From contig JAENZP010000005.1 in assembly GCA_016841205.1 (NCBI GenBank), forward strand, positions 62,001 to 126,000: a stretch of DNA of 64,000 bases. Reading direction: 5' to 3'. The position numbers and the translations under genes were made by a program. The notes under the pieces were generated by a model, which was not told the origin of the DNA, did not search any database, and was given only the letters and a program-made list of their open reading frames with translations. Below, piece by piece: positions 1 through 64,000 of this stretch; position 1 is the first letter of the stretch, and each line of letters begins with the position of its first letter. The DNA comes from Desulfoscipio geothermicus. Its GTDB lineage: Bacteria > Bacillota > Desulfotomaculia > Desulfotomaculales > Desulfallaceae.

Positions 1-194
1 AGCTGAGATTTCTTATTATTTGGAACTTGCAGACCACATTTTTCAAGCTTCCGCTCAATTTACAAACAGTGAATCACCTTTTTAGTTTAAATAGTTTTAT
101 AAGATGTAAACGTGTTAATTAACATCTCACGTGGAATGTAAAGCATAAAGTGGTTAATGCTTGTTTTTTGATAATCACATGTTATAGTATTGCA
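1..194. other. AT-rich non-coding left edge
   Basis: No coding region is supported here. A weak 6-bp hairpin (AAGCAT at 141-146 with ATGCTT at 157-162) followed by GTTTTTTG could be a rightward terminator for a gene to the left of the window, but the stem is short. It does not work as a terminator for the leftward phosphatase gene that ends at 195. Confidence 0.4.
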
Positions 195-830
195 TCAGCT
201 TTTTAAATCAAGCTTTTCCAGGACGTCGGCAAAACCGGCCACGGGTATGGCGGGGATCCCCTCGGACCGGCAATAATCAAGCAGCCGACCCTTGGCGAAT
301 ACAAGATCACTGTGGCCGGCGGGGCAAATATCGGAGATGCCATCCCCAACATAAACCACTTGACTGCCCGGTTGAGTTAAACGCTCCAATAAAGAACGTT
401 TACAGGTACCACATAAACCACAGTCCTGGTTATAGTAGGTACAGCTGATACGAAATCCCTTTTCATACAATAGGTGATTGGCATAATAAGGTATTTTAAA
501 ACCATGTTTGTTTAAAATATATTCAATGCAAAAGTCGTAGCCATCGCTAAGTATATAAACCGGATAGCATTCTTTCTTGCAAAAATTTAGGAAATCCCCA
601 AAATTCTCATCAATCTTTATACCATCCAGCAACCTGCGCAGGTCATCCAAAGTAGCGTGGAAAAGCCGAAAAGTCCTGTTGGCGCATTCCTCAGTGGGCA
701 TTTCCCTTTTCTCCCACAATTCATTAATTTGCTGCCAGCCCTCACCGGCAAAAGCCTCTACCATGGCTACACAGGTATCCCTTTGGGTAATGGTTCCGTC
801 AAAGTCTATGAAAAACACTTTTTTTATCAT
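195..830 (-). CDS. HAD-IB phosphatase, MtnX/PSP-like, in the thiamine operon
   Basis: About 211 residues of the haloacid-dehalogenase phosphatase fold. Motif I DFDGT lies at residues 9-13 with the nucleophile Asp, the motif II serine is in ILSDGYD near residue 95, and the acidic motif III GDGISD is near residue 163. The family is PSPase/MtnX-like (subfamily IB). I chose the ATG at 830 because AAAGGA precedes it by seven bases; an in-frame codon at 836 lies inside that site. It is the last gene of the TPP-riboswitch operon, 12 bases after thiE. This context suggests a phosphatase acting on a thiamine intermediate such as thiamine monophosphate, but that is inference. MTA-salvage MtnX activity is less likely because no other mtn genes are nearby. 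Confidence 0.8.
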   Translation of the reverse strand: MIKKVFFIDFDGTITQRDTCVAMVEAFAGEGWQQINELWEKREMPTEECANRTFRLFHATLDDLRRLLDGIKIDENFGDFLNFCKKECYPVYILSDGYDFCIEYILNKHGFKIPYYANHLLYEKGFRISCTYYNQDCGLCGTCKRSLLERLTQPGSQVVYVGDGISDICPAGHSDLVFAKGRLLDYCRSEGIPAIPVAGFADVLEKLDLKS

Positions 831-842
831 CTGCATCCTTTC

Positions 843-1472
843 CTAACCTTTCTTCTGCCAGGCATCACAAAGCTCTCTGGAAGTACGGGCCGGGTCAAAG
901 CTCCCCAGGATACCTGAGATTATGGATATCCCATCTGCGCCGGACTTCTTGACTTCCCTCACATTGTTCAGGTTAATGCCGCCGATACCCACAACGGGAA
1001 TAGACACTGAATCCTTGATATTGCGCAACCCTTCTACTCCCAAGGGTTCGATAGTGACTGCCTTGGTTGTCGTAGTATAAACAGGACCCGCTCCCAGGTA
1101 ATCAGCCCCGTTCCTTTCACCGTAAACGGCTTCATCAATATTTGAAACAGAATAACCTATTATTTTTTGGGGCCCCAGGAGATTCCGAACCACCTGAAGA
1201 GGTAGATCCTCTTGGCCGATATGGATACCGTCGGCATCAACAGCCAAAGCGATATCCAGCCGGTCATTGATCAGTAAAGGCACCTTATATCTGACGGCAA
1301 GGCTCTTAAGAGCGAGAGCAATTTGGTAAAAATCCCTGCTGGAGATTTGTTTCTCTCTAAGCTGCACCAGGGTAACCCCCCCGCGCAAAGCGGATTCTAC
1401 CGTTTGGTACAAGTCCCGGCCTCCTAGAATAGCCCGGTCGGTAACCAGGTATAAACTATAATCACATTTCAT
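843..1472 (-). CDS. thiE: Thiamine-phosphate synthase ThiE
   Basis: Joins hydroxymethylpyrimidine diphosphate and thiazole phosphate to give thiamine monophosphate. The TIM-barrel signature is clear: LYLVTDR near the start, GGVTLVQLREK, LINDRLDIALAVDADG with the HIGQEDLP segment that binds the pyrimidine diphosphate, YLGAGPVYTTTTK and PVVGIGGI. Length of about 210 residues is normal. Two starts are possible: a GTG at 1481 overlapping the thiD stop by four bases, or the ATG at 1472 with GGGGTG six bases upstream; I prefer the ATG. Translational coupling to thiD is likely in either case. Confidence 0.95.
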   Translation of the reverse strand: MKCDYSLYLVTDRAILGGRDLYQTVESALRGGVTLVQLREKQISSRDFYQIALALKSLAVRYKVPLLINDRLDIALAVDADGIHIGQEDLPLQVVRNLLGPQKIIGYSVSNIDEAVYGERNGADYLGAGPVYTTTTKAVTIEPLGVEGLRNIKDSVSIPVVGIGGINLNNVREVKKSGADGISIISGILGSFDPARTSRELCDAWQKKG

Positions 1473-1477
1473 GGTTT

Positions 1478-2293
1478 TCACCCCGCTCCGTTCATCTTCT
1501 CATCACTATGCTTAAAAAATTGATAAAAGTGGTGGGTCGGCCCCACCCCTTGTCCTAGAGGAAAGGCATGGGCAATAGCACCACTAATGTATTCCTTGGC
1601 CCCAGCCACCGCCTCCCCCACCGGGAAGCCCTTGGCCAGGAAGGCGGCGATAGCTGAGGAAAAGGTGCAGCCTGTTCCATGAGTGTGAAGGGTGGATATT
1701 CTGCCACTCTCAAAGTAACGGAAAGCCTTTCCGTCATACAGAACATCAGTTGCATCACCCTCCAGGTGCCCACCCTTGACCACTACATTCTTTGCCCCCA
1801 ACAGGTTAATTTTCACGGCGGCCTTTTCCATTGCGGGCAAAGTTAATATTTTTTCCCCGGTGATAGTCTCCGCCTCCAAAATATTGGGGGTGACCACCTC
1901 CGCCAAGGGCAGCAGTTCGTTTAGCAATGACTCCCTTGCCTGGGGTTGTAAAAGAGCGCAGCCGCTTTTGGAAACCATTACCGGATCCAAAACGATATTT
2001 TTAGCCTTATGCATAATCAGTGACTCAGCAATGGTCTTAATGATAGCCTCGCTTGACACCATGCCGATTTTAACGGCATCTACTTGGATGTCTACAAAAA
2101 TAGCGTTTATCTGGTCTCTTATAATTTCCAGGTCCATTTCCCGTACATTATATACGCCCCGGGTATTCTGAGCGGTCACCGCTGTTATGACACTCATACC
2201 ATAAGTACCCAAAGCACTGAAAGTTTTCAGATCAGCCTGTATTCCCGCCCCCCCGCAAGAATCGGAACCAGCTATGGTTAAAACTTTAATCAT
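1478..2293 (-). CDS. thiD: Hydroxymethylpyrimidine (phosphate) kinase ThiD
   Basis: Phosphorylates HMP and HMP phosphate to the diphosphate used by ThiE. Ribokinase-fold markers are intact: TIAGSDSCGGAGIQADLK at the N-terminus, AVTAQNT, LDPVMVSKSG, and GTGCTFSSAIAAFLAKG carrying the catalytic region near the C-terminus. The ATG at 2293 fits the family start and has AAAGGA about 12 bases upstream; a TTG at 2323 would add ten atypical residues. The gene sits between the PurM-fold gene and thiE under the TPP riboswitch. Confidence 0.95.
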   Translation of the reverse strand: MIKVLTIAGSDSCGGAGIQADLKTFSALGTYGMSVITAVTAQNTRGVYNVREMDLEIIRDQINAIFVDIQVDAVKIGMVSSEAIIKTIAESLIMHKAKNIVLDPVMVSKSGCALLQPQARESLLNELLPLAEVVTPNILEAETITGEKILTLPAMEKAAVKINLLGAKNVVVKGGHLEGDATDVLYDGKAFRYFESGRISTLHTHGTGCTFSSAIAAFLAKGFPVGEAVAGAKEYISGAIAHAFPLGQGVGPTHHFYQFFKHSDEKMNGAG

Positions 2294-2385
2294 TCTTATA
2301 CCCATTCCTTTCTTGGGACACAAAACTTCATAAATTCAAAAAGACCTCTTATTTCAAACACCACGGCAACAGTCCGGGTCCATAA

Positions 2386-3411
2386 TTAACCCTGGGCCAG
2401 TGCCCCGAAGAAAACTTCCCAGAAGAGATCCACCTGCGGCGGCAGCAATTCTGTTACCTTGCCATCAAATTCCGCCCAGCGGCAGCCCTCCGCCCGGGGC
2501 ACTACCTTTCCAATCACAGCAGCCGGTAAGCCGGCATTCTTATAAGCGGTTAATACAGCCCCGGCCTTTTCCGGATCCACAGTAAGCACCAAGGTACCCT
2601 CACTAATTACCTCATAAGGATTAAGTTGAAAATGGCTGCAGATAGCTTCTACATCGGGAGGCACCATGACTGCTGAGCGCTGAATACGCAAACCCACGCC
2701 GGAGGCTTGGGCCACTTCCCACAGGCCCCGAGCCAATCCGCCCTCCGTGGCATCATGCATAGCATGAACCCCACCGCATGCCGCGGCCAAAAGAGCATCT
2801 TCCACCACGGTCATTTCCCTAATTCTACGGGAAGCCTTTTCAACTAGTTCTTCAGAAATGCCGGCCACTCGTAGACTGTTCCCCAGTTCGCTGCCCAGAA
2901 GAGCGGCTGCCTCTATAGCAACCCCTTTGGTAATCAGCACCACATCTCCTACCCGGGCACCCATGGGTGTTACATATTCCCGGCCCATTCCCCACACGGT
3001 AATACCACCTATAGTCGGGACAGTCACCGCACCGTAGAAACCTGTATGGCCACCAACTATGGAGATTCCCAGTTCCCGAGCGCTTGTACTAATGCTTTGT
3101 ACCAGTCGGGTAATGTATTCCTCAGAAGTCTCAGGCGGGATAAGCAGGGAGTAAGTCATAAACTGAGGCTTAATTCCTGTTACCGCCACATCACTGGCTC
3201 CAATATGGACGGTAATCCAACCGAAATCCTCAGGCAATGTGGTAGGCCCGGGAAAGATAGGGTCCTCAGCAATAGCCATGAACTGATCACCTATTTCTAA
3301 AATAGCCGCGTCGACACCCATACATGGCCCAACTATTACCCCGGGGTTAGTGGCACCTGTTTCAGGCAGAATAGCTTTTTTAAAAAAATCGTCATTAACC
3401 TTACCGATCAT
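2386..3411 (-). CDS. AIR synthase-related (PurM/HypE/ThiL-fold) protein
   Basis: About 341 residues of the PurM-like ATP-binding superfamily that contains PurM, HypE, SelD and ThiL. Visible markers are GVDAAILEIGD near residue 30 (equivalent to the GDDAAV loop), HIGASDVAVTGIKP, VVGGHTGFYG, GDVVLITKG and HDATEGGLARGLWEVA. The last is HypE-like rather than ThiL-like. The ATG at 3411 follows AAGGAG at good spacing, so the upstream 17 codons are dropped. It is the first gene after the TPP riboswitch, so it probably acts in thiamine metabolism, possibly in place of ThiL. No hydrogenase genes are near, which argues against a HypE role. The exact reaction is unknown. Confidence 0.8.
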   Translation of the reverse strand: MIGKVNDDFFKKAILPETGATNPGVIVGPCMGVDAAILEIGDQFMAIAEDPIFPGPTTLPEDFGWITVHIGASDVAVTGIKPQFMTYSLLIPPETSEEYITRLVQSISTSARELGISIVGGHTGFYGAVTVPTIGGITVWGMGREYVTPMGARVGDVVLITKGVAIEAAALLGSELGNSLRVAGISEELVEKASRRIREMTVVEDALLAAACGGVHAMHDATEGGLARGLWEVAQASGVGLRIQRSAVMVPPDVEAICSHFQLNPYEVISEGTLVLTVDPEKAGAVLTAYKNAGLPAAVIGKVVPRAEGCRWAEFDGKVTELLPPQVDLFWEVFFGALAQG

Positions 3412-3450
3412 CTGGTTTTTCACTCCTTGTAGGTTATTTGCATAAGACAA

Positions 3451-3474
3451 AAAAATAAACACCCCTGCTCGAAG
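3451..3474 (-). terminator. Riboswitch expression-platform terminator
   Basis: On the minus strand CACTTC pairs with GGGGTG around the loop GAGCA, followed by TTTATTTTTTT. It stands between the TPP aptamer and the first gene of the operon, so it is the likely regulated terminator. The same hairpin recurs at the second repeat copy behind folK, where U/C differences keep the pairing. Confidence 0.75.
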
Positions 3475-3497
3475 TGCCGCAAATAGCTAAGGTGCAT
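3454..3497. repeat. Direct repeat copy 1 (riboswitch 3' end)
   Basis: This 44-base segment matches 9425-9468 at 40 of 44 positions in the same orientation. It covers the closing strand of the TPP aptamer and its terminator. The two copies enclose about 6 kb holding the accessory genes. Confidence 0.9.
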
Positions 3498-3568
3498 TTC
3501 CCTTCGCTGGTATTACCCAGAGCAGGTTCAATGGGTTGGCATACCGCCTCTCAGCCTTTCGGCACCCC
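3490..3568 (-). promoter_or_regulatory. TPP (THI-element) riboswitch aptamer
   Basis: Read on the minus strand, GGGGTGCC opens P1, followed by GGCTGAGAGG (the CTGAGA signature), ACCTGCTCTGGGTAATACC and AGCGAAGGGAA, closing with TGCACC. These are the hallmark conserved segments of the thiamine pyrophosphate aptamer. It lies directly upstream of the PurM-fold/thiD/thiE/phosphatase operon. Off-switching through the terminator at 3453-3474 is expected. Confidence 0.95.
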
Positions 3569-3648
3569 AAATGACTTCCTGTATATTATTATGCTTAAAC
3601 TTTTACTTCGTATTAATTATACTACCATGGCTGTCTAAAATAAATGAA

Positions 3649-4848
3649 TCATTTCGTATATTCCATCGGTATATATCTAATACCGTCCCGTAATTGCTCC
3701 GCACCGGTATCAGAAAACCCTAAATGGCGGTACACTTCGGCAGCAAATGGAGAGGAATGAACTGTTATATGACCGGACATGCTGTTTTTAAGGACCGCCT
3801 CAAACAGTTTTCTGCCGATGCCGCGCCTGTGATATTGACTGTCCACAAATAACAATGCAATGTGATTGCCGTTGTTTCTTGTCGCGGCAACACCGACGAT
3901 TTTCTCCCCGCCGAGTGCGCCGTATAAAATAAGACCGCCTGTCATTTCCTTGCTGTCAATGAAGCTTTTAAAGCTGCGGATGCCTTCTTCGCAGTAATCG
4001 GGCGCTTCAAACTCCATAAATACTTTCCAGACAAGGCGCAGCGCTTCGGGTATCTCCGGCTGTGCCAGCTTCCTGATCTGGATCTGTTCGTTTACCGATG
4101 GGGCGGTAAAGAATCTGACCGCCGCGCCAACTATCCGGTCCATGCCACCGGGGACTTGAAAACCGTGGTCTGCGCCCTCCACCTCGGTAAGTGCCGCACC
4201 GGACAGCTTTGCAAAGCGACGTGCATCGTCTACCGGCGCTGTTTCGTCGGCGGTTCCGTGTACCATCGCAAGCTCGGCCATACCGGAGCGGTAGTGCTTA
4301 AACACATCATGCGAGTCCAGATCGGCTAAAAATTCACGCGTGAATTTCAGAGGGCGGACATAGCCCTCGTCCAACATAACAAAGCCTTTTGAGTCTAGCT
4401 CGGCGCGGTGTTCCGGCGTTATATTGCGCCTTATTATCCCCGGCATGTCCACGGCCGCGCAGCGCAGAAAGGATTTGCGCCCCGCGTGTGCGCACGTTGA
4501 TAGATAAATCAGGCTGATATACGCACCAAAGCTGGATGAGAAGTAGGCGATTTTCGCCATTGGATTAAGCTCCCGAACATGCGCTTCGACGGCGGCAAGG
4601 TCGTTTAAACAGTTCCGAATTCTGAGCATTACTCCGTCAACCGGGCTGTCACCGTGGGCAGGGAAATCAAAGCTGAACGTTCCAATCCCGTGCTTCGGCA
4701 GAGCGGACAAGACTGCTTCCGCGGTGGGGCTTTCCTTGTTGCTGCCGAATCCGTGGCTGATTATGACGATCAGTTTTTCATTTCCAATCAGATTATTAAT
4801 GCATGGGATGTCATATCCGTTTTCGCCTTGAATGATTTCTTTTTTCAT
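3649..4848 (-). CDS. Alpha/beta hydrolase fused to a GNAT acetyltransferase
   Basis: About 399 residues in two domains. Residues 1-250 are a serine hydrolase: ISHGFGSN oxyanion region, nucleophile in SSSFGAY (a variant of GxSxG), acid in HGTADETAPV and histidine in GADHGFQVPGG. Residues 265-399 are a GNAT domain with LLFVDSQYHRRGIGRKLFEA as the acetyl-CoA loop and VYRHLGF near the end. The ATG at 4848 follows GGGAG; the 62 codons upstream overlap the Fpg-like gene and are rejected. It starts 13 bases after that gene ends, so the two are co-transcribed. Substrates are unknown. Confidence 0.8.
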   Translation of the reverse strand: MKKEIIQGENGYDIPCINNLIGNEKLIVIISHGFGSNKESPTAEAVLSALPKHGIGTFSFDFPAHGDSPVDGVMLRIRNCLNDLAAVEAHVRELNPMAKIAYFSSSFGAYISLIYLSTCAHAGRKSFLRCAAVDMPGIIRRNITPEHRAELDSKGFVMLDEGYVRPLKFTREFLADLDSHDVFKHYRSGMAELAMVHGTADETAPVDDARRFAKLSGAALTEVEGADHGFQVPGGMDRIVGAAVRFFTAPSVNEQIQIRKLAQPEIPEALRLVWKVFMEFEAPDYCEEGIRSFKSFIDSKEMTGGLILYGALGGEKIVGVAATRNNGNHIALLFVDSQYHRRGIGRKLFEAVLKNSMSGHITVHSSPFAAEVYRHLGFSDTGAEQLRDGIRYIPMEYTK

Positions 4849-4861
4849 TCCATATCTCCCG

Positions 4862-5692
4862 TTATTCGTTAAGCGGCTGGCAAACCGGGCACCAGTAGAC
4901 CGCGCCGCCAAGATAGGCGGCCTTTTGTATTTCCGCGCCGCAGACAGGGCAGGGCTTTCCAACTGTATTTCTACTGAGAATGGTCCTGTATCCGCCCGCG
5001 TTACCGAACAAATCCTTTTCAGTGTCGCGGCCATTAAGCCTTGTCATTTCCACAAGCGTGTCCTTGACCGAGCGGAACATCCCTTCAAGCTCTTTTTCCG
5101 TCAGCGTTCCCATCCTGCGCTTCGGGTGAACGCCGGCATGGAACAGGATATCCTGCAGCACGCCGTTGCCGAGACCTGGAATGCGCTGCTTAGTTGCGAG
5201 AAACGCCTTACTTGACAGCTTGTCCGTGCCGTCGGCGCGAAGCGTATCAAAGTACGCCCTGTCAAAGATACCGGTCAGGGGCTGCGGCTTTTCTTTAGCA
5301 ACGAGGTAGTATTTATTGTCGTACTCTCCGTGTATAAACGCCAGGACAGCACCATACATTTGGACCGTGCAGACGAGAGTGCTCCCGTCATTAAGCTCAA
5401 TCAAAAGCTGATGTTTGGACGGCGCTTTGCGGGAATTATCATAATAACGCAAATTCGCCCCGTCGCCAAATACGATACGGCGGTCGCCGGCGGTGATCTC
5501 CACCATTGCTCCGATGCCGAAGCTGTCTCCGACAACCTGCCCGGTAAGGAGCGCGTCATAATCCGCCGGGTCGCCGTAATAAAATGCAAACTTATGCGGC
5601 GAGGCGCTGGCGGCAACTCTGCGGATTGCTTTGCCGCGCACCGTTTCATTCAGCTGCCTCGCGATGGTCGTACTTTCGGGTATCTCAAGCAT
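4862..5692 (-). CDS. Fpg/Nei-family DNA glycosylase-like protein
   Basis: 276 residues aligned with formamidopyrimidine-DNA glycosylase/endonuclease VIII along the whole length. The helix-two-turn-helix region includes KQRIPGLGNGVLQDILFHAG near residue 170, and a zinc finger closes the protein (CPVCGAEIQ ... WCPVCQ). The N-terminus reads MLEIPE instead of the family MPELPE, so the proline that becomes the catalytic N-terminal amine is leucine here, while the next glutamate is kept. It may lack classical lyase chemistry or use another residue. The ATG is preceded by GAAGGT. It lies between the response regulator and the hydrolase-GNAT gene. Confidence 0.8.
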   Translation of the reverse strand: MLEIPESTTIARQLNETVRGKAIRRVAASASPHKFAFYYGDPADYDALLTGQVVGDSFGIGAMVEITAGDRRIVFGDGANLRYYDNSRKAPSKHQLLIELNDGSTLVCTVQMYGAVLAFIHGEYDNKYYLVAKEKPQPLTGIFDRAYFDTLRADGTDKLSSKAFLATKQRIPGLGNGVLQDILFHAGVHPKRRMGTLTEKELEGMFRSVKDTLVEMTRLNGRDTEKDLFGNAGGYRTILSRNTVGKPCPVCGAEIQKAAYLGGAVYWCPVCQPLNE

Positions 5693-5772
5693 TGTATTTG
5701 TACCTTCTTTCCCTGCGGTAATTCTTCTGCAAACATGCCATCAATTAGTCCTGTGAAGAAAACCTTGTTAAG

Positions 5773-6432
5773 TCATTTTGATTTGGGGATATCGAAGCGA
5801 TAACCTATTTTGTAAACAGTTACAATTGCATCCTGTAAGTCCAACTTGCTGCGCAGACGTTGAACATGCATATCTACAGTCCGGGTCTCTCCCATATAAT
5901 CATAGCCCCATACATGCTCCAGGATCTGTTCACGCGAAAGAGCGATGGCCTGGTTTTGGATGAAGAGGGTCAGAAGTTCAAATTCCTTATGGGTCAGGTA
6001 AACTTCCTGCCCCTGCTTACGGACCACTCGCTCTTCCATACAGATCTCCAGGTCGCGGATGACAATGCTCGGATGGCTGCGGTAACGCCGTAACACCGCA
6101 GCCATCCGAGCAATCAGTTCAACAGCCTCAAATGGTTTGACCATATAGTCATCAGCTCCCAGATTGAGAGCTCTGACCTTATCGCTTACCTGATCTCTAG
6201 CGGTAAGAAAAATAACCGGAAGACCTCTCCTTTTTAGCTCCTGCAGGATATCAAAACCGCTCATTACAGGCAGCATCACATCCAAAATCACGATATGAAA
6301 CACTTCTCTGCCCAGGAAATCGAGGGCTTCCACGCCATCATAGACCTGCAACGCTTCATAGCCGGCAATTTCGAGGTTCATTCTGATTAGATCAGAGATT
6401 GACCGATCATCCTCTACAACCAAGACCTTCAT
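5773..6432 (-). CDS. OmpR/PhoB-type response regulator
   Basis: About 219 residues. The receiver domain (1-115) carries VEDDRS at its start, the phosphoacceptor Asp in IVILDVMLPVMSG, the conserved threonine in FLTARD and the lysine in MVKPF. The C-terminal winged helix contains LTHKEFELLTLF, ILEHVWGYDYMGETRTVDMH and YKIGYRF. It is transcribed after the sensor kinase and lipoprotein genes, 22 bases behind the lipoprotein stop, so it is their cognate regulator by context. Two adjacent ATG codons (6435, 6432) are possible starts. Confidence 0.93.
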   Translation of the reverse strand: MKVLVVEDDRSISDLIRMNLEIAGYEALQVYDGVEALDFLGREVFHIVILDVMLPVMSGFDILQELKRRGLPVIFLTARDQVSDKVRALNLGADDYMVKPFEAVELIARMAAVLRRYRSHPSIVIRDLEICMEERVVRKQGQEVYLTHKEFELLTLFIQNQAIALSREQILEHVWGYDYMGETRTVDMHVQRLRSKLDLQDAIVTVYKIGYRFDIPKSK

Positions 6433-6453
6433 CAAGATTAAGACGCTCCTCTA

Positions 6454-7557
6454 TTATAATTCAAAAAAGAATAGCGAACTAACATTCCCGCTACGATCCA
6501 CAAACACGTGCAACGACGAATCCGTATTGTCCCTATAACGCAGGGTTCCCGTATCCTTTTCGAAGGCTTCGAAGCGATAGTCTGTTAAGTTCTTCTGTTC
6601 CAAAAACCGTTCCGAAATCTCCCGCAGCTTTTCTTCACTGATTTCAGTTGCAGTTTTATTATAGAGCGGGTGATTTGTTCCCTCTACGGCACAGACCTTA
6701 CCGCTCAATGCATCTATCTGAGCGCCATATCTTATAAACCTGCCCTCAAGCGGAGCAATGTTTTTCCAGGAGACAAACCAGGTTGTTTCCCCTTTGTCTC
6801 CTTCAAACAACCGAACCTGCTCGATCAAACCGCTGATATCCACTTCGCCATAATACCGCTTTACGATTTCCTTGGCCATTTTAATCGCTTCTGCCCGGTC
6901 GACCTTCAAATCGCTTCCCTGCAAGGTGTAAGCAACCTGCTGCGAAAATTCAAATCCAGCCACATTGCCTGCCTCGTTAAAATAAAGCGTAATAAATTTG
7001 TCTATTCCATACCGGAATTCTACAAAAATTCCCTCCATATATGAACTGCTGGCTTCGAAGATACTTAAAGGAGCTTCCTCGACCAAAGCAAACTTGTCGA
7101 TAAAGGCTAAGGCAGTATCCTGGTACGCTAACACATCTTCCCTGGAAACGGTCCTGTGAACCCATTCCGGACGGTAACGCAGCTGCACCACTTCTCCCGA
7201 TTGAGCATCGATTTCAGCCGAATATATCGGTTTGTTGCCATCTTTCTCCAGCCAGCTAAGCTTCCAATACGGGTTCTTCCACAGAACCCCGTCGTCTTCA
7301 ATAAGAGTCGCCTTTAGAACCAAATTTTTGTCAATGTTCTCAATGTTAAAGAACTGCCGAAAGGCAGCTTCGGCCTTCTCCATTGCTTCTGTCTGCAGAA
7401 CAGAGGCGGCAAAATGGCCGGTATCTTCGATTCCATCCGCCGGTTTTTGTTCTTGAGAAAACACGACATTCCTTTCTATACCTCCAGCCTGGCACCCCCC
7501 CAGAGCAAGCAACAGCAGCAGCAAGATCAAACCAACACTTAACTTTTTCTTAAACAT
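6454..7557 (-). CDS. Lipoprotein with PepSY/YcdB-like repeats
   Basis: About 367 residues. An N-terminal signal peptide ends in the lipobox LALGGC, so the protein should be lipid-anchored outside the membrane. The body has repeated units of the PepSY/YcdB type, each ending in a strand such as SAEIDAQSGEVVQLRY or YGAQIDALSGKVCAVEG. Such domains are known in extracytoplasmic regulators of peptidases and sensors. The ATG at 7557 follows GAGGAG; the earlier in-frame codon at 7578 lacks a site. It lies between kinase and regulator genes, which suggests it modulates the kinase or the envelope stress it senses. No enzymatic motif is visible. Confidence 0.7.
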   Translation of the reverse strand: MFKKKLSVGLILLLLLLALGGCQAGGIERNVVFSQEQKPADGIEDTGHFAASVLQTEAMEKAEAAFRQFFNIENIDKNLVLKATLIEDDGVLWKNPYWKLSWLEKDGNKPIYSAEIDAQSGEVVQLRYRPEWVHRTVSREDVLAYQDTALAFIDKFALVEEAPLSIFEASSSYMEGIFVEFRYGIDKFITLYFNEAGNVAGFEFSQQVAYTLQGSDLKVDRAEAIKMAKEIVKRYYGEVDISGLIEQVRLFEGDKGETTWFVSWKNIAPLEGRFIRYGAQIDALSGKVCAVEGTNHPLYNKTATEISEEKLREISERFLEQKNLTDYRFEAFEKDTGTLRYRDNTDSSLHVFVDRSGNVSSLFFFEL

Positions 7558-7599
7558 GACTTCTCTCCTCGCTTTCATTTATTAAGATCTAATGAAAGC

Positions 7600-9057
7600 T
7601 TACTCTGCTTCTATATCGGAATCTTGTTGGACTTGTAAAATACTTGTATCATAATTTCGCATAATAATCTTGACTCTAGAGCCCTGTCCGGCTTCACTCT
7701 TCACCTCTATCTTCCAATCATGAAGCACAGCAATTTGAAAACATATGGACAGTCCGAGTCCCAAACCATTCTGCCCGGTTCTAGCTTCATCCGTAGTATA
7801 AAATGGCTCGAACAGCTTGGCGAGTGCCTCCGGGGGAATCCCTATTCCTTCATCACTTACAAAGACCCCACTCTGCACCGCTTGTCTGAATACGCCTAAG
7901 GTAATATTGCTATTTTTAGGGGAGGCTTTCAAGGCATTCTCCAGCAGATTCCCAAGTAAAATAGCACACAACTCTCGATCCCCATAGAATTCATAATCAT
8001 CCGGTTCAATGAGCAGCTTTATTTGCTCTTTTTCCAGCCTTATACTGAATGATTGCGCTACTTGGGCAAAAATTTCCTGGGCGCTAAGTCTTTTCAGATT
8101 GAGACTTGATTGTCTTAGCTTGACCAGCTTCAGCATGCTTTCCGAAAGATGCTGAATCCGCTTGCCTTCCCGGCAAATATTGTCAATACTGATTTTAAAA
8201 TACTCCGGGGTTAAATCCTGCGTTTTTAATAGTTCGGAATAGCCAATAATCGAAGTTAGTGGTGTTCGTAGTTCATGGGTAAATTTATCGATAAATTGCT
8301 GCTTCTGCTGAGCAGCTTCATTTAATTCCTCCACTTTATGCTGAATGAGGTCGGCCATGCGGTTGAAGCTCCGGGCTAGAATACCTATTTCATCGTTATA
8401 ATCATAGATAACCCGTTGTGAATAAGTCCCCTCAGCAATTTCCTGAGCACTTCGCGTAAGTTCTTCCAGCGGATGGGTAATCCTCCTGCTGATAAGGTAG
8501 ATACAAAAACCAAAAAGCAGACATGCGCAAAGAGCGATCGCTATAAATGCGACATATTCCTTTTGTCTTTTCGCATAGATGCTGCTGATATCTTTGATGT
8601 AACTGACGTAAATATCTTCTCCGCCCACTGTAAGCAAAGACGAGACAAACAGATAGCTTTTATCTCCCCGATCGCGAATGATATAGTTCTGCACGCCATG
8701 CTTCATTTTCTGTAACTCAGCCCGACTTGAGCCCAGTTCCCCGGGAAAATTCTGATAGAAAGCCTTACGATCCTGACGCAATACTTCCAGATAAGAGCCT
8801 GGCAGCATCACATTACGTGTATAGCTGGCCACATAATTACGCAGTATTTGCAGCTCAAAACCTTCGGTATTGGCAATCTTGTCTTGAAGGAGAACTCCAA
8901 TCGCTGAACTCAAGGTCTGCTGTTGTTCCAAAACTCTGCTCAGCTCGCCTCGCAGCTCTGAAGAATGACTGCTTTCAATGATCGCAATGCCCAAAATAAT
9001 GAAAATCGCAATAAAGAGAAGCAAAGACCATAAGACCATCTTTTTCCACAATTTCAT
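7600..9057 (-). CDS. Membrane sensor histidine kinase
   Basis: About 485 residues. A transmembrane helix near residues 5-27, an extracytoplasmic sensor of about 130 residues, a second helix (IAIALCACLLFGFCIYLIS), a HAMP linker, a HisKA domain with the phospho-histidine in FTHELRTPLTSIIGY, and a HATPase domain with NLLENALKAS, DEGIGIP and GLGLGLSICFQI. The ATG at 9057 follows AAAGGA; the open frame upstream runs into the IS-like remnant and is not counted. It heads the kinase-lipoprotein-regulator operon. The signal sensed is not evident. Confidence 0.92.
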   Translation of the reverse strand: MKLWKKMVLWSLLLFIAIFIILGIAIIESSHSSELRGELSRVLEQQQTLSSAIGVLLQDKIANTEGFELQILRNYVASYTRNVMLPGSYLEVLRQDRKAFYQNFPGELGSSRAELQKMKHGVQNYIIRDRGDKSYLFVSSLLTVGGEDIYVSYIKDISSIYAKRQKEYVAFIAIALCACLLFGFCIYLISRRITHPLEELTRSAQEIAEGTYSQRVIYDYNDEIGILARSFNRMADLIQHKVEELNEAAQQKQQFIDKFTHELRTPLTSIIGYSELLKTQDLTPEYFKISIDNICREGKRIQHLSESMLKLVKLRQSSLNLKRLSAQEIFAQVAQSFSIRLEKEQIKLLIEPDDYEFYGDRELCAILLGNLLENALKASPKNSNITLGVFRQAVQSGVFVSDEGIGIPPEALAKLFEPFYTTDEARTGQNGLGLGLSICFQIAVLHDWKIEVKSEAGQGSRVKIIMRNYDTSILQVQQDSDIEAE

Positions 9058-9097
9058 TCCAGTGTCCTTTCGAATATGCACTCTCTTTTCAATCATG

Positions 9098-9118
9098 ACC
9101 ACCCGCTAAGCGGGTGGT
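9098..9118. mobile_element. IS200/IS605-like terminal hairpin
   Basis: ACCACCCGCT (9098-9107) and AGCGGGTGGT (9109-9118) are perfect complements around one base. Hairpins of this kind next to a TnpB-like open frame are typical ends of IS200/IS605 elements. Placement just upstream of the kinase start suggests the element's end contributed to the present kinase leader. Confidence 0.5.
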
Positions 9119-9166
9119 TTGCTTGGTTTGCTCTAGCCATATAAGGGCCTGATACTAGCCCAGCTT

Positions 9167-9402
9167 TTACCTTAAAAATCCCAAAGCACCTGCGGATAGC
9201 TGCATGCCGATTCTTTGAGCCACTTTAGGTGCCAATACGATGTTTCTTCTGCGCACTGATTTTTGCAAACGAGAAAGGTCTTCAAGCAAGCGTTCTTCCT
9301 GCAATCTATCTATTGATTTTTCCTTTGATTCTTCTTTATATTTCTTTTTGATATGGTCATTATATCTAGCAAGGTTTAGACAGGCAATACCGTCAGCTTT
9401 CG
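9167..9402 (-). pseudogene. TnpB-like C-terminal fragment (IS200/IS605 remnant)
   Basis: An open frame of about 78 codons with no start and a stop just upstream. It begins KADGIACLNLARYNDHIKKK, which resembles the ADxxAxxNIAR end of TnpB/OrfB proteins, then runs through a charged stretch to a TAA at 9167-9169. The adjacent terminal hairpin at 9098-9118 supports an IS200/IS605 remnant. The N-terminal majority, including the RuvC-like core, is missing. The assignment rests on a short motif, so another transposase family is possible. Confidence 0.5.
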
Positions 9403-9424
9403 ATCATTCTAGAATAGTAAAAAC

Positions 9425-9468
9425 AATAAACACCCCTGCTCGGAGTGCCACAAATAGTTAAGATGCAT
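9425..9468. repeat. Direct repeat copy 2, orphan riboswitch terminator
   Basis: 40 of 44 bases match 3454-3497. On the minus strand it forms CACTCC/GGGGTG around GAGCA and then TTTATTGTTTTT, nine bases after the folK stop, so it now serves as the folate-operon terminator. The rest of the TPP aptamer is absent. Confidence 0.85.
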
Positions 9469-9476
9469 ATAAATTT

Positions 9477-9998
9477 TTATTTATCAGCATATATTTCTTG
9501 TTCTTTCGCCAGACGCCCGGCTAAAATCCGCGCCTTTTCGCCGCCAACAACCAACCCGGGATTTAAATCCGCAAGTGGTACCATAACAAATGCACGCTGA
9601 TCCATTCGTGGATGCGGCACTTGCAAGTCGGGCTCGCTGATAATTTGATCCCCATACACCAAGATATCCAGATCCACGGTGCGTGGGCCCCAGCGGATCA
9701 CCCGCACCCGGCCCAGGTCGTTCTCAATTTGCTGTAAACCGTCCAGCAGCTGCCGGGGAGTTAAAGTGGTGCTCACCTCGGCCACGGTATTAATAAAGTA
9801 ATCTTGGTCGGCATAACCCACCGGTGCGGTTCGGTAAAAGGGCGCTACAGCTTCCACCGTCAGACCAGGTATTTCATCCAACCGCTTAAGCGCCTCGACA
9901 ATGGTCGCCCGACTGTCGCCAATGTTAGAACCTAAACCAATGTAGCAACGCACTGGCCGGTCTGCCCCCTGTGTTTTTGTACCATACGGCGCATTCAC
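9477..9998 (-). CDS. folK: HPPK, 6-hydroxymethyl-dihydropterin pyrophosphokinase
   Basis: Transfers pyrophosphate from ATP to hydroxymethyl-dihydropterin in folate synthesis. 173 residues with the family motifs YIGLGSNIGD, RTAPVGYADQDYFINTV, VRVIRWGPRTVDLDIL and PHPRMDQRAFVMVPL. The start at 9998 overlaps the folB stop by four bases, indicating translational coupling. It is the last gene of the folP-folB-folK run, the same order as in Bacillus. The repeat-derived terminator follows at once. Confidence 0.96.
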   Translation of the reverse strand: MNAPYGTKTQGADRPVRCYIGLGSNIGDSRATIVEALKRLDEIPGLTVEAVAPFYRTAPVGYADQDYFINTVAEVSTTLTPRQLLDGLQQIENDLGRVRVIRWGPRTVDLDILVYGDQIISEPDLQVPHPRMDQRAFVMVPLADLNPGLVVGGEKARILAGRLAKEQEIYADK

Positions 9999-10432
9999 TG
10001 CCCGCCCACCGCCTCTGCTTGGGAACGAACGATTTCCACGGCCATATAGCTAAATTGCCCCGGTACGGGGGCAGCGGGCTTTTTAACCCGCACCAACACC
10101 TGCTGCACGGCAAATTGCTGCAGCAATTTGCCGGTAATACTCTCAGCCACCGTTTCAATTAATTTGCTGGGCGCGCCGGTTACCACCTGACGCACTACCT
10201 CATACACATCGGCATAGCTCACTGTTTTGTCGGGGTCATCACTTTCCCCCGCTAAGCGCAAATTTAATTTAAGTTCCACGTCCACCACGAACTGCTGTCC
10301 CAACTCCCTTTCCTGAGGCAATACACCGTGGTACCCGTAAAAGGTCATGCCGCTCATTATTATTTTATCCAGGTAAAACACCGCCTTCCGCTGAATAGCA
10401 GCTCGTACTATTCTATTACCGTACCACTGCAT
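9995..10432 (-). CDS. folB: Dihydroneopterin aldolase
   Basis: Converts dihydroneopterin to hydroxymethyl-dihydropterin and glycolaldehyde. The core begins LDKIIMSGMTFYGYHGVLP and carries the catalytic glutamate in PQERELGQQF and the lysine in VRVKKPAAP. The start is uncertain: the ATG at 10432 adds about 20 unusual residues and overlaps folP; a GTG at 10381 has GGAAGG too close; a CTG at 10372 would give the family-typical N-terminus at good spacing. I list the longest form. Co-transcribed with folP and folK. Confidence 0.92.
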   Translation of the reverse strand: MQWYGNRIVRAAIQRKAVFYLDKIIMSGMTFYGYHGVLPQERELGQQFVVDVELKLNLRLAGESDDPDKTVSYADVYEVVRQVVTGAPSKLIETVAESITGKLLQQFAVQQVLVRVKKPAAPVPGQFSYMAVEIVRSQAEAVGGQ

Positions 10433-11597
10433 CGGTCATCCGGGCAGCCCTGACCATTTCCTTGACATCATGAACCCGGACGATATCCGCTCCATTGGCT
10501 ATACCCAAAGCCACGGTGGCACCGGTGCCCTCTATTCGCTGGTCAAAAGGTAGATCCAGGACTTTACCGATCATGGATTTTCGAGAAGTGCCCAGCAATA
10601 CGGGCAGCCCCAAGCAATCCAGCTCTCTCAAGCGGCGTAGTACCTCAAGGTTTTGCTCTGCTGTCTTGCCCAAACCAATACCGGGGTCAATAATTATATT
10701 TTCCCTGGCTATCCCGGCCTGCTCCGCCATAGCTATGCTCTCCCGGAGAAATTGCACCATATCGCCCATCAAATCGCGGTAGGCGGTATCATGCTGGTTA
10801 TGCATCAGCACCAGAGGCACCTGGTATTCAGCCACCACGGAGGCCATATCACGATCCGCCCGCAGCGCCCACTGATCGTTAATTATATGAGCCCCCACCT
10901 CCAAGGCACGCCGGGCCACCAACGCTTTAGTGGTATCTATACTGATGGGCACGCTGATTTCACGCACCAGCACCTCCAGTACAGGTATTACCCGGTCCAG
11001 TTCCTCTTCCACGCTAACCGGTGTATAACCGGGGCGGGTGGATTCGCCACCCAGGTCTATAATATCCGCGCCGTCATCTACCAAGTGGCGGGCCCAAGCT
11101 AAAGCAGCATCAATATTATTATGCCTACCCCCATCGGAAAAAGAATCGGGCGTAACATTAAGGATGCCCATCACCAGCGTCCTTTCCCCCAGGGGCAGTT
11201 TTTTATCCCGGCAGATTAGCTCCCTGGGGGGTCGACCGCCCAGGTTATTGATTAATTCTTCCAGCCGGTCGGCCAGAACGGCCAGCTGGAAGGGCTGCAT
11301 GCGCAATTTCTTTATAACCGCCCAGTATTGTTTTTCATTACCCATCAGCAGCACATCGGTTTTTTCCACAGAGGAGTCTACCGTCCCCCTGGCAACAGCG
11401 GCATCGGCACCTTTGCCAAGCATTTCCTGTTTGATTATATTAGCCTGTCTGGGGGCCAGGTCATATATTTTTATCAACCGGTGCAGCGCTTTAGGTGACA
11501 TGACAGCGCTACCGGTTGCGTCCACACCTACTTTTTTAAATTCCTCTATTATCCCGTTCCGGTGCGGAACTACCAAGCTATGCATATTAAACGACAC
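10416..11597 (-). CDS. folP: Dihydropteroate synthase with N-terminal extension
   Basis: Condenses hydroxymethyl-dihydropterin diphosphate with p-aminobenzoate. The catalytic barrel starts near residue 139: GILNVTPDSFSDGG, IIDLGGESTRPG, PISIDTTKALVARRAL, DPGIGLGKTAEQN, LLGTSRKSMIG and VRVHDVKEM. In front lies an extension of about 125 residues with no motif I recognise, starting MSFNMHSLVVPHRNG. Usual DHPS length is about 270-280 residues, so 393 is long. The extension is in frame with no internal stop, and its codon use does not look different from the barrel. Confidence 0.95.
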   Translation of the reverse strand: MSFNMHSLVVPHRNGIIEEFKKVGVDATGSAVMSPKALHRLIKIYDLAPRQANIIKQEMLGKGADAAVARGTVDSSVEKTDVLLMGNEKQYWAVIKKLRMQPFQLAVLADRLEELINNLGGRPPRELICRDKKLPLGERTLVMGILNVTPDSFSDGGRHNNIDAALAWARHLVDDGADIIDLGGESTRPGYTPVSVEEELDRVIPVLEVLVREISVPISIDTTKALVARRALEVGAHIINDQWALRADRDMASVVAEYQVPLVLMHNQHDTAYRDLMGDMVQFLRESIAMAEQAGIARENIIIDPGIGLGKTAEQNLEVLRRLRELDCLGLPVLLGTSRKSMIGKVLDLPFDQRIEGTGATVALGIANGADIVRVHDVKEMVRAARMTDAVVR

Positions 11598-11648
11598 TTA
11601 TAATTCCCCCGTAATTGTTATGTAACCCTATCACGATTATTATTGAAT

Positions 11649-12242
11649 CTAATATAAAAGCATACCAGCGGTTTCCATACGGCTGATTTTGTAACATTCG
11701 TCCCTGGCAGCGCAGCGGCTGCAGGGGCGGGCTAAATCATCGGCCCGGCAGATGTATTGACCTAAAGGGCCGGCTTCGGTGCCACCGGTACGGTGTTCGC
11801 GAATAGCCCTAGAGATAATCCCTTGCTCAGCATTATTAAATCCGGCCCGGTCCAGCACCTCACCAGCCATTCGGGCACCTGCAGCGGCGTGGTTTTCGCC
11901 GGTTTGATATTCCACCCAGCGGGCTATGTCATGCAACAAACCGGCGGCATAAATTATTTCTTTGACTTGCATTAGCATGCCCGGCGCTGTCGCACCGTCT
12001 TGAAGACCCGGATCGTCAAATATTTTGAGTAAAGGCAGGTTCCCCGACATGCCAATGGCTACCCCTTCACCCATGGAGCACTCTTCCAGCACAATCATAT
12101 AAGTGATCCGGGCTACATCCAGCATATGTTGTAAATCATGCCTGCAAAAGCGCCTGTTTAGCTCGCAAATGGCATTGCGCTCGACACATTCCCCATACCA
12201 GGGGTCAAGTAATATACGATTCACCCGGTGCAAAAGATTCAC
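11649..12242 (-). CDS. HD-domain phosphohydrolase-like protein
   Basis: 197 residues with the HD metal motif split as CRHDLQHMLDVARI near residue 33 and LLHDIARWVEY near residue 103, followed by ENHAAAGA and REHR. A cysteine cluster (CSRCAARDEC) near residues 177-186 lies after the HD domain and could bind metal. It lies upstream of folP in the same direction with a gap of about 50 bases, so it may be co-transcribed with the folate genes. Substrate unknown; HD proteins of this size often act on nucleotides. Confidence 0.75.
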   Translation of the reverse strand: MNLLHRVNRILLDPWYGECVERNAICELNRRFCRHDLQHMLDVARITYMIVLEECSMGEGVAIGMSGNLPLLKIFDDPGLQDGATAPGMLMQVKEIIYAAGLLHDIARWVEYQTGENHAAAGARMAGEVLDRAGFNNAEQGIISRAIREHRTGGTEAGPLGQYICRADDLARPCSRCAARDECYKISRMETAGMLLY

Positions 12243-12362
12243 TCCTGTTGATCTTTTTTACCACCTGTGCATCAGTAATGCACTGACTTTTATAACAAAA
12301 AAAAAGGATTACTCCATTTTTGTTTCAATTACTAACTATCCTGTCCATTTCCGTCAGCACCG

Positions 12363-12809
12363 CTATTTCGAGTAGCCCCCATAGGGACGGCCTTCCTTAC
12401 TTATCCTGGATACATTACTACTCCGGCACTGGGGACAGGTTATTTCTGAACCGCGTGCCCCCACGCCACACGACAATTCCCACCGGTGACCACAGTCTAA
12501 GCATGTAAAGTAGCGCACCACAATTTCAAAGTGTCCGCCTTCAACACGTATAGCTTTACCTTCCAACAGCGCTATAGCTACCTTACCACGGGCGGAGGAT
12601 AATATACGGTGGTATGTGGGCCTGGATATGCCCATTTTTTCAGCACAGCCCTCCTGTTCCAAGCCAAGCAAATCTTTTAGTCTTATAGCTTCCAATTCTT
12701 CTACCGTCAGCTGAACAACCTCAAGCTCACTAACAGGTATCCCGGCCGGTTTAAAAAAAGTCATCTCGGGCATAAACTCAACCCGGCGACATTTAGGTGG
12801 TCTGGACAT
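12363..12809 (-). CDS. DUF134 family helix-turn-helix protein
   Basis: About 149 residues. The N-terminus MSRPPKCRRVEFMPEMTFFK and the middle segment LTVEELEAIRLKDL followed by GISRPTYHRILSSAR form the sigma-70 region-4-like HTH that defines DUF134. The last 45 residues form a zinc-ribbon-like pair (CLDCGHRW ... CPQCRSSNV). The ATG at 12809 has GGAGTG upstream. Neighbours are fhs and the HD gene. A DNA-binding role is inferred from the fold. Confidence 0.85.
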   Translation of the reverse strand: MSRPPKCRRVEFMPEMTFFKPAGIPVSELEVVQLTVEELEAIRLKDLLGLEQEGCAEKMGISRPTYHRILSSARGKVAIALLEGKAIRVEGGHFEIVVRYFTCLDCGHRWELSCGVGARGSEITCPQCRSSNVSRISKEGRPYGGYSK

Positions 12810-12964
12810 AATAATGCACTCCATTCATGTATTTAAAATGTTCAGGATTTTCACCCGTTACAGTTAAACTATATTCATATGATAGTTCTGTTAAAAACAG
12901 TCTTTCTCCTGCCGGGTATTATTAAAATAACGCATAAAAGCAATAAATAGCTCATTTTTTCGAT

Positions 12965-12998
12965 AAAGAAAAGATCCCCAAGAGGGGATCTTTTCTTT
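12965..12998 (-). terminator. Terminator of fhs
   Basis: A perfect 15-bp stem (12965-12979 with 12984-12998) around AAGA, with a U-rich 3' side on the minus strand. It follows the fhs stop immediately. Confidence 0.92.
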
Positions 12999-12999
12999 A

Positions 13000-14766
13000 T
13001 TAGAACAGGCCCATCACTTGACCGGTTTCAGTGTTAACATCGATTCTACGGTAAGCCGGGTCAGAACCGGTACCGGGCATTAGGCTGATGGAACCGGCCA
13101 TCGGGCAGAGGAACTTGGCACCGGCATAAATCAGAACATCACGTATTGGCAATACCCAGCCCTTGGGCACGCCCTTCAGTGAGGGGTCATGGGTCAAGCT
13201 GAGGTGAGTTTTTACCATCATAGTAGCAAAATCTTTATAATCCGGATTTTCTTCGAACGCACGGGCCTTGGCTTCGGCTTCCGGCGTCCAACTTACACCG
13301 TCGGCACCGTATACTTCCCTGGCGATAAGATCCACTCTCTGGCGCAGAGGCATTTCCAGCGGGTAGAGGTACTTGAAGTCAACTTTGTCATTGCAAGCAT
13401 CGATAACGGCATCAGCCAGTTCCAGCGCACCCTCACCACCCTTAAGCCAGTGCTCAGACCAAGCGCAGCGAGCTCCGGCTGCCTCGGCAGCGCGGCGCAC
13501 CGCCATGATTTCGTCCTTGGTATCAGTGCTAAATGAGTTGATACAAACCACTGGTTTGATACCGGATTTACGTACGGTATTGATGTGGTGCACCAGGTTC
13601 TCGCAGCCCTTTTCAACCAGGCCAATGTTTTCCTTGACATATTCTTCAGGCAGCGGGCGACCGGCGACAACTTTGGGGCCGCCACCATGCATTTTGAGCG
13701 CCCGAATGGTGGTAGTGAGCACGGAAACGTTGGGAACGTGACCGCTAAAGCGGCACTTGACATTCCAGAACTTCTCAAAACCGATATCAGCAGCGAATCC
13801 ACTCTCAGTGACATGGTAGTCAAACATTTTCAGCCCAATACGGTCGGCAATGATGGAGGACTGCCCAATAGCAATGTTGGCAAACGGACCGGCATGTACC
13901 AGTACAGGTTGATATTCGGCAGTGCTCATCAGCGTCGGGTTGATGGCATTGCGCATAAAAGCGGTCATAGCACCGGCCACTTCCAGATCAGAGGTGGTTA
14001 CGGGATTACCCTTCTTGTCATAAGCCACGATAATCTTGCCGATACGATCCCGCATGTCTTTTAAATCCCTGGCTACGGCGAGAATGGCCATAATCTCGGA
14101 ACTTACGGCAATGGCAAACCTGGACTGCATAGTAAAGCCGTCCATCCTACCGCCTATACCGATAATAATGTTCCGCAAGGCCTGGGCACAGAAGTCAATG
14201 ACCCAGCCTATTTCCACCCGGGTGGGATCGACATTCAGTCGGCGCAGGTTCCGTTTGGCCAGTTCGGCATCATCATAGTTCCTTTCGTGCTGCATCCTGG
14301 CCGTGAGGGCCACCATGGCCAGGTTATGAGCGTTCATAATATCGTTCAAGTCACCGGTTAGACCAAGGGAAAACTCGGTCATGGGGATAGCCAGCGCGTT
14401 GCCACCACCGGCTGCAGTACCCTTAATGTTCATGGTGGGGCCACCAGAGGGCTGGCGGATAGCCGCTCCAACGTTCATGCCACGTTTACCAAGACCTTCC
14501 GTTATGCCCATGGTTGTTGTTGTTTTACCTTCGCCCAGCGGAGTAGGGGTAATAGCGGTAACTTCGATGAATTTGCCGTCCGGCTTGTCTTTCAGACGGT
14601 CAATAATTTTCATGAAGTCCAACTTGCAAATTCTACCGTAAGGAATTACTTCATCCTTTTGTAAGCCTAGCTTCTCCTGCCATTCGTAAGGCATAGGCAT
14701 ATTTTTCTCCGCCTGTTCGGCGATTTCATAGTCCTTTAATTTAGTTGCATCGTAAGGCAATTTCAA
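13000..14766 (-). CDS. fhs: Formate-tetrahydrofolate ligase
   Basis: ATP-dependent formation of 10-formyl-tetrahydrofolate, a step of the methyl branch of the Wood-Ljungdahl pathway and of general one-carbon supply. The P-loop [45 protein letters not shown] and the C-terminal [15 protein letters not shown] are all intact. Length is about 588 residues, somewhat longer than the usual 557-560, with an extra N-terminal segment. I prefer a TTG at 14766 behind GAGAGGAG; a TTG at 14799 is also in frame. It is monocistronic, with its own promoter and terminator. Confidence 0.97.
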
Positions 14767-14875
14767 GCTCTCCTCTCGATTATCCTTTTGTAACCCCAAT
14801 GATTATGGCTACTCGTCCCATATTTAGCCCCCTTTGCTAAGGTTCTCTTTTTATATGCGTATTACTAGCTAAACC

Positions 14876-14904
14876 AGAATACTTTGACTGTATTAGCATG
14901 TCAA
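14876..14904 (-). promoter_or_regulatory. SigA-type promoter of fhs
   Basis: On the minus strand TTGACA (14899-14904) and TATTCT (14876-14881) are separated by 17 bases. It lies about 110 bases upstream of the fhs start. No tetrahydrofolate riboswitch was recognised between it and the gene. Confidence 0.7.
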
Positions 14905-14950
14905 AAAAATGCGCTACTTTTTAGATTGTTAAAAAATAAATAAAATTATT

Positions 14951-15349
14951 CTAATTTTCATTAGTTACCCGCTGGAGAAACTTGTCGGCCTGTACAATAA
15001 ATCGTTCATGGGTCCCTCGCCCGACCAGCCGCTTATCGTCGTGGGCCTGCACATCAAAAACCAACCGCCGTCCATCTATCTCCAGCAGCCTGGACTGAGC
15101 CCGAACATAACCACCTACAGGAGTGGCGGCCATGTGTTCCACATCCACCTTGATACCCACTGTGGTATAACCTTCGGGCAGCATAGGATCCACAGAACTT
15201 AATGCTGCTTTTTCCATTAGCCCAATCATGGCGGGAGTGGCAAACACACTAATACCGCCGCTTCCGTAAGCAATAGCGGTATTTTTATCACTAACCTCCG
15301 TTTGAGCTGTACCAATTAAGCCTGTAATAATATTATCAGTCAAGGACAT
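14951..15349 (-). CDS. Thioesterase, FlK/hot-dog type
   Basis: About 132 residues of the hot-dog fold. Markers are VFATPAMIGLMEKAA with the conserved glutamate, EGYTTVGIKVDVEHMAATPVG with the histidine, and VGRGTHERFIV. This resembles the fluoroacetyl-CoA thioesterase-like group, widespread in anaerobes and usually annotated as general thioesterase. The ATG at 15349 follows GAGGTG; a GTG three codons earlier lies within that site. The acyl-CoA substrate is not known. Confidence 0.85.
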   Translation of the reverse strand: MSLTDNIITGLIGTAQTEVSDKNTAIAYGSGGISVFATPAMIGLMEKAALSSVDPMLPEGYTTVGIKVDVEHMAATPVGGYVRAQSRLLEIDGRRLVFDVQAHDDKRLVGRGTHERFIVQADKFLQRVTNEN

Positions 15350-15485
15350 AAGCTTCACCTCAACTTTGTTACGCGGTTTAATCTACCGCCAGTTTAAATG
15401 TTTTGTTTTCCACATGGTTTCGCAATTTCCTGCAAGAAACGACATTTTTCTTTTTTCATTAATTTTTTCATTTCCTTATTAGAAC

Positions 15486-15513
15486 AAAAAAGCAGCTCTT
15501 TGGCTGCTTTTTA
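15486..15513 (-). terminator. Terminator of the ftsH-ndk operon
   Basis: Stem AAAAAGCAGC/GCTGCTTTTT around a six-base loop, overlapping the ndk stop codon, with U-rich 3' side on the minus strand. Confidence 0.85.
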
Positions 15514-15960
15514 TTCATAAATCCAGCTATCTAATTCTTTTTTGTATTCAATAATTTCCTCCGGTGCAAAAAACAGCCCTAATTCCCTGGCCGCACTTTC
15601 AAGAGAATCCGAACTGTGCACCACATTGCGGCCAATATCCATGCCAAAGTCTCCACGGATCGTTCCCTGGGCAGCATCCAGCGGGTCAGTGGTCCCCATC
15701 ATTTCCCGCACCGTGCCTACTGTGTCTTTGCCTTCCAGCGCCATAGCAACCACCGGACTGGAAGTAATGTACTCTACCAGGGGTTCAAAAAACGGCTTAC
15801 CTTTATGTTCCCCGTAATGAAGCTCAGCTAGTTCCCTGGGGATCTGTAGCATTTTTAGGCCAACAATCTTCAGCCCTTTTTTTTCAAGACGGGATATAAT
15901 TTCCCCTACCAGATTTCTTTGCACGCCATCTGGTTTAACCATAACGTAAGTCCGTTCCAA
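15511..15960 (-). CDS. ndk: Nucleoside-diphosphate kinase
   Basis: Balances NTP pools through a phosphohistidine intermediate. About 149 residues with [20 protein letters not shown] at the N-terminus, MALEGKDTV, and RNVVHSSDS containing the catalytic histidine. The TTG at 15960 gives the family N-terminus and stands six bases after AGGGGGG; the TTG at 15966 is too close to that site. It begins 12 bases after the ftsH stop and shares its transcript. Confidence 0.96.
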
Positions 15961-15971
15961 CGACAACCCCC

Positions 15972-17798
15972 CTAAGCTTTATTGGCCTCTATACCAAATT
16001 CTTTCATAATACTCGCGAATTCCTCTGCTTCCAGAGTTTCCTTTTCCATTAACTTGTGGGCAATTTTATGCAATATTGAAATATGTCTATTAAGCATATC
16101 CTTGGCTAGCTTATAATTTCTTTCAATAGTGCCCCGTACTTCCCGGTCAATGGTCCCGGCCACCTCTTCACCATAGTTCCGGTCCCGGGCAATGTCCCGG
16201 CCTAAAAATACAGCTTCCTGCTTGTGCCCAAAGGTCATGGGACCCAAGGTATCACTCATGCCGTATTCCATCACCATTTTGCGCACCAAATCAGTGGAGC
16301 GCTCCAGGTCGTTTTGAGCACCTGTACTTATTTCTCTCAGGACCAAATCCTCGGCCACCCGACCACCCAGAAGCATGGTCACCTGGTCTAATAGCTGCGA
16401 TCTGGTCATATAATAACGGTCTTCCTTGGGCAACAACAAAGTATATCCGCCGGCCCGCCCACGGGGTATAATGGAAACCTTGTGAACCGGATCAGTATGA
16501 GGTAAAAGATAACCTACCACAGCGTGGCCGGCCTCATGATAAGAAACCAATTTTTTCTCATATTCACTGATAACTCGTGATTTTTTCTCAGGCCCTGCAA
16601 TGACCCGCTCAATAGAATCTTCCAGCTCGCTTTGGCCGATATCCTTTCTGTTACGGCGGGCTGCCAGCAGCGCAGCCTCGTTCAACAAATTTGCCAGGTC
16701 GGCACCGGTAAAACCGGGTGTACGCCGGGCCAATATATCAATATCCACGCTAGGTGCCAGAGGTTTGCCGCGGGCATGCACCAATAATATTTCTTTCCTG
16801 CCGTTGATATCCGGGATACCCACTACCACCTCGCGATCGAAGCGCCCTGGCCTTAGCAAGGCCGGATCTAATATATCAGGCCTGTTGGTGGCGGCAATTA
16901 TAATAATAGCTTCATTAGCATCAAAACCGTCCATTTCCACCAGCAGCTGATTCAGGGTCTGTTCCCTTTCATCATGACCGCCGCCGAGACCGGCACCCCG
17001 TTGGCGACCTACAGCATCAATTTCATCTATAAATACAATACAGGGAGAATTTTTTTTGGCCTGCTCAAATAAGTCCCTTACCCGTGATGCGCCAACCCCC
17101 ACAAACATTTCCACAAAGTCCGAACCACTAATACTAAAGAAAGGTGTCCCCGCTTCACCGGCCACGGCACGGGCCAATAAAGTCTTACCCGTGCCGGGAG
17201 GGCCAAACAACAATACTCCCTTGGGAATGCGGGCTCCCAGTTCATTAAATTTTTTGGGGTTTTTTAAGAATTCTACAACTTCTTCCAACTCTTCCTTAAC
17301 TTCATCCGCACCCGCCACATCAGCAAAGGTAACCTTCTTTTTATCCTCGGTATGCAATTTCGCCCGGCTTTTGCCGAAAGACATAACACGGTTGCCCCCG
17401 CCCTGGGTCTGCTGCATAAGAAAGAAAAATAATAAAACAAAAAGTAAAATAGGTAACAATGTAGTTAACAGGCCAGTCCACCAGCTAGGTTTTGGCGGTT
17501 CCTTTACATTATATTGGACACCCTTATCTTGTAGGATGCCTTCTACCTTTTCGACACCCGGTACGGTTCCCCGCACTTGAAACTGCGTACCATTAACCTG
17601 TTCACCGGTAATAAGCGTAGTATAATCATCCGGCTGGATAGTCACCTGTTTTATATTATCTTCACTCAAGGCAGCGTAAAACTCATCAAAGCGCATTTCT
17701 TTAATAACCGTTGTATTCTGGGTGTTCCATTTAATTAAAGCAATAGTAACAAGTACAATGAGTAAATATATGCTAAGGTTTTTGAGCACCTTATTCAA
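15972..17798 (-). CDS. ftsH: ATP-dependent zinc metalloprotease FtsH
   Basis: Membrane-anchored AAA+ protease. Two N-terminal membrane segments (residues 9-25 and about 105-125, [17 protein letters not shown]), Walker A GPPGTGKT, Walker [13 protein letters not shown], the second region of homology ending in RPGRFDR, and the zinc site [12 protein letters not shown]. About 608 residues is usual. The likely start is TTG at 17798 with GAGGAG upstream; a GTG three codons earlier lies in the ribosome binding site. Position after tilS matches Bacillus, but no hpt gene lies between them. Confidence 0.97.
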
Positions 17799-17919
17799 AT
17801 AAGCCACTCCTCTCAGTGACGGTGATATTCAGCCAATAAAGTCTATTTTAACAAAGAAAGAATTTATTTTCAATATAATCGTCATATTAACCTCTTCATA
17901 TTAGCTTGTCACAAAACTA

Positions 17920-19335
17920 TTATTCGTAATCTACTATATGTAACCGCAAACAATTTTTAGTATTATTAGTTACCTTCCATTTTTCCCCCGGGCGCATGCC
18001 CACCACCCATACGATATCATTTCCGGATACCACCAAGGGAATACAGTCCCTTATGTAGCGGGGAATCTTATGATCTATAAAAAACTTTTTTAACTTCACA
18101 GTGCCATCCAAACCCAATGGAGCAAAACGATCACCGGATAACCGGCGACGCACTATTAAAGGGGTGGCTAAAAGATCATAATCCAAAAAACCTTGCCCTG
18201 AGCCAAAATCGTATGACTCCATGGCCCCACCAACAGGTAATATTTCAGCGCCTATAGATAAACCCAGCTCTGGAACAAAAGTAATACCCGGCACCTTTAA
18301 AAGGTACTGATAAAAGGGGATATTTTTATTTTTCCGGTCCAGGGTGAACTCAAGTATATCATAATACTTTTTAAACGTTATTCCCTTTGGTAAATCAATT
18401 TGCCTATAACCACCTCCACCATTTATTATTGCCAGAACTTGTTCGACATGCTGATAATTTAAGTCTGCTTGACCGCCGCAAATCTCCGTCCAAACCCGGC
18501 GTATAACCCTGCGCAGCAACGCCTGCGGAACAGCCGACAGCCTCCCCGCATCAAGGCATATGGCATTACCGGCAGATGAAATCCTGGCGCGAGAATAAAC
18601 CTCCCCCGCCTGATGTTCCAGGTAATCGTCTTCATCCCTACAAATTTCGGCCAACCGGTTTAAAGACTCCACCAAATTGGGGTTATAGTTTTTTTCTAAA
18701 ATCGGTAGTAATTCCAATCTAACCTTGTTGCGCATATACTCGGTCTTTAAGTTACTGGAATCCAGCCTGGTAACCAGGTCATGGCGCCTGCAATAATCCT
18801 CGATATCCCGGCGTCTGACAGCCAATAACGGACGAATATAAAAGTCCTCACGCACAGGCAGCATGCCTTTAAGCCCGCTCGTACCGGTACCCCTTAACAT
18901 ATGCAAAAATACGGTTTCAGCCTGATCATCAGCATGGTGACCTAGCGCCACCCGGGATGCTCCAGTCTTTACAGCCACTTCACCTAAAAAGCTATACCGG
19001 ACTTCCCGGGCCCCCACCTGGTGAGAAATACCATGTAAATAGCTGTACGCAGATACATCCCGGGATTCCACAAAAGCGGTCAATTGAAGCCGCTGGGCTT
19101 CATCTAAAACAAACCGGGCATCAGCATCTGCCTCGGCACCACGAAACTGGTGATTTAAATGAGCCACCACCAGCTTTATACCCAGGGATTCCCGCAATCT
19201 GTAAAGGATATTCAACAAGGCCACGGAATCCGGTCCCCCGGATACACCCACCACCACTGTTTCACCTTTATTAACCATATTGTATTTTTGTATTTGTTCT
19301 GCAACCAACTTAACTAAAGGCATAATTTCACCCAC
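17920..19335 (-). CDS. tilS: tRNA(Ile)-lysidine synthetase
   Basis: Converts the wobble cytidine of tRNA-Ile(CAU) to lysidine. The PP-loop SGGPDSVALLN starts at residue 30, followed by VAHLNHQFRGAEADADA and LGHHADDQAETVFLHMLRGTG, with the C-terminal TilS domain around LIVRRRLSGDRFAPLG. 471 residues is normal. The GTG at 19335 has AGGA five bases upstream; an ATG at 19323 is the alternative. Synteny with spoIIE and ftsH supports the call. Confidence 0.96.
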   Translation of the reverse strand: MGEIMPLVKLVAEQIQKYNMVNKGETVVVGVSGGPDSVALLNILYRLRESLGIKLVVAHLNHQFRGAEADADARFVLDEAQRLQLTAFVESRDVSAYSYLHGISHQVGAREVRYSFLGEVAVKTGASRVALGHHADDQAETVFLHMLRGTGTSGLKGMLPVREDFYIRPLLAVRRRDIEDYCRRHDLVTRLDSSNLKTEYMRNKVRLELLPILEKNYNPNLVESLNRLAEICRDEDDYLEHQAGEVYSRARISSAGNAICLDAGRLSAVPQALLRRVIRRVWTEICGGQADLNYQHVEQVLAIINGGGGYRQIDLPKGITFKKYYDILEFTLDRKNKNIPFYQYLLKVPGITFVPELGLSIGAEILPVGGAMESYDFGSGQGFLDYDLLATPLIVRRRLSGDRFAPLGLDGTVKLKKFFIDHKIPRYIRDCIPLVVSGNDIVWVVGMRPGEKWKVTNNTKNCLRLHIVDYE

Positions 19336-19490
19336 ATTATTCCTGTTTTTTTAACTTCCACACCGCAAAAAAATTTCCTCCTTATATTATTTTTTTCTAA
19401 ATACAATATCCGATATTGCCAGCAGAATAAATAAAGCGCGCTATCTTATTACCCGAATGCACGCTTCATCTAATGTAATTTTTAGCTTAT

Positions 19491-21944
19491 TTATTTATCA
19501 TTAATGCTTGTAGACTCCACCCGCGCGACCAAAACGGTCATATCATCCTCTATATGCCGCCCCTCGCCGTTGCCGCTTAAAGCCAAACGCAATATCAACT
19601 CCGCCACCTCCTGAGGCGGCAAATCAACGATTTCCTTGAGCACGGAAGCAATCCATTCTTCATTTTCTGCTGTATCAGGGTAAGCGTTGCCAACTCCGTC
19701 TGTCACCATAATTAACATATCACCGTTATCCATTTCTCCGTGGTGTGAAAAAATATTTATATCATCCACAATACCTACCGGCAATGAGCTGGCCTCTATA
19801 ACCTGTACCTGGTTTTGGCGCACCAAAAAGCTGGGTGACGCACCAATTTTCACGAGTTCTATTTTCCCGCTGTACAGATCCATCACACACATATCCACCG
19901 TGGCAAAGTTATCCTCCTCAGGACAATGGTGCATCATTACCGAATTTACCATACGTATAGCCAGGTCCCGGCTATATCCCGCTTTTATCAACTGTTGCAG
20001 CAGCGATAGCGTTGTTTTACTTTCTGAAGCAGCCACCGCCCCGGAGCCCATGCCATCACTAATCAAAATAGCCAGCTGTCCATTATTTAGATGCATTACT
20101 GCACAGTTATCGCCTGATATATCATTACCTTTAGCGGTACACCTGGCTAATCCAAGGCCAAATTGATAAACCAAGTCAGGGTAAAGTCGAAAAGTGCAAA
20201 AATCTTCGTTTTGCCAGTTAACACAATCCGTACAGGAGGTAAATAGTTTTTCCTCAGTCAATTGATTCAAAAAGGGGGCCACATCATATACACATCTTCT
20301 TTTTCCGGTACAAGCCGGCATAACCACTTCCACTTCGCATCCTCGCGTACAAGGGTACAACGTTAGGTCCGCTACAGGGATACCGGATTGTTTTAGACTT
20401 TGCTTTAAATATTCCGCGCGTCGCCACCAAATATCATTCCCCGCTTCTAATTCCCGTGCTAAATTTTCAATTACCCCACGCATACCGCGTAACTGCACGG
20501 ATACCAGTTCACGGCTCTCTTGGAGCCTCTGGCCCAAGAATTGCTTGATACGCCATAATTGATAGCAACAGGTAATACCCATAACCAATTCCCGGGGCCT
20601 TGAACAACGCTGGCGCAAGTGGTTATCCAGATCCTCTACCGTCACCGACCCATTGCTTTGGGCAGCCGCAAAGCATCTTTCCATATGCAAAAGGGTAGAT
20701 TGAAATTCCCTTTCCCAACACACCTTATTTAATGCGCAGCCATTACATACCATGTTTTCAACTTCCTTAATCGAGGACTGCCACCGGTCATATTTCCCCT
20801 GGGGTTCCAGCGAACCGCTAACCTGGTCATAAGTGTAGGAAACTTCCTCAAATACCGCCCCCCAGCGTTTAAACCGATCTGTAATGCAATCTTTATCACC
20901 ATCTGCCGGCTGAGTCATAGCTACCCAGGGACCGGCCACCGGCATATTTTTTTGCACAGCCGTGAACACCATTTCAGGCAGCAGTAAAAATACCAGACCG
21001 GCCAGTGCAGTTTCCAGCATCAAGCCAGCTATATCCCGGCCACTGCCCAGGTAAACGATAAGCAGAGTGCTCCCTAATAAAAAACCGGCCACAACCCCTA
21101 TCCGCTTCATACCACGGCACAAGCCACCCAAAAAACCGGCAAAGGCAAATGCCCCTAACGCTGCCGGTGAAACAGTATATATAAGGCCCGGCACCACCCC
21201 TATAACAGACCCGATTGCGGCCCCCAAACCAGCACCTCCAACATATCCTGCAGCAAGCACCGTTAATGCAGCCAATATTCCACCCGGGCTAATCATCCCC
21301 CAATATACCTGCCCGGCGGCAGCCACTATACTAAGCAATAAAATAATAAAACAAAAAGCTTGCTCACCATTTACCTGATGGCTGTTTGTATACCGTCGTA
21401 ATCCCTCAAAGGCTGCCACATAAGACACTGCCAGCAACGCACCAAATATCGATTCAAAAAGCACTCTCACATAATCGTATGTAGTAGGCCCGGTAATCGC
21501 TACATAGCCAGCGCCTGTGACCAGCAGCACCGCAAAAACCAATCCGCCCAACCAAAAGCGAAACCCTGCCAAACGCGGTGACAGAGTTAATGAGACTGTG
21601 CCAACCGCTATTAACACAACTATACGAACAGCCAACTCCAAACCCGACACCACAGTGCATAACCCCAGCACTGCTCCCATAAGCGCCGATAGAGCATAAC
21701 TACGATAAGCAACAAAACCGGCCGCAACCAGCGCTACGCCAAAGGGCAATAGTTCACCCAACAAAAACGCCCGGCCTAATAAAAAACCAGCCGCGAGAAG
21801 AGCAAGCATCCCGGCCCCATCCCTCAGCCGCAAGACAGTAAAAATATGCGACCGGCGGTTCTTTGAACACCCGGCGTAATATTTATATTTCTTTTCATTT
21901 GACTGACTACACTGACGCGAGTATACCTCAGTTTTTTCGAACAA
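19491..21944 (-). CDS. spoIIE: Stage II sporulation protein E (PP2C phosphatase)
   Basis: Dephosphorylates SpoIIAA in the forespore to release sigma-F and takes part in polar septation. About 817 residues: an N-terminal block of roughly ten membrane segments (residues 40-320), a central region with cysteine pairs such as VCNGCALNKVCWE and SCTDCVN, and a C-terminal PP2C domain with LISDGMGSG, FATVDMCVMDLYSG and DDMTVLVAR. The start is probably a TTG near 21944 after AAAGGGGTG; upstream codons lack a site. A TATAAT lies about 40 bases upstream, between it and the ppx/gppA gene. Confidence 0.95.
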   Translation of the reverse strand: MFEKTEVYSRQCSQSNEKKYKYYAGCSKNRRSHIFTVLRLRDGAGMLALLAAGFLLGRAFLLGELLPFGVALVAAGFVAYRSYALSALMGAVLGLCTVVSGLELAVRIVVLIAVGTVSLTLSPRLAGFRFWLGGLVFAVLLVTGAGYVAITGPTTYDYVRVLFESIFGALLAVSYVAAFEGLRRYTNSHQVNGEQAFCFIILLLSIVAAAGQVYWGMISPGGILAALTVLAAGYVGGAGLGAAIGSVIGVVPGLIYTVSPAALGAFAFAGFLGGLCRGMKRIGVVAGFLLGSTLLIVYLGSGRDIAGLMLETALAGLVFLLLPEMVFTAVQKNMPVAGPWVAMTQPADGDKDCITDRFKRWGAVFEEVSYTYDQVSGSLEPQGKYDRWQSSIKEVENMVCNGCALNKVCWEREFQSTLLHMERCFAAAQSNGSVTVEDLDNHLRQRCSRPRELVMGITCCYQLWRIKQFLGQRLQESRELVSVQLRGMRGVIENLARELEAGNDIWWRRAEYLKQSLKQSGIPVADLTLYPCTRGCEVEVVMPACTGKRRCVYDVAPFLNQLTEEKLFTSCTDCVNWQNEDFCTFRLYPDLVYQFGLGLARCTAKGNDISGDNCAVMHLNNGQLAILISDGMGSGAVAASESKTTLSLLQQLIKAGYSRDLAIRMVNSVMMHHCPEEDNFATVDMCVMDLYSGKIELVKIGASPSFLVRQNQVQVIEASSLPVGIVDDINIFSHHGEMDNGDMLIMVTDGVGNAYPDTAENEEWIASVLKEIVDLPPQEVAELILRLALSGNGEGRHIEDDMTVLVARVESTSINDK

Positions 21945-22033
21945 CAAATCCACCCCTTTGCGCCATAATATTATTTCCATTATATTACAAAAGGGCGAAT
22001 GCAAAAGCATTATTTTGGTATTTAATTACATTT

Positions 22034-22927
22034 TTATTGCGACATTCCTCGCGCCCTATAGGCAACTTCCAATATTAATCCGTAAAGTATGTCCGCCTCA
22101 CTCACCAATATACTATCCTGAGCCAAGCCATGCAGAATTGTGCTCAATATGCAAGCACCAGCAGGAATAATATCAGCCCGCTGGGGCTGCAAACCAGGCA
22201 ACTGAATTCTCTCATCAATGGTTAGACTACTTAATAACAGGAACAAATTATCAATAGTGTCCCTGGTCAGACGAAAACCATGTATTTTTTCCGGGCAGTA
22301 ATCATGCATTTCCTGGGCCATGGCCGCCAGGGTGGTAACTGTTCCGCCCACCCCAATCACCTCACCCGGGTTGTCCAACTGGATTTTGCGCAAAGTGTTG
22401 CCAATAGCGTTTTTAATTTGCCCGCTTTCATAACCACCCTCGGTCATCCGTACGGCTCCGGCTTTTGTACTTACAAACCTGGTTTCCCCGGCAGACCGCC
22501 AGATAAATTCCGTGCTACCGCCTCCAATGTCAATTACCAGCGCATCCCGGACATCACCCAGCGCATTCGTCACACCCTGATAGCTCAGCCGGGCCTCCAT
22601 AGAGCCGGACAGCACCTCCAACTCCAACCCGGTAGCAGAACGTACCATAGCAGCAAAGCTTTTCCGATTATCAGCGTCCCGCACCGCACTGGTGGCCGCC
22701 AGAACGATTTTTTGCGCACCGGCCCGCTGCGCTCGCTGCACAAACTCTGCAATTACGGCCAGCGTCCTATCCATCGCGACCGGTACCAGCCGTCCACCCT
22801 GAATACCCTGCCCGAGGCGGGTAGTTTGTAAATCCGTTAATACCGGGCGCACTTTACCCTCAAGAGAAACTTGCGCCACCATTAACCTAGTGGAATTTGT
22901 GCCCACATCTACTGCCGCAATCTTCAT
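22034..22927 (-). CDS. Ppx/GppA-type exopolyphosphatase-like protein
   Basis: About 297 residues of the actin-like ATPase fold: AAVDVGTNSTRLMVA at the N-terminus, LVIDIGGGSTEFIW with the phosphate-binding glycines, and GVGGTVTTLAAMA. The length corresponds to the catalytic half, without the C-terminal HD part found in longer PPX enzymes. It would hydrolyse polyphosphate or (p)ppGpp. The ATG at 22927 follows AGGTGT. Confidence 0.9.
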   Translation of the reverse strand: MKIAAVDVGTNSTRLMVAQVSLEGKVRPVLTDLQTTRLGQGIQGGRLVPVAMDRTLAVIAEFVQRAQRAGAQKIVLAATSAVRDADNRKSFAAMVRSATGLELEVLSGSMEARLSYQGVTNALGDVRDALVIDIGGGSTEFIWRSAGETRFVSTKAGAVRMTEGGYESGQIKNAIGNTLRKIQLDNPGEVIGVGGTVTTLAAMAQEMHDYCPEKIHGFRLTRDTIDNLFLLLSSLTIDERIQLPGLQPQRADIIPAGACILSTILHGLAQDSILVSEADILYGLILEVAYRARGMSQ

Positions 22928-22982
22928 AATATACACCTACCCATAATTCTAGCTCATTTAAGTATAACTAAGAGGATAGATA

Positions 22983-23012
22983 AAAAAAGCACCTCCATTA
23001 GGAAATGCTTTT
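22983..23012 (-). terminator. Terminator of yabR
   Basis: AAAGCATTTCC and GGAGGTGCTTT pair around TAAT on the minus strand and are followed by a T run. Confidence 0.75.
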
Positions 23013-23037
23013 TACCAAAGATATATTTATATACTTC

Positions 23038-23424
23038 TTATGACCTCCGATTGCCACGACCACCGCGCTTGGCATCTGCATTTCGGCGCAAACCCTGCTG
23101 TCTTTCTTCACTATCCTTTAGATATCGGTTCAACTTTTCTTCGAATGAAACCTCAAATTTTTTACGGGGTGCCAGCCGACGTCTAGCTGTCTCTACTGTT
23201 TGTTTTATGGATAAACCTATTTTGCCCTTAGGGTCTACGGAAATAACCTTCACTTTAACCAGATCATTTATTTTCAGGAAATCGTTAATATCCTTTACAT
23301 ATTCCTCAGCTATTTCCGAAATATGGACCAAACCGACTTCCCCATCCGGCAATTCAACAAAGGCACCAAAATTTGTAATTCCAGTTACTTTCCCTTGGAC
23401 AATTTTTCCTGCTTGCACTGGCAT
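23038..23424 (-). CDS. yabR: S1 RNA-binding domain protein YabR
   Basis: 128 residues. One S1 domain fills residues 1-75 (GKIVQGKVTGITNFGAFVEL, GLVHISEIAE, KVKVISVDPKGKIGLSIKQ), followed by a basic tail ending in RGGRGNRRS. Function in Bacillus is not settled; RNA binding is expected from the domain. GGAGGA precedes the ATG. It lies between divIC and the ppx/gppA-like gene. Confidence 0.93.
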   Translation of the reverse strand: MPVQAGKIVQGKVTGITNFGAFVELPDGEVGLVHISEIAEEYVKDINDFLKINDLVKVKVISVDPKGKIGLSIKQTVETARRRLAPRKKFEVSFEEKLNRYLKDSEERQQGLRRNADAKRGGRGNRRS

Positions 23425-23512
23425 AAGTGTAAATATTTCCTCCCATTACCGAATGGCATGATTAATTATATCAAAGCCACATAGCATGTCAAGCGTTAAT
23501 TAATCCTTTAAT

Positions 23513-23857
23513 TCATTCCTCATCAGCCGGAATAGTAACTATCCTGGCCTCACCTGGCTTAATCAACCCCAACTTTTCCCTGGCTACCTGTTCGATATAA
23601 TCATCAGACTTCACTCTCTCCAATTGTTCATATAATCCAGCGTTTTTATTATGTAAATCTTTAATCTCTGTCTGCATAGCATCAAGGTCTCTCTGCATGG
23701 CATATAATTGATCAAAGCGCGAGCCTAAGGAAAAGGAAATGTATAGCATCAACAAAGCAATTATAATAACCGGTAGCTTACTACGAGACAGGTTGAAATT
23801 CCTGCGGCGTTTAGCATCCTGACTAAACTCCTCATCGGAAAAATTGCTATTAACCAT
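23513..23857 (-). CDS. divIC: Septum formation initiator DivIC/FtsB-like
   Basis: About 114 residues: a basic cytoplasmic N-terminus, one membrane segment (LPVIIIALLMLYISFSLG), a coiled coil from about residue 55 to 90, and the family end YIEQVAREKLGLIKPGEARI. It belongs to the cell-division complex with DivIB and FtsL. The ATG at 23857 follows GAGGAGGGCGG. Its place between yabQ and yabR matches Bacillus, although spoIIR and a small gene intervene here. Confidence 0.92.
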   Translation of the reverse strand: MVNSNFSDEEFSQDAKRRRNFNLSRSKLPVIIIALLMLYISFSLGSRFDQLYAMQRDLDAMQTEIKDLHNKNAGLYEQLERVKSDDYIEQVAREKLGLIKPGEARIVTIPADEE

Positions 23858-24055
23858 TATTTCCGCCCTCCTCACCAGCTCTCAAAAACCCACCGGGCTA
23901 TGACCGGAAACCATAATCTTCTACTACAAATGCATTACACACATTCTACGCCCGGCTATCAATTCCTGCCTGTTTGCAGCTTTTTTCAAAATAAACCTGA
24001 CAATGCTCCACATATTGCTTATTCTTAGCACTTTGGCGTGCCCGGCGAACATAAA

Positions 24056-24083
24056 AAAAGCCGGTATTGTTTAACCGGCTTTT
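24056..24083 (-). terminator. Terminator of the small winged-helix-like gene
   Basis: AAAAGCCGGT pairs with ACCGGCTTTT and overlaps the last codons of the gene; the minus-strand 3' side continues in T residues. Confidence 0.85.
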
Positions 24084-24355
24084 CTCTCTGATAATAAGCT
24101 TACGTATTCCTCACCTAATTTGGTAAGACTGCATATTTTACTCTTACCCTCTGTAGAAACATCCACTAGACCCAAGGCATATAACTGCATAATCACATGA
24201 TCAAGTACAGCCCTTTTAACGCGGGAAAGTAATGATAAATCTTCTTTATTCATATTTCCTTCGCTAACCAGTGCTTCCAGCACCCGATCAGCCTCTTCAG
24301 GCAGCCGATCACCTGCTTTAACCAAGTAATCTGCTAATGTTGTGGTACCAATCAT
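24071..24355 (-). CDS. Small protein, possible winged-helix fold
   Basis: 94 residues that I do not recognise by name. The pattern LVSEGNMNKEDLSLLSRVKR, then DHVIMQLYALGLVDVS, then CSLTKLGEEYVSLL looks like a helix-turn-helix with a wing, ending in a helix as in small MarR/PadR-like regulators. GGAGGAG lies upstream of the ATG. It has its own terminator and is divergent from spoIIR, so regulation of spoIIR is conceivable but unproven. Confidence 0.65.
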   Translation of the reverse strand: MIGTTTLADYLVKAGDRLPEEADRVLEALVSEGNMNKEDLSLLSRVKRAVLDHVIMQLYALGLVDVSTEGKSKICSLTKLGEEYVSLLSERKAG

Positions 24356-24413
24356 TAATTTATTCCTCCTCCTTTATCTAACTATATTGTTAACATTTTT
24401 TTCTTAATTAATA

Positions 24414-24444
24414 AGTTTTATACTATAAAAATCTGGAAACAATA
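24414..24444 (+). promoter_or_regulatory. Candidate SigF promoter of spoIIR
   Basis: GGAAACAATA at 24435-24444 fits the sigma-F -10 pattern (GGNNANAHTR) at every position, 33 bases before the spoIIR start. The -35 candidate GTTTT at the right spacing fits poorly. In Bacillus spoIIR is sigma-F dependent. Confidence 0.5.
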
Positions 24445-24476
24445 TTACTAATCAATTAACAAAAGCAGGTGATCCA

Positions 24477-25136
24477 ATGAACAAAAAAGTCGCTTGCCTC
24501 CTACTCGTTATACTTTTGGCAAGTACCGGCGGGTATTATATTTATGAACAGCAACGCACCAGACCAGTAGGCTTAATCAGGCTGCACATCATTGCCAATA
24601 GCAATACCTTCTATGACCAAAGACTTAAATACCAGGTAAAAGATCACATTGTCAGCGAGATGGCACCGGCCTTTAGCCAAGCTACCGATATAGAGGCTGC
24701 CAGGCAGGTTGCTGACGCCAATGTAGAAACCATCCGGAGCATAGCCGAGAAGGAAATAAAGCGCAAGGGGTTTGATTATCAGGTGCAAGTGGTTCGTGGT
24801 GATTATTATTTCCCAGCCAAAAAGTACACCATCCAGGGTGAAAACGGCATAAAATCTTTAACTTTACCCCCGGGGCGCTACGAAGCAGTGCGAGTAATCA
24901 TAGGTTCCGGTGAAGGTGCTAACTGGTGGTGCGTGCTTTATCCACCATTATGCTTTGTAAATTTACAGCAAGCCGCCCCACCCATGATATTGCCGACTGC
25001 GTCCGCAGCACAAGAACGAAGCATCGAAAAAATAACTGACAGTATACCGGAAAGCAGCCGAAAACCCCATATTATATATCGTTTTCGGATGTTCGAGCTA
25101 TTAAAAAAGACCCTCAATTCGAGGGTCAGGCTTTAA
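24477..25136 (+). CDS. spoIIR: Stage II sporulation protein R
   Basis: Secreted from the forespore to trigger SpoIIGA processing of pro-sigma-E. 219 residues: an N-terminal signal segment (VACLLLVILLASTGGYYIY), then the family blocks LIRLHIIANSNTFYDQRLKY, VKDHIV, LPPGRYEAVRVIIGSGEGAN and NWWCVLYPPLCFV. One of the few rightward genes in this half of the window. AGGTGATCC precedes the ATG. Its 3' end carries the terminator of the opposing yabQ operon. Confidence 0.95.
   Translation: MNKKVACLLLVILLASTGGYYIYEQQRTRPVGLIRLHIIANSNTFYDQRLKYQVKDHIVSEMAPAFSQATDIEAARQVADANVETIRSIAEKEIKRKGFDYQVQVVRGDYYFPAKKYTIQGENGIKSLTLPPGRYEAVRVIIGSGEGANWWCVLYPPLCFVNLQQAAPPMILPTASAAQERSIEKITDSIPESSRKPHIIYRFRMFELLKKTLNSRVRL
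25103..25127 (-). terminator. Terminator of the yabP-yabQ transcript, inside spoIIR
   Basis: On the minus strand GACCCTC and GAGGGTC pair around GAATT and are followed by TTTTTT. It lies within the last codons of the convergent spoIIR gene, about 95 bases beyond the yabQ stop. Confidence 0.8.
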
Positions 25137-25219
25137 CTTTACTAACCAACTGCAAAATATAAAAACAAATAAGAGGAATTTATCTTAAAAAGGCCAATGG
25201 AATAAATCCTATCTTTGCA

Positions 25220-25756
25220 TTAATTTTTCCGTTTTATTTTGTTAACAATTCTGGCACACCATTCTTTACACCGGCGATATAATAACTTTATGGGCGCAGG
25301 TACCAGGCTTTTTACTATATGAGTCGCTAGGTGGCCCATTTTACCAAACACCATACCGACCATTTTAAAGGGCCAGGTTAAAATAATATGCAGCATACGG
25401 ATGGGGAAAAACAATATGATAACCAGCCGGTTAATTAACCAAATCAGCAATTCTACTGTTTTTATTACTAAATTCCTCATCCGGCGCCGGCTAAGGCGAA
25501 AATAGCTCAGTGCACCTATACCCAATCCCAGGAGCACAAAAAAACGAACTTCACCCTGATTATAACTTAATAATAAAGCGTATACCAACATAGTAGCGCA
25601 AACCCAATATATAACATCGCCCAGCAATGTACCCATTTTTTTAAATTTAAAAAACTGACCGATACCGGCATAAACATCATATAAAAATCCGGCCAGCGCC
25701 CCGGTCAAAATGGTATATAAAAAAACCATGAACTGACTGGTTACCGGCTCCGCCAA
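25220..25756 (-). CDS. yabQ: Spore cortex biosynthesis protein YabQ
   Basis: About 178 residues. Three to four membrane helices fill the N-terminal two thirds (FMVFLYTILTGALAGFLYDV, VIYWVCATMLVYALLL, FFVLLGLGIGALSYF), followed by a basic C-terminal tail. YabQ is an outer-forespore membrane protein needed for cortex formation in Bacillus. The TTG at 25756 is seven bases after GGAGGT and is a better start than the TTG at 25771. Confidence 0.9.
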   Translation of the reverse strand: MAEPVTSQFMVFLYTILTGALAGFLYDVYAGIGQFFKFKKMGTLLGDVIYWVCATMLVYALLLSYNQGEVRFFVLLGLGIGALSYFRLSRRRMRNLVIKTVELLIWLINRLVIILFFPIRMLHIILTWPFKMVGMVFGKMGHLATHIVKSLVPAPIKLLYRRCKEWCARIVNKIKRKN

Positions 25757-25802
25757 AATAATTACCTCCAAATGCCAACCTGACAGCCTCTGCCGGGTAT
25801 TT

Positions 25803-26087
25803 TTACTTGAAAATCCTGTTTAGCATGCCCTTACCCCGGAGATTCCCGGCGCTTTTATTATCTATAAATTCCATAGTGTAAATCCGCCCTTCCACAACCA
25901 AATTACCATTTTCCAAATTCAACTGGGTAATGTGCAAACCTTCACCCCGCAGGGTAAGAAAACCCATATTGGTAACAAGGCCAATCTCTTTTTCGTTGAA
26001 ATTCCCTACATGCTCAACCCCGTCTACCAATAAGTGTTTACGATCAGTTAGAGAAATCCGGTTGCTAAAATCTTTTTTAAGTTCCAT
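25803..26087 (-). CDS. yabP: Sporulation protein YabP
   Basis: 94 residues of the YabP/YqfC family: RISLTDRKHLLVDGVEHVGN, LVTNMGFLTLRGEGLHITQL, LEVEGRI-like strand LVVEGRIYTMEF. Acts with YabQ in the mother-cell compartment. Separated from yabQ by about 45 bases, so one transcript. AGGTGAAAACA lies in front of the ATG. Confidence 0.93.
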   Translation of the reverse strand: MELKKDFSNRISLTDRKHLLVDGVEHVGNFNEKEIGLVTNMGFLTLRGEGLHITQLNLENGNLVVEGRIYTMEFIDNKSAGNLRGKGMLNRIFK

Positions 26088-26160
26088 ATTGTTTTCACCT
26101 CCGTGGGCACGGGTAAACCTTTGGTTTTATATCTATGCCAGAAATCCATCATTATGCAAA

Positions 26161-26191
26161 AAAAGAGTGATCCGTTCCGGATCACTCTTTT
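26161..26191 (-). terminator. Terminator of the SpoIID-like gene
   Basis: Perfect 14-bp stem (26161-26174 with 26178-26191) around TTC, with A/T flanks that give U runs in both directions. Confidence 0.93.
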
Positions 26192-27137
26192 AATCCCAAA
26201 GCTTTTGAATGTCGACATCCCGATAATAAAATTTAATGATCTCCTGAGGGGTTTTACCTTCCAAGGCCAATTTATTCGCCCCCCACTGGCACAGTCCCAC
26301 ACCGTGCCCAAAACCCTTGCCTTCCATCACTAGATTATTACCCTGTACCTTGGCACTGGAAATTAACGTAGACCTCACTTTATCGCTGCCCAAAGCCAAT
26401 CTCAAATCCGGGCCGCTCACCGTGGCCGAACCAATCTGGATTTTAGTCGCTCTTCCCGAAGGCCCTTTTTCTACAATGTCCACGGCATTAATACTACCTG
26501 GATCTGTTCCGCTAATTTTTTGCACCGCTGCCCGTACTTGTTGTAAAGGTAATTCTACACGCCAGTGCTTATTCTCCGGCGAAGTAATCGCCTGGCAGCC
26601 ATCCCGCGCCCCGGCCTTAATATATGGTGTGGGCTCCTTAGTATAGGCCAGCCCCTCTGGTGCCGTAGCGGAAATGCCCCCGTCACACGCCGAAAACCAT
26701 CCCTTAACATAATCGCCGCGATAGGTAATCACCTGCCCCCTGGTGGAGGCCACGGCCTGGCGCACTTTATCGTTTATTCGCGAGGGATCATAAGCCTGAA
26801 ACTCCTCAATGTCGGTAGATGCGTCCGTACCATGCAGTTTTTTTACCCGCTGTGCCTTAATATTTTCCATAGTGAAAGTGCGAGCCAATATCGCCTGGGC
26901 TGCCAAGGCGTTTTCCGGCCAACTGGGCTCCATCTCAGCTGCCACAACTCCGGCTAAGTATTCTTCCAGTTTAATATTCTTTTTAATGCCTTGTTCCTTT
27001 ACGTACAGGCTAATGGTGGGTTCCTGGTCAGGAGCGCCCGGAACAGGCTCCACCGGCTTTTGCTGCGGACCTTTAGCACAGCCCCATAACAATCCCATTA
27101 GTACCAGGACTACCATCACTATTTTAACTATGCGCAT
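26190..27137 (-). CDS. SpoIID/LytB-domain lipoprotein
   Basis: About 315 residues. A signal segment ends in LLWGCAKG, a plausible lipobox. Then the SpoIID domain: EEYLAGVVAAEMEPSWPENALAAQ (split by the catalytic-type glutamate), ILARTF, and near the end GKGFGHGVGLCQWGANKLA with KIIKFYYRDV-like end IIKFYYRDVDI. SpoIID enzymes are lytic transglycosylases for engulfment; this copy is lipid-anchored and separate from the spoIID locus of the family. The ATG at 27137 follows GGGAGGG. Confidence 0.88.
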   Translation of the reverse strand: MRIVKIVMVVLVLMGLLWGCAKGPQQKPVEPVPGAPDQEPTISLYVKEQGIKKNIKLEEYLAGVVAAEMEPSWPENALAAQAILARTFTMENIKAQRVKKLHGTDASTDIEEFQAYDPSRINDKVRQAVASTRGQVITYRGDYVKGWFSACDGGISATAPEGLAYTKEPTPYIKAGARDGCQAITSPENKHWRVELPLQQVRAAVQKISGTDPGSINAVDIVEKGPSGRATKIQIGSATVSGPDLRLALGSDKVRSTLISSAKVQGNNLVMEGKGFGHGVGLCQWGANKLALEGKTPQEIIKFYYRDVDIQKLWD

Positions 27138-27198
27138 TTCCATCCCTCCCAAAAAATTTTTATTATTTTTTGTGGGATGGTATTAAAATATGCGCTGA

Positions 27199-27483
27199 TT
27201 ATTTTTGTTCATTGGGCCCTCTAACAAAGTAATGTAAAACTCCTGTCAATCCGGCCGCACCTTGTAGTCTTACCCCCCTGACAAAAAGCAGCCCCCTTAT
27301 CCATGCATGACCCAATATGGACAATACCGGCTTACCTGAAACAACAACCCAAATGGCTTGCAGAATACCCTCCCGGCAAAGCAGCCAACCGGATTGTTTT
27401 AGCTTACCCCAAGCAAAACCATGAAAAGGCATTACTCTCCAAACACTATCCAATCCAGCCTGCACCTGGTCCATCCACAACAT
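27199..27483 (-). CDS. Small hypothetical protein
   Basis: 94 residues without recognised family. It is rich in Trp, Leu, Val and Gly, with a hydrophobic middle (GILQAIWVVVSGKPVLSILG), so membrane association is possible. AAGGAG with seven-base spacing before the ATG at 27483 is the main reason to accept it. It lies upstream of the SpoIID-like gene in the same direction. Confidence 0.5.
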   Translation of the reverse strand: MLWMDQVQAGLDSVWRVMPFHGFAWGKLKQSGWLLCREGILQAIWVVVSGKPVLSILGHAWIRGLLFVRGVRLQGAAGLTGVLHYFVRGPNEQK

Positions 27484-27650
27484 ATTAACACTCCTTTACT
27501 AGTTGCCATTTAATGTAAATATTACCATAGTGATACAAACTTTATATTTGCCGGTAACAAGGCATATGAGAAAATTAAAACCTTATTACTCATAAATAAT
27601 GTTTTTTTCTCTGTCTTACTTAAATTTAAAGAATATGCCTTGCCCACTTA

Positions 27651-27712
27651 ATGGGATCAGACCTTGACATTTGACACGCAGTTAAGTGTCAAATGTCAAG
27701 GTCTGATCCCAT
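27651..27712. repeat. Perfect 27-bp palindromic repeat with 8-base loop
   Basis: Arms 27651-27677 and 27686-27712 are exact reverse complements around GCAGTTAA. The outer sequence ATGGGATCAGACC and inner TTGACATTTGACAC recall dispersed palindromes mobilised by REP-associated transposases. It sits between a small gene and the yabO terminator, and has no T-run that would make it a normal terminator. Confidence 0.9.
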
Positions 27713-27722
27713 AGAAATAACA

Positions 27723-27745
27723 AAAAAAGGCCCCTTAGGACCTTT
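27723..27745 (-). terminator. Terminator of yabO
   Basis: On the minus strand AAAGGTCC/GGGGCCTTT pair with one mismatch around TAAG and are followed by TTTT. It sits directly beside the palindrome. Confidence 0.7.
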
Positions 27746-27759
27746 GTATCAATAGGTAA

Positions 27760-28023
27760 TTAACCGTCATGCAAACGTATATCTTCTAAAATCACATATA
27801 AATCAGCAGCTTGCTTGGCGGGTACAGTTTCTCGCACAGTGATTATCTTAATTTTTAAACGTCGCTGCCCAAAGTAAATTTCCACTACATCTCCCGGCTG
27901 CACTTCATTTCCTGCTTTGGCCGCCCGGTCATTAATCTTTACCTGCTGCCGATCGCAAGCCTCCTTAGCTAACGTACGTCGTTTGATTATGCGAGAAACC
28001 TTTAAAAATTTGTCCAGTCGCAC
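27760..28023 (-). CDS. yabO: S4-domain protein RqcP (YabO)
   Basis: 87 residues, almost all an S4 RNA-binding domain (MRLDKFLKVSRIIKRRTLAK, VKINDRAAKAGNEVQPGD). In Firmicutes RqcP stabilises the peptidyl-tRNA in ribosome quality control with RqcH. It sits between HU and the sporulation genes as in Bacillus. Confidence 0.93.
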   Translation of the reverse strand: MRLDKFLKVSRIIKRRTLAKEACDRQQVKINDRAAKAGNEVQPGDVVEIYFGQRRLKIKIITVRETVPAKQAADLYVILEDIRLHDG

Positions 28024-28058
28024 TATATAACAACTCAGTTCAAATTATATTTTTGTGT

Positions 28059-28334
28059 TTATGATGAAACAGTTTCGCGTAAAGCCTTACCTGCTTTAAA
28101 TACCGGAACACGGGCGGCAGCAATATTAATTTCCTCCCCTGTTTGCGGGTTACGTCCCTTGCGAGCAGCCCTTTCCCTGATTTCAAAAGTACCAAAGCCA
28201 ACCAGTTGGACCTTATCACCACCGGCTAAAGCTTCCTCAATACTTGCTAATACCGCAACCACAGCTTTTTCAGCGTCTTTTTTGGTCAACCCGGACTTCT
28301 CTGCCACATTGGCAATCAGCTCTGTCTTATTCAT
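28059..28334 (-). CDS. hup: DNA-binding protein HU
   Basis: 91 residues with [40 protein letters not shown] and [12 protein letters not shown], the standard HU arms and dimer core. The ATG at 28334 follows GAGGGGGG; the 14 codons upstream are not used. In many clostridia an HU gene sits between mazG and yabO, as here. Confidence 0.96.
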
Positions 28335-28446
28335 AAATACCCCCCTCAAGAAATTTAGCTTAACACAATTATCCACTAAGCTATTCGTATTCGCTATTTA
28401 TTTTATGGTTCCTTCCTTGGAATTGATTTTTACTACATTTTTTAGC

Positions 28447-29928
28447 TCAATTTTCTTTATTTTTAGCTTTTTCCCATAGTTCATCCATCTCAGCCAGCGT
28501 CATGCTGGAAAGATTCACTCCTTTTAGGGAAGCTTCTCTTTTCATAAACTCAAATCTACGTATAAATTTATTATTTGTGGCTAACAGAGCCACCTCGGGA
28601 TCAATCCCCGTCAACCTGGCTGCATTGACTACAGCAAATAACATATCTCCAGTCTCAAGCTCAATCTTATCCCGCCGCCCATTAACCAGCGCTTCCTTCC
28701 ATTCTGCCAGTTCCTCATCAACTTTATCCAGCGCTCCATGATAATCAGGCCAATCAAAACCGACCCGAGCGGCCTTGGCCTGAATTTCATAAGAACGTGA
28801 TAGGGCCGGTAAGCCACGAGGAATCCCATCAAATATCGACTCCTTCTTTTCCGCACCACCCTCCTTTTCACTTTGCTTTATAATTTCCCAATTAGCAAGT
28901 ACTTCATCGCTATTGTTAACCTGTACATTACCAAAAACATGCGGGTGACGGTGGATCATCTTTTGACTGATGGCATGCACTACATCATTAATATCAAATA
29001 AGCCGTTTTCCCTTGCTATTTGGGCATGAAATACTATCTGTAGTAATAAGTCTCCCAGTTCTTCACAAATATTATACATATTTTCCTGCTGGATAGCCTC
29101 CAATACTTCATAAGTTTCCTCCAGCAAATACCGCGTTAAAGTATGGTGGTCCTGTTCCCGGTCCCACGGACAACCACCCTCTCCCCGCAACCTGCCCATA
29201 ATATCCACTAGAGAGTCTAATGGGAAATCAGCTTTCATTTTGGCGGTCGCATGTCTGTTCGGAGGTACATATAAACTGGTGAGATGATCCAACCAATCGA
29301 GCCGATCCACTTCAAACAGCGGCACATACTCAATCCTTTGTAAGCCTGGCACTCCAGCCGCCCGGACAATAGCGACTTGGTGCTCTGCCGGGTATACTTC
29401 CAGCAAGGACAGTTTAATATCAGTAGCTACCAAGCGGCTGTAAACCTGCATAACCACGATCCCCAGTGCCGGGTTCAATAAACGACCTTCCAACTGCAAC
29501 CCGTCAATAATCTGTATTCCTTGCACCGGATCTACTTTCAATACCGCGTATAGCTCGTCCATAAAACTCATAGCCGGTAGCACATCAATAGCTATACCCC
29601 TTTGTCCTGCCTGGCGTATAATCATATCAACCGCTGTTTCAGCCACCAGCGGATGGCCAGGCACGGCGTATACCACCGTCCCCTGCTCAGCGGCTGCCAA
29701 AACATCCTTCGAAATTTGCCGGTAAACATCTTCAAAGCTATCCGCCTGCTCATAATACTTATCGAAAGTATCAAAGGCGATATCTTGCTCCTTAAGCCAA
29801 TCAACTACGGGGTGCACCCCGGTGCGCAAGAAAAGACGCCGGGCACCCTTTAGTACCTCCAGGTTCACCGCAGGCAGAGAGTCCCGGCTACCGGGACCAA
29901 GCCCCACCACAATTACCTTGGCTTTCAA
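28447..29928 (-). CDS. mazG: Tetrapyrrole methylase-MazG fusion (YabN)
   Basis: 493 residues in two parts. Residues 1-215 are a SAM-dependent tetrapyrrole methylase-like domain (VVGLGPGSRDSLPA, YAVPGHPLVAE). Residues 245-490 are a nucleoside-triphosphate pyrophosphohydrolase of the MazG type, with GCPWDREQDHHTL, EELGDLLLQIVFHAQIA and a second MazG-like half (DKVDEELAEWKEAL). It cleans non-canonical NTPs; the role of the methylase part is not known. The start is TTG after AGGGGG. Confidence 0.95.
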   Translation of the reverse strand: MKAKVIVVGLGPGSRDSLPAVNLEVLKGARRLFLRTGVHPVVDWLKEQDIAFDTFDKYYEQADSFEDVYRQISKDVLAAAEQGTVVYAVPGHPLVAETAVDMIIRQAGQRGIAIDVLPAMSFMDELYAVLKVDPVQGIQIIDGLQLEGRLLNPALGIVVMQVYSRLVATDIKLSLLEVYPAEHQVAIVRAAGVPGLQRIEYVPLFEVDRLDWLDHLTSLYVPPNRHATAKMKADFPLDSLVDIMGRLRGEGGCPWDREQDHHTLTRYLLEETYEVLEAIQQENMYNICEELGDLLLQIVFHAQIARENGLFDINDVVHAISQKMIHRHPHVFGNVQVNNSDEVLANWEIIKQSEKEGGAEKKESIFDGIPRGLPALSRSYEIQAKAARVGFDWPDYHGALDKVDEELAEWKEALVNGRRDKIELETGDMLFAVVNAARLTGIDPEVALLATNNKFIRRFEFMKREASLKGVNLSSMTLAEMDELWEKAKNKEN

Positions 29929-30054
29929 TATCTAAAACCCCCTGAATAATTATCACCTTACTGTTATTCTTACCAATTACGCTGGCATTAACGGAAAATC
30001 CTCTCTCAGCAGATAAAAAAAATACTAAATGATAATTTCAATAGCAATACACAA

Positions 30055-30082
30055 AAAAGAACGGCCCCCCGTTGGGCCGTTA
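30055..30082 (-). terminator. Terminator of spoVT
   Basis: AACGGCCC and GGGCCGTT pair around AACGGG on the minus strand, followed by CTTTTTT; it overlaps the end of the gene. Confidence 0.88.
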
Positions 30083-30640
30083 TTGTTCCATTTGCTTGGC
30101 TAGAAAACCCGCCGCAGTTTCAGCTAGTTTTAATTCCAATTCTCCCATTTCCACATTTGGTTCACGGGTAGCGAGAATTACCGCACCTATAGGGTCACCT
30201 TCAGAAACAATTGGCGCAATAACTTCCGCCTCATACTTACACTCACCGTCCGCAATAATCATACAATCCAAGCAATGCGGGTCGGTTCCCGGATTATTGA
30301 TTACCACCGCCTTACGCTCTTCCATAACCTTTTCTATAACCTTGCTTATAGGTTTATTTAAAAATTCCTTTTTTGGTACTCCGGAAACAGCTATAATGGT
30401 ATCCCGGTCAGCAATTAAGGATATGTGTCCTAGTGCTTCATGCAGCGAATCCGCGTATTCTTTGGCAAAATCACCCAGTTCCCCAATTGGCGAATATTTC
30501 TTTAATATGACTTCACCTTCACGATCAACAAAAATTTCTAATGGATCGCCTTCGCGGATTCTTAAGGTTCGTCTTATCTCTTTCGGTATCACCACTCTAC
30601 CGAGATCGTCTATACGACGAACTATACCCGTTGCCTTCAT
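30080..30640 (-). CDS. spoVT: Stage V sporulation protein T
   Basis: 186 residues. AbrB-type swapped-hairpin DNA-binding domain at 1-50 (TGIVRRIDDLGRVVIPKEIR) and a GAF-like C-terminal domain with CLDCMIIADGECKYEAEVIA and PIGAVILATRE. SpoVT tunes sigma-G-dependent genes in the forespore. It resembles the shorter abrB product at 61172 in its first 50 residues. Position between mfd/prsA and mazG matches Bacillus. Confidence 0.97.
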   Translation of the reverse strand: MKATGIVRRIDDLGRVVIPKEIRRTLRIREGDPLEIFVDREGEVILKKYSPIGELGDFAKEYADSLHEALGHISLIADRDTIIAVSGVPKKEFLNKPISKVIEKVMEERKAVVINNPGTDPHCLDCMIIADGECKYEAEVIAPIVSEGDPIGAVILATREPNVEMGELELKLAETAAGFLAKQMEQ

Positions 30641-30775
30641 GGGCCGCCCTTCCCTCCTTTACCAATGGATAATCAGGATAAAACTTTCTATGTTAGTATA
30701 TAACCGGAGAGAAGTAATTATTCATTTTTTTCCAATACAAAGTAAAATTCTTTTCATCTTACCAATAAATACCTA

Positions 30776-31804
30776 TTATTTTGTCGATTGGTTTTCCTCT
30801 GCCGGGGCATCGGAGTCTTTGGATAAATTGTTAACTACTTTAGCATTATTTCTGAGTTCCTGAATATATTCATTTTGTTTCTGACTAAGTTTCTCATCGC
30901 GCAACCTGGCGGTTATTTGGTCCTTAACTTCATCCAGTGTATGTGTTTTAGCGGAGATAATCTTGTCCAAACGGATGATGTGATAACCATAAGTCGTCTT
31001 GACGGGCTCTACAGTATATTGCCCAACCTTCAATGCAAAAGCGGCGTTTTCAAATTCTTCTACAAAACCGCTGCCTTTGCTAAAAGGTGGATATTGGCCA
31101 CCGTTATCCTTACTTCCCAAATCATCGCTATACTGCTTGGCCAACTTGCCAAAATCATCACCGGCAGCCACCTTGTTCACTATTTGCAGCGCAAGCACTT
31201 TAGCATCCATGTCCGTACGGTTTTTGCCGTTGGAATAATCACCTATGCCAATTAAAATATGACTGACTTGGCGCTGTTCCGGGTCATTATATTGGGCACC
31301 GTTCTTGGCAAAGTAATCTTTTATCTCGTCATCAGTTGGCTGGGGCACCTCGGAGCTTATTTTTTCACCTAGTTTGTTATAAGCCAGCTGTTCTTTCACA
31401 ACGTCCTCCAGTTTGGGCTCATTTAACCCGTTGGCAACCAAATACTTTTTAAATTCAGCTTCGCTGCCCGCCTGATTTTTAATTCCCTCAATAACTTCCT
31501 GTACTTCCTTATCCGTAGGCGTTAAACCCAAACGATCAATTTCCGCCATAATCAAACGGTTGTCAATCAGCTGATTTAATACATTCTGGCGCAGCATTTC
31601 TTCAATTTCTTTGGCCTGCTCACCTTCTAGGTTATAACCTTGCTGAGCCCAATAATTTTTCGTGGCAGTCACTTCATTATCAAGTTCCTGGGATGTAATT
31701 TTTTCTCCGTTCACCGTAGCCACTACTTGGTTGCCGCAGCCACCAAGAACAAGCATTGCCAGCAAAAGCATTAAGCTTAAAAAAATTATACTATATTTAC
31801 GCAA
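30776..31804 (-). CDS. prsA: Foldase lipoprotein PrsA/SurA-like
   Basis: About 343 residues. Signal peptide with lipobox LVLGGC, a SurA-like N-terminal chaperone region starting VVATVNGEKITSQELD, a parvulin PPIC domain (RQVSHILIGI, DFGKLAKQYSDD, YGYHIIRLDKI) and a charged C-terminal tail. It folds exported proteins at the outer face of the membrane. The TTG at 31804 follows GGGGAGGAG; the upstream TTG lies within it. Synteny with YabM position, but the protein is different: here prsA takes the yabM place. Confidence 0.92.
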   Translation of the reverse strand: MRKYSIIFLSLMLLLAMLVLGGCGNQVVATVNGEKITSQELDNEVTATKNYWAQQGYNLEGEQAKEIEEMLRQNVLNQLIDNRLIMAEIDRLGLTPTDKEVQEVIEGIKNQAGSEAEFKKYLVANGLNEPKLEDVVKEQLAYNKLGEKISSEVPQPTDDEIKDYFAKNGAQYNDPEQRQVSHILIGIGDYSNGKNRTDMDAKVLALQIVNKVAAGDDFGKLAKQYSDDLGSKDNGGQYPPFSKGSGFVEEFENAAFALKVGQYTVEPVKTTYGYHIIRLDKIISAKTHTLDEVKDQITARLRDEKLSQKQNEYIQELRNNAKVVNNLSKDSDAPAEENQSTK

Positions 31805-31825
31805 AATTAATCTCCTCCCCAATAG

Positions 31826-31851
31826 TATGCCGCCTCGAAAACGGGCGGCAT
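31826..31851 (-). promoter_or_regulatory. Hairpin in the prsA leader
   Basis: ATGCCGCC and GGCGGCAT pair around CGTTTTCGA nine bases before the prsA ribosome binding site on the minus strand. No T run follows, so it may stabilise the message or tune initiation; a terminator is less likely. Confidence 0.5.
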
Positions 31852-31980
31852 GAATTCACTTAATTATATAGTAAAGGAACGTGCTGAACAATAGCTTGGC
31901 CCAACATTAACATAAGCTCAATTTATTCCATAAATGAGATCCAGCAATTTTACAAGCTTGTTGATTTAATTAATATTCTT

Positions 31981-34900
31981 TTAATCGGCCAGCATTTTTA
32001 AAAACCTTTCCAATTCATCCAGTTGTTCGTCAGGTAAGCGGCCGGCCTCGCGAATTTTATAACGGATTTCAAATTCACTGTCGACGTTGCTAAACTTTAC
32101 TTTATTCCGGTAATACTCCCCAACCTTTACCAGCTTTTCCCCTGTGAGAGAATGCCCCTTGGCAAAGGTCAGTCGGTAGAAACCCTGCTGCTTGTTAACC
32201 GATTTTATTTTTAAATGTCCGGCCATAACTCTGATCTGTGATATCCTTAGCAGATTCCGCACTGCCTGGGGTAAATCGCCAAAACGGTCCACCAATTCTT
32301 CCTCTAAGTCGGCAATGGTACTTGCTCTTAGCAGAGAGGCCATGCGCCTGTATATTTCCACCTTTTGATTGGAATCGGAAATAAAATCGTTAGGTATATA
32401 AGCCTCCACAGGCAGTTCCACAACGGTTTCCACCGGTTGTTCCTCGTGCTGCCCCCTGGTCTCGCGCACCGCCTCCTCTAACAGCCTACAATACAGGTCA
32501 AATCCTACCGCAGCAATATGACCGTGCTGTTCCGCCCCCAGCAAGTTACCGGCACCTCTGATTTCCAGGTCACGCATGGCAATTTTGTAACCCGAGCCAA
32601 ATTCGGTAAACTCTCTAATCGCCGAGAGCCGTTTTTCGGCCACTTCGTTTAATACCCGATCCTTACGAAAAGTAAGGTAAGCATAGGCCAACCGGTTGGC
32701 CCGGCCCACCCGGCCACGCAACTGGTAAAGTTGAGCCAGTCCAAAGTGGTTGGCTTCTCTAACAATTAGCGTATTAACATTTGAAATATCAAGACCACTT
32801 TCTATAATGGTGGTACACACCAACACATCATAGGCCCCGTCAATAAAATCCAGCATAATTTGTTCGAGCTCTTCTTCCCGCATTTGACCGTGGGCGGTGA
32901 TAATACGGGCTTCAGGCACTAATCCTCGGATCCACATGGCCAAGTTATCCAGGTCGGCCACCCGGTTGTGTACATAATACACTTGGCCATCCCGTCCCAG
33001 TTCCCGCCGAATGGCCTCCCGAATCAAGAGCGGGTCTTCCTCCAAAACATAGGTTTGCACCGGAAACCTGTTTTCCGGCGGCGTCTCCAGCAGGCTGGTA
33101 TCACGTACCCCTACCAGGGACATATGCAAAGTACGGGGAATAGGGGTAGCGGTTAGCGTCAATACATCAACACTGGTGCGTAATTTTTTCAGTTTCTCCT
33201 TGTGCGTTACGCCAAAACGCTGTTCTTCGTCCACTACCAGTAAACCCAGATCCTTAAAGACAATATCTTCCTGCACCAGCCGGTGGGTACCGATAACTAT
33301 ATCTATACGTCCTTCTTTAAGACCCTGGATAATCTGACGTTGTTCCCTGTGTGTCCGGAAACGGCTGAGCATTTCCACTGTCACCGGGTAACCCGCAAAC
33401 CGCTCCCGGAAGGTATTATAATGCTGCTGGGCAAGAATGGTAGTTGGGACGAGCACGGCCACCTGTTTACTTTCCATTACCGCCTTAAAAGCAGCCCGCA
33501 ACGCCACTTCGGTTTTACCATAGCCTACATCACCGCAAAGCAATCGATCCATGGGGCGCGGATTTTCCATATCTTTTTTTGCATCACTGATGGCCCGCAG
33601 TTGATCCGGTGTTTCTTCATAAGGGAAGGCGTCCTCAAATTCCTTCTGCCATACCGTGTCCGGCCCGAAAGCGTATCCCTGCACTGTTTCGCGGGCGGCA
33701 TAAAGAGCCAAGAGCTCCTGGGCTATATCTCGTACCGCTTCCCGGACCCGGTTTTTGACCCTGTTCCATTCCGCACCACCCAGCCTGGAAAGTCGTGGGC
33801 TATCGGCCTCGGCTCCAAGGTATTTTTGCAGAAGTGACACTTGATCGGTGGGCACATATAGTTTATCCTCGCCGGCGTACTTGATTAGCAAGTATTCCTT
33901 GCGGATATTTCCAATGTCCAGCGGTACGATACCCAGATAGCGACCAATACCATGGTTCACGTGCACTACGTAGTCTCCCGCTTTTAAGTCGGTAAATGGC
34001 TCCAACCGATTGCCTGTCTCCCAAGACCGCTCACGTTTTTTACGCTTGTGCTGGCCAAATATTTCGCCCTCGGTGATCACCACCAACCGGGCATTTACCA
34101 GCTCAAAGCCCCCCGAAAGCTGTCCGTGACCGATCACCACATGGCCGGGCTTGACCTCCGCGTCCAGGGATGATAAATAAAAAACATCCACTCTTTCATC
34201 CCTGAGCGCGTCCAGTAGGTGGCGGCCCCGGTCCTGCCCCGTTACTAAAAGCACCACGGCATTGCCATTACGGCGCCACTGGCGTATCTCATCAGCCAAA
34301 ATATTGGTGTGCCCCAGAAAGCTGTGCATGGATTTAGCCGCAAAATTAATTATGTTTTGCGGGTAAATAAACGGTGCCTGGCGAGGCATAAAAGAAAAAT
34401 ATACCGCCCGCCGGGCGGCGATACCCTCATACAATTCATCCCAGCTCAGGTAACACTTGACCTGGCCAGGTAGTACCTTACCCCTGGTAAGGAGATCAGT
34501 ATATGTCTCGGCGCGCTCCCGCTGAATACTCTGTACCACTTCCCTGATCTTTAGTGGCTCATCAATAAATAAAGGTGTTCCTTGTGGAAGATAGTCCAAT
34601 AAATTTACCGGCCGGGGGTAAAAATACGGCATAAATTGTTCCAATCCCAAAAAATAAACACCGTTATTCAACATATCCAGCAAATGACCAAAGTGTTCTT
34701 CGAAAAAGTCCAGTGCCAGATGATCGGCTGATTTGGCCAGCTTGCGCTGAATAGCCCGGTACTCCATCTTAGCAGCGCTATACCCCATGGACCAGACATC
34801 CTTGCCGGCCACTATTTCCCGGGCCGGGGAAATAGCCAGCTGATCAATTTTTTTATCAGAACGCTGTGATTCCACCTCAAATAAGCGGATGGAGTCGACT

Positions 34901-35499
34901 TCGTCGTCGAAAAATTCCAATCGCGCAGGCATCGTAGAAGTCATGGGGAAAACATCCACAATCCCACCGCGCACGCTGAATTGCCCGGCCCTTTCAACCA
35001 AATCGACTCTTTCATAGCCCATGGCCACCAAGCGCCGCCCTAGTTCACCGGTATCCTGCCGGTTACCTACAGCCAACTTCAAACCGGCACCTGCAAAAAC
35101 ATTTGGCGGGCTTAATCGGCCCATCAACGCCTCCACCGGTGCCACAATAATCATCGGCTCAGACCGGCACATGCCTTCCAACACAGCCAACCGGGCAGCC
35201 GTCACTTCCATACCGTGGGCCAGTACTTGATAAGGCAGTTGTTCATTGATGGGGAATTGCACCACCGGCATTTGTGGTAATAATGCGGATAAATCATCCG
35301 CCACCTGCCCGGCTTCTACCTCACCCGGCGTGATCACCAGTGCAGTTGGGTAATCGGCCTCTATCAGCGCCGAAATTATTAGATTACGCTGGGCACCTGT
35401 CAGCCCGAATACCTGCTGCTGACTCCGGTTGACAGCCAAACCTTTCACCAAGCCCGCATATTCCTTGGTGTCTTTAATTAATTTTAATAAACCTTGCAT
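31981..35499 (-). CDS. mfd: Transcription-repair coupling factor Mfd
   Basis: Removes RNA polymerase stalled at lesions and recruits UvrA. About 1172 residues: UvrB-like N-terminal domains, the RNA polymerase-interacting domain with LKAGDYVVHVNHGIGRYLGI near residue 500, the helicase core with Walker A LLCGDVGYGKTEVALRAAFK, DEEQ box LLVVDEEQRFG, and a C-terminal TRCF domain. The ATG at 35499 is preferred over the earlier in-frame codon. Between prsA and fin, as in Bacillus. Confidence 0.97.
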   Translation of the reverse strand: MQGLLKLIKDTKEYAGLVKGLAVNRSQQQVFGLTGAQRNLIISALIEADYPTALVITPGEVEAGQVADDLSALLPQMPVVQFPINEQLPYQVLAHGMEVTAARLAVLEGMCRSEPMIIVAPVEALMGRLSPPNVFAGAGLKLAVGNRQDTGELGRRLVAMGYERVDLVERAGQFSVRGGIVDVFPMTSTMPARLEFFDDEVDSIRLFEVESQRSDKKIDQLAISPAREIVAGKDVWSMGYSAAKMEYRAIQRKLAKSADHLALDFFEEHFGHLLDMLNNGVYFLGLEQFMPYFYPRPVNLLDYLPQGTPLFIDEPLKIREVVQSIQRERAETYTDLLTRGKVLPGQVKCYLSWDELYEGIAARRAVYFSFMPRQAPFIYPQNIINFAAKSMHSFLGHTNILADEIRQWRRNGNAVVLLVTGQDRGRHLLDALRDERVDVFYLSSLDAEVKPGHVVIGHGQLSGGFELVNARLVVITEGEIFGQHKRKKRERSWETGNRLEPFTDLKAGDYVVHVNHGIGRYLGIVPLDIGNIRKEYLLIKYAGEDKLYVPTDQVSLLQKYLGAEADSPRLSRLGGAEWNRVKNRVREAVRDIAQELLALYAARETVQGYAFGPDTVWQKEFEDAFPYEETPDQLRAISDAKKDMENPRPMDRLLCGDVGYGKTEVALRAAFKAVMESKQVAVLVPTTILAQQHYNTFRERFAGYPVTVEMLSRFRTHREQRQIIQGLKEGRIDIVIGTHRLVQEDIVFKDLGLLVVDEEQRFGVTHKEKLKKLRTSVDVLTLTATPIPRTLHMSLVGVRDTSLLETPPENRFPVQTYVLEEDPLLIREAIRRELGRDGQVYYVHNRVADLDNLAMWIRGLVPEARIITAHGQMREEELEQIMLDFIDGAYDVLVCTTIIESGLDISNVNTLIVREANHFGLAQLYQLRGRVGRANRLAYAYLTFRKDRVLNEVAEKRLSAIREFTEFGSGYKIAMRDLEIRGAGNLLGAEQHGHIAAVGFDLYCRLLEEAVRETRGQHEEQPVETVVELPVEAYIPNDFISDSNQKVEIYRRMASLLRASTIADLEEELVDRFGDLPQAVRNLLRISQIRVMAGHLKIKSVNKQQGFYRLTFAKGHSLTGEKLVKVGEYYRNKVKFSNVDSEFEIRYKIREAGRLPDEQLDELERFLKMLAD

Positions 35500-35531
35500 T
35501 AAGATCACCAACCGTAAAAAGGCATCACAAA

Positions 35532-35560
35532 AAAAGCTTTAGCGCCATCTGGCTAAAGCT
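35532..35560 (-). terminator. Terminator of fin
   Basis: AGCTTTAGC and GCTAAAGCT pair on the minus strand, followed by TTTTTTTG. It isolates fin from mfd. Confidence 0.85.
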
Positions 35561-35576
35561 CCGGCCTTATTCCTTC

Positions 35577-35807
35577 TTAATTTAGTCTTGAATAGTAAAC
35601 AAAATGATCAGCGGAACCGTATATTTCTTCACGGCAATCATCACACAAGCCCGACGCCAAACCACTTCCATTTTCAGGTTCTCTCATCATTATATCCCCC
35701 GTGTTGTCACCAGTCAAGCTGTCCAAGTCGACACAGACCGTTTGGCCGACTGATTCGGTAACCTTATACACCCGGTCGCAGCACTCACAAACGTGATAAA
35801 TTTTCAT
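35577..35807 (-). CDS. fin: Anti-sigma-F factor Fin-like protein
   Basis: 76 residues from the ATG at 35807, the same length as Bacillus Fin. Two cysteine pairs (CECC near residue 7 and CDDC near residue 55) mark the zinc-binding fold, and the C-terminus ends with an aromatic-rich strand HFVYYSRLN. Fin promotes the switch from sigma-F to sigma-G. Sequence conservation outside the cysteines is low; the location between mfd and pth is the strongest support. Confidence 0.75.
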   Translation of the reverse strand: MKIYHVCECCDRVYKVTESVGQTVCVDLDSLTGDNTGDIMMREPENGSGLASGLCDDCREEIYGSADHFVYYSRLN

Positions 35808-35844
35808 TTTACATCTCACCCACCATATATAATAGGTTCAACAG

Positions 35845-36213
35845 TCACAGTAGCCGCACCGCCGTATAATTCCACAGCCCGTGCAACAGCACCGCCAATG
35901 CCACCGCTACTGTAACCCCGGCATAAGCCAAAAGCCAGGCGGTAGTTATACCTAATATACTGTGCAGCACCAGTGCCACCAGGCCAGGCCAAATACTGCG
36001 CCCGTTAATGGAATCAGTAACCAGTTCCACGCCACCGAATACCATGTGCGCCAGGAATACATCAGTGCCCAAAAGGAGCGCCAGACCTGTTTTAGTAACT
36101 TCTTCCGCCACCGGCGCCACCAGTACAATCATGACCATACTACCGGCCCGGCCAACCAGGCCCAGCAACCAGCGTATTGTTAACGCAGACAGCAAACCTG
36201 CCAGTACAAACAA
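35845..36213 (-). CDS. PrsW/CAAX-type membrane protease-like protein
   Basis: 122 residues, nearly all membrane helices. Conserved motif pieces are VAPVAEEVTKTG (EExxK), AHMVFGGVELV (a histidine then glutamate), VLHSILG and LLHGLWNY. These match the arrangement of PrsW and CAAX/ABI intramembrane metalloproteases. The length is about half a typical PrsW. The start is TTG behind AGGGGAA. Lies between pth and fin; substrate unknown. Confidence 0.65.
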   Translation of the reverse strand: MFVLAGLLSALTIRWLLGLVGRAGSMVMIVLVAPVAEEVTKTGLALLLGTDVFLAHMVFGGVELVTDSINGRSIWPGLVALVLHSILGITTAWLLAYAGVTVAVALAVLLHGLWNYTAVRLL

Positions 36214-36254
36214 GTAAATTCCCCTGATTATAATATTGACATTAACTGACGGGC

Positions 36255-36830
36255 TTATACTGTCTTATTACCGTTGAACTTATTCATGGCGGATATAACC
36301 CCGACTTTTATCATCTCCTCCAACACCCCGGGCAACGTTTCCAATACCTGAGCAATCTTTTCTTCATCACCAGGGACAGACCTGGCCAGCACCCAGTCCG
36401 CCACTTCCGGACCGGGCACGGGAGGACGCCCTATGCCAATGCGCACCCGGATAAAATCACCGGTACCCAATCGGCCGATAATAGAGGCCAGTCCCCGGTG
36501 CCCGCCCGCACTGCCGCGATCACGGATGCGCAGCCGACCGGGTGGCAGATCCAAATCGTCATAAATAACCGTCAATTCGGCAGGAGTTAGCTTGTACCAG
36601 TTCAATAGTAAGGACACGGCATCCCCGCTCAGATTCATATATGTCTGTGGCTTGGCCAGTATAATTTTTTCGCCTGCATATACCCCTTGTCCTACCAGAG
36701 AGCGCAGAAAAGGACGGCTCACCGCCGTGTCCAGCCAACCCGCCAGCCGGTCTATCGCCCTAAAACCAATATTGTGCCTGGTTAGTGCATATTGGGGCCC
36801 CGGATTACCCAATCCCACCAGTAGTCTCAA
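36255..36830 (-). CDS. pth: Peptidyl-tRNA hydrolase
   Basis: Releases peptides from tRNA after abortive translation. 191 residues with LLVGLGNPGPQYALTRHNIG (catalytic histidine), LAKPQTYMNLSGDAV, YDDLDLPPG and GSAGGHRGLASI. The start is TTG with GGAGG upstream. This is spoVC of Bacillus, placed between ctc and fin. Confidence 0.97.
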   Translation of the reverse strand: MRLLVGLGNPGPQYALTRHNIGFRAIDRLAGWLDTAVSRPFLRSLVGQGVYAGEKIILAKPQTYMNLSGDAVSLLLNWYKLTPAELTVIYDDLDLPPGRLRIRDRGSAGGHRGLASIIGRLGTGDFIRVRIGIGRPPVPGPEVADWVLARSVPGDEEKIAQVLETLPGVLEEMIKVGVISAMNKFNGNKTV

Positions 36831-36911
36831 AATACATTACCTCCGCTTAATATTTTTGCCAGTGTACGCTATTATTTTATACTATATCCTTAACTTATTC
36901 TTAAAAAATAA

Positions 36912-36943
36912 GTTACCCTCTTCTAAATTATGAAGAGGGTAAC
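36912..36943 (-). terminator. Terminator after the DUF2642-like gene
   Basis: GTTACCCTCTTC and GAAGAGGGTAAC pair on the minus strand and are followed by TTATTTTTT. Confidence 0.93.
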
Positions 36944-36995
36944 CAAGACTGTTTTGCTTGCATAGGCGCACTAACCAGTACGTGCTAACAATGCT

Positions 36996-37277
36996 TTACA
37001 TTGGTGTAGAAATAGCCATTATGGCATGCAGGGGTATAAGCATAGCCTCTTTAACATTGTTATTCATCCGATGCACTTCCACATAATTAGAGCCTACAGA
37101 GTGCAGCATACCCGTGACGGGGGTGGATTCTTCGCCCACATAAACGGTAACATTTTTACCCACCGAGCTCTTAAGCCGGTCAGATAAAGTCATCCCGTAT
37201 CCGGGACAGTATGCCCCCCCCATACCACTGCCAGGATACCCACCGGGAGGATATCCGGTTCCAATACCATCAGCCAT
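36996..37277 (-). CDS. Small protein with a DUF2642/Sm-like domain
   Basis: 93 residues: a Gly/Pro/Tyr-rich N-terminus (GTGYPPGGYPGSGMGG, residues 6-21) followed by a beta-barrel-like segment with VGKNVTVYVGEEST, GMLHSVGSNYVEVHRM and LIPLHAIMAIS. The second part resembles DUF2642 proteins, some of which are spore-coat associated. The ATG at 37277 follows AAGGAGG, which is buried in a hairpin. It follows ctc in the same direction. Confidence 0.65.
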   Translation of the reverse strand: MADGIGTGYPPGGYPGSGMGGAYCPGYGMTLSDRLKSSVGKNVTVYVGEESTPVTGMLHSVGSNYVEVHRMNNNVKEAMLIPLHAIMAISTPM

Positions 37278-37287
37278 CCGATATCGC

Positions 37288-37327
37288 CTCCTTATCATGC
37301 ATATCCCAGAATATGCATGATAAGGAG
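37288..37327 (-). promoter_or_regulatory. 17-bp hairpin sequestering a Shine-Dalgarno sequence
   Basis: CTCCTTATCATGCATAT (37288-37304) and its perfect complement (37311-37327) flank a six-base loop. In the leftward message the 3' arm contains AAGGAG, the ribosome binding site of the gene starting at 37277, and the 5' arm supplies CTCCTT as an anti-Shine-Dalgarno. Translation of that gene should be low unless the stem opens. Confidence 0.7.
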
Positions 37328-37343
37328 AAAATGTTCATCCTTT

Positions 37344-37973
37344 TTAAGCCGGTGTTTCACCTGCGTTGGCTTCCGGATCGCCTGTACCGGGCTCGGCCTC
37401 AACAGCAGGTGCTTCCTCAGCGCGCTCCGCCGTCACAGTTACCACCGCGGTATCAGGTTCGTCCACCAAAACTACATTATTCGGCACCGTAATATCCCGG
37501 ACAGCAACAGTATCACCTACAGAAAGGCCATCCATATTAACTGTAATCTCTCTTGGAATATCGGTCGGCAGGCAGGATACCTGTAATTCCCGCAGGACGT
37601 ATTGTTCAATACCATCGTTAACTTTACCAATAAAATTAATTGGTACAGTCGTCTGAATAGGGTTGTTCAGGGAAATCTGATGCAGATCCACACTAAGCAA
37701 TTCATGTTTTACGGCACCGTATTGCATATCCTTGATCAGCACTTTGTAATGCCTATCTTCTTCACTACCCGCCCCATTGATAGTAAGATCAATCAGTGAA
37801 TTGGCTCCCTCGGATAAAATCTTATTCAGTGGCTTAATTCCCACCTCCACTGGAATACTACCCACCGCCCTGCCATAAACCACCCCCGGTATCATTTCCC
37901 GGCGGGCCAACTGTTTTCGATAACTTTTTCCCTTTTGATGTCTGTAATTAACCTGCAAATTAGGATTCGTCAT
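37344..37973 (-). CDS. ctc: 50S ribosomal protein L25/general stress protein Ctc
   Basis: About 209 residues: the L25 5S-rRNA-binding domain (KLARREMIPGVVYGR-like segment ARREMIPGVVYGR, HYKVLIKDMQYGAVKHELLS) and the TL5-like beta domain, then an acidic tail rich in Ala and Glu ending GDPEANAGETPA. The ATG at 37973 follows GAGGAGG. Between pth and prs as in Bacillus, with a PRC-barrel gene inserted next to it. Confidence 0.95.
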   Translation of the reverse strand: MTNPNLQVNYRHQKGKSYRKQLARREMIPGVVYGRAVGSIPVEVGIKPLNKILSEGANSLIDLTINGAGSEEDRHYKVLIKDMQYGAVKHELLSVDLHQISLNNPIQTTVPINFIGKVNDGIEQYVLRELQVSCLPTDIPREITVNMDGLSVGDTVAVRDITVPNNVVLVDEPDTAVVTVTAERAEEAPAVEAEPGTGDPEANAGETPA

Positions 37974-38079
37974 TTTCAAACCTCCTCAAGGATAATATTC
38001 CCTTTTAGAAGTTATAACATGCCTAACATCAACATAACATTAATTAGAATAATTAATGCGCACAGGGGGTGTGTTAATA

Positions 38080-38850
38080 ATGCGCAAAAGCAAACAATTT
38101 ACATCCATGCCGGTAATCAGCCTGGAAGAAGGCCAGCAAATCGGCATTATCAAAGGACTGGTGATTAATCCCGGGTTAAAAAGGGTAGCCGCCCTGATTA
38201 TAGAACAAAAGGGTTGGTTTAACGATCAAAAATTTATTCCTTATAGCAATGTACACAGTGTCGGTGAAGATGTAGTAACGGTAAAACATGGCACCATGAT
38301 ACAAAAAGGCGGAAACCTGCCGGAAATAATCAGCTTAACAAAAAACAAGGTAAAAGTAAGCGGTGCCCGCATCGTAACCGAAAGCGGCACCCTTTTGGGC
38401 GAAGCGGATGATTATTACGTAAATCTGGCTTCAGGTGAAATGATCGGTATGGAATTCAGTGGTAGTTTTATAAATGGTCTATTTAGCGGTAAAGCCTTTT
38501 TGGATATTAATCATGTACTTACCATAGGCAAGGACATGATTGTCTGTTCCGATCAGGCTCTAAATGAAGTTGTCAAACTGGATGGAGGTTTGCAGGAAAA
38601 ATTACGCGGTGTAAAGGATTCCACCAACAACTTGTTGGAGTCAACTATACAAAAAACACGGGAACTTAGCTCCAATGTAAACAATTCTATCACCAAGATT
38701 AAACGCAATAAAAAACAAAACGAAGAGAACAGCTCCACGGTTGACAAGCCAACAGTCAAGCCTAAAGAACCGGTTGAGCCGGTTGCGCCCGATGATCAAG
38801 AAAAGCCCAATCGGCCGGCAGAGCTGGATAATCCACCAGACAAGGATTAA
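38080..38850 (+). CDS. PRC-barrel domain protein
   Basis: About 256 residues. Two PRC-barrel units: residues 1-75 (TSMPVISLEEGQQIGIIKG, AALIIEQKGWF, FIPYSNVHSVGED) and 80-165 (GARIVTESGTLLGEADDYYV, GEMIGMEFSG). Then a helical segment and a Pro/Glu/Lys-rich tail from residue 215. PRC barrels bind RNA or membrane-associated partners in various systems; the role here is unknown. Rightward, convergent with prs. Confidence 0.85.
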   Translation: MRKSKQFTSMPVISLEEGQQIGIIKGLVINPGLKRVAALIIEQKGWFNDQKFIPYSNVHSVGEDVVTVKHGTMIQKGGNLPEIISLTKNKVKVSGARIVTESGTLLGEADDYYVNLASGEMIGMEFSGSFINGLFSGKAFLDINHVLTIGKDMIVCSDQALNEVVKLDGGLQEKLRGVKDSTNNLLESTIQKTRELSSNVNNSITKIKRNKKQNEENSSTVDKPTVKPKEPVEPVAPDDQEKPNRPAELDNPPDKD

Positions 38851-38897
38851 TCCATCCAAACCAACCGCCTGCTATAAGGCTGCCTAAAGCATGGTCC

Positions 38898-38928
38898 AAA
38901 AAGCCCCGCCTGGCGGGGCTTTTTTTAG
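38898..38928. terminator. Bidirectional terminator between the PRC-barrel gene and prs
   Basis: AGCCCCGC and GCGGGGCT pair around CTG with A and T runs on both sides, so it can end transcripts from either direction. Confidence 0.95.
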
Positions 38929-39869
38929 TCAAAAAGTTTACTTACCGACAAATCCTCATGTATGCGAATAATGGCCTCTCCCAAAAGCGGTGCCACTGAA
39001 AGTATCTTTATCTTATCAATCATTTTACTTTCCGGTAGGGGAATAGTATTGGTAACCAGCACCTCCTGTATGGGTGCATCCGCCAATCGATCTACCGCAG
39101 GTCCGCTGAGCACGGGGTGGGTGCAACAAGCATAAACATCTTGCGCGCCCAATTTTTTAAGGGCTACCGCTCCCTGGGTTATGGTACCGGCCGTGTCTAT
39201 GATATCGTCAATCATAATAACTTTTTTACCGCGAATATCACCAATAACATGCATGATTTCAGCTACATTGGGTTCCGGGCGTCGCTTATCAATAATTGCA
39301 ATAGAGGCGCCAATTCTTTCAGCCAAATCCCGGGCACGCTGCACTCCACCCAAATCAGGACTCACTACCACCACATTGTCCAGTTTACGCTGAATAAAAT
39401 ATTGGGCCAAAAGCGGTACGCCAGGTAGATGATCCACCGGTATATCAAAAAAGCCCTGAATCTGCCCGGCATGTAAATCCATAGTAATAACCCGGCGGGC
39501 CCCGCTGGCGGTAATTAAATTAGCTACTAATTTGGCGGTGATGGGATCACGTGCCCGAGCCTTACGATCCTGCCGGGCATATCCGTAATAGGGAGTCACC
39601 GCAGTGATTCTGCGGGCCGACGCCCTGCGCACGGCATCCACCATGACAAGCAGCTCCATCAAATGCTCATTTACCGGTTCGCAGGTGGGTTGAATGATAA
39701 AAACATCCGCTCCCCGCACGCTTTCATTTATTTTAACCTGTATTTCCCCGTCACTAAAATGAGTAACCTTGGCAGCTCCCACGGAAACACCAAGATAGTG
39801 GGCAATCTCCTCTGCCAGGGCGGAGTTGGCGTTTCCGGTAAATATTTTCAGCTGTTGTCGGGATGACAT
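38925..39869 (-). CDS. prs: Ribose-phosphate pyrophosphokinase
   Basis: Makes PRPP for nucleotide, histidine and tryptophan synthesis. 314 residues with [55 protein letters not shown] and the PRPP loop [20 protein letters not shown] precedes the ATG. Follows glmU by 21 bases, in one transcript. Confidence 0.98.
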
Positions 39870-39890
39870 GTGCGCGTACCTCCAAATAAA

Positions 39891-41276
39891 TTATTCTTTT
39901 GTCTTTCCCAAATGGTTCTTTCTTTTTTGAGCCCAGCCCTCGATATTCTTTTGTTTATCCCGGGTTATGCCCAGCGCGCCGGGCGGCACATCTTTAGTTA
40001 TAGTGGAACCCGCTCCGGTTGTAGCTCCATCACCAACCACTACCGGGGCCACCAGATTGGTGTTGCTGCCAATAAAAGCGTTTGCACCAACCCAAGTGCG
40101 CGATTTTTTTACACCGTCATAGTTGCAGGTAATCGTACCACAACCAATGTTTGATCCCCGCCCCACATCGGCGTCACCAACATAACTAAGGTGCGGCACC
40201 TTACTACCTTGATCCAAATGGGAATTTTTAAGCTCCACAAAGTCCCCTACTTTAACGTCTTTTTCCAGCACGCACCCAGGCCGGATATAAGCAAAGGGAC
40301 CAATATTGCAGCCGTCATCTACCCGGCTTTCGGTAATTACCGAATTTTGTACATTGACCCGGCAGCCTAATATCACATTCATTAACCGTGTTGATGGTCC
40401 TATTCTACAATTCTCGCCAATTTTCGATTTTCCTTCTATGAAGGTAAATGGATATACAACTGTATCCGCCCCTATATTTACAGTATCATCTATAAACGTT
40501 GAAGCGGGATCCATGATAGTTACCCCTGATATCATCAACCTGTCCAAAATACGCCGGCGCAGCACCTTTTCCACTACGGCCAGCTGACACCGATCATTTA
40601 CACCCATAACTTCGGCGGCGTCGCCCGCAATCACAGCGCCCACGGAGTCACCCCGGGCAATATAATATTCAATAATATCGGTAAGGTAATACTCGCCCTG
40701 AGCATTGTCAGAACGAATTTGTGACAATGCTTCAAATAACCCTTCGGCTTTAAAGCAATAAACGCCGGTATTGATCTCAGTAACCGCCAGCTCAGAGGGA
40801 ACCGCGTCCTTTTGCTCTACGATTTTCATTATACCGCCTGTGGCATTGCGGATAACCCGACCATATCCGGTGGGATCGGCCAAAACCGCTGTCAGCACGG
40901 TAGCAGCAGACCCGCTGCGGCTATGTGCAGCGTATAATTGAGACAAAGTTTGGTGCCGTAGCAGCGGTGTATCCCCACAAACCACTAGTATATCACCAGC
41001 ATAGTCTTTAAAAACATCGCTGCACTGCAGTAACGCATGGGCGGTACCCAGTTGTTCGGCCTGGTAAGCCGTTTCCACACTATCGCCAACCAACTCCGCC
41101 ACCAAATTACCTTGATAACCCACCACCAAAACGGTTTTCTGAACACCAATTTCTTGCACCGCCAGCAGCACATGCTCTACCATGGCCCGCCCGCAAACCT
41201 GATGCAGTACTTTGGGTAAACCCGACTTCATCCGGGTTCCTTTACCCGCTGCCAATATTACTGCCGCTAACCGCAT
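39891..41276 (-). CDS. glmU: Bifunctional UDP-GlcNAc pyrophosphorylase/acetyltransferase
   Basis: Last two steps of UDP-GlcNAc synthesis. N-terminal uridyltransferase (VILAAGKGTRMKSGLPKVLH, CGDTPLL, ATVLTA) and C-terminal left-handed beta-helix acetyltransferase (IGENCRIGPSTRL, YVGDADVGRGSNIGCGTITC, GANAFIGSNTNLVAPV). 461 residues, normal. GGGAGG precedes the ATG. Confidence 0.97.
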   Translation of the reverse strand: MRLAAVILAAGKGTRMKSGLPKVLHQVCGRAMVEHVLLAVQEIGVQKTVLVVGYQGNLVAELVGDSVETAYQAEQLGTAHALLQCSDVFKDYAGDILVVCGDTPLLRHQTLSQLYAAHSRSGSAATVLTAVLADPTGYGRVIRNATGGIMKIVEQKDAVPSELAVTEINTGVYCFKAEGLFEALSQIRSDNAQGEYYLTDIIEYYIARGDSVGAVIAGDAAEVMGVNDRCQLAVVEKVLRRRILDRLMISGVTIMDPASTFIDDTVNIGADTVVYPFTFIEGKSKIGENCRIGPSTRLMNVILGCRVNVQNSVITESRVDDGCNIGPFAYIRPGCVLEKDVKVGDFVELKNSHLDQGSKVPHLSYVGDADVGRGSNIGCGTITCNYDGVKKSRTWVGANAFIGSNTNLVAPVVVGDGATTGAGSTITKDVPPGALGITRDKQKNIEGWAQKRKNHLGKTKE

Positions 41277-41420
41277 GTAAATAAAAACCTCCCAATGGTC
41301 ATATTATCGCATATATAATATTATGACACACGCTTTTTTAATTCAACAAAAAAATGCTATTCCCTTTCACTATAACATATTTTCGACTCGCCATAATTCA
41401 ACCATTATAGATATCAGCTA

Positions 41421-41448
41421 AAAAAGAGAGCTTAAGCTCTCTTTTTTT
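41421..41448 (-). terminator. Terminator of spoVG
   Basis: AAAGAGAGCTT and AAGCTCTCTTT pair, with a T run on either strand's 3' side, between spoVG and glmU. Confidence 0.9.
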
Positions 41449-41474
41449 ATAATAACATTAGGACATTTGAATAA

Positions 41475-41729
41475 TTATATGGCTTCACTGTATGCTCTGA
41501 GCACCGCGTCCTGAATTATCTCCCGGGCAAAGGTATTGATAGGATGAGCTATATCTCTAAATTCACCGCCCGGGGTTTTACGGCTGGGCATCGCCACGAA
41601 TAACCCGTTTTGACCTTCTACCACTTTGACATCATGGATGACAAACATATCATCCAAGGTTACTGAAACAATCGCCTTCATTTTCCCTTCGGTCAATACT
41701 TTGCGCACCCGAACATCAGTAACGTTCAC
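41475..41729 (-). CDS. spoVG: Stage V sporulation protein G
   Basis: 84 residues, the usual size: [57 protein letters not shown]. SpoVG binds nucleic acid and affects sporulation and virulence genes in Firmicutes. The start is GTG behind AAGGTGG. Flanked by a terminator on its downstream side. Confidence 0.97.
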
Positions 41730-41780
41730 GCATTCACCACCTTCCAGCTAACCATTTATGCTTATATATCATAAATCCTT

Positions 41781-41802
41781 CTTCAAATAGATAAAAATTC
41801 CT
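41781..41802 (-). promoter_or_regulatory. Possible SigH promoter of spoVG
   Basis: On the minus strand AGGAATT (41796-41802) and GAAG (41781-41784) approximate the sigma-H pattern AGGAWWW-11/12-GAAT about 50 bases upstream of the start. The last -10 base differs. spoVG is a classical sigma-H target. Confidence 0.4.
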
Positions 41803-41856
41803 GCAAATTAACATATATATTAAAAAATCAAATTAAAAATTTTATACATATAAAAA

Positions 41857-41885
41857 AAGCCTCGGTGCTAACTATACACCGGGGC
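41857..41885 (-). terminator. Terminator of the nucleotidyltransferase gene
   Basis: AAAGCCCCGGTG and CACCGAGGCTTT pair with one mismatch on the minus strand, then a long T run. Confidence 0.9.
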
Positions 41886-41890
41886 TTTTG

Positions 41891-42649
41891 TCAAGCAAAT
41901 TTCAATTGTTTAGACACTAGTTCCAAGTCACTGGGCTTATCCACATCCACCCCTACTTCAGGGTATGAACTTATCACTACACGCCCCTTAATACCCAGCA
42001 GATGCGATACCTTTTTTTGCGCCTCCTGCAGGGAAATATTCTTCATTAAAAATTTTATTAAAAACAACAGCCCCACCAAGCGGCAAAGCTTTAACGGGCT
42101 TTTACGAGCATCCACCAGTTTTTGCCCCCTGGACATACATTCTTCCACAATACCTGGGTTAAATAAAAAAATATTACCTCCTGTATAGACACCCTCTTTT
42201 AACTGTACATAAGTACGCCTGCTGGTGGAATAATGTTTTTCCACCAATTCACGGGGCACCACGGGATAATACAAATCCGCTTGCCTATTACCACAAAGGT
42301 CAATAAAGTTTTCAATAGCTTGATGGGTAATCAGCGGAATATCCGAAGTAACCAGTAAAACCCTTTGGGCTCCGGGAAGCTCGCGCAGGCCACGGAGCAC
42401 ATTTTCAATGAGATGACCACCATGCTCCACCAGCACCTCTCGTCCACCAGCCTGAAAATACACCGCCAACTCCATTTGGGGACCGACAATGACTATACGC
42501 CCAATACGCTCACATTGCCTGAGCGCATCCACTACATACTCCACCATCAATTTGCCTTTAATGTCAATCATTGCTTCATACCTGGCTGTGCTGCACCCCC
42601 TCAAAGCACCATTATTAGGACTGCCGGCTAGTACTAAAGCATCAATCAC
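41891..42649 (-). CDS. MobA-like NTP transferase
   Basis: 252 residues. The GT-A nucleotidyltransferase pattern is present: DALVLAGSPNNGALRG at the N-terminus, MIDIKGKLMVEYVVDAL, VLLVTSDIPLITHQAI with the metal-binding Asp, and YTGGNIFLFNP. The glycine-rich loop lacks the usual GxGTRM, so the activated donor is uncertain. The C-terminus ends VGVDVDKPSDLELV, the DxDxPxDL signature of this family. It overlaps the GntR gene by four bases. Confidence 0.8.
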   Translation of the reverse strand: MIDALVLAGSPNNGALRGCSTARYEAMIDIKGKLMVEYVVDALRQCERIGRIVIVGPQMELAVYFQAGGREVLVEHGGHLIENVLRGLRELPGAQRVLLVTSDIPLITHQAIENFIDLCGNRQADLYYPVVPRELVEKHYSTSRRTYVQLKEGVYTGGNIFLFNPGIVEECMSRGQKLVDARKSPLKLCRLVGLLFLIKFLMKNISLQEAQKKVSHLLGIKGRVVISSYPEVGVDVDKPSDLELVSKQLKFA

Positions 42650-43326
42650 CTTTTTATATCCTCCATGGCATTAAGGAAAGTTTGTTCAGCGGTTTCAATA
42701 TGTTCCCGTGCCAAAAGACTGGCCAGCTCCACATTATGTTCGCTTATGGCCTCAATAATGCCTTTGTGTTCATCAACAGCATGTTTTATACGACCGGGCT
42801 GAGACAGAGAAGTAGTACGAAAACGCTGTATCTGTTCCTTTAACAGAGTGATAATTTGTATCAGTCGCTGATTACGGCTGGCTTTGTATATTAAATCATG
42901 AAAATCAGAGTCCCTTTCCACGATGTTATCTATCTGACCATCACCAGCCTCGTAAATATATAATGACGCCCGCTCCATTTCGTCCAGTTCATCGGTGGTG
43001 GCCCTTTCTGCAGCTAAGCCGGCCGCCAGGGCTTCCAGGGCTGCCCGCACTTCAAAAACATCAACTATGTCCTTAACAGAAATACCCGCCACATAAGCCC
43101 CTTTGCGCGGGACCATGACTACAAAGCCTTCCAGTTCTAATTTCCTGATTGCCTCCCGCACAGGAGTACGGCTGACTCCCATTTCCTCAGCAAGCTGAAT
43201 CTCCATCAGCCGTTCCCCCGGCTCAAGACTGCCTTGGATAATCGCTTCCCGTAAAGTTTCAAATACTATCTCACGCAGGGGTTTATAGTTATCCAATTTA
43301 ATCGGTAATAATCTCGGTTCGCTCAA
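42646..43326 (-). CDS. GntR/FadR-family transcriptional regulator
   Basis: 226 residues. N-terminal winged helix (LREAIIQGSLEPGERLMEIQ, GVSRTPVREAIRKLELEGFV) and a C-terminal FCD ligand-binding domain with ALEALAAGLAAERATTDELDE, DFHDLIYKASRNQRL and EHKGIIEAISEHN, including the metal-binding histidines. It may regulate the coupled nucleotidyltransferase gene. It occupies the purR position of Bacillus. Confidence 0.93.
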   Translation of the reverse strand: MSEPRLLPIKLDNYKPLREIVFETLREAIIQGSLEPGERLMEIQLAEEMGVSRTPVREAIRKLELEGFVVMVPRKGAYVAGISVKDIVDVFEVRAALEALAAGLAAERATTDELDEMERASLYIYEAGDGQIDNIVERDSDFHDLIYKASRNQRLIQIITLLKEQIQRFRTTSLSQPGRIKHAVDEHKGIIEAISEHNVELASLLAREHIETAEQTFLNAMEDIKR

Positions 43327-43395
43327 CTTCCCCCGCCTCCTTTAAAAGATTTATAATATATTTTACCATTATTCCAATTAAACCTGCAAGGTTTA

Positions 43396-44250
43396 CTAAT
43401 CAGCTTCCGGTTTATTGAACTCGGTAACCCACACCCTAAAGTTGCCTATTTTTATCTCTTCCGCCGCTTGCAGCGCCACAGCCTTATTGTCAAACAAACC
43501 AAACACAGTGGGCCCGCTGCCGCTCATTAGAACGCCCGAGGCACCAATCGCAGCTAAAATCTCTTTAATCTCCCTGATTTCCGGGTGCATTGGTAGAATA
43601 ACCTGTTCTAAGACATTGCCCAAGCGAGCAACCACTCCGCTCACATCACCACTGCATACGGCCCGCAGCATACCATGACTATCCGGATGCAGCGGTTCCA
43701 CAATATCGTCATATAGGCGATACACCTGGGCCGTACTCAAGCCAAAAAACGGTTTGGCCAACAACACACCCAGCGAAGTCAAACCGGGTAAAGGGCTAAC
43801 CTTTTCACCACGCCCCTGTACCAAGGCAGTGCCACCGCGCAGGCAAAAGGGTACATCCGAGCCAATGGCAGCGCCCAGAGCCTCAAGCTCACTTGCTGCC
43901 ATACCCAGGCCCCAAAGATTATTTAATCCGTGCAAAACTGCGGCCGCATCCGCCGACCCCCCGGCCAGCCCGGCCGCCAAGGGGATGCGTTTCACCAGCT
44001 TGATGTTGGCACCTCCGGCAAAGCCCGTCCGGCGGCGCAGCAAATCGGCAGCCCGAAAGGCCAGGTTGTCCGGGCCGGCAGGTAAATCAGCCCCTTCTAC
44101 GATAAGTTCAATTTCTTTGGCTTCGTCAATTTCCACCACATCATGAAGATCCAGGGTCTGCATGATGGTAACCAATTCATGGTACCTGTCCGGCCTTGTG
44201 CCCAGCACATCCAGGACCAGGTTTATTTTGGCGTAGGCCTTCACAAACAT
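43396..44250 (-). CDS. ispE: 4-diphosphocytidyl-2-C-methylerythritol kinase
   Basis: MEP-pathway isoprenoid kinase of the GHMP family. About 284 residues from the ATG at 44250: VKAYAKINLVLDVLG, IPLAAGLAGGSADAAAVLHG (ATP loop) and LMSGSGPTVFGLF. The ORF could extend 55 codons further but that part has no family match and overlaps the leader of the divergent transpeptidase gene. GGTGAT lies eight bases upstream. Confidence 0.96.
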   Translation of the reverse strand: MFVKAYAKINLVLDVLGTRPDRYHELVTIMQTLDLHDVVEIDEAKEIELIVEGADLPAGPDNLAFRAADLLRRRTGFAGGANIKLVKRIPLAAGLAGGSADAAAVLHGLNNLWGLGMAASELEALGAAIGSDVPFCLRGGTALVQGRGEKVSPLPGLTSLGVLLAKPFFGLSTAQVYRLYDDIVEPLHPDSHGMLRAVCSGDVSGVVARLGNVLEQVILPMHPEIREIKEILAAIGASGVLMSGSGPTVFGLFDNKAVALQAAEEIKIGNFRVWVTEFNKPEAD

Positions 44251-44382
44251 ATTAAATATCACCATATCCTTTATATAATTAATGTATAAGTATATCCAAA
44301 AAATGCCGGGGGGACAAGTATCCGGGCTAAGACATTTTTGTCCAAACTTAAACATACATTGTATGGAAAGGAGCGTGGTTAT

Positions 44383-44955
44383 TTGGCACCTGTCAAACCA
44401 GAAGCCGGCGGTCACTTAGCAGTTAATACGGTCACCCGCAAGTTGTATTATTATAACGGAAAACAGCTGATAAAAGAATACCCCGTGGCAGTAGGCAAGC
44501 TATCTACACCCACCCCACCGGGCAATTATAAAGTTAAGAACAAAATAGTCAACCCCGGCGGTATGCTGGGCACCCGCTGGATGGGTTTGACTATTCCCGG
44601 CGGCAACTACGGTATTCATGGCAACAACAACCCTTCATCCATCGGGCAGGCCGTGTCGCATGGCTGTATCCGTATGCACAATTACCATGTCGAAGAACTT
44701 TTTCCCCAAATACCCATCGGCACCCCGGTACATATTTACGACCGTTCAGAAGCAGTTGTAATTCCAGCTTTTAAACCAGGCAGCGTGAGCAACAGCACCG
44801 AAGGCGGCAGTGGAAAAACATACACCGTCAAGCCCGGGGATACCCTGTGGAAAATAGCTCAATCGTTTAACGTAACTCTAGAGGCTTTAATTGCCGCGAA
44901 CAATATAGCTGATCCCAATGTGATAGCCATAGGGCAAGCAATTATCATTCCCTGA
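44383..44955 (+). CDS. L,D-transpeptidase with C-terminal LysM
   Basis: About 190 residues. YkuD domain at residues 10-115 with [20 protein letters not shown] and the catalytic [15 protein letters not shown]; then a linker rich in Ser and Gly, and one LysM ([20 protein letters not shown]) near residues 145-190. It would cross-link peptidoglycan, probably of the spore or cortex. TTG at 44383 follows AAAGGAG; no signal peptide is visible, which fits mother-cell-produced spore proteins. Confidence 0.9.
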
Positions 44956-44974
44956 TACCGGGAAGGTGATTAAA

Positions 44975-45694
44975 TTGATTTATATATTATTTCAAGCACT
45001 CCTCGCCGGTTTAAGCACCTGCCTGGGCGCAGCTGTGACCATACTATTAGGGCCAATTAAGGAATGGGTGCTGGCTGTTCTGCTAGGGTTTGCCTCGGGT
45101 GTAATGATGGCAGTGGCCATAATGGACCTATTGCCCACATCCATGGCCTACGGCAGCCCGGGCACTTGCCTGCTGGGGTTTGCCAGTGGATTTTTACTAG
45201 TAAACGGCATTGATTTTTTACTTACCAAATTAATGCCCGGACATCATGCCAGCCAGGTTTACCTGCGCATGGGCTATTTAATTGCACTGGGCATTGCCTT
45301 GCATGACCTTCCCGAAGGTATAGCTATAGCTGCCGGCTACTCGGCCTCGGTGCATTTGGGACCGGTGCTGGCCCTAGCCATAGGACTGCATAACATACCG
45401 GAGGGCATGGCCACCGCAGCCCCTTTAAGGGCCGGCGGCATGGGCAGCAGGCGGATAATCGGTATCAATGCGTTAATCAGCCTGATTACTCCTCTGGGCA
45501 CGCTGTTGGGATTATGCATACTGCAAGTTTCACCAGCCATTAATGCATTGCTTTTGGCCCTGGCCGCCGGTGCTATGATATTTATCGTTACCGAAAAACT
45601 GGTACCCGCATCGCTGGGCAACCACAACATTTTTGCCCTGTTCGGGATGATAGTTGGCTTTTGTTTTATGTTTCGGATAAACTCATTTTTTTAA
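44975..45694 (+). CDS. ZIP family metal transporter
   Basis: About 239 residues with seven or eight membrane helices. The metal-site motifs ALHDLPEGIAIAAG and GLHNIPEGMATAAP are intact in helices 4 and 5. Likely imports zinc or iron. The TTG at 44975 follows GGGAAGGTG. It is 19 bases after the transpeptidase gene, and its last 12 bases overlap the convergent YdcZ-like gene. Confidence 0.93.
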   Translation: MIYILFQALLAGLSTCLGAAVTILLGPIKEWVLAVLLGFASGVMMAVAIMDLLPTSMAYGSPGTCLLGFASGFLLVNGIDFLLTKLMPGHHASQVYLRMGYLIALGIALHDLPEGIAIAAGYSASVHLGPVLALAIGLHNIPEGMATAAPLRAGGMGSRRIIGINALISLITPLGTLLGLCILQVSPAINALLLALAAGAMIFIVTEKLVPASLGNHNIFALFGMIVGFCFMFRINSFF

Positions 45695-46129
45695 TATTAA
45701 GAAAGCGCCGGAGGCCATTAACACAGTACCGGTTACCCTGTACCAGGTAAACGGTGCTCTTTCCAGGCCAAACAATCCAAGGTGATCCACCAGGCAGGCC
45801 ATCAGTACCTGTCCGACTATAATAGCAGTGGTGGCCACCGCCACACCTAGAGCAGGAATAGAGCGTACCACTAGATATATGATAATTACGCCCAGTATAC
45901 CACCCAGATATGTATACCAGGGCGCTTCAGCGTAACAATGCCAATCGCCATCACCCAGTCGAAAAACAAAAAGCAATAAAACAACCAACACTAAACCCAC
46001 CAAGTGCACTATGAAGGTAGTTTCCAATAAACCGATTATTTTACCTAAAGCAGCGTTAAGCGAGCCCTGCAAAGCCATGGCTACCCCTGACATAGCAGCG
46101 ATTAGCAAGGCCAACAACGTAGTACTCAT
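45683..46129 (-). CDS. YdcZ-type (DUF606) DMT superfamily membrane protein
   Basis: 148 residues with five membrane helices: LLALLIAAMSGVAMALQGSL at the start, the GSLNAALGKIIG repeat-like segment, and a C-terminal helix TVLMASGAFLILKK. Members are short DMT-like transporters whose substrates are mostly unknown. Convergent with the ZIP gene, overlapping it by 12 bases. Confidence 0.85.
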   Translation of the reverse strand: MSTTLLALLIAAMSGVAMALQGSLNAALGKIIGLLETTFIVHLVGLVLVVLLLFVFRLGDGDWHCYAEAPWYTYLGGILGVIIIYLVVRSIPALGVAVATTAIIVGQVLMACLVDHLGLFGLERAPFTWYRVTGTVLMASGAFLILKK

Positions 46130-46158
46130 TAATATCCCCGCCTTATTAAATGCTAATT

Positions 46159-46188
46159 TTAAAAGCGGGCCCAGTGAAGCCCGCTTTA
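46159..46188 (-). terminator. Terminator of the HMA-like gene
   Basis: AAAGCGGGC and GCCCGCTTT pair around TTCACTGG on the minus strand and are followed by TAAAATT; U-run is short. Confidence 0.8.
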
Positions 46189-46419
46189 GTAGCGTACATA
46201 TGGCGAATAGCCCAGGGAGTTTAAAGTGCGACGCAGGTATTCTCCGCTAATCACCGCCGGATCATAGTTAACGGTTACCGCCCCTTCATCAACGGCTACT
46301 TGCACATCCCGCACCCCGTCCACCTGGATTAAATTATGTTTAATTTCCAGGCCGCCATCTGCATTGCGCAATCCGCCCACCCAAACTGTTTCCTGAACAG
46401 TTCCAACATTATCGCCCAA
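46186..46419 (-). CDS. HMA-fold protein without the metal-binding cysteines
   Basis: 77 residues of the ferredoxin-like heavy-metal-associated fold: TVWVGGLRNADGGLEIKHNL, VDGVRDVQVAVDEGAVTVNY, DPAVISGEYLRRTLNSLGY. The spacing matches CopZ-like domains, but the CxxC motif is replaced by NADG. It cannot chelate copper the usual way. TTG start behind GGGGGTG. Function unknown. Confidence 0.75.
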   Translation of the reverse strand: MGDNVGTVQETVWVGGLRNADGGLEIKHNLIQVDGVRDVQVAVDEGAVTVNYDPAVISGEYLRRTLNSLGYSPYVRY

Positions 46420-46449
46420 TTAATCACCCCCGGTTGACCTTTATGCCTA

Positions 46450-47040
46450 TCATGTCCCGAATTTCCATTTCAATACCTCACCGGGCTTGGGAGGCCGCTC
46501 TTTTTTCTGCTCCGTAGTACCCTCTCCCGTACTGACCGTACCTTCAACGAAGGTTTTATATTTTTTATCCAGATTTATCTCACGCTGTACGGGCTGCCCC
46601 TTCTCCGCCTGACCATTATCGGCACCGGACTGGTTAAATGGTTGAGCAACCCCACCCATGCCCAATAGCGGTCCCAGCAGGCTAAATAGTGCGGAAAGGT
46701 CAGGCCCACCACCCTTACCCTGGTTCCCTCCCAGTACACCACTCAATATGCTCAATAACGCCGCCGGGTTAAAAGGGCTCTGCCCCTCACCTACGGTTCC
46801 CCCCTTACCCATACCTGAAGCCATTAAAGCCATGAGCGGTCCTAGTAATGCTTTCATATTTTCAAGACCGGTAGTCCCGGCACCTATAGCGCTATTTTCC
46901 CCCTCGCGATTTAGTACATTAACCATGCCCATTAGGTTAAGCAAGCTAATCATAATTAAAATACTATCGTCATCCACCTTGTGCTCGGACTGATAATCCA
47001 ATATTTTAAACAATATCTTTTCTATTTTATTATCATCCAA
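46450..47040 (-). CDS. Hypothetical protein, paralogue of the gene at 47733
   Basis: 196 residues. N-terminal helices DNKIEKILFKILDYQ, then VDDDSILIMISLLNLMGMVN, then a Gly/Pro/Leu-rich middle (MALMASGMGKGGTVGEG, LLSILSGVLGGN) and a charged tail ending VLKWKFGT. The first 45 residues match the N-terminus of the 47733 product, with the shared pattern ending in NLMG and then N-x-L. I know of no named family. TTG start behind AAGGGGTG. Sporulation context only. Confidence 0.65.
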   Translation of the reverse strand: MDDNKIEKILFKILDYQSEHKVDDDSILIMISLLNLMGMVNVLNREGENSAIGAGTTGLENMKALLGPLMALMASGMGKGGTVGEGQSPFNPAALLSILSGVLGGNQGKGGGPDLSALFSLLGPLLGMGGVAQPFNQSGADNGQAEKGQPVQREINLDKKYKTFVEGTVSTGEGTTEQKKERPPKPGEVLKWKFGT

Positions 47041-47152
47041 TTTTTAAACACCCCTTTTACTATCGGGTTTGCCATTAAGTAACAATCCGCCGAACATTCA
47101 CATAACATATTTCATACTGTATTTTAAATGATTAAACGAAAGGAGAATTATT

Positions 47153-47623
47153 TTGAACCGCTCACCGTTAGGCTTGCGAGAAATGTTTCCTCTATTTATT
47201 ATGATAATGCTGGGGGAGCAAAACCTAGAACCCTGGATGCGCCGGGTAATTGACATGATTAATGGCGCTCAAAATACCGTCAAGGAAATGCAAAGGGGTA
47301 TAGAAATGATGCACAGTGCCGTTTATCAATTAATGATGCCCCCCGAAAGCAATGGACCCCAGCAACCCGTGATTGAGTTCAATAATAATCCACCAGCAGA
47401 TGAACAGCCACCGGTGGATCAATCCCATTACTCAAACGATAAGAAACCCGGTCAAAAAACCATTCTGGAACAACCCATGACTAAATGGACTGATAAGCAA
47501 TCAGCAACTCCGGAAGACACCAATTGCAAACCAACACCGGACACCAGTGAAATAAACAGCACAACAGTGATCCAAAAGCCCCCATCGCTGCTCCCCGCCG
47601 AAATGCACCCAAAAGGCAACTAG
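47153..47623 (+). CDS. Hypothetical protein between two paralogues
   Basis: 156 residues starting at TTG behind AAAGGAG. N-terminal half is hydrophobic and helical (LREMFPLFIMIMLGEQN, WMRRVIDMINGAQNTVKEMQ, MMHSAVYQLMMPP); the C-terminal half is polar, rich in Pro, Gln, Asn and Ser, without recognised domain. It is divergent from the 46450 gene and faces the 47733 gene tail to tail. Unknown function. Confidence 0.6.
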   Translation: MNRSPLGLREMFPLFIMIMLGEQNLEPWMRRVIDMINGAQNTVKEMQRGIEMMHSAVYQLMMPPESNGPQQPVIEFNNNPPADEQPPVDQSHYSNDKKPGQKTILEQPMTKWTDKQSATPEDTNCKPTPDTSEINSTTVIQKPPSLLPAEMHPKGN

Positions 47624-47706
47624 TAGCTATTACCCCAATTAGCTCCGGCAAAGCCGGTTTAGCCTTGCTGCAGCGGTATTGCCGCAGCAACTTACCATTT
47701 AGCAAG

Positions 47707-47738
47707 CCAGGACGGCCTCCAAGCCGCCCTTTTTATTT
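47707..47738 (+). terminator. Terminator of the 47153 gene
   Basis: GGACGGC and GCCGCCC pair with one mismatch around CTCCAA, then TTTTTATTTTT on the plus strand. Confidence 0.75.
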
Positions 47739-47984
47739 TTGAGTGCTATCAGCCGGCACCCTGACCTTGGGACCACCGAACATACCCAAAAAAGGCACCA
47801 TTTCCTGGTGACGGCTGGCACGGCTTCCCTGTGTACAACCAGCAGCTCGCACCTCCAACAGGTTAATAATACCCATTAAATTAACCAGGCCCATTAACAA
47901 TAAAAATTTGTCATTATCAAGATTATGCTTGCCTTTTATTTCCAATAATTCTATTATTCTTTTCTCCAAGCTATCATCGAGCAT
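47733..47984 (-). CDS. Small hypothetical protein, paralogue of 46450
   Basis: 83 residues from the ATG at 47984 (GGGTGG upstream). SLEKRIIELLEIKGKHNLDN and DKFLLLMGLVNLMGIINLLE match the N-terminal half of the 46450 protein; the rest, ending GMFGGPKVRVPADSTQK, is different and shorter. It follows the YbaB-like gene in the same direction, so the pair is probably co-transcribed. Family unknown. Confidence 0.65.
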   Translation of the reverse strand: MLDDSLEKRIIELLEIKGKHNLDNDKFLLLMGLVNLMGIINLLEVRAAGCTQGSRASRHQEMVPFLGMFGGPKVRVPADSTQK

Positions 47985-48001
47985 AATATTTACCACCCTT
48001 A

Positions 48002-48298
48002 TTAAATCAAACCCGGTACAGTTGGGATAGCCAAACCGCCCGTTAACTTAGAAAATTGCTCACGCACCATTTTCTTGGATTCTCGCATACCCTCGTTAAA
48101 AGCCTCCGCAGTCAACTGGGCCAACTGAGCAGGGTCCTGCAATAAATCGGGTTTGAAGTACAGCTGCACCACCTCCTGATTGCCGTTTATTACTAGCTGC
48201 ACCGATCCCTCACCCGCGCTTACTTTTACCGTCATATTTTTCAGCTGTTCCTGTAGTTCCTGAACAAGCGGCATGAAGTTACCCATATTGTTCATCAT
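48002..48298 (-). CDS. YbaB/EbfC-like nucleoid-associated protein
   Basis: 98 residues with the YbaB pattern: VQELQEQLKNMTVKVSAGEG, VQLVINGNQEVVQLYF, AFNEGMRESKKMVREQFSKL and TGGLAIPTVPGLI. The standard ybaB lies near dnaX/recR in Bacillus; this is a second, divergent form whose N-terminus is shorter. GGGGG precedes the ATG. Seventeen bases separate it from the 47733 gene. Confidence 0.85.
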   Translation of the reverse strand: MMNNMGNFMPLVQELQEQLKNMTVKVSAGEGSVQLVINGNQEVVQLYFKPDLLQDPAQLAQLTAEAFNEGMRESKKMVREQFSKLTGGLAIPTVPGLI

Positions 48299-48439
48299 AG
48301 ATTTTCCCCCTTCGTTATTAAACTCTTATCAAATATATGCCTAAAAAGTTAAAATAGTTTATATAACAAATAGCAATAAATTCCTACAAATAGGCATGCA
48401 TAAGCCAGGTATTAAATATGTTTCCTTGAAAGACCGACT

Positions 48440-48478
48440 AAGAAAAAAGAGATGGCCTTTTAACCATCCCTTTGATTC
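48440..48478 (-). terminator. Terminator of the SPOCS operon
   Basis: GGGATGG and CCATCTC pair on the minus strand around a loop of eight bases and are followed by TTTTTT. Confidence 0.75.
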
Positions 48479-48508
48479 TTTTCATCCTAATAAACTTGTT
48501 AATCATCC

Positions 48509-49615
48509 TTAGCCCTGAGTAAATTGTTCGTAATACTGGTTTTGTACCCTCATGCATTCAAGCTTGACATTGTCGATAACCACAGCACTGGTATTCAAAG
48601 CGTTGGGCTCAAAGATAAATCTTACCAGAGCTTCCCGGGCCTCCTCTGGGGCAGTAGCATTGAAACAGAAGTTAGTAAACGCATTGTCTGTTATCTGCCC
48701 GGCATTCCAGCTTCTTGTTTCACCGTTCACCAGGTTGCCATAAATATCATAGAACAGCAATTCCGCCGTTAAGTTAAAGGAAGCCGTCCCCCCTAAAACC
48801 TCCCTAAAACCTGGAACCTCTTCCACATCAAAGCACAGCCTGTATTCCGCGGTAGGTACAATATTACCTTGCCGATCAATGCTCTGGAACAAGGAGGCCT
48901 CCACATTGGGGATGTTACCAAGTAAAGCACCGCTGTTATAGCGCAATACATTACCAGCTCCCCAGAACACCGGGGTGGTATTGGTGCCCCAGACATCAAA
49001 GCTGCCGTCTTTAAGCAAGTTGACACCCCGGGCGCACTTGCGGTCTAACTGCGGGCAAACCTGCACGAAAATCTGCCTTTCCTCCACTACCTTGACCTGG
49101 AAAATCATTATCCCTGTCTGCTGCAACCGGGAGCCCCGGCGCAGTTCCCAGCGCATATCGATCATTTTGTGGTGCAGTTGAATTACTACATCTTCCTCAT
49201 TCACTACAGGCTGAGCTACATCCAGTGTTACATCCTTGGCAAAAGGAATATCCTCACCCACATGCTTGACGGTGTCATTTTTATCCACATAATAAATCTG
49301 CTTGTGCAGTGTACCGCTTACCAACACCTTTTTCACCACAGGCAGGCGGTGCTCCGTAAAGTGCCAGCCAAAACGTTCCCAACCCTCTTGCTCAATGGTG
49401 CTGATCCAGCGATTACCGTCTTCGTGTACAAATATCGGCCGGGCTTCAAAATTATTTAGCCGGGCATCTATATGGTCAATTTTCTGGGCCAGCTCGGGCA
49501 GAGCGGCTATATTATCTACAATCACCTGCACTTCATCTTCCGCCAGAACCACCGGAACCTTTATTTTTACGCACAAAACATTATCAGGCTCGCTGTAGAA
49601 ATATTGTATAGGCAT
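48509..49615 (-). CDS. SPOCS (DUF3794) protein with carbohydrate-binding-like C-terminus
   Basis: 368 residues. Residues 60-200 have SPOCS-like features (KKVLVSGTLHKQIYYVDKND, DVTLDVAQPVVNEEDVVIQL, QIFVQVCPQL). Residues 205-360 form a beta-sandwich of the CBM4/9 or galactose-binding type: VNLLKDGSFDVWGTNTTP, VEASLFQSID and SAVVIDNVKLECM. The combination suggests a spore-surface protein binding sugars. It follows the LysM-SPOCS gene in one transcript. Confidence 0.75.
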   Translation of the reverse strand: MPIQYFYSEPDNVLCVKIKVPVVLAEDEVQVIVDNIAALPELAQKIDHIDARLNNFEARPIFVHEDGNRWISTIEQEGWERFGWHFTEHRLPVVKKVLVSGTLHKQIYYVDKNDTVKHVGEDIPFAKDVTLDVAQPVVNEEDVVIQLHHKMIDMRWELRRGSRLQQTGIMIFQVKVVEERQIFVQVCPQLDRKCARGVNLLKDGSFDVWGTNTTPVFWGAGNVLRYNSGALLGNIPNVEASLFQSIDRQGNIVPTAEYRLCFDVEEVPGFREVLGGTASFNLTAELLFYDIYGNLVNGETRSWNAGQITDNAFTNFCFNATAPEEAREALVRFIFEPNALNTSAVVIDNVKLECMRVQNQYYEQFTQG

Positions 49616-49638
49616 TTCATAAACCTCCTTTTTATTAA

Positions 49639-51177
49639 TTAACCCATGGCCCCGCAGGGGATCTTAATGACCTGGCCAACTTGAAGATTATTAGCATTTA
49701 TCCCCGGGTTTTCGGCCAGTATCATATTCACGGTGGTGCCGTAACGCTGGGCTAGATTAAAAAGCGTATCACCGGACTTGATGGTATAATCAATTACCTG
49801 GCCAACGGGGCACTCTACCTCTTCTTCCACAAGCTCGGCGCATACAGACCGACGCATTGTTTCGGTAACCCGGACCCTGACCTTAATGACTGCCTCGATA
49901 TTGACATCGCAGTCCTGGGCTTCGGCGTTGATATATTCCACCGCAGGTTTGACATTCATATCCATGCCGTTGACGGCTCCTTTAATTTCCACAAAGGTAC
50001 GGAAATTAAGCCGCTGGTGCATGGCATGCACCGCTTGGTCCGGTTTTGCGGATACGTAGACAATTTTAACATCTACATAACCCTTGGAAATTACCTTGTC
50101 TTTTATAATTTTCTTTTCAGTTATTTTAACTTCCTCTATGGATACATTGAGCACCTTTTCCGGGCACGGTTTAGGTTCAGGGGTTTCAAAAGTTTCCCGC
50201 ACCACTACCTGGGAAGAGTCCTCGCCAATTACATGCTCAACATTCAACTCGATAGTTTTCACCGTAGCGCCGACGCATTCGGTAACGACCCTGACATCCC
50301 TGGGCTCGGTAACCCGGGCATCCAGTCTTACCACACAACTCGCGCTGAAGAATGGATCACCTTTAATTTCAACATCACAGTCTTCCACCACTGCATCTAC
50401 AACCACATCCATTTCCGGATTAGCCCCTGGCACCTCTACAAAAGCAGTAAACTTAATTGTTTTGTGCATATCATGCACGGACTGTTCCGGCACCGCACCC
50501 ACATACATAATCTGCAGAGTTAATTCGCCGTCAATGATCACCTTATCTGCGACAATGCGTGTATCTGTAACCATGACGGTGGAATCCACGTCCAGTATCT
50601 TTGCCGGCTCCGGTTTTTCATCTGGTTCATCAAAATCTTCGCTTACAATTACCTGACTGGATTCCCGGCCAACCACGTCATCAATATGAATCACATCATA
50701 GTTGGCATTCATGTTGTCCGGTGCTTGAGTGAGCACTTCAACGTCCTGGGTCTCGGTCACTTTGGCCGATACATCCAGCACCGCAATCACATCATACTGC
50801 CGAACATCCCTACTGCTAGGATTAAGTTTGACATCTTCCACCGCGACATCCACTTTCACATCCATGCCGGGCAATGCACCCGGCAAATCAACATAGGCGG
50901 TAAAAGGAACCTGCGCATGCATATGGTGTACGGACTGTGCTGGTTCGAAAGCCACGTATACAATTTGCAAAGTAAGTGTTCCATCGACCACTACTTTATC
51001 AGGCAAAAGTCTGGTCTTTTTGACACTGGCTGTTTTATCCGTGGAGATAATCTGTTCCACGTCCGGTTTGGGGTCAGGTATCATGAATGTCCCACGTACC
51101 ACAGTTTGCTGGGAATTTTCACTGACCACTTGATTTACGGTAATAGTTTCCTTAACTGGTGTCTGGGCAGCAACCAT
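49639..51177 (-). CDS. Triple SPOCS-domain protein with C-terminal LysM
   Basis: About 512 residues. Three tandem SPOCS (DUF3794) repeats (residues 12-150, 160-300, 305-445), each with a strand such as [40 protein letters not shown], and a closing VxVRVTET-like strand; then a LysM near residues 462-507 ([18 protein letters not shown]). SipL/SafA-type spore-coat proteins carry this combination. The ATG at 51177 follows AAAGGAGGAG. Repeats two and three differ from one in charge at the same sites. Confidence 0.88.
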
Positions 51178-51208
51178 ACAATCTCCTCCTTTCATGAGAG
51201 TTCTATAA

Positions 51209-51236
51209 TAATATATGAGGGAATGTCTAAAATGTG
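51209..51236 (-). promoter_or_regulatory. Possible SigK promoter of the SPOCS operon
   Basis: On the minus strand CATATATTA (51209-51217) fits the sigma-K -10 pattern CATANNNTA and an AC lies 16 bases upstream. About 32 bases from the start codon. The match is short and could be chance. Confidence 0.35.
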
Positions 51237-51345
51237 CAGACAATATTGTCTATCTATAAAAATTAAAAAAAAAGGCCTTTTTAGTCCTTCTTAATTTTTT
51301 AACTATGACTGAGTAGCTACCTGCTGGTACAGACAGCCAAAATTG

Positions 51346-51380
51346 CCTTATGGCACCGGGCAATACCCGGCACCATAAGG
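51346..51380 (-). terminator. Hairpin after the 51385 gene
   Basis: CCTTATGG-CA-CCGGG and CCCGG-CA-CCATAAGG pair with a two-base internal mismatch around CAATA, five bases beyond the gene. The U run on the minus strand is weak, so termination may be partial. Confidence 0.5.
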
Positions 51381-51384
51381 AGTC

Positions 51385-51777
51385 TTATCCTGGTGAATAA
51401 AGCACTGCTCCCACCCCTTCTGTTAGGGCGAGGCATACAACATTACCATCCTGACCATCAAAGAAGCAAGTTAATATAAACAGTTTGCTTTTTAACCCTT
51501 TTTTAAATCGCAACAGCATTAGCTCATCCAAATTACTTAATGTCTCCAAAGCCATACCGGAGCCCCTCAATATCAATGTGTATAGCCCGTCGGTTTGTTT
51601 TAAAAAACTAATGCTGCAGTGCGGGTTACCTTTTTTCCCCCGAGCTAGCTTATCAATTAATTGAATGTAGCTTTCCGCCACTTTCAGGGCGTCTTCTTTG
51701 CTTGGTAAGCGGGGGCCAATAGCCGGAATATCATTAAAAAAAGTTAGGGCTACATCGCTGGTCTGGTATACTTTCAA
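51385..51777 (-). CDS. Hypothetical protein in the spore-envelope cluster
   Basis: About 130 residues from the TTG at 51777, behind GGGAGGAGG. No family recognised. It has a hydrophobic beta-rich C-terminal half (KLFILTCFFDGQDGNVVCLA) and a lysine-rich middle (KLARGKKGNPHC). It is 43 bases after the protease gene and 140 before the LysM-SPOCS gene. Co-transcription with the protease is likely. Confidence 0.6.
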   Translation of the reverse strand: MKVYQTSDVALTFFNDIPAIGPRLPSKEDALKVAESYIQLIDKLARGKKGNPHCSISFLKQTDGLYTLILRGSGMALETLSNLDELMLLRFKKGLKSKLFILTCFFDGQDGNVVCLALTEGVGAVLYSPG

Positions 51778-51820
51778 ATATAAGCCTCCTCCCGGCAAAT
51801 ACTCTAGCCCCCGTCTATAA

Positions 51821-52822
51821 CTAAAATTCTATATCCAAAAGCCTGATCACATTTTGAATGCGGTTAAATATGCAATGCGTATCTGAACCGGCAAACAAAA
51901 GGCCCACTGCTTTGTTTTGTTTATTCATAATCAATGAGCCACTATCACCCGGCTGACATAAAACATCAGACACCACCTGATCACTAAACCAGCCTGATTC
52001 TTCATCCGATAGGCTTACCTTTAAAGTGACCCCGATAGCTGTGACTTGCCCGGAGGTAACCCCGGTAGTCCGACCGCTTTTTTGCACCAACATACCTTCC
52101 CGGGCTTCCTCCACCCCGGACACCGCGCCTAACTCTACGATTTCTTCCCCAACCAAACTGGTATTTATTGGCTTGGCGACAGCACAATCCACTATATTGG
52201 TTGAACGGCTATATTTATAAAAGCGCATTTCATATGCCGGACGTATCAGCTTAATAAACCGGTTACCAAGACTGGCAACACCCGCGGCCACCGGACAGTC
52301 GGATGGCTGGGAAGTCCTTATTAATGGAATGAACCTAACCAGTTCCGCAATTCTGTCACTTTGCTTTCCCCCATCATAGGGTCCCGGCTGTAAAATAGCA
52401 TCACCCTTACTTGCCCGACCATCGCTTCCGTTTGATCCATTGGCCAGTATATGGTTATTGGATAAGATCAGCTTTTGACCGGTATTTTTATCTCGAACCA
52501 CGGCCCCGAAAGTACCTGCGCTTATTCGATAATGCCCGATACTACTACCGGGAAGAGCGGGGCGCATTTTCATAACTCTGTCCAGCAGTCTCACCCGGCC
52601 AATTTCAATGACATCAGTTTCCAAACCGTTTATCTTACCGGGTAATATTTGGCTGCGTTGCAAACTGGCTGCGGGCACTTTTTTTTCCACAAAAATAATA
52701 ATTGCCGGTTTTTCAGAACGAGTAAATCCAACCTGCTTATATCCCACTCCCACACCAACAACATTGGGCATATTTAAAATTCGACTCCGTACTTTATCAA
52801 GAACGCGATAATGCCTCTCCAT
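51821..52822 (-). CDS. Trypsin-fold serine protease, NAL1-like
   Basis: 333 residues. The catalytic triad is visible in order: histidine in LSNNHILANG near residue 123, aspartate in NIVDCAVAKP near residue 213, serine in QPGDSGSLIMN near residue 294. An N-terminal 80-residue domain precedes the protease core (VVGVGVGYKQVG, PAIIIFVEKKVP). No signal peptide is seen. GGAGGTGAAG lies before the ATG. Next to YabG, another sporulation protease, so processing of spore-coat proteins is a reasonable guess. Confidence 0.85.
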   Translation of the reverse strand: MERHYRVLDKVRSRILNMPNVVGVGVGYKQVGFTRSEKPAIIIFVEKKVPAASLQRSQILPGKINGLETDVIEIGRVRLLDRVMKMRPALPGSSIGHYRISAGTFGAVVRDKNTGQKLILSNNHILANGSNGSDGRASKGDAILQPGPYDGGKQSDRIAELVRFIPLIRTSQPSDCPVAAGVASLGNRFIKLIRPAYEMRFYKYSRSTNIVDCAVAKPINTSLVGEEIVELGAVSGVEEAREGMLVQKSGRTTGVTSGQVTAIGVTLKVSLSDEESGWFSDQVVSDVLCQPGDSGSLIMNKQNKAVGLLFAGSDTHCIFNRIQNVIRLLDIEF

Positions 52823-52879
52823 ACCTTCACCTCCTCTACTGGTGCCATTTTATGCATACCGGTGGAAAAGGGTTACTGC

Positions 52880-53758
52880 CTAATAAGGGGAACGAGGAAC
52901 TCCCATGCGGTATCTGCCCCTGGTTTCCATACCACCAATACCGTCAAAACCGGTTATTGTGCTAGTAATGATATCCTGCAGGCTTATGGGATCATAAATG
53001 GATGTGAAGGAAATTTTTTCCACAACAAACACCGGGTCAAAGGCATGGATCAAAACCCGTTGGGGAGAACTAGCAAAATTGGCTCCGGCCCCAAGCAGGG
53101 ACTCATAATGGGACTGACAAGCCCCGGCAAATATTACCAGGTCATCCCGGCTTTTTTCATAACGACGGGCTTCTTTCACAGCGGCTACGAAATGGCTGGA
53201 GTTGTAGTAATTATTGATATCTGAAAAATCCTTGGTACCTTTTACAAAGCCGTCATGACCGGTAAGCACCAGTAAATCAGGACGGTGCTCTACCAGAAGA
53301 TTATATACTTTTTGCGCCTGCTGATTTTCCGGGATATTAAGACCATCAGCAGGTATTTGCAGCTGACGGTATGTGGTCATACATAAATCAAGATAATCAC
53401 CGTCGCCATCAATGTGCAATACCCGCCCCGGAACATCAAAACCTTCCATTTCACCTTTTTCCTTACCAGGTACCGACCGCATCAAAAACGTTTCCCGGTC
53501 TTTTTGACGGCGCATATAAACTCTGCGCATAGCCTCGTGGTTTTTGGTCATGGTCATCCGCCAGTAATCCGCCAATTTATTTGGTTCAATTTTAGCCAAA
53601 TCGTCTAGCGGACTATTTGCACAAAGCCGCATATCCAGACCCTTTAAGCGGGCTATTCGCTTTTCATCATCATCCTCGCAAATATCAATCACCTTAAAAT
53701 AAATATCCAGTCCGTATGACTTTCGCCCTACTATATCACCAACTTTTATGTCCAGCAT
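52880..53758 (-). CDS. yabG: Sporulation-specific protease YabG
   Basis: Cleaves coat proteins late in sporulation in Bacillus. 292 residues with KVGDIVGRKSYGLDIYFKV at the start, GRVLHIDGDGDYLDLCMTTY, LLVLTGHDGFVKG with the candidate catalytic His, IFAGACQSHYE with a Cys and RVLIHAFDPVFVVEKI. The ATG at 53758 follows GGAGGGG. Its place between rsmA and ispE is conserved. Confidence 0.95.
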   Translation of the reverse strand: MLDIKVGDIVGRKSYGLDIYFKVIDICEDDDEKRIARLKGLDMRLCANSPLDDLAKIEPNKLADYWRMTMTKNHEAMRRVYMRRQKDRETFLMRSVPGKEKGEMEGFDVPGRVLHIDGDGDYLDLCMTTYRQLQIPADGLNIPENQQAQKVYNLLVEHRPDLLVLTGHDGFVKGTKDFSDINNYYNSSHFVAAVKEARRYEKSRDDLVIFAGACQSHYESLLGAGANFASSPQRVLIHAFDPVFVVEKISFTSIYDPISLQDIITSTITGFDGIGGMETRGRYRMGVPRSPY

Positions 53759-53834
53759 CAATCAGCCCCTCCATTGTTTTTCTACATCTTATGAATTAGT
53801 AGGGCAAAGGTGTGAATTTACGCAAAATAAAAAT

Positions 53835-53872
53835 ACCGTCCCATAGTTAAGAAACTTTAACCATGGGACGGC
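53835..53872 (-). terminator. Leftward terminator beyond the opposing glycosyltransferase gene
   Basis: A 16-bp stem that, on the minus strand, pairs fully with two G-U pairs; on the plus strand the same positions are A-C mismatches. ATTTTTATTTT follows on the minus strand. The only leftward gene ahead of it is ykuK, so its message would pass antisense across the glycosyltransferase gene. Confidence 0.75.
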
Positions 53873-54013
53873 ATACTATAATCTACCATATTAAATACTG
53901 GTGCTCTGCACAATAACATGCCGGGCTACCAAAACGCACTTCAATAAAGCTAACAAGTGAGATTTTATAAACATTATCGAAGCACGCATATAACAAAGAG
54001 GAGGAAGCAGCCC

Positions 54014-54799
54014 GTGTTTATTGCAGTAATACCGGCGAAAAATGAAGCAAAAAGCTTGGAAAAAGTAATTGCTAATTTACCTGTTAATCAATTAGATTGC
54101 ATTATACCGGTGCTGAACGGCTGCACCGACAACTCTCTGGACGTTTTGGAAACAATAAATTGTCCTCTCTTGGCCCCATTATGGTTTACCGAGCCGCTGG
54201 GCATAGATGTTCCCCGTGCAGTAGGCGCAATAGAAGCTTCCCGGTTGAATGCTGACGGGATATTGTTTATTGACGGCGATATGTTTGGGGCAAATAAAGA
54301 AATGCTAACCAAGTTGGTTATAGCTGTTCGGGACCAAAGATTGGACCTGGCTTTGACCAATTGTTACCCAACTATTACATGGTCTGATATCAGCCCTGTG
54401 GCCGCCTGCCTGCTAAAAGTACGGGAAAAACTTAACCGACAATTGCAAGTCTTCAATATCATCGGCACTGCCACACCTTCCCACGGGCCCCATGCTGTTT
54501 CCGGCAGATTGCTGCAGTTAACAAGCCCGACTGATTTTGCCGTACCCCCTATGCTGCTGGCCAAGGCAGCCCGGGCCGACCTGCATATCGGTGTGGCCGC
54601 AGAAATAACCCATGTGCTTCTTGGTTCACCCCTGCGGAGCGCCGACCATGCTCGTAAAATTACAGAAACCATTATAGGTGATTGCCTGTCCGCCCTGTAC
54701 GCTAAAGACGGCAAATTGGGCCCTCGAACGTTGGACGGGCGGGACTACATCGGATATCACCACGAAAGACGCTGGGATTTGATTAGTGTCAAGCTTTAA
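54014..54799 (+). CDS. Family 2-type glycosyltransferase
   Basis: About 261 residues of the GT-A fold: FIAVIPAKNEAKSLEKVIAN at the start, VLNGCTDNSLDVLE, and GILFIDGDMFG with the metal-binding DGD. Ends in ERRWDLISVKL. The GTG at 54014 follows GAGGAGGAAG; the longer ORF is not needed. It is convergent with the YkuK-like gene, only two bases between their stops. Substrate unknown; spore polysaccharide is a guess. Confidence 0.85.
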   Translation: MFIAVIPAKNEAKSLEKVIANLPVNQLDCIIPVLNGCTDNSLDVLETINCPLLAPLWFTEPLGIDVPRAVGAIEASRLNADGILFIDGDMFGANKEMLTKLVIAVRDQRLDLALTNCYPTITWSDISPVAACLLKVREKLNRQLQVFNIIGTATPSHGPHAVSGRLLQLTSPTDFAVPPMLLAKAARADLHIGVAAEITHVLLGSPLRSADHARKITETIIGDCLSALYAKDGKLGPRTLDGRDYIGYHHERRWDLISVKL

Positions 54800-54801
54800 C
54801 T

Positions 54802-55272
54802 TTACTTGGTATGTCTATCTGCAACAGAGGAGGCACCGTAGGCATCGGGTTTAATTTTAGCCTGAAAGCCGCTGCCAACAACCATACCCACAACCTCTTT
54901 AATTAAGTCACGGGTCTCACCCTGGGTACCCACATCAATATGAACCTCTACCGGCAATTCAGCAAAACCGCTTTGGGAAAAATATTCTGCAATTTGGCTA
55001 CCCAATTCCAGGCTTAGAGCAGTTTCATAAAAAATTTTTTGACGCAGGCTTTTTATCTTGCGCTGCATTTTTTTATGATAATAGTATCTAGCCCCCTTGC
55101 CCTGGCGGTGTACCACAACTGCGGTAACAAAACAGGTTTCATTCCTAACCATGGAATCAGTACCAATAATAATTTTGTAAGATGAACTGGGTAGCCCCCT
55201 GATATAGCCGATAACATCATCCATCATTTCAACAAATGACAATTTCCCCTTGGAAGGACTGATAAAAGACAA
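54802..55272 (-). CDS. YkuK-like RNase H-fold protein (DUF458)
   Basis: About 157 residues. Conserved pieces are YKIIIGTDSMVRN, FVTAVVVHRQGKGARYYYHK, HIDVGTQGETRDLIKEVVG and IKPDAYGASSVADRHTK. RNase H-like acidic positions occur in GTDS and DVGTQGETRD. The TTG at 55272 is nine bases after AAGGAG. It follows rsmA by about 20 bases. Confidence 0.88.
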   Translation of the reverse strand: MSFISPSKGKLSFVEMMDDVIGYIRGLPSSSYKIIIGTDSMVRNETCFVTAVVVHRQGKGARYYYHKKMQRKIKSLRQKIFYETALSLELGSQIAEYFSQSGFAELPVEVHIDVGTQGETRDLIKEVVGMVVGSGFQAKIKPDAYGASSVADRHTK

Positions 55273-55292
55273 GTAGTCCATCTCCTTTTATA

Positions 55293-56162
55293 TTACCTGC
55301 ATTTAATATAAGCATCGGCCAAACGGGCAAACTCCTGCAAATTAAGCGTCTCACCCCGACGCACCGGATCAATTTCAGCCTGTTGCAAAATATAAAGCCA
55401 CCTATCCCTGGGTAACTCCTTATCCACACAACCTAACGCATTAAGCAATATTTTGCGCCTTTGTTGAAAAGCCGCCCTAATCAGAGCAAAATAGATTTGC
55501 TCATTTATTACACAAACCGCCGGGCTTTTCCTTACCGTCATGCTTACCACTGCTGAGTCTACTTCCGGGCGCGGCAAGAATACGGTGCGGGGCACCTTGA
55601 AAGCCATCTCTACCACCGCATAATAATTTGCGGCCAAGGTGAGTGCCCCGTAATCCTTGGTGCCCGGAGAAGCGGTAAGCCGCCGGGCAACCTCCTCCTG
55701 AACCATAACAATTATTTTACGGACGGAGGATTGCTTTTCCAGTAAATGCATAATTAGAGGAGTGGTAATATAATATGGTAGGTTAGCCACAACCTTATAC
55801 CCGTCTGCCGGAATACCGGTTCGGTCTTGCACCAGCTGTTCAAAATCGATTTTCAAAGCATCCGCCTCTACCAATGTAACATTATCCAGCCCATCCAGCG
55901 TTTCTGTCAGCAATGGAAGCACAGTGCGGTCAATTTCTACAGCTACCACCTGCCGGGCTTTTTTAGCCAGGCGATAGGTAAGTGTACCCACCCCCGGACC
56001 GATTTCCACCACTATATCCATATTATTCAACTCAGCAGCAATTAATATCTTATCTATAATATTACCGTCAATTAAAAAATTTTGCCCAAATTTTTTTTTA
56101 ATCCTAAATTGATGACGCTGCAACAAATCTCTTAATGCACTTGGTGATGTAGGATCCAACAC
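55293..56162 (-). CDS. rsmA: 16S rRNA dimethyladenosine transferase
   Basis: Dimethylates A1518 and A1519 of 16S rRNA. 289 residues with KKFGQNFLIDGNIIDKI, VEIGPGVGTLTYRLAKKA (SAM site), VVANLPYYITTPLIMHLL (catalytic NLPY) and FQQRRKILLNAL. GTG start behind GGAGG. ksgA of Bacillus, but rnmV is not next to it. Confidence 0.97.
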   Translation of the reverse strand: MLDPTSPSALRDLLQRHQFRIKKKFGQNFLIDGNIIDKILIAAELNNMDIVVEIGPGVGTLTYRLAKKARQVVAVEIDRTVLPLLTETLDGLDNVTLVEADALKIDFEQLVQDRTGIPADGYKVVANLPYYITTPLIMHLLEKQSSVRKIIVMVQEEVARRLTASPGTKDYGALTLAANYYAVVEMAFKVPRTVFLPRPEVDSAVVSMTVRKSPAVCVINEQIYFALIRAAFQQRRKILLNALGCVDKELPRDRWLYILQQAEIDPVRRGETLNLQEFARLADAYIKCR

Positions 56163-56228
56163 AATCTACCTCCGCAAATTTAAATAACAGTTATACTTAT
56201 ATCATACCAGTTTAGGCATGAAAATAAA

Positions 56229-56260
56229 AAAGAGAGGCATTGGCCCCTCAACTTTTTATT
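56229..56260 (-). terminator. Terminator of the YabE-like gene
   Basis: GTTGAGGGG and CCTCTC pair imperfectly around CCAATG on the minus strand and are followed by TTTTTT. It overlaps the gene's stop. Confidence 0.75.
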
Positions 56261-57287
56261 CAAGCAAATACACTTTCACAAAACGTCTTCCCCAGCTCAA
56301 GGCCTGACTCTTGCTTTCCATAAAAACATCAATGCGATTCCCTTTGATTGCCGAACCTTTATCTAGCGCCCTAGCGTAACCATACCCCTCCACGTACAGC
56401 CGACTGCCCATGGAAATTACCGACGTGTCCACTGCCACAACCCCCATATGGGGACTAACCCCGGCAGCAGTGTTATGACCGGTATAAGTATAGGCAGTGG
56501 CCACCATGTCATAAGCGCGGGAGAACCTAAAGGTGTCACCACCCCGGGAAACGACCTGCATAGTACCTACCTGGACCACCCGATCCACAGGCTCTTGTAA
56601 CACACTGCTGGCCAAAAGACGCTTTTCTGTCAATATGCCGTTTTTATAAACTTTTTCCCAAATCTTTTTTTCTAATCCTTCTTTACCGCTGTTTATTACC
56701 CGAACAATCCCACTTAATAATGTAGCATCATTTTTCCGCTGTATCCGGCAGGGAATAGGTACTTCTTCCTCTATTATATGGGTATTAATCCGATCTACTT
56801 GAATGCGAGCTTCTTTATCCAACCGGGAGGAAAGACCGGGGATAACAATATCCCGTTCCCCAAGCACCACGCCTTCTTCTTTGAGCACATCGCCAACCGT
56901 TTCAGCGGAGCTCATTAGTTGGTATTTTTCACAACCCACCTGCAACTGCACCGGTACAGCCCGGCGCACTTTAACCGTCATGCCATCCTTAAGGACAGTG
57001 TCCGGACTTGGAGACACCCTATCCTTTTCAGAGAGGACAACACCCTCTGCCCGCAAAAGTTCATCAACATTATTATTAAAAGTATGCACTTCCCACCGTT
57101 CACCATCTACCGACAAATTAACTTCCTTTTGGGCACCCTGGTATGCTGAAATGATGGCCACAGCCAACACCATAACGGCCAGCAAAGCCGACGCAACTCT
57201 GCCATTAAAGAAGTTGTTGGATATGGTACACTCCGCCGCTTTTTCGTCCGAAATTATATTTATCCCTCCCTTGAAGAACTGCAACAT
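56256..57287 (-). CDS. yabE: YabE-like cell-wall protein: DUF348, G5 and 3D domains
   Basis: 343 residues: one membrane anchor (VASALLAVMVLAVAIISAYQ), two DUF348 repeats (residues 55-150), a G5 domain near 160-235 and a C-terminal 3D domain with MVATAYTYTGHNTAAGVSP, GVVAVDTSVISMGSRLYVEG and LDKGSAIKGNRIDVFM carrying the three aspartates. It resembles resuscitation/stationary-phase lytic enzymes. The ATG at 57287 has a weak site; AAGGGAGGG lies downstream and would serve ATA or ATT codons, so the start is uncertain. Confidence 0.88.
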   Translation of the reverse strand: MLQFFKGGINIISDEKAAECTISNNFFNGRVASALLAVMVLAVAIISAYQGAQKEVNLSVDGERWEVHTFNNNVDELLRAEGVVLSEKDRVSPSPDTVLKDGMTVKVRRAVPVQLQVGCEKYQLMSSAETVGDVLKEEGVVLGERDIVIPGLSSRLDKEARIQVDRINTHIIEEEVPIPCRIQRKNDATLLSGIVRVINSGKEGLEKKIWEKVYKNGILTEKRLLASSVLQEPVDRVVQVGTMQVVSRGGDTFRFSRAYDMVATAYTYTGHNTAAGVSPHMGVVAVDTSVISMGSRLYVEGYGYARALDKGSAIKGNRIDVFMESKSQALSWGRRFVKVYLLE

Positions 57288-57626
57288 AAATTTTTACCGG
57301 CACAGTCCTACAATAACAAATTGGTCTGTAAAAATTTGATGCTCATATAAACTAATTTAGTTTATTAGCTAAAATCACTGGGAGGCTAACACCGGTCACA
57401 ACTTGACTTTATATATATTCGCCACATGATATATTCGCTACATGTTGTCTATTTCCTGCAATGCTGGTTATATTTTTCAACATGCTCACATGTATTATTC
57501 TATGAACCTGTCCCGGTCTTTATTACTTTACCGTTTATTACATTACTTGAAAAGTATCCCAGCCAAAATTGCAGCAAAAAAACAGCCGCTAAATAGCAAC
57601 TGTTAATTAAAATCAAGGTACGGCAG
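57288..57626. other. Non-coding interval between the YabE-like gene and cobO
   Basis: 339 bases, AT-rich. At 57574-57603 ACAGTTGCT and AGCGGCTGT pair on the minus strand with two G-U pairs and are followed by TTTTTTT, a likely cobO terminator. No open reading frame with a ribosome binding site and no riboswitch motif was recognised in the rest. Confidence 0.7.
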
Positions 57627-58175
57627 CTAAAACTCTATACCCTTTTGAGCCGGTATACCAACGGCAAAGGGGTGCTTCACTTCCCGCATTTCGGTTACGA
57701 GATCGGCTGAACCCACCACTTCGTTTGCTACATTACGCCCGGTGAGCACCAGATGCAAACCAGGCGGTTTACTGCGAATAATATCCAACACATCCTCCAC
57801 ATCCACCAGACCATAATGCACAGCACAGTTTATTTCATCGAGGACTACCATGTCGGCCGCCCCCTCTCGCATAGCTTTTTTTGCTTCTTCCAGTGCGTTT
57901 TGGGCAGCTGCACGGTGCCCATCCAAACCCTTGTCATTGGAACATCTAATAAATCCTTCACCCATCTGTCGAATTACAAAGTTGGGACCTAGCTTTTCCG
58001 CAGCTATTAGTTCACCGCATTTCCAGCTACCCTTAATAAACTGTAAAATTAGAACTTTCATGCCCTGCCCCCAGGCCCGCAGCGCCATGCCCAACGCCGC
58101 GGTGGTTTTACCTTTGCCATTTCCTGTGAACACAAGCGTCAAGCCCCTAGCTGCAACCGATGTTTCTTCCGACAT
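57627..58175 (-). CDS. cobO: Cob(I)alamin adenosyltransferase CobO/BtuR
   Basis: 182 residues. P-loop VFTGNGKGKTTAALGMALRA, VLILQFIKGSW, MVVLDEINCAVHYGLV (metal and substrate site) and VLTGRNVANEVVGSADLVTE. Adenosylates corrinoids using ATP. Its insertion between tatD and the YabE-like gene is not the Bacillus arrangement. No cobalamin riboswitch motif was recognised in the short upstream gap. Confidence 0.95.
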   Translation of the reverse strand: MSEETSVAARGLTLVFTGNGKGKTTAALGMALRAWGQGMKVLILQFIKGSWKCGELIAAEKLGPNFVIRQMGEGFIRCSNDKGLDGHRAAAQNALEEAKKAMREGAADMVVLDEINCAVHYGLVDVEDVLDIIRSKPPGLHLVLTGRNVANEVVGSADLVTEMREVKHPFAVGIPAQKGIEF

Positions 58176-58235
58176 ATCAGCCCCCTCCCATCTACTTATA
58201 TTTTTAAATCCATATTTAAACCGAACCTTGGCATT

Positions 58236-59057
58236 TCATTCTATATTAAAAAGCCTTTTCGCATTAGCGGTGGTAACCCGGGCCAGTTCGTCCGGCGGCA
58301 TATCACGCAGTGCAGCAATATGTGCGGCCACATACCTTACATAAGACGGCTCATTGCGCCGCCCCCTAAAGGGCTCCGGGGCTAGAAAAGGGCAGTCGGT
58401 TTCTACCAGCAGACGTTCTATCGGCACCCGCACGGCAATCTCCTTTAACTTAGGGGCTTTATTAAAGGTCACCGGCCCGGCCAGGGAGATATAAAATCCC
58501 ATCTCCATAGCCTCCTTGGCCACCTCCCAACTCCCGCTGAAACAATGAATTACCCCCCCGGCCGGGCTAATGCCGTCCCGGCGCAAAATATCCATCAAGT
58601 CACCGAAGGCCTCCCGCGCATGAATGATCACCGGTATGCCCAGCTCCCGCACCAAAGCCAGCTGTTCCCGAAAAACCCGCTGCTGCACCGGACGCGGCGA
58701 AAGATCCCGGTAGTAATCAAGTCCTATTTCACCAAGTGCCGCCACTCGAGGGTGCCCAGCTAAATCAGCCAGCCGGGACAGGTAATCCGGTGCCGCGTCC
58801 TCAGCATCGTGCGGGTGCACACCTACCGCAGCCGCCACGCCAGGGCGGCTTTCCGCCATAGCTACCGCTTGTTCCGATGAGTTTATATCAAATCCCACGC
58901 ACATTGCCCGGGTAATCCCAACCTCGGCCATACGGCTAAATACCTGGTCAAGATCGGCGGTAAATAGTTCATCATAAAGGTGAGTGTGAGTATCAAATAG
59001 TTCACCAGCCACTTCTCTCATCTCTGTCCCGTGAATTCTACCTACCAGCAAACTCAT
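58236..59057 (-). CDS. tatD: TatD-family metal-dependent DNase
   Basis: 273 residues: FDTHTHLYDELF (metal-binding HxH), GEIGLDYYRD, VIIHAREAFGDLM, VIHCFSGSWE and VETDCPFLAPEPFRG. The first base of the start codon is the last base of the metG stop codon, so the genes are coupled. Alternative start further in is possible at residue 13. Confidence 0.95.
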   Translation of the reverse strand: MSLLVGRIHGTEMREVAGELFDTHTHLYDELFTADLDQVFSRMAEVGITRAMCVGFDINSSEQAVAMAESRPGVAAAVGVHPHDAEDAAPDYLSRLADLAGHPRVAALGEIGLDYYRDLSPRPVQQRVFREQLALVRELGIPVIIHAREAFGDLMDILRRDGISPAGGVIHCFSGSWEVAKEAMEMGFYISLAGPVTFNKAPKLKEIAVRVPIERLLVETDCPFLAPEPFRGRRNEPSYVRYVAAHIAALRDMPPDELARVTTANAKRLFNIE

Positions 59058-60613
59058 TATGCTTCTCCCACAGTAGCAGGGTCAATGCGCGGGAACAGCG
59101 GCTCTCCGCGTTTGAGTACCGTACCGCCCGGCAATTTGCCCCATTGCAGTGATTCCCAGGTGTACAGGTGCGGCTGTCCCTCAATACCCAAAAGGGGCCA
59201 GGCCCTCTCCGGTAAGCCGGGCATAAAAGGCGCTACCATTACCGTAGCAAATCTCAAAGCCTCGGCCACATTGTACAGTACGGTGTTTAAGCGGTCCTGC
59301 TTGGACGGATCCTTGGCCAGCGCCCAGGGCGCGGTTTCTTCCAGGTATTTGTTGGCCCGGCCCACCAGGCGCAATATAGCCGCCAAAGCGTTAGAAATTT
59401 CCCGGCGTTCCATAAGCTCCTCCACCTCAGACGGTGTAGCCTGGGCCATCTCCAGCAGTTCCCCGTCAGGCCCCTCGGGAGCGGATGGTATTTCCAAGCG
59501 TCCCTTGAAGTACTTATTTACCATAGCGCAAGTACGATTGAACAAGTTACCAAAATCATTGGCCAGATCAACATTGATACGATGTACCAGTGCCTCCTCC
59601 GAATAAATAACATCCGCGCCCAAGGGCATTTCTCGAAGCAGGTAGTAGCGGATAGCATCCACGCCGTACCTGTCGATAAGCACCAGCGGATCTACAACAT
59701 TGCCCTTGGACTTGCTCATTTTACCACTATCCAGCAGCACCCATCCGTGCCCCACAACCTGCTTGGGCAAGGGCAATTCCAAAGCCATAAGTATAATGGG
59801 CCAGATAATAGTATGAAAGCGAACAATATCTTTACCCACCAAGTGGATATCAGCCGGCCAGAATTTTTGGTACAGCGCATCGTTTTCCTCACCGTACCCA
59901 AGCGCGGAAATATAATTGGTCAGAGCATCTACCCAGACGTAAATGACATGTTTTTGGTCAAAGGGCACTTCAATACCCCAGTCAAAGGTAGTGCGTGATA
60001 CACAAAGATCTTCGAGGCCGCTTTTAATAAAGCTGACCATTTCATTGCGCCGGGAAGCAGGCTTGATAAAGTCGGGATTATCCTCAATGTACTTGAGCAT
60101 GCGATCTGCATACTTGGATATCCTAAAGAAATAGCTTTCCTCCTCCAGCGGCTCCACAGAGCGTCCGCAGTCGGGGCAATTGCCGTCTTCCAGTCGTGCC
60201 TCGGTCCATAGTGTCTCGCAGGGTGTACAGTACCATCCCTTATAATTGGCCTTATAAATATCACCCTGATCATATAACTTTTGAAAAACTTTCTGAACCA
60301 CTTTTTTATGCCTGTCTTCAGTAGTGCGAATAAAATCATCGTAATTTATATTCAAACTGCTCCAGAGGTTTTTAAAGCCCGCTACAATTTTGTCCACATA
60401 CTCCAGTGGTGTCTCACCCCGTTCCCGAGCCGAGCGTTCAATTTTCTGACCGTGCTCGTCGGAGCCCGTTAAAAACCAAACTTCATGGCCAGTCAGTTTT
60501 TTAAACCGGGCCATGGCATCGGCCGCCACGGTGGTATAGGCGTGCCCAATGTGTAAGTTATCGCTGGGATAGTAAATCGGTGTAGTTATGTAAAAAGTTT
60601 TCTTATTATCCAT
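59057..60613 (-). CDS. metG: Methionyl-tRNA synthetase
   Basis: 518 residues: TTPIYYPSDNLHIGHAYTTV (HIGH box), WYCTPCETLWTEARLEDGN with the zinc-binding cysteines, and LLDSGKMSKSKGNVVDPL. The C-terminal tRNA-binding dimerisation domain found in longer MetG proteins is absent, which is a known short form. Controlled by the T-box upstream. It is transcribed ahead of tatD. Confidence 0.97.
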   Translation of the reverse strand: MDNKKTFYITTPIYYPSDNLHIGHAYTTVAADAMARFKKLTGHEVWFLTGSDEHGQKIERSARERGETPLEYVDKIVAGFKNLWSSLNINYDDFIRTTEDRHKKVVQKVFQKLYDQGDIYKANYKGWYCTPCETLWTEARLEDGNCPDCGRSVEPLEEESYFFRISKYADRMLKYIEDNPDFIKPASRRNEMVSFIKSGLEDLCVSRTTFDWGIEVPFDQKHVIYVWVDALTNYISALGYGEENDALYQKFWPADIHLVGKDIVRFHTIIWPIILMALELPLPKQVVGHGWVLLDSGKMSKSKGNVVDPLVLIDRYGVDAIRYYLLREMPLGADVIYSEEALVHRINVDLANDFGNLFNRTCAMVNKYFKGRLEIPSAPEGPDGELLEMAQATPSEVEELMERREISNALAAILRLVGRANKYLEETAPWALAKDPSKQDRLNTVLYNVAEALRFATVMVAPFMPGLPERAWPLLGIEGQPHLYTWESLQWGKLPGGTVLKRGEPLFPRIDPATVGEA

Positions 60614-60699
60614 ACTTTACTCCTTCCAGACACTGTATAAATTTTAAAATCCTCATAGTAACTCATACTCTTGTGTTGGCTCCAGGCAAACGCTGCCAC

Positions 60700-60733
60700 A
60701 AAATAAATAACGCCCCCGGTTTACCCAGGGGCG
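60700..60733 (-). terminator. T-box regulated terminator of metG
   Basis: CGCCCCTGGG and CCGGGGGCG pair around TAAA on the minus strand and are followed by TTATTTATTTT, between the T-box sequence and metG. Confidence 0.9.
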
Positions 60734-60975
60734 AAAAATATTTTCCGCGTTACCACCCTTATTTCACCAGTCCTAGCTAGCTAAAACTGGCCTCATTAAG
60801 GTACAGGGACTTACTTCCCCGATACCACAAGCTTGATAACGGCGCTTAACCGGTACGGCCTACTTTTGCATTCGGCCAACAGCTCCGGAGCCATCTTCAA
60901 CACGGTTTCCCCGGTGGGCTCACACCTACCCCACTCGCTGGGCGGTTCTTCCGTATTTACTCCTCTCCATCATGA
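60734..60975 (-). promoter_or_regulatory. T-box riboswitch, methionine specifier
   Basis: On the minus strand the T-box sequence AAGGGTGGTAACGCGG (60745-60762) is close to the consensus, and the upstream stem I region contains GAGTAAATACGGAAGAACC and GAAGATGGCTCC. The ATG at 60892-60894 lies where the specifier codon should be, matching methionine. It precedes metG, so uncharged tRNA-Met should allow read-through. Confidence 0.9.
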
Positions 60976-61079
60976 CCTGTATCGACATATTGATTTTAAA
61001 GTAAAGAAGTCTATCTTGTCAAGTTTTCCCTAAATCAAGATTTTTTATACAAAAAAAACCAATATTTATAAAAAAGATG

Positions 61080-61108
61080 TTGACTTTTACTGCCATCACT
61101 GGTACCAT
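61080..61108 (+). promoter_or_regulatory. SigA-type promoter of abrB
   Basis: TTGACT (61080-61085) and TACCAT (61103-61108) are separated by 17 bases, about 64 bases before the start codon. Confidence 0.65.
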
Positions 61109-61132
61109 TTACTTGTGGATTAAAATCAATTT

Positions 61133-61141
61133 ATGTCGAAA
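61133..61141 (+). promoter_or_regulatory. Spo0A box in the abrB leader
   Basis: TGTCGAAAA matches the 0A-box core TGNCGAA exactly. It lies about 25 bases downstream of the -10 element of the promoter at 61080-61108, the arrangement by which phosphorylated Spo0A represses abrB in Bacillus. Confidence 0.7.
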
Positions 61142-61171
61142 AATGTTTTGTTGTTAAGGGGAGGGAAAGAC

Positions 61172-61438
61172 ATGAAATCAACTGGTATTGTTAGAAAAGT
61201 GGACGAGCTTGGACGCGTGGTAATTCCCATCGAATTACGTCGCACACTAGGCATTGATGAAAAAGACGCCCTGGAAATTTACGTTGATGCCGAAAAAATT
61301 ATATTAAAGAAATATGAGCCTGCCTGCGTATTCTGCGGCAACGCCACTGATGTACAGCACTACAAGGGCAAGCTGGTCTGCCGGAGTTGCGCTCTGGCCA
61401 TGTTTGAAAATGTAAAAGAAGAAGATAAGGCCATGTAG
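61172..61438 (+). CDS. abrB: AbrB-family transition-state regulator
   Basis: 88 residues. AbrB DNA-binding domain MKSTGIVRKVDELGRVVIPI and ELRRTLGIDEKDALEIYV, then a C-terminal region with two cysteine pairs (CVFCGN and CRSC), which may hold zinc. AGGGGAGGG precedes the ATG at 61172. Rightward, divergent from metG. The first 50 residues resemble SpoVT at 30080. Confidence 0.95.
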   Translation: MKSTGIVRKVDELGRVVIPIELRRTLGIDEKDALEIYVDAEKIILKKYEPACVFCGNATDVQHYKGKLVCRSCALAMFENVKEEDKAM

Positions 61439-61468
61439 TATTGGATACACAAGTTAATAGATAATTTA

Positions 61469-62329
61469 TTATGTGGACCTGCTTATTTCTTTGTACAATT
61501 CCCGCCGGGGGATATTCCTTAGGCGGGCTACTATTTTTATAGCCTTGCTGGGCGGCACCCCTTCCTCCTGCAGCAAACGCACGTATTCCTCCGGCGATAA
61601 GGTTAAACTACTATCCAATGAATGTGCTTGCTCACCTTTGATGGAACATCCTTCAATAACCAGCACAAATTCACCTCGGGGGGACTGGTTGCCGAATAGT
61701 TCTTGCAGTTGAACAAGAGTACCACGCCGTACATCCTCATGCAGCTTGGTTAATTCCCGGGCAGCGCATGCTCGCCGGTCACCTAAAGTATCGATCAGCT
61801 CACCCAATGTTTTCGACAACCGGTGGGGAGACTCATACAATACGATAGTCCTGGGTTCCCAGACCAGCTTAGCCAGCCGCTGACGGCGCTCCTTGTTTTG
61901 GATGGGCAAAAAACCTTCAAATACGAATCTGGACAGCGATAGGCCGGATACGGTCAGTGCAGCCAGTAAAGCACTGGGGCCGGGTAACGGCGTCACCTGG
62001 ATTCCTTTTTCCAGAGCCGCCATCACCAATTCCTCACCCGGGTCGGATATACCCGGCGTACCGGCATCACTAACCAGAGCTACGCTTTTACCCCCAGCCA
62101 ACTGCTCTAAAATGTACCCACCCTTGGCCTGCCGGTTATGCTCATAATAGCTTGTCAAAGCGGTATGAATACCATAATGACTGAACAGCTTACGGGTATG
62201 ACGGGTGTCTTCAGCCGCTACCAGGTCTACCTCGCGCAACACTTTAAGTACCCGCAAGGTAATATCCTCCAAATTACCGATAGGTGTGGCACAAAGGTAC
62301 AAAACGCCACTGGCTTTCCCTGTCTGCAT
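61469..62329 (-). CDS. rsmI: 16S rRNA 2'-O-ribose methyltransferase RsmI
   Basis: 286 residues of the tetrapyrrole-methylase-like SPOUT-unrelated fold: LYLCATPIGNLEDITLRVLK, EDTRHTRKLFSHYGI, ALVSDAGTPGISDPGEELV and YESPHRLSKTL. Methylates C1402 of 16S rRNA. AGGGGTG lies upstream, six bases after the yabA stop. Confidence 0.96.
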   Translation of the reverse strand: MQTGKASGVLYLCATPIGNLEDITLRVLKVLREVDLVAAEDTRHTRKLFSHYGIHTALTSYYEHNRQAKGGYILEQLAGGKSVALVSDAGTPGISDPGEELVMAALEKGIQVTPLPGPSALLAALTVSGLSLSRFVFEGFLPIQNKERRQRLAKLVWEPRTIVLYESPHRLSKTLGELIDTLGDRRACAARELTKLHEDVRRGTLVQLQELFGNQSPRGEFVLVIEGCSIKGEQAHSLDSSLTLSPEEYVRLLQEEGVPPSKAIKIVARLRNIPRRELYKEISRST

Positions 62330-62335
62330 CAGCCA

Positions 62336-62653
62336 TCACCCCTGTTCGCGATGCAGAAAAGCGGCGCAAAATAAACACTCGCTATCCCGCATTTGGCCAA
62401 AATAAATATTACATACATGAAAACCCTGATTGTACAGATTGGCAAGGTTTTGTCGTCCCGTAACCCTATTTGGCGACCCCCCGGAACCTAATTCATCTCT
62501 TTCTTGCATATCATACATCAGGATCAAATGCTGGCGAAGCTTTGCATTTTCCGTTTCGAGCACTTCGACAACATCTTTCAAATTTTTGATTTCGAATAAC
62601 AGGTCTTGTGCCCTGGCCTCCAGCGCCTTCATTTTTAACGTTAGGGGCTTCAC
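62336..62653 (-). CDS. yabA: Replication initiation control protein YabA
   Basis: 105 residues from the GTG at 62653, behind AAGGTG. N-terminal coiled coil (LTLKMKALEARAQDLLFEIK, LETENAKLRQHLILM) and a C-terminal zinc domain (GFHVCNIYFGQMRDSECLFC). Binds DnaA and DnaN to restrain initiation. Its first 143 bases overlap the 3' end of yaaT in another frame. Confidence 0.93.
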   Translation of the reverse strand: MKPLTLKMKALEARAQDLLFEIKNLKDVVEVLETENAKLRQHLILMYDMQERDELGSGGSPNRVTGRQNLANLYNQGFHVCNIYFGQMRDSECLFCAAFLHREQG

Positions 62654-63473
62654 CCTGATCACCTTCCATGGACTCCACTTCAATTATGCTACATGGATAC
62701 TCTTTGACCAGCTTACTTTCCTGCAGCTCCACATTAACTGTCTGCTTAATAATGTTAATACTATTCACCCTGCCATAGCCATCCGGAGTGGTTACTCTTT
62801 TACCAAGTTCCGGAAATCCTTCCTTGGCCTGCTCGTAAACTTCATTTTCAAATTTTAGGCAACACATTAAACGACCACAAATACCCGAAATTTTAGTGGG
62901 ATTGAGTGAAAGGTTTTGCTCTTTGGCCATCCTGATGGATACCGAGGCAAAATCGGCCAGCCAAGTGGCACAGCATAATTCCCTGCCACAGCAGCCCAGC
63001 CCGCCAATCATTTTAGCCTCATCCCGCACGCCTATTTGGCGCAATTCAATGCGGGTCCTGAAAATTGCAGCCAGATCCTTGACCAGTTCCCGAAAATCTA
63101 TCCGCCCATCAGCAGTAAAGTAAAAAATAATTTTATTACCGCCAAAGGTTTGCTCTACATCCACCAGCTTCATGGGCAGCCCATGGACATCAATCTTTTC
63201 CAGGCAGATCTCCATGGCCTTGGCTTCTTTCTCCCGGTTGGCCTGCAGCTGTTCCAAATCATCCTCATTGGCCTTGCGCAGCACCATTTTTAAAGCACCT
63301 ACCACTTCTTCCTCGGGTACTTCCCGGGGACCGATCACCACGGTTCCGTATTCAATGCCCCTTGACGTTTCCACAATAACCCCATCGTTTACTGATAAAT
63401 TCAGTTCCCCGGGATCAAAATAATATATTTTACCCGCCAATTTAAAACGTATCCCTACAACAGCATACGGCAA
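62511..63473 (-). CDS. yaaT: PSP1-domain protein YaaT (RicT)
   Basis: 320 residues. PSP1 core with ESTRGIEYGTVVIGP-like block VETSRGIEYGTVVIGPRE, cysteine-rich GGLGCCGRELCCATWLADF and GICGRLMCCLKFENEVYEQA, which match the Fe-S-binding RicT group. The last 45 residues (after IIEVESMEG) extend over yabA and look unlike the rest. TTG start behind GGGGGTAG. In Bacillus RicT, RicA and RicF stimulate sporulation phosphorelay and RNA maturation. Confidence 0.93.
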   Translation of the reverse strand: MPYAVVGIRFKLAGKIYYFDPGELNLSVNDGVIVETSRGIEYGTVVIGPREVPEEEVVGALKMVLRKANEDDLEQLQANREKEAKAMEICLEKIDVHGLPMKLVDVEQTFGGNKIIFYFTADGRIDFRELVKDLAAIFRTRIELRQIGVRDEAKMIGGLGCCGRELCCATWLADFASVSIRMAKEQNLSLNPTKISGICGRLMCCLKFENEVYEQAKEGFPELGKRVTTPDGYGRVNSINIIKQTVNVELQESKLVKEYPCSIIEVESMEGDQGEAPNVKNEGAGGQGTRPVIRNQKFERCCRSARNGKCKASPAFDPDV

Positions 63474-63490
63474 TATTAACTACCCCCGAT

Positions 63491-64000
63491 TCAATCATCC
63501 CCCTGGCCGGCAATTTTAAACAATACATAGTCCAGCACAAGACGCTGGTTAACATTGCTTGCCAATAGGCTCGACGCTCTTTCCACCGTTATCAGTATAT
63601 CCATTACCTCTGGCTTTACATAAGTATTGGCTAATTCAACAATATATGAATGCCGGTCCACATTTACCATAAGCTCAGTGGAACCGGTTATTTGCCAGAT
63701 TAAAACATCCCTAAAAAATAGAATCAGGCAATTTATAAATTCCGCCAGGTCCTCCCGCTCTACCAGTTCGTTCACCGGCAAAAATACACTGCCGGGCCTT
63801 TCCCGAACTATCCGCATTAATAAATCTAACATGGCGCTACGCTTATCCGGTCCGTCAAGCATAGTCAATGCCCGCCCCGGACATCCCCCGGACAACTCCG
63901 CGGCAACCCGAACACTATTTATATTATAACACGCCCCGGTGCCCGTATTAGCAAGCACCTGCATCACTTCTTCCCTGGACAGGGGACTAAAGCGATACTG
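63491..64000 (-). CDS. holB: DNA polymerase III delta-prime subunit, partial
   Basis: C-terminal part of HolB, cut by the window edge: the frame stays open to base 64000 with YRFSPLSREEVMQVLANTG as the end of the clamp-loader ATPase region. The remaining 165 codons (PGRALTMLDG, NVNQRLVLDYVLFKIAG) fit the delta-prime C-terminal domain. The upstream neighbour yaaT order matches Bacillus. The apparent ATG at 63967 is internal. Confidence 0.85.
   Translation of the reverse strand, partial: QYRFSPLSREEVMQVLANTGTGACYNINSVRVAAELSGGCPGRALTMLDGPDKRSAMLDLLMRIVRERPGSVFLPVNELVEREDLAEFINCLILFFRDVLIWQITGSTELMVNVDRHSYIVELANTYVKPEVMDILITVERASSLLASNVNQRLVLDYVLFKIAGQGDD

Follow-up and report, generated by a model that had tools for sequence, protein, structure and literature searches.

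A conserved cluster of YbaB-family and unnamed helical-protein genes linked to sporulation in Desulfoscipio geothermicus and other Bacillota

Introduction

Among small proteins linked with sporulation, the YjcZ type comprises tiny hydrophobic proteins. Outside the Bacilli, with their SafA, SpoVID and CotE, spore coat assembly is poorly explained, and the sections of the source drawn on here report that these three proteins were not found in clostridia (PMC3533761). In the mycobacterial ESX-1 system, a YbaB-type domain is predicted in EspL, which the relevant sections of one report propose to be a chaperone stabilising EspE, EspF and EspH, a direct effect on the transcription of these three being ruled out there (PMC6319747).

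Here we describe a cluster of four small genes from Desulfoscipio geothermicus that brings together a YbaB-family protein, helical proteins without a named family and a spore-envelope neighbourhood. It lies in a window of 64,000 nucleotides, by which we mean the whole stretch of DNA analysed, and was picked out in a preliminary description made from the sequence.

The locus and its neighbours

All four open reading frames (ORFs) were found at the positions that the preliminary description had given them, and the spore-envelope genes it had placed alongside were also recognised. We use the name HEL for the family that carries a common helical block of some 45 residues, and DIV for the divergent gene in the middle of the cluster. 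The genes are as follows.

46450-47040, minus strand: HEL-long, 196 aa; helical block, then a Gly-rich stretch, then a tail ending EVLKWKFGT
46453-46479, minus strand: KW tail of HEL-long (EVLKWKFGT, C-terminal), found in variant forms in many long relatives
47153-47623, plus strand: DIV, 156 aa; hydrophobic head, long amphipathic helix and polar tail
47733-47996, minus strand: HEL-short, 87 aa; start more likely at 47984
48002-48298, minus strand: second YbaB-family protein, 98 aa (PF02575)
48509-49615, minus strand: SPOCS-type protein (context); SPOCS match below the Pfam cut-off
49639-51243, minus strand: SPOCS and LysM protein (context), from domain matches
52880-53761, minus strand: YabG spore protease (context)

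Gene order is mostly kept in the loci of 20 relatives and the window. It begins with YabG, a Nal1-like gene, an unknown gene, the SPOCS/LysM and SPOCS-type genes, YbaB and HEL-short; continues with DIV on the opposite strand, HEL-long, a heavy-metal-associated (HMA) domain protein and YdcZ; and ends with a ZIP transporter, a LysM L,D-transpeptidase, ispE-like, GntR, MobA-like and SpoVG-like genes (ispE, MobA and SpoVG being named by eye). In Bacillus the corresponding stretch contains veg and sspF. The arrangement of the cluster recurs in families beyond that of the window, more than chance would give.

Some loci hold additional genes. In three of them from family f3 (L061, L062 and L063), three extra genes separate the cluster from the HMA gene, and the one tested, from L062, encodes an S8 subtilase (PF00082). 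In distant loci another type of small protein (...KPFLSPRGQ..., KPFLxxxGQ-like) occurs near YbaB or HEL, in some cases with NPFALFLILILLLF; five of the six examples below were searched against Pfam and NCBIfam, and none of the five gave a match.

L111:6471-7034: KPFLxxxGQ-like small protein
L115:7548-7949: KPFLxxxGQ-like small protein
L116:8789-9136: KPFLxxxGQ-like small protein
L118:6655-7050: KPFLxxxGQ-like small protein
L122:5865-6158: KPFLxxxGQ-like small protein
L130:5798-6223: KPFLxxxGQ-like small protein

The HEL proteins

The products of the two genes flanking DIV had been proposed to be paralogues with a helical block in common, and this is borne out: with HEL-short as the query, residues 6-71 match HEL-long of the same genome with an E-value of 2.2e-7 and 29% identity. 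The block motif reads as it had first been given, as DDDSILIMISLLNLMGMVNVL and DNDKFLLLMGLVNLMGIINLL. Alignment of the family reveals a single common block, consisting of LExxLxxLLE, a short acidic turn and LLxMLSLxNLMGIxNxL. The true start of HEL-short is more likely the ATG at 47984 than the start of the ORF, since the former agrees with the MP... starts of its orthologues.

The HEL proteins of the window belong to no family in Pfam, NCBIfam or PHROG, their best Pfam matches being weak and under the cut-off; the same libraries hold no family for DIV, in line with the initial view that no function could be named for these genes. When 38 HEL members were compared with Pfam only two stray hits were obtained, each to one member, the better at 1.2e-4, and a profile of the block found no match among PDB sequences. 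In the structural model of HEL-long (mean pLDDT 60), helices span residues 3-20 and 24-48 with local pLDDT of about 80, and the remainder of the chain forms short helices, at low confidence, followed by a loose tail.

The KW tail was sought with one regular expression, which leaves out clear variants such as SWDSRLG. It was found in 37 of 83 long HEL rows (120 aa or more) and in 0 of 23 short rows, and is missing from most of the distant relatives. Elsewhere the expression matched 2 of 2081 ORFs, one of them the gene at the DIV position in Desulfallas sp. Bu1-1 (L074:9501-9893, minus strand). The product of the latter ends NNLKWDFPVQP, and its resemblance to the HEL-long tail may mark a common docking partner. 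A DNA-level pattern search of the window's own genome for the tail gave a single further match, which lies out of frame within a hypE-like ORF.

The distant HEL proteins that were read are mostly 140-200 aa in length and carry Gly-rich or NPALL-like stretches after the block. Two HEL genes are present in 18 of the 41 loci described below, with extra copies in L121, L122 and L129, and paralogue pairs therefore recur. A degenerate HEL-like ORF in syntenic position (L128:6404-6964, plus strand) matches the block poorly and retains a CWDPRLAG tail.

HEL and sporulation

HEL-short had matches (E-value 0.01 or better) in 46 of 60 relatives. A profile search of contigs, with a 12-row alignment and one peptide pattern, yielded 13 HEL loci, those named to genus coming from Desulfotomaculum, genera near it and Desulfovirgula. 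The wider distribution was assessed in 299 genomes spread over the window's phylum, with statistics uncorrected for relatedness. HEL was detected in 57 of these genomes with the full profile and in 77 with a block-only profile of 76 rows, the weakest matches of which lie near E-values of 1e-3 to 1e-4.

The sporulation gene spoIVA is present in 250 of the 299 genomes, and in 74 of the 77 with HEL. The preliminary description had suggested that finding the genes singly in non-spore-formers would speak against a role in sporulation. The survey does not refute the link; the three HEL genomes without spoIVA (G132, G288 and G334) are only 72, 75 and 61% complete, respectively. Among high-quality genomes, spoIVA accompanies HEL in 66 of 66, compared with a background of 229 of 267 (hypergeometric p 8e-6, kinship ignored), and HEL is found in none of the 38 that lack spoIVA. 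The link between HEL and sporulation is thus well supported by co-occurrence. HEL is nonetheless by no means universal, 176 of the 250 spoIVA genomes having no block match.

A second YbaB that accompanies HEL

The gene at 48002-48298 had been called a YbaB-like gene of a second type, and it is both YbaB-like and distinct. Its product matches PF02575 at 1.1e-20 and 74 bits, well above the curated cut-off of 25.5, and so belongs to the YbaB/EbfC family; against TIGR00103, the equivalog of the housekeeping YbaB, it scores 49.4 bits, narrowly below the cut-off of 49.45. Its sequence also matches the solved YbaB chains 1ybx, 1j8b and 1pug. The slot between dnaX-like and recR-like ORFs (named by eye) is occupied by the other YbaB of the genome. 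In a YbaB tree of few columns and long branches, 45 rows from spore loci are separated by one label change (SH-aLRT 92) from 31 others, these being the best-scoring PF02575 hits and the window genome's own; the protein at 48002-48298 does not group with the housekeeping YbaBs.

The consensus of the spore-locus YbaBs keeps the core and loses the basic first helix of the other clade: over the first 30 residues the mean charge is -0.07, against +1.16 in the others. Over the whole protein the mean net charge is -1.2 in spore-locus YbaBs and -5.3 in the others, and this lower acidity is no argument against DNA binding.

Five bases separate the end of the YbaB ORF from the start of the ORF at 47733-47996, a spacing from which we infer that YbaB and HEL-short are co-transcribed.

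PF02575 occurs in 291 of the 299 genomes, 57 of which have at least two copies. Such multiple copies are present in 49 of 77 genomes with HEL and in 8 of 222 others (Fisher p 1e-27, kinship ignored), leaving 28 of the 77 HEL genomes with no second YbaB. With the first HEL profile, 18 genomes had a second YbaB and no HEL. The block profile was built without any sequence of those 18, although several of them come from families represented in it; it recovers HEL in 11 (p 2.5e-9) and leaves seven.

The pairing is also evident in gene order. We compared 41 loci, chosen for HEL: relatives and the phylum search each contributed 20, and the window is the last. The adjacency figures are accordingly conditional on HEL, which the block profile fails to find in one locus, L128. 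YbaB and HEL are both present in 30 of the 41, and in 27 of these 30 they share a strand and are no more than 500 bases apart, mostly no more than 30. In four loci the order is reversed, the nearest HEL preceding YbaB. The search for co-occurrence proposed at the outset thus found YbaB and HEL kept together, and DIV too, mainly where the gene order is that of the window. The YbaB/HEL group is a conserved module.

DIV

The gene between the HEL paralogues is, as first described, unrelated to them, with a hydrophobic start and a polar tail. Its model (mean pLDDT 62) has helices at residues 12-19 and 21-61, the second being a helix of about 40 residues, followed by a loose, low-confidence tail. 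Relatives have hydrophobic heads, and those tested, like DIV itself, are without Pfam or NCBIfam match.

A single-sequence search finds DIV in 14 of 60 relatives and a profile finds it in 51 of 60. Many of the profile matches fall outside the cluster, and the window's genome has three matches; DIV was therefore left out of the co-occurrence counts. DIV is a multi-copy family. Two further DIV-like small proteins of the window's own genome are encoded at L215:3432-3659 (plus strand) and L216:3513-3740 (minus strand), one of which adjoins argC- and argJ-like ORFs. Genomes of family f3 also contain DIV-like genes away from the cluster, at L041:1447-1809 (plus strand) and L043:1438-1818 (minus strand); the former is near an ORF at L041:248-730 (minus strand) whose product, by eye, resembles an alpha/beta-type small acid-soluble spore protein. 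DIV can be lost, since a genome of the same genus (G001, L218:1948-2895) has the cluster without it, with 84 bases from HEL-short to HEL-long.

Promoters

In Clostridioides difficile, according to the sections of PMC3789822 used here, sigma-E and sigma-K promoters have a common -10 element, AC is the sigma-K -35 element, and one sigma-K site combines AC with CATATAAT. Comparable elements were located at three places in the window.

47082-47109, plus strand: sigma-K-like promoter of DIV; AC, 17 bases, CATAACATA
48331-48358, minus strand: sigma-K/sigma-E-like promoter of the YbaB/HEL-short unit; AC, 17 bases, CATATATTT
51209-51235, minus strand: promoter of the same type before the SPOCS/LysM gene, inside the longest ORF, so that the true start is presumably downstream

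Upstream of YbaB, AACTATTTT...CATATATTTG is nearly invariant in the genus, and CATATATTT is present in 13 of the 15 sequences shown. With the pattern AC-N15..18-CATAnnnT(A/T), five of seven genomes of the window's family have a match upstream of YbaB (0.21 expected), and all seven have the -10 element alone (1.35 expected). The same pattern is found within the family in four of five cases before DIV (0.29 expected), in four of seven before SPOCS/LysM (0.25 expected) and in one of seven before the L,D-transpeptidase (0.37 expected). It is absent from the 13 other gene groups of the family, including HEL-long (0/7), SPOCS2 (0/7) and YabG (0/2). Judged by AC or ATA at -35 and CATAnnnT at -10, promoters of sigma-E/sigma-K type are seen in the window's family in orthologues too. 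Over the whole window CATANNNTA is no commoner than chance (37 against 41 expected); it is the conserved positions that carry the evidence.

Outside the family, a looser pattern occurs before five of 23 leader genes, one of the five matches being inside a gene (0.73 expected). Expression of the YbaB/HEL-short unit and DIV in the mother cell is thus moderately supported for the window's family and hinted at elsewhere. At 47041-47100, before HEL-long, no sigma-K-like pattern was found; a TGTTAC-TTTATGG-like element (TGTTACTTAATGG in the window) is kept at this place in much of the family.

Proposed function and alternatives

The cluster had been put forward as an undescribed system and a component, possibly membrane or nucleoid, of sporulation. 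That the genes belong together and go with sporulation is upheld by the distributions above, the idea of a nucleoid component less so. The cluster probably helps to build outer layers of the spore. More specifically, and tentatively, we favour a mother-cell module for assembly of a spore-envelope layer, in which the YbaB-fold dimer is partner or chaperone of HEL. The YbaB/HEL-short unit and DIV would be produced in the mother cell, as would the neighbouring SPOCS/LysM gene. The YbaB-fold dimer, relieved of nucleoid duty, would bind the HEL paralogues by their hydrophobic helical hairpins, keep them soluble and carry them to the forespore surface; there HEL-long would pack through its Gly-rich helices and dock through the KW tail. 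DIV, by way of its hydrophobic head and amphipathic helix, would anchor this complex at the outer membrane of the forespore or at the base of the coat. We infer the partner or chaperone role because the YbaB and HEL genes are neighbours and remain paired where their order is reversed, and because this YbaB has left the housekeeping clade. EspL is a precedent for a YbaB-domain protein acting to stabilise its partners. Also in favour of the module are the position of the cluster beside yabG and SPOCS genes, the co-occurrence of HEL with spoIVA and with a second YbaB, and promoter elements like the sigma-K elements of C. difficile.

Several observations count against the module: the missing promoter pattern at HEL-long, SPOCS2 and YabG, the scarcity of even the looser pattern outside the family (5 of 23 leader genes), the HEL genomes with no second YbaB (28 of 77), the seven second-YbaB genomes without HEL, the spoIVA genomes without HEL (176 of 250), the lower overall acidity of the spore-locus YbaBs and the low mean confidence of the HEL-long and DIV models.

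A nucleoid function deserves consideration first among the alternatives. The second YbaB would then be a nucleoid-associated DNA-binding protein of the sporulation stage, or a local regulator, with HEL and DIV as partners or targets, a reading that the PF02575 fold, the matches to solved YbaB structures and the reduced overall acidity of the spore-locus proteins would suit. It is rather unlikely, and less supported than the chaperone role, because the gene is not the dnaX/recR copy, its product has lost the basic first-helix consensus (-0.07 against +1.16 over 30 residues) and, in the window's family, a mother-cell-type promoter precedes it; the steady pairing is, moreover, with HEL and not with DNA genes.

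The Gly-rich, low-complexity sequence of HEL-long and its envelope-gene neighbours could suit HEL and DIV as plain structural proteins of coat or exosporium, YbaB merely tuning their expression or being kept by linkage. This we consider unlikely, for the YbaB/HEL pair survives changes of gene order, is present in distant families, and a second YbaB accompanies HEL genome-wide.

It is more improbable that the hydrophobic helices of HEL, together with the head of DIV, enter a forespore membrane and form a scaffold or pore there: LLxMLSLxNLMGIxNxL is a hydrophobic stretch bearing Asn and Gly, and DIV relatives have hydrophobic heads, but the HEL stretch spans only some 17 residues, which the model places in a hairpin. 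The membrane reading would concern mainly DIV.

Finally, chance likeness of leucine-rich, low-complexity sequence, which wide profiles can catch and which the weakest block matches (E-values near 1e-3 to 1e-4) might reflect, is scarcely credible as the source of the common HEL block and, single weak distant matches aside, is rejected for the window's gene order by synteny, co-occurrence and adjacency.

A mother-cell module that accompanies sporulation in many families would supply concrete candidates for coat assembly. Taken further, to a point that we regard as doubtful, a duplicated nucleoid-protein fold may have become a dedicated assembly chaperone for unnamed helical spore-envelope proteins, belonging to the missing machinery by which spore-formers without SafA, SpoVID and CotE assemble their coats. 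If the mechanism holds, a nucleoid-protein fold would have been co-opted to build the cell envelope.

Comparison with known systems

In a search of titles and the beginnings of abstracts, no description of the cluster was found. Like the DIV relatives, the YjcZ type consists of small spore-linked proteins with a short stretch of hydrophobic residues, but DIV and the relatives tested are without Pfam or NCBIfam match. With SafA, SpoVID and CotE of the Bacilli the module would share its proposed role, an envelope layer built from the mother cell, but neither HEL nor DIV has a family match to them in Pfam or NCBIfam.

The YbaB/EbfC family (PF02575, TIGR00103) has its fold in common with the protein at 48002-48298, which differs in lying outside the dnaX/recR slot, in falling in a separate clade and in having a first helix that is not basic. 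EspL, as characterised in the portions of the literature cited above, is alike in being a small YbaB-domain protein encoded beside genes for small proteins. It serves a secretion system, unlike the protein described here with its link to sporulation; as with EspL, the YbaB gene adjoins those of its putative partners, in 27 of the 30 loci that have both.
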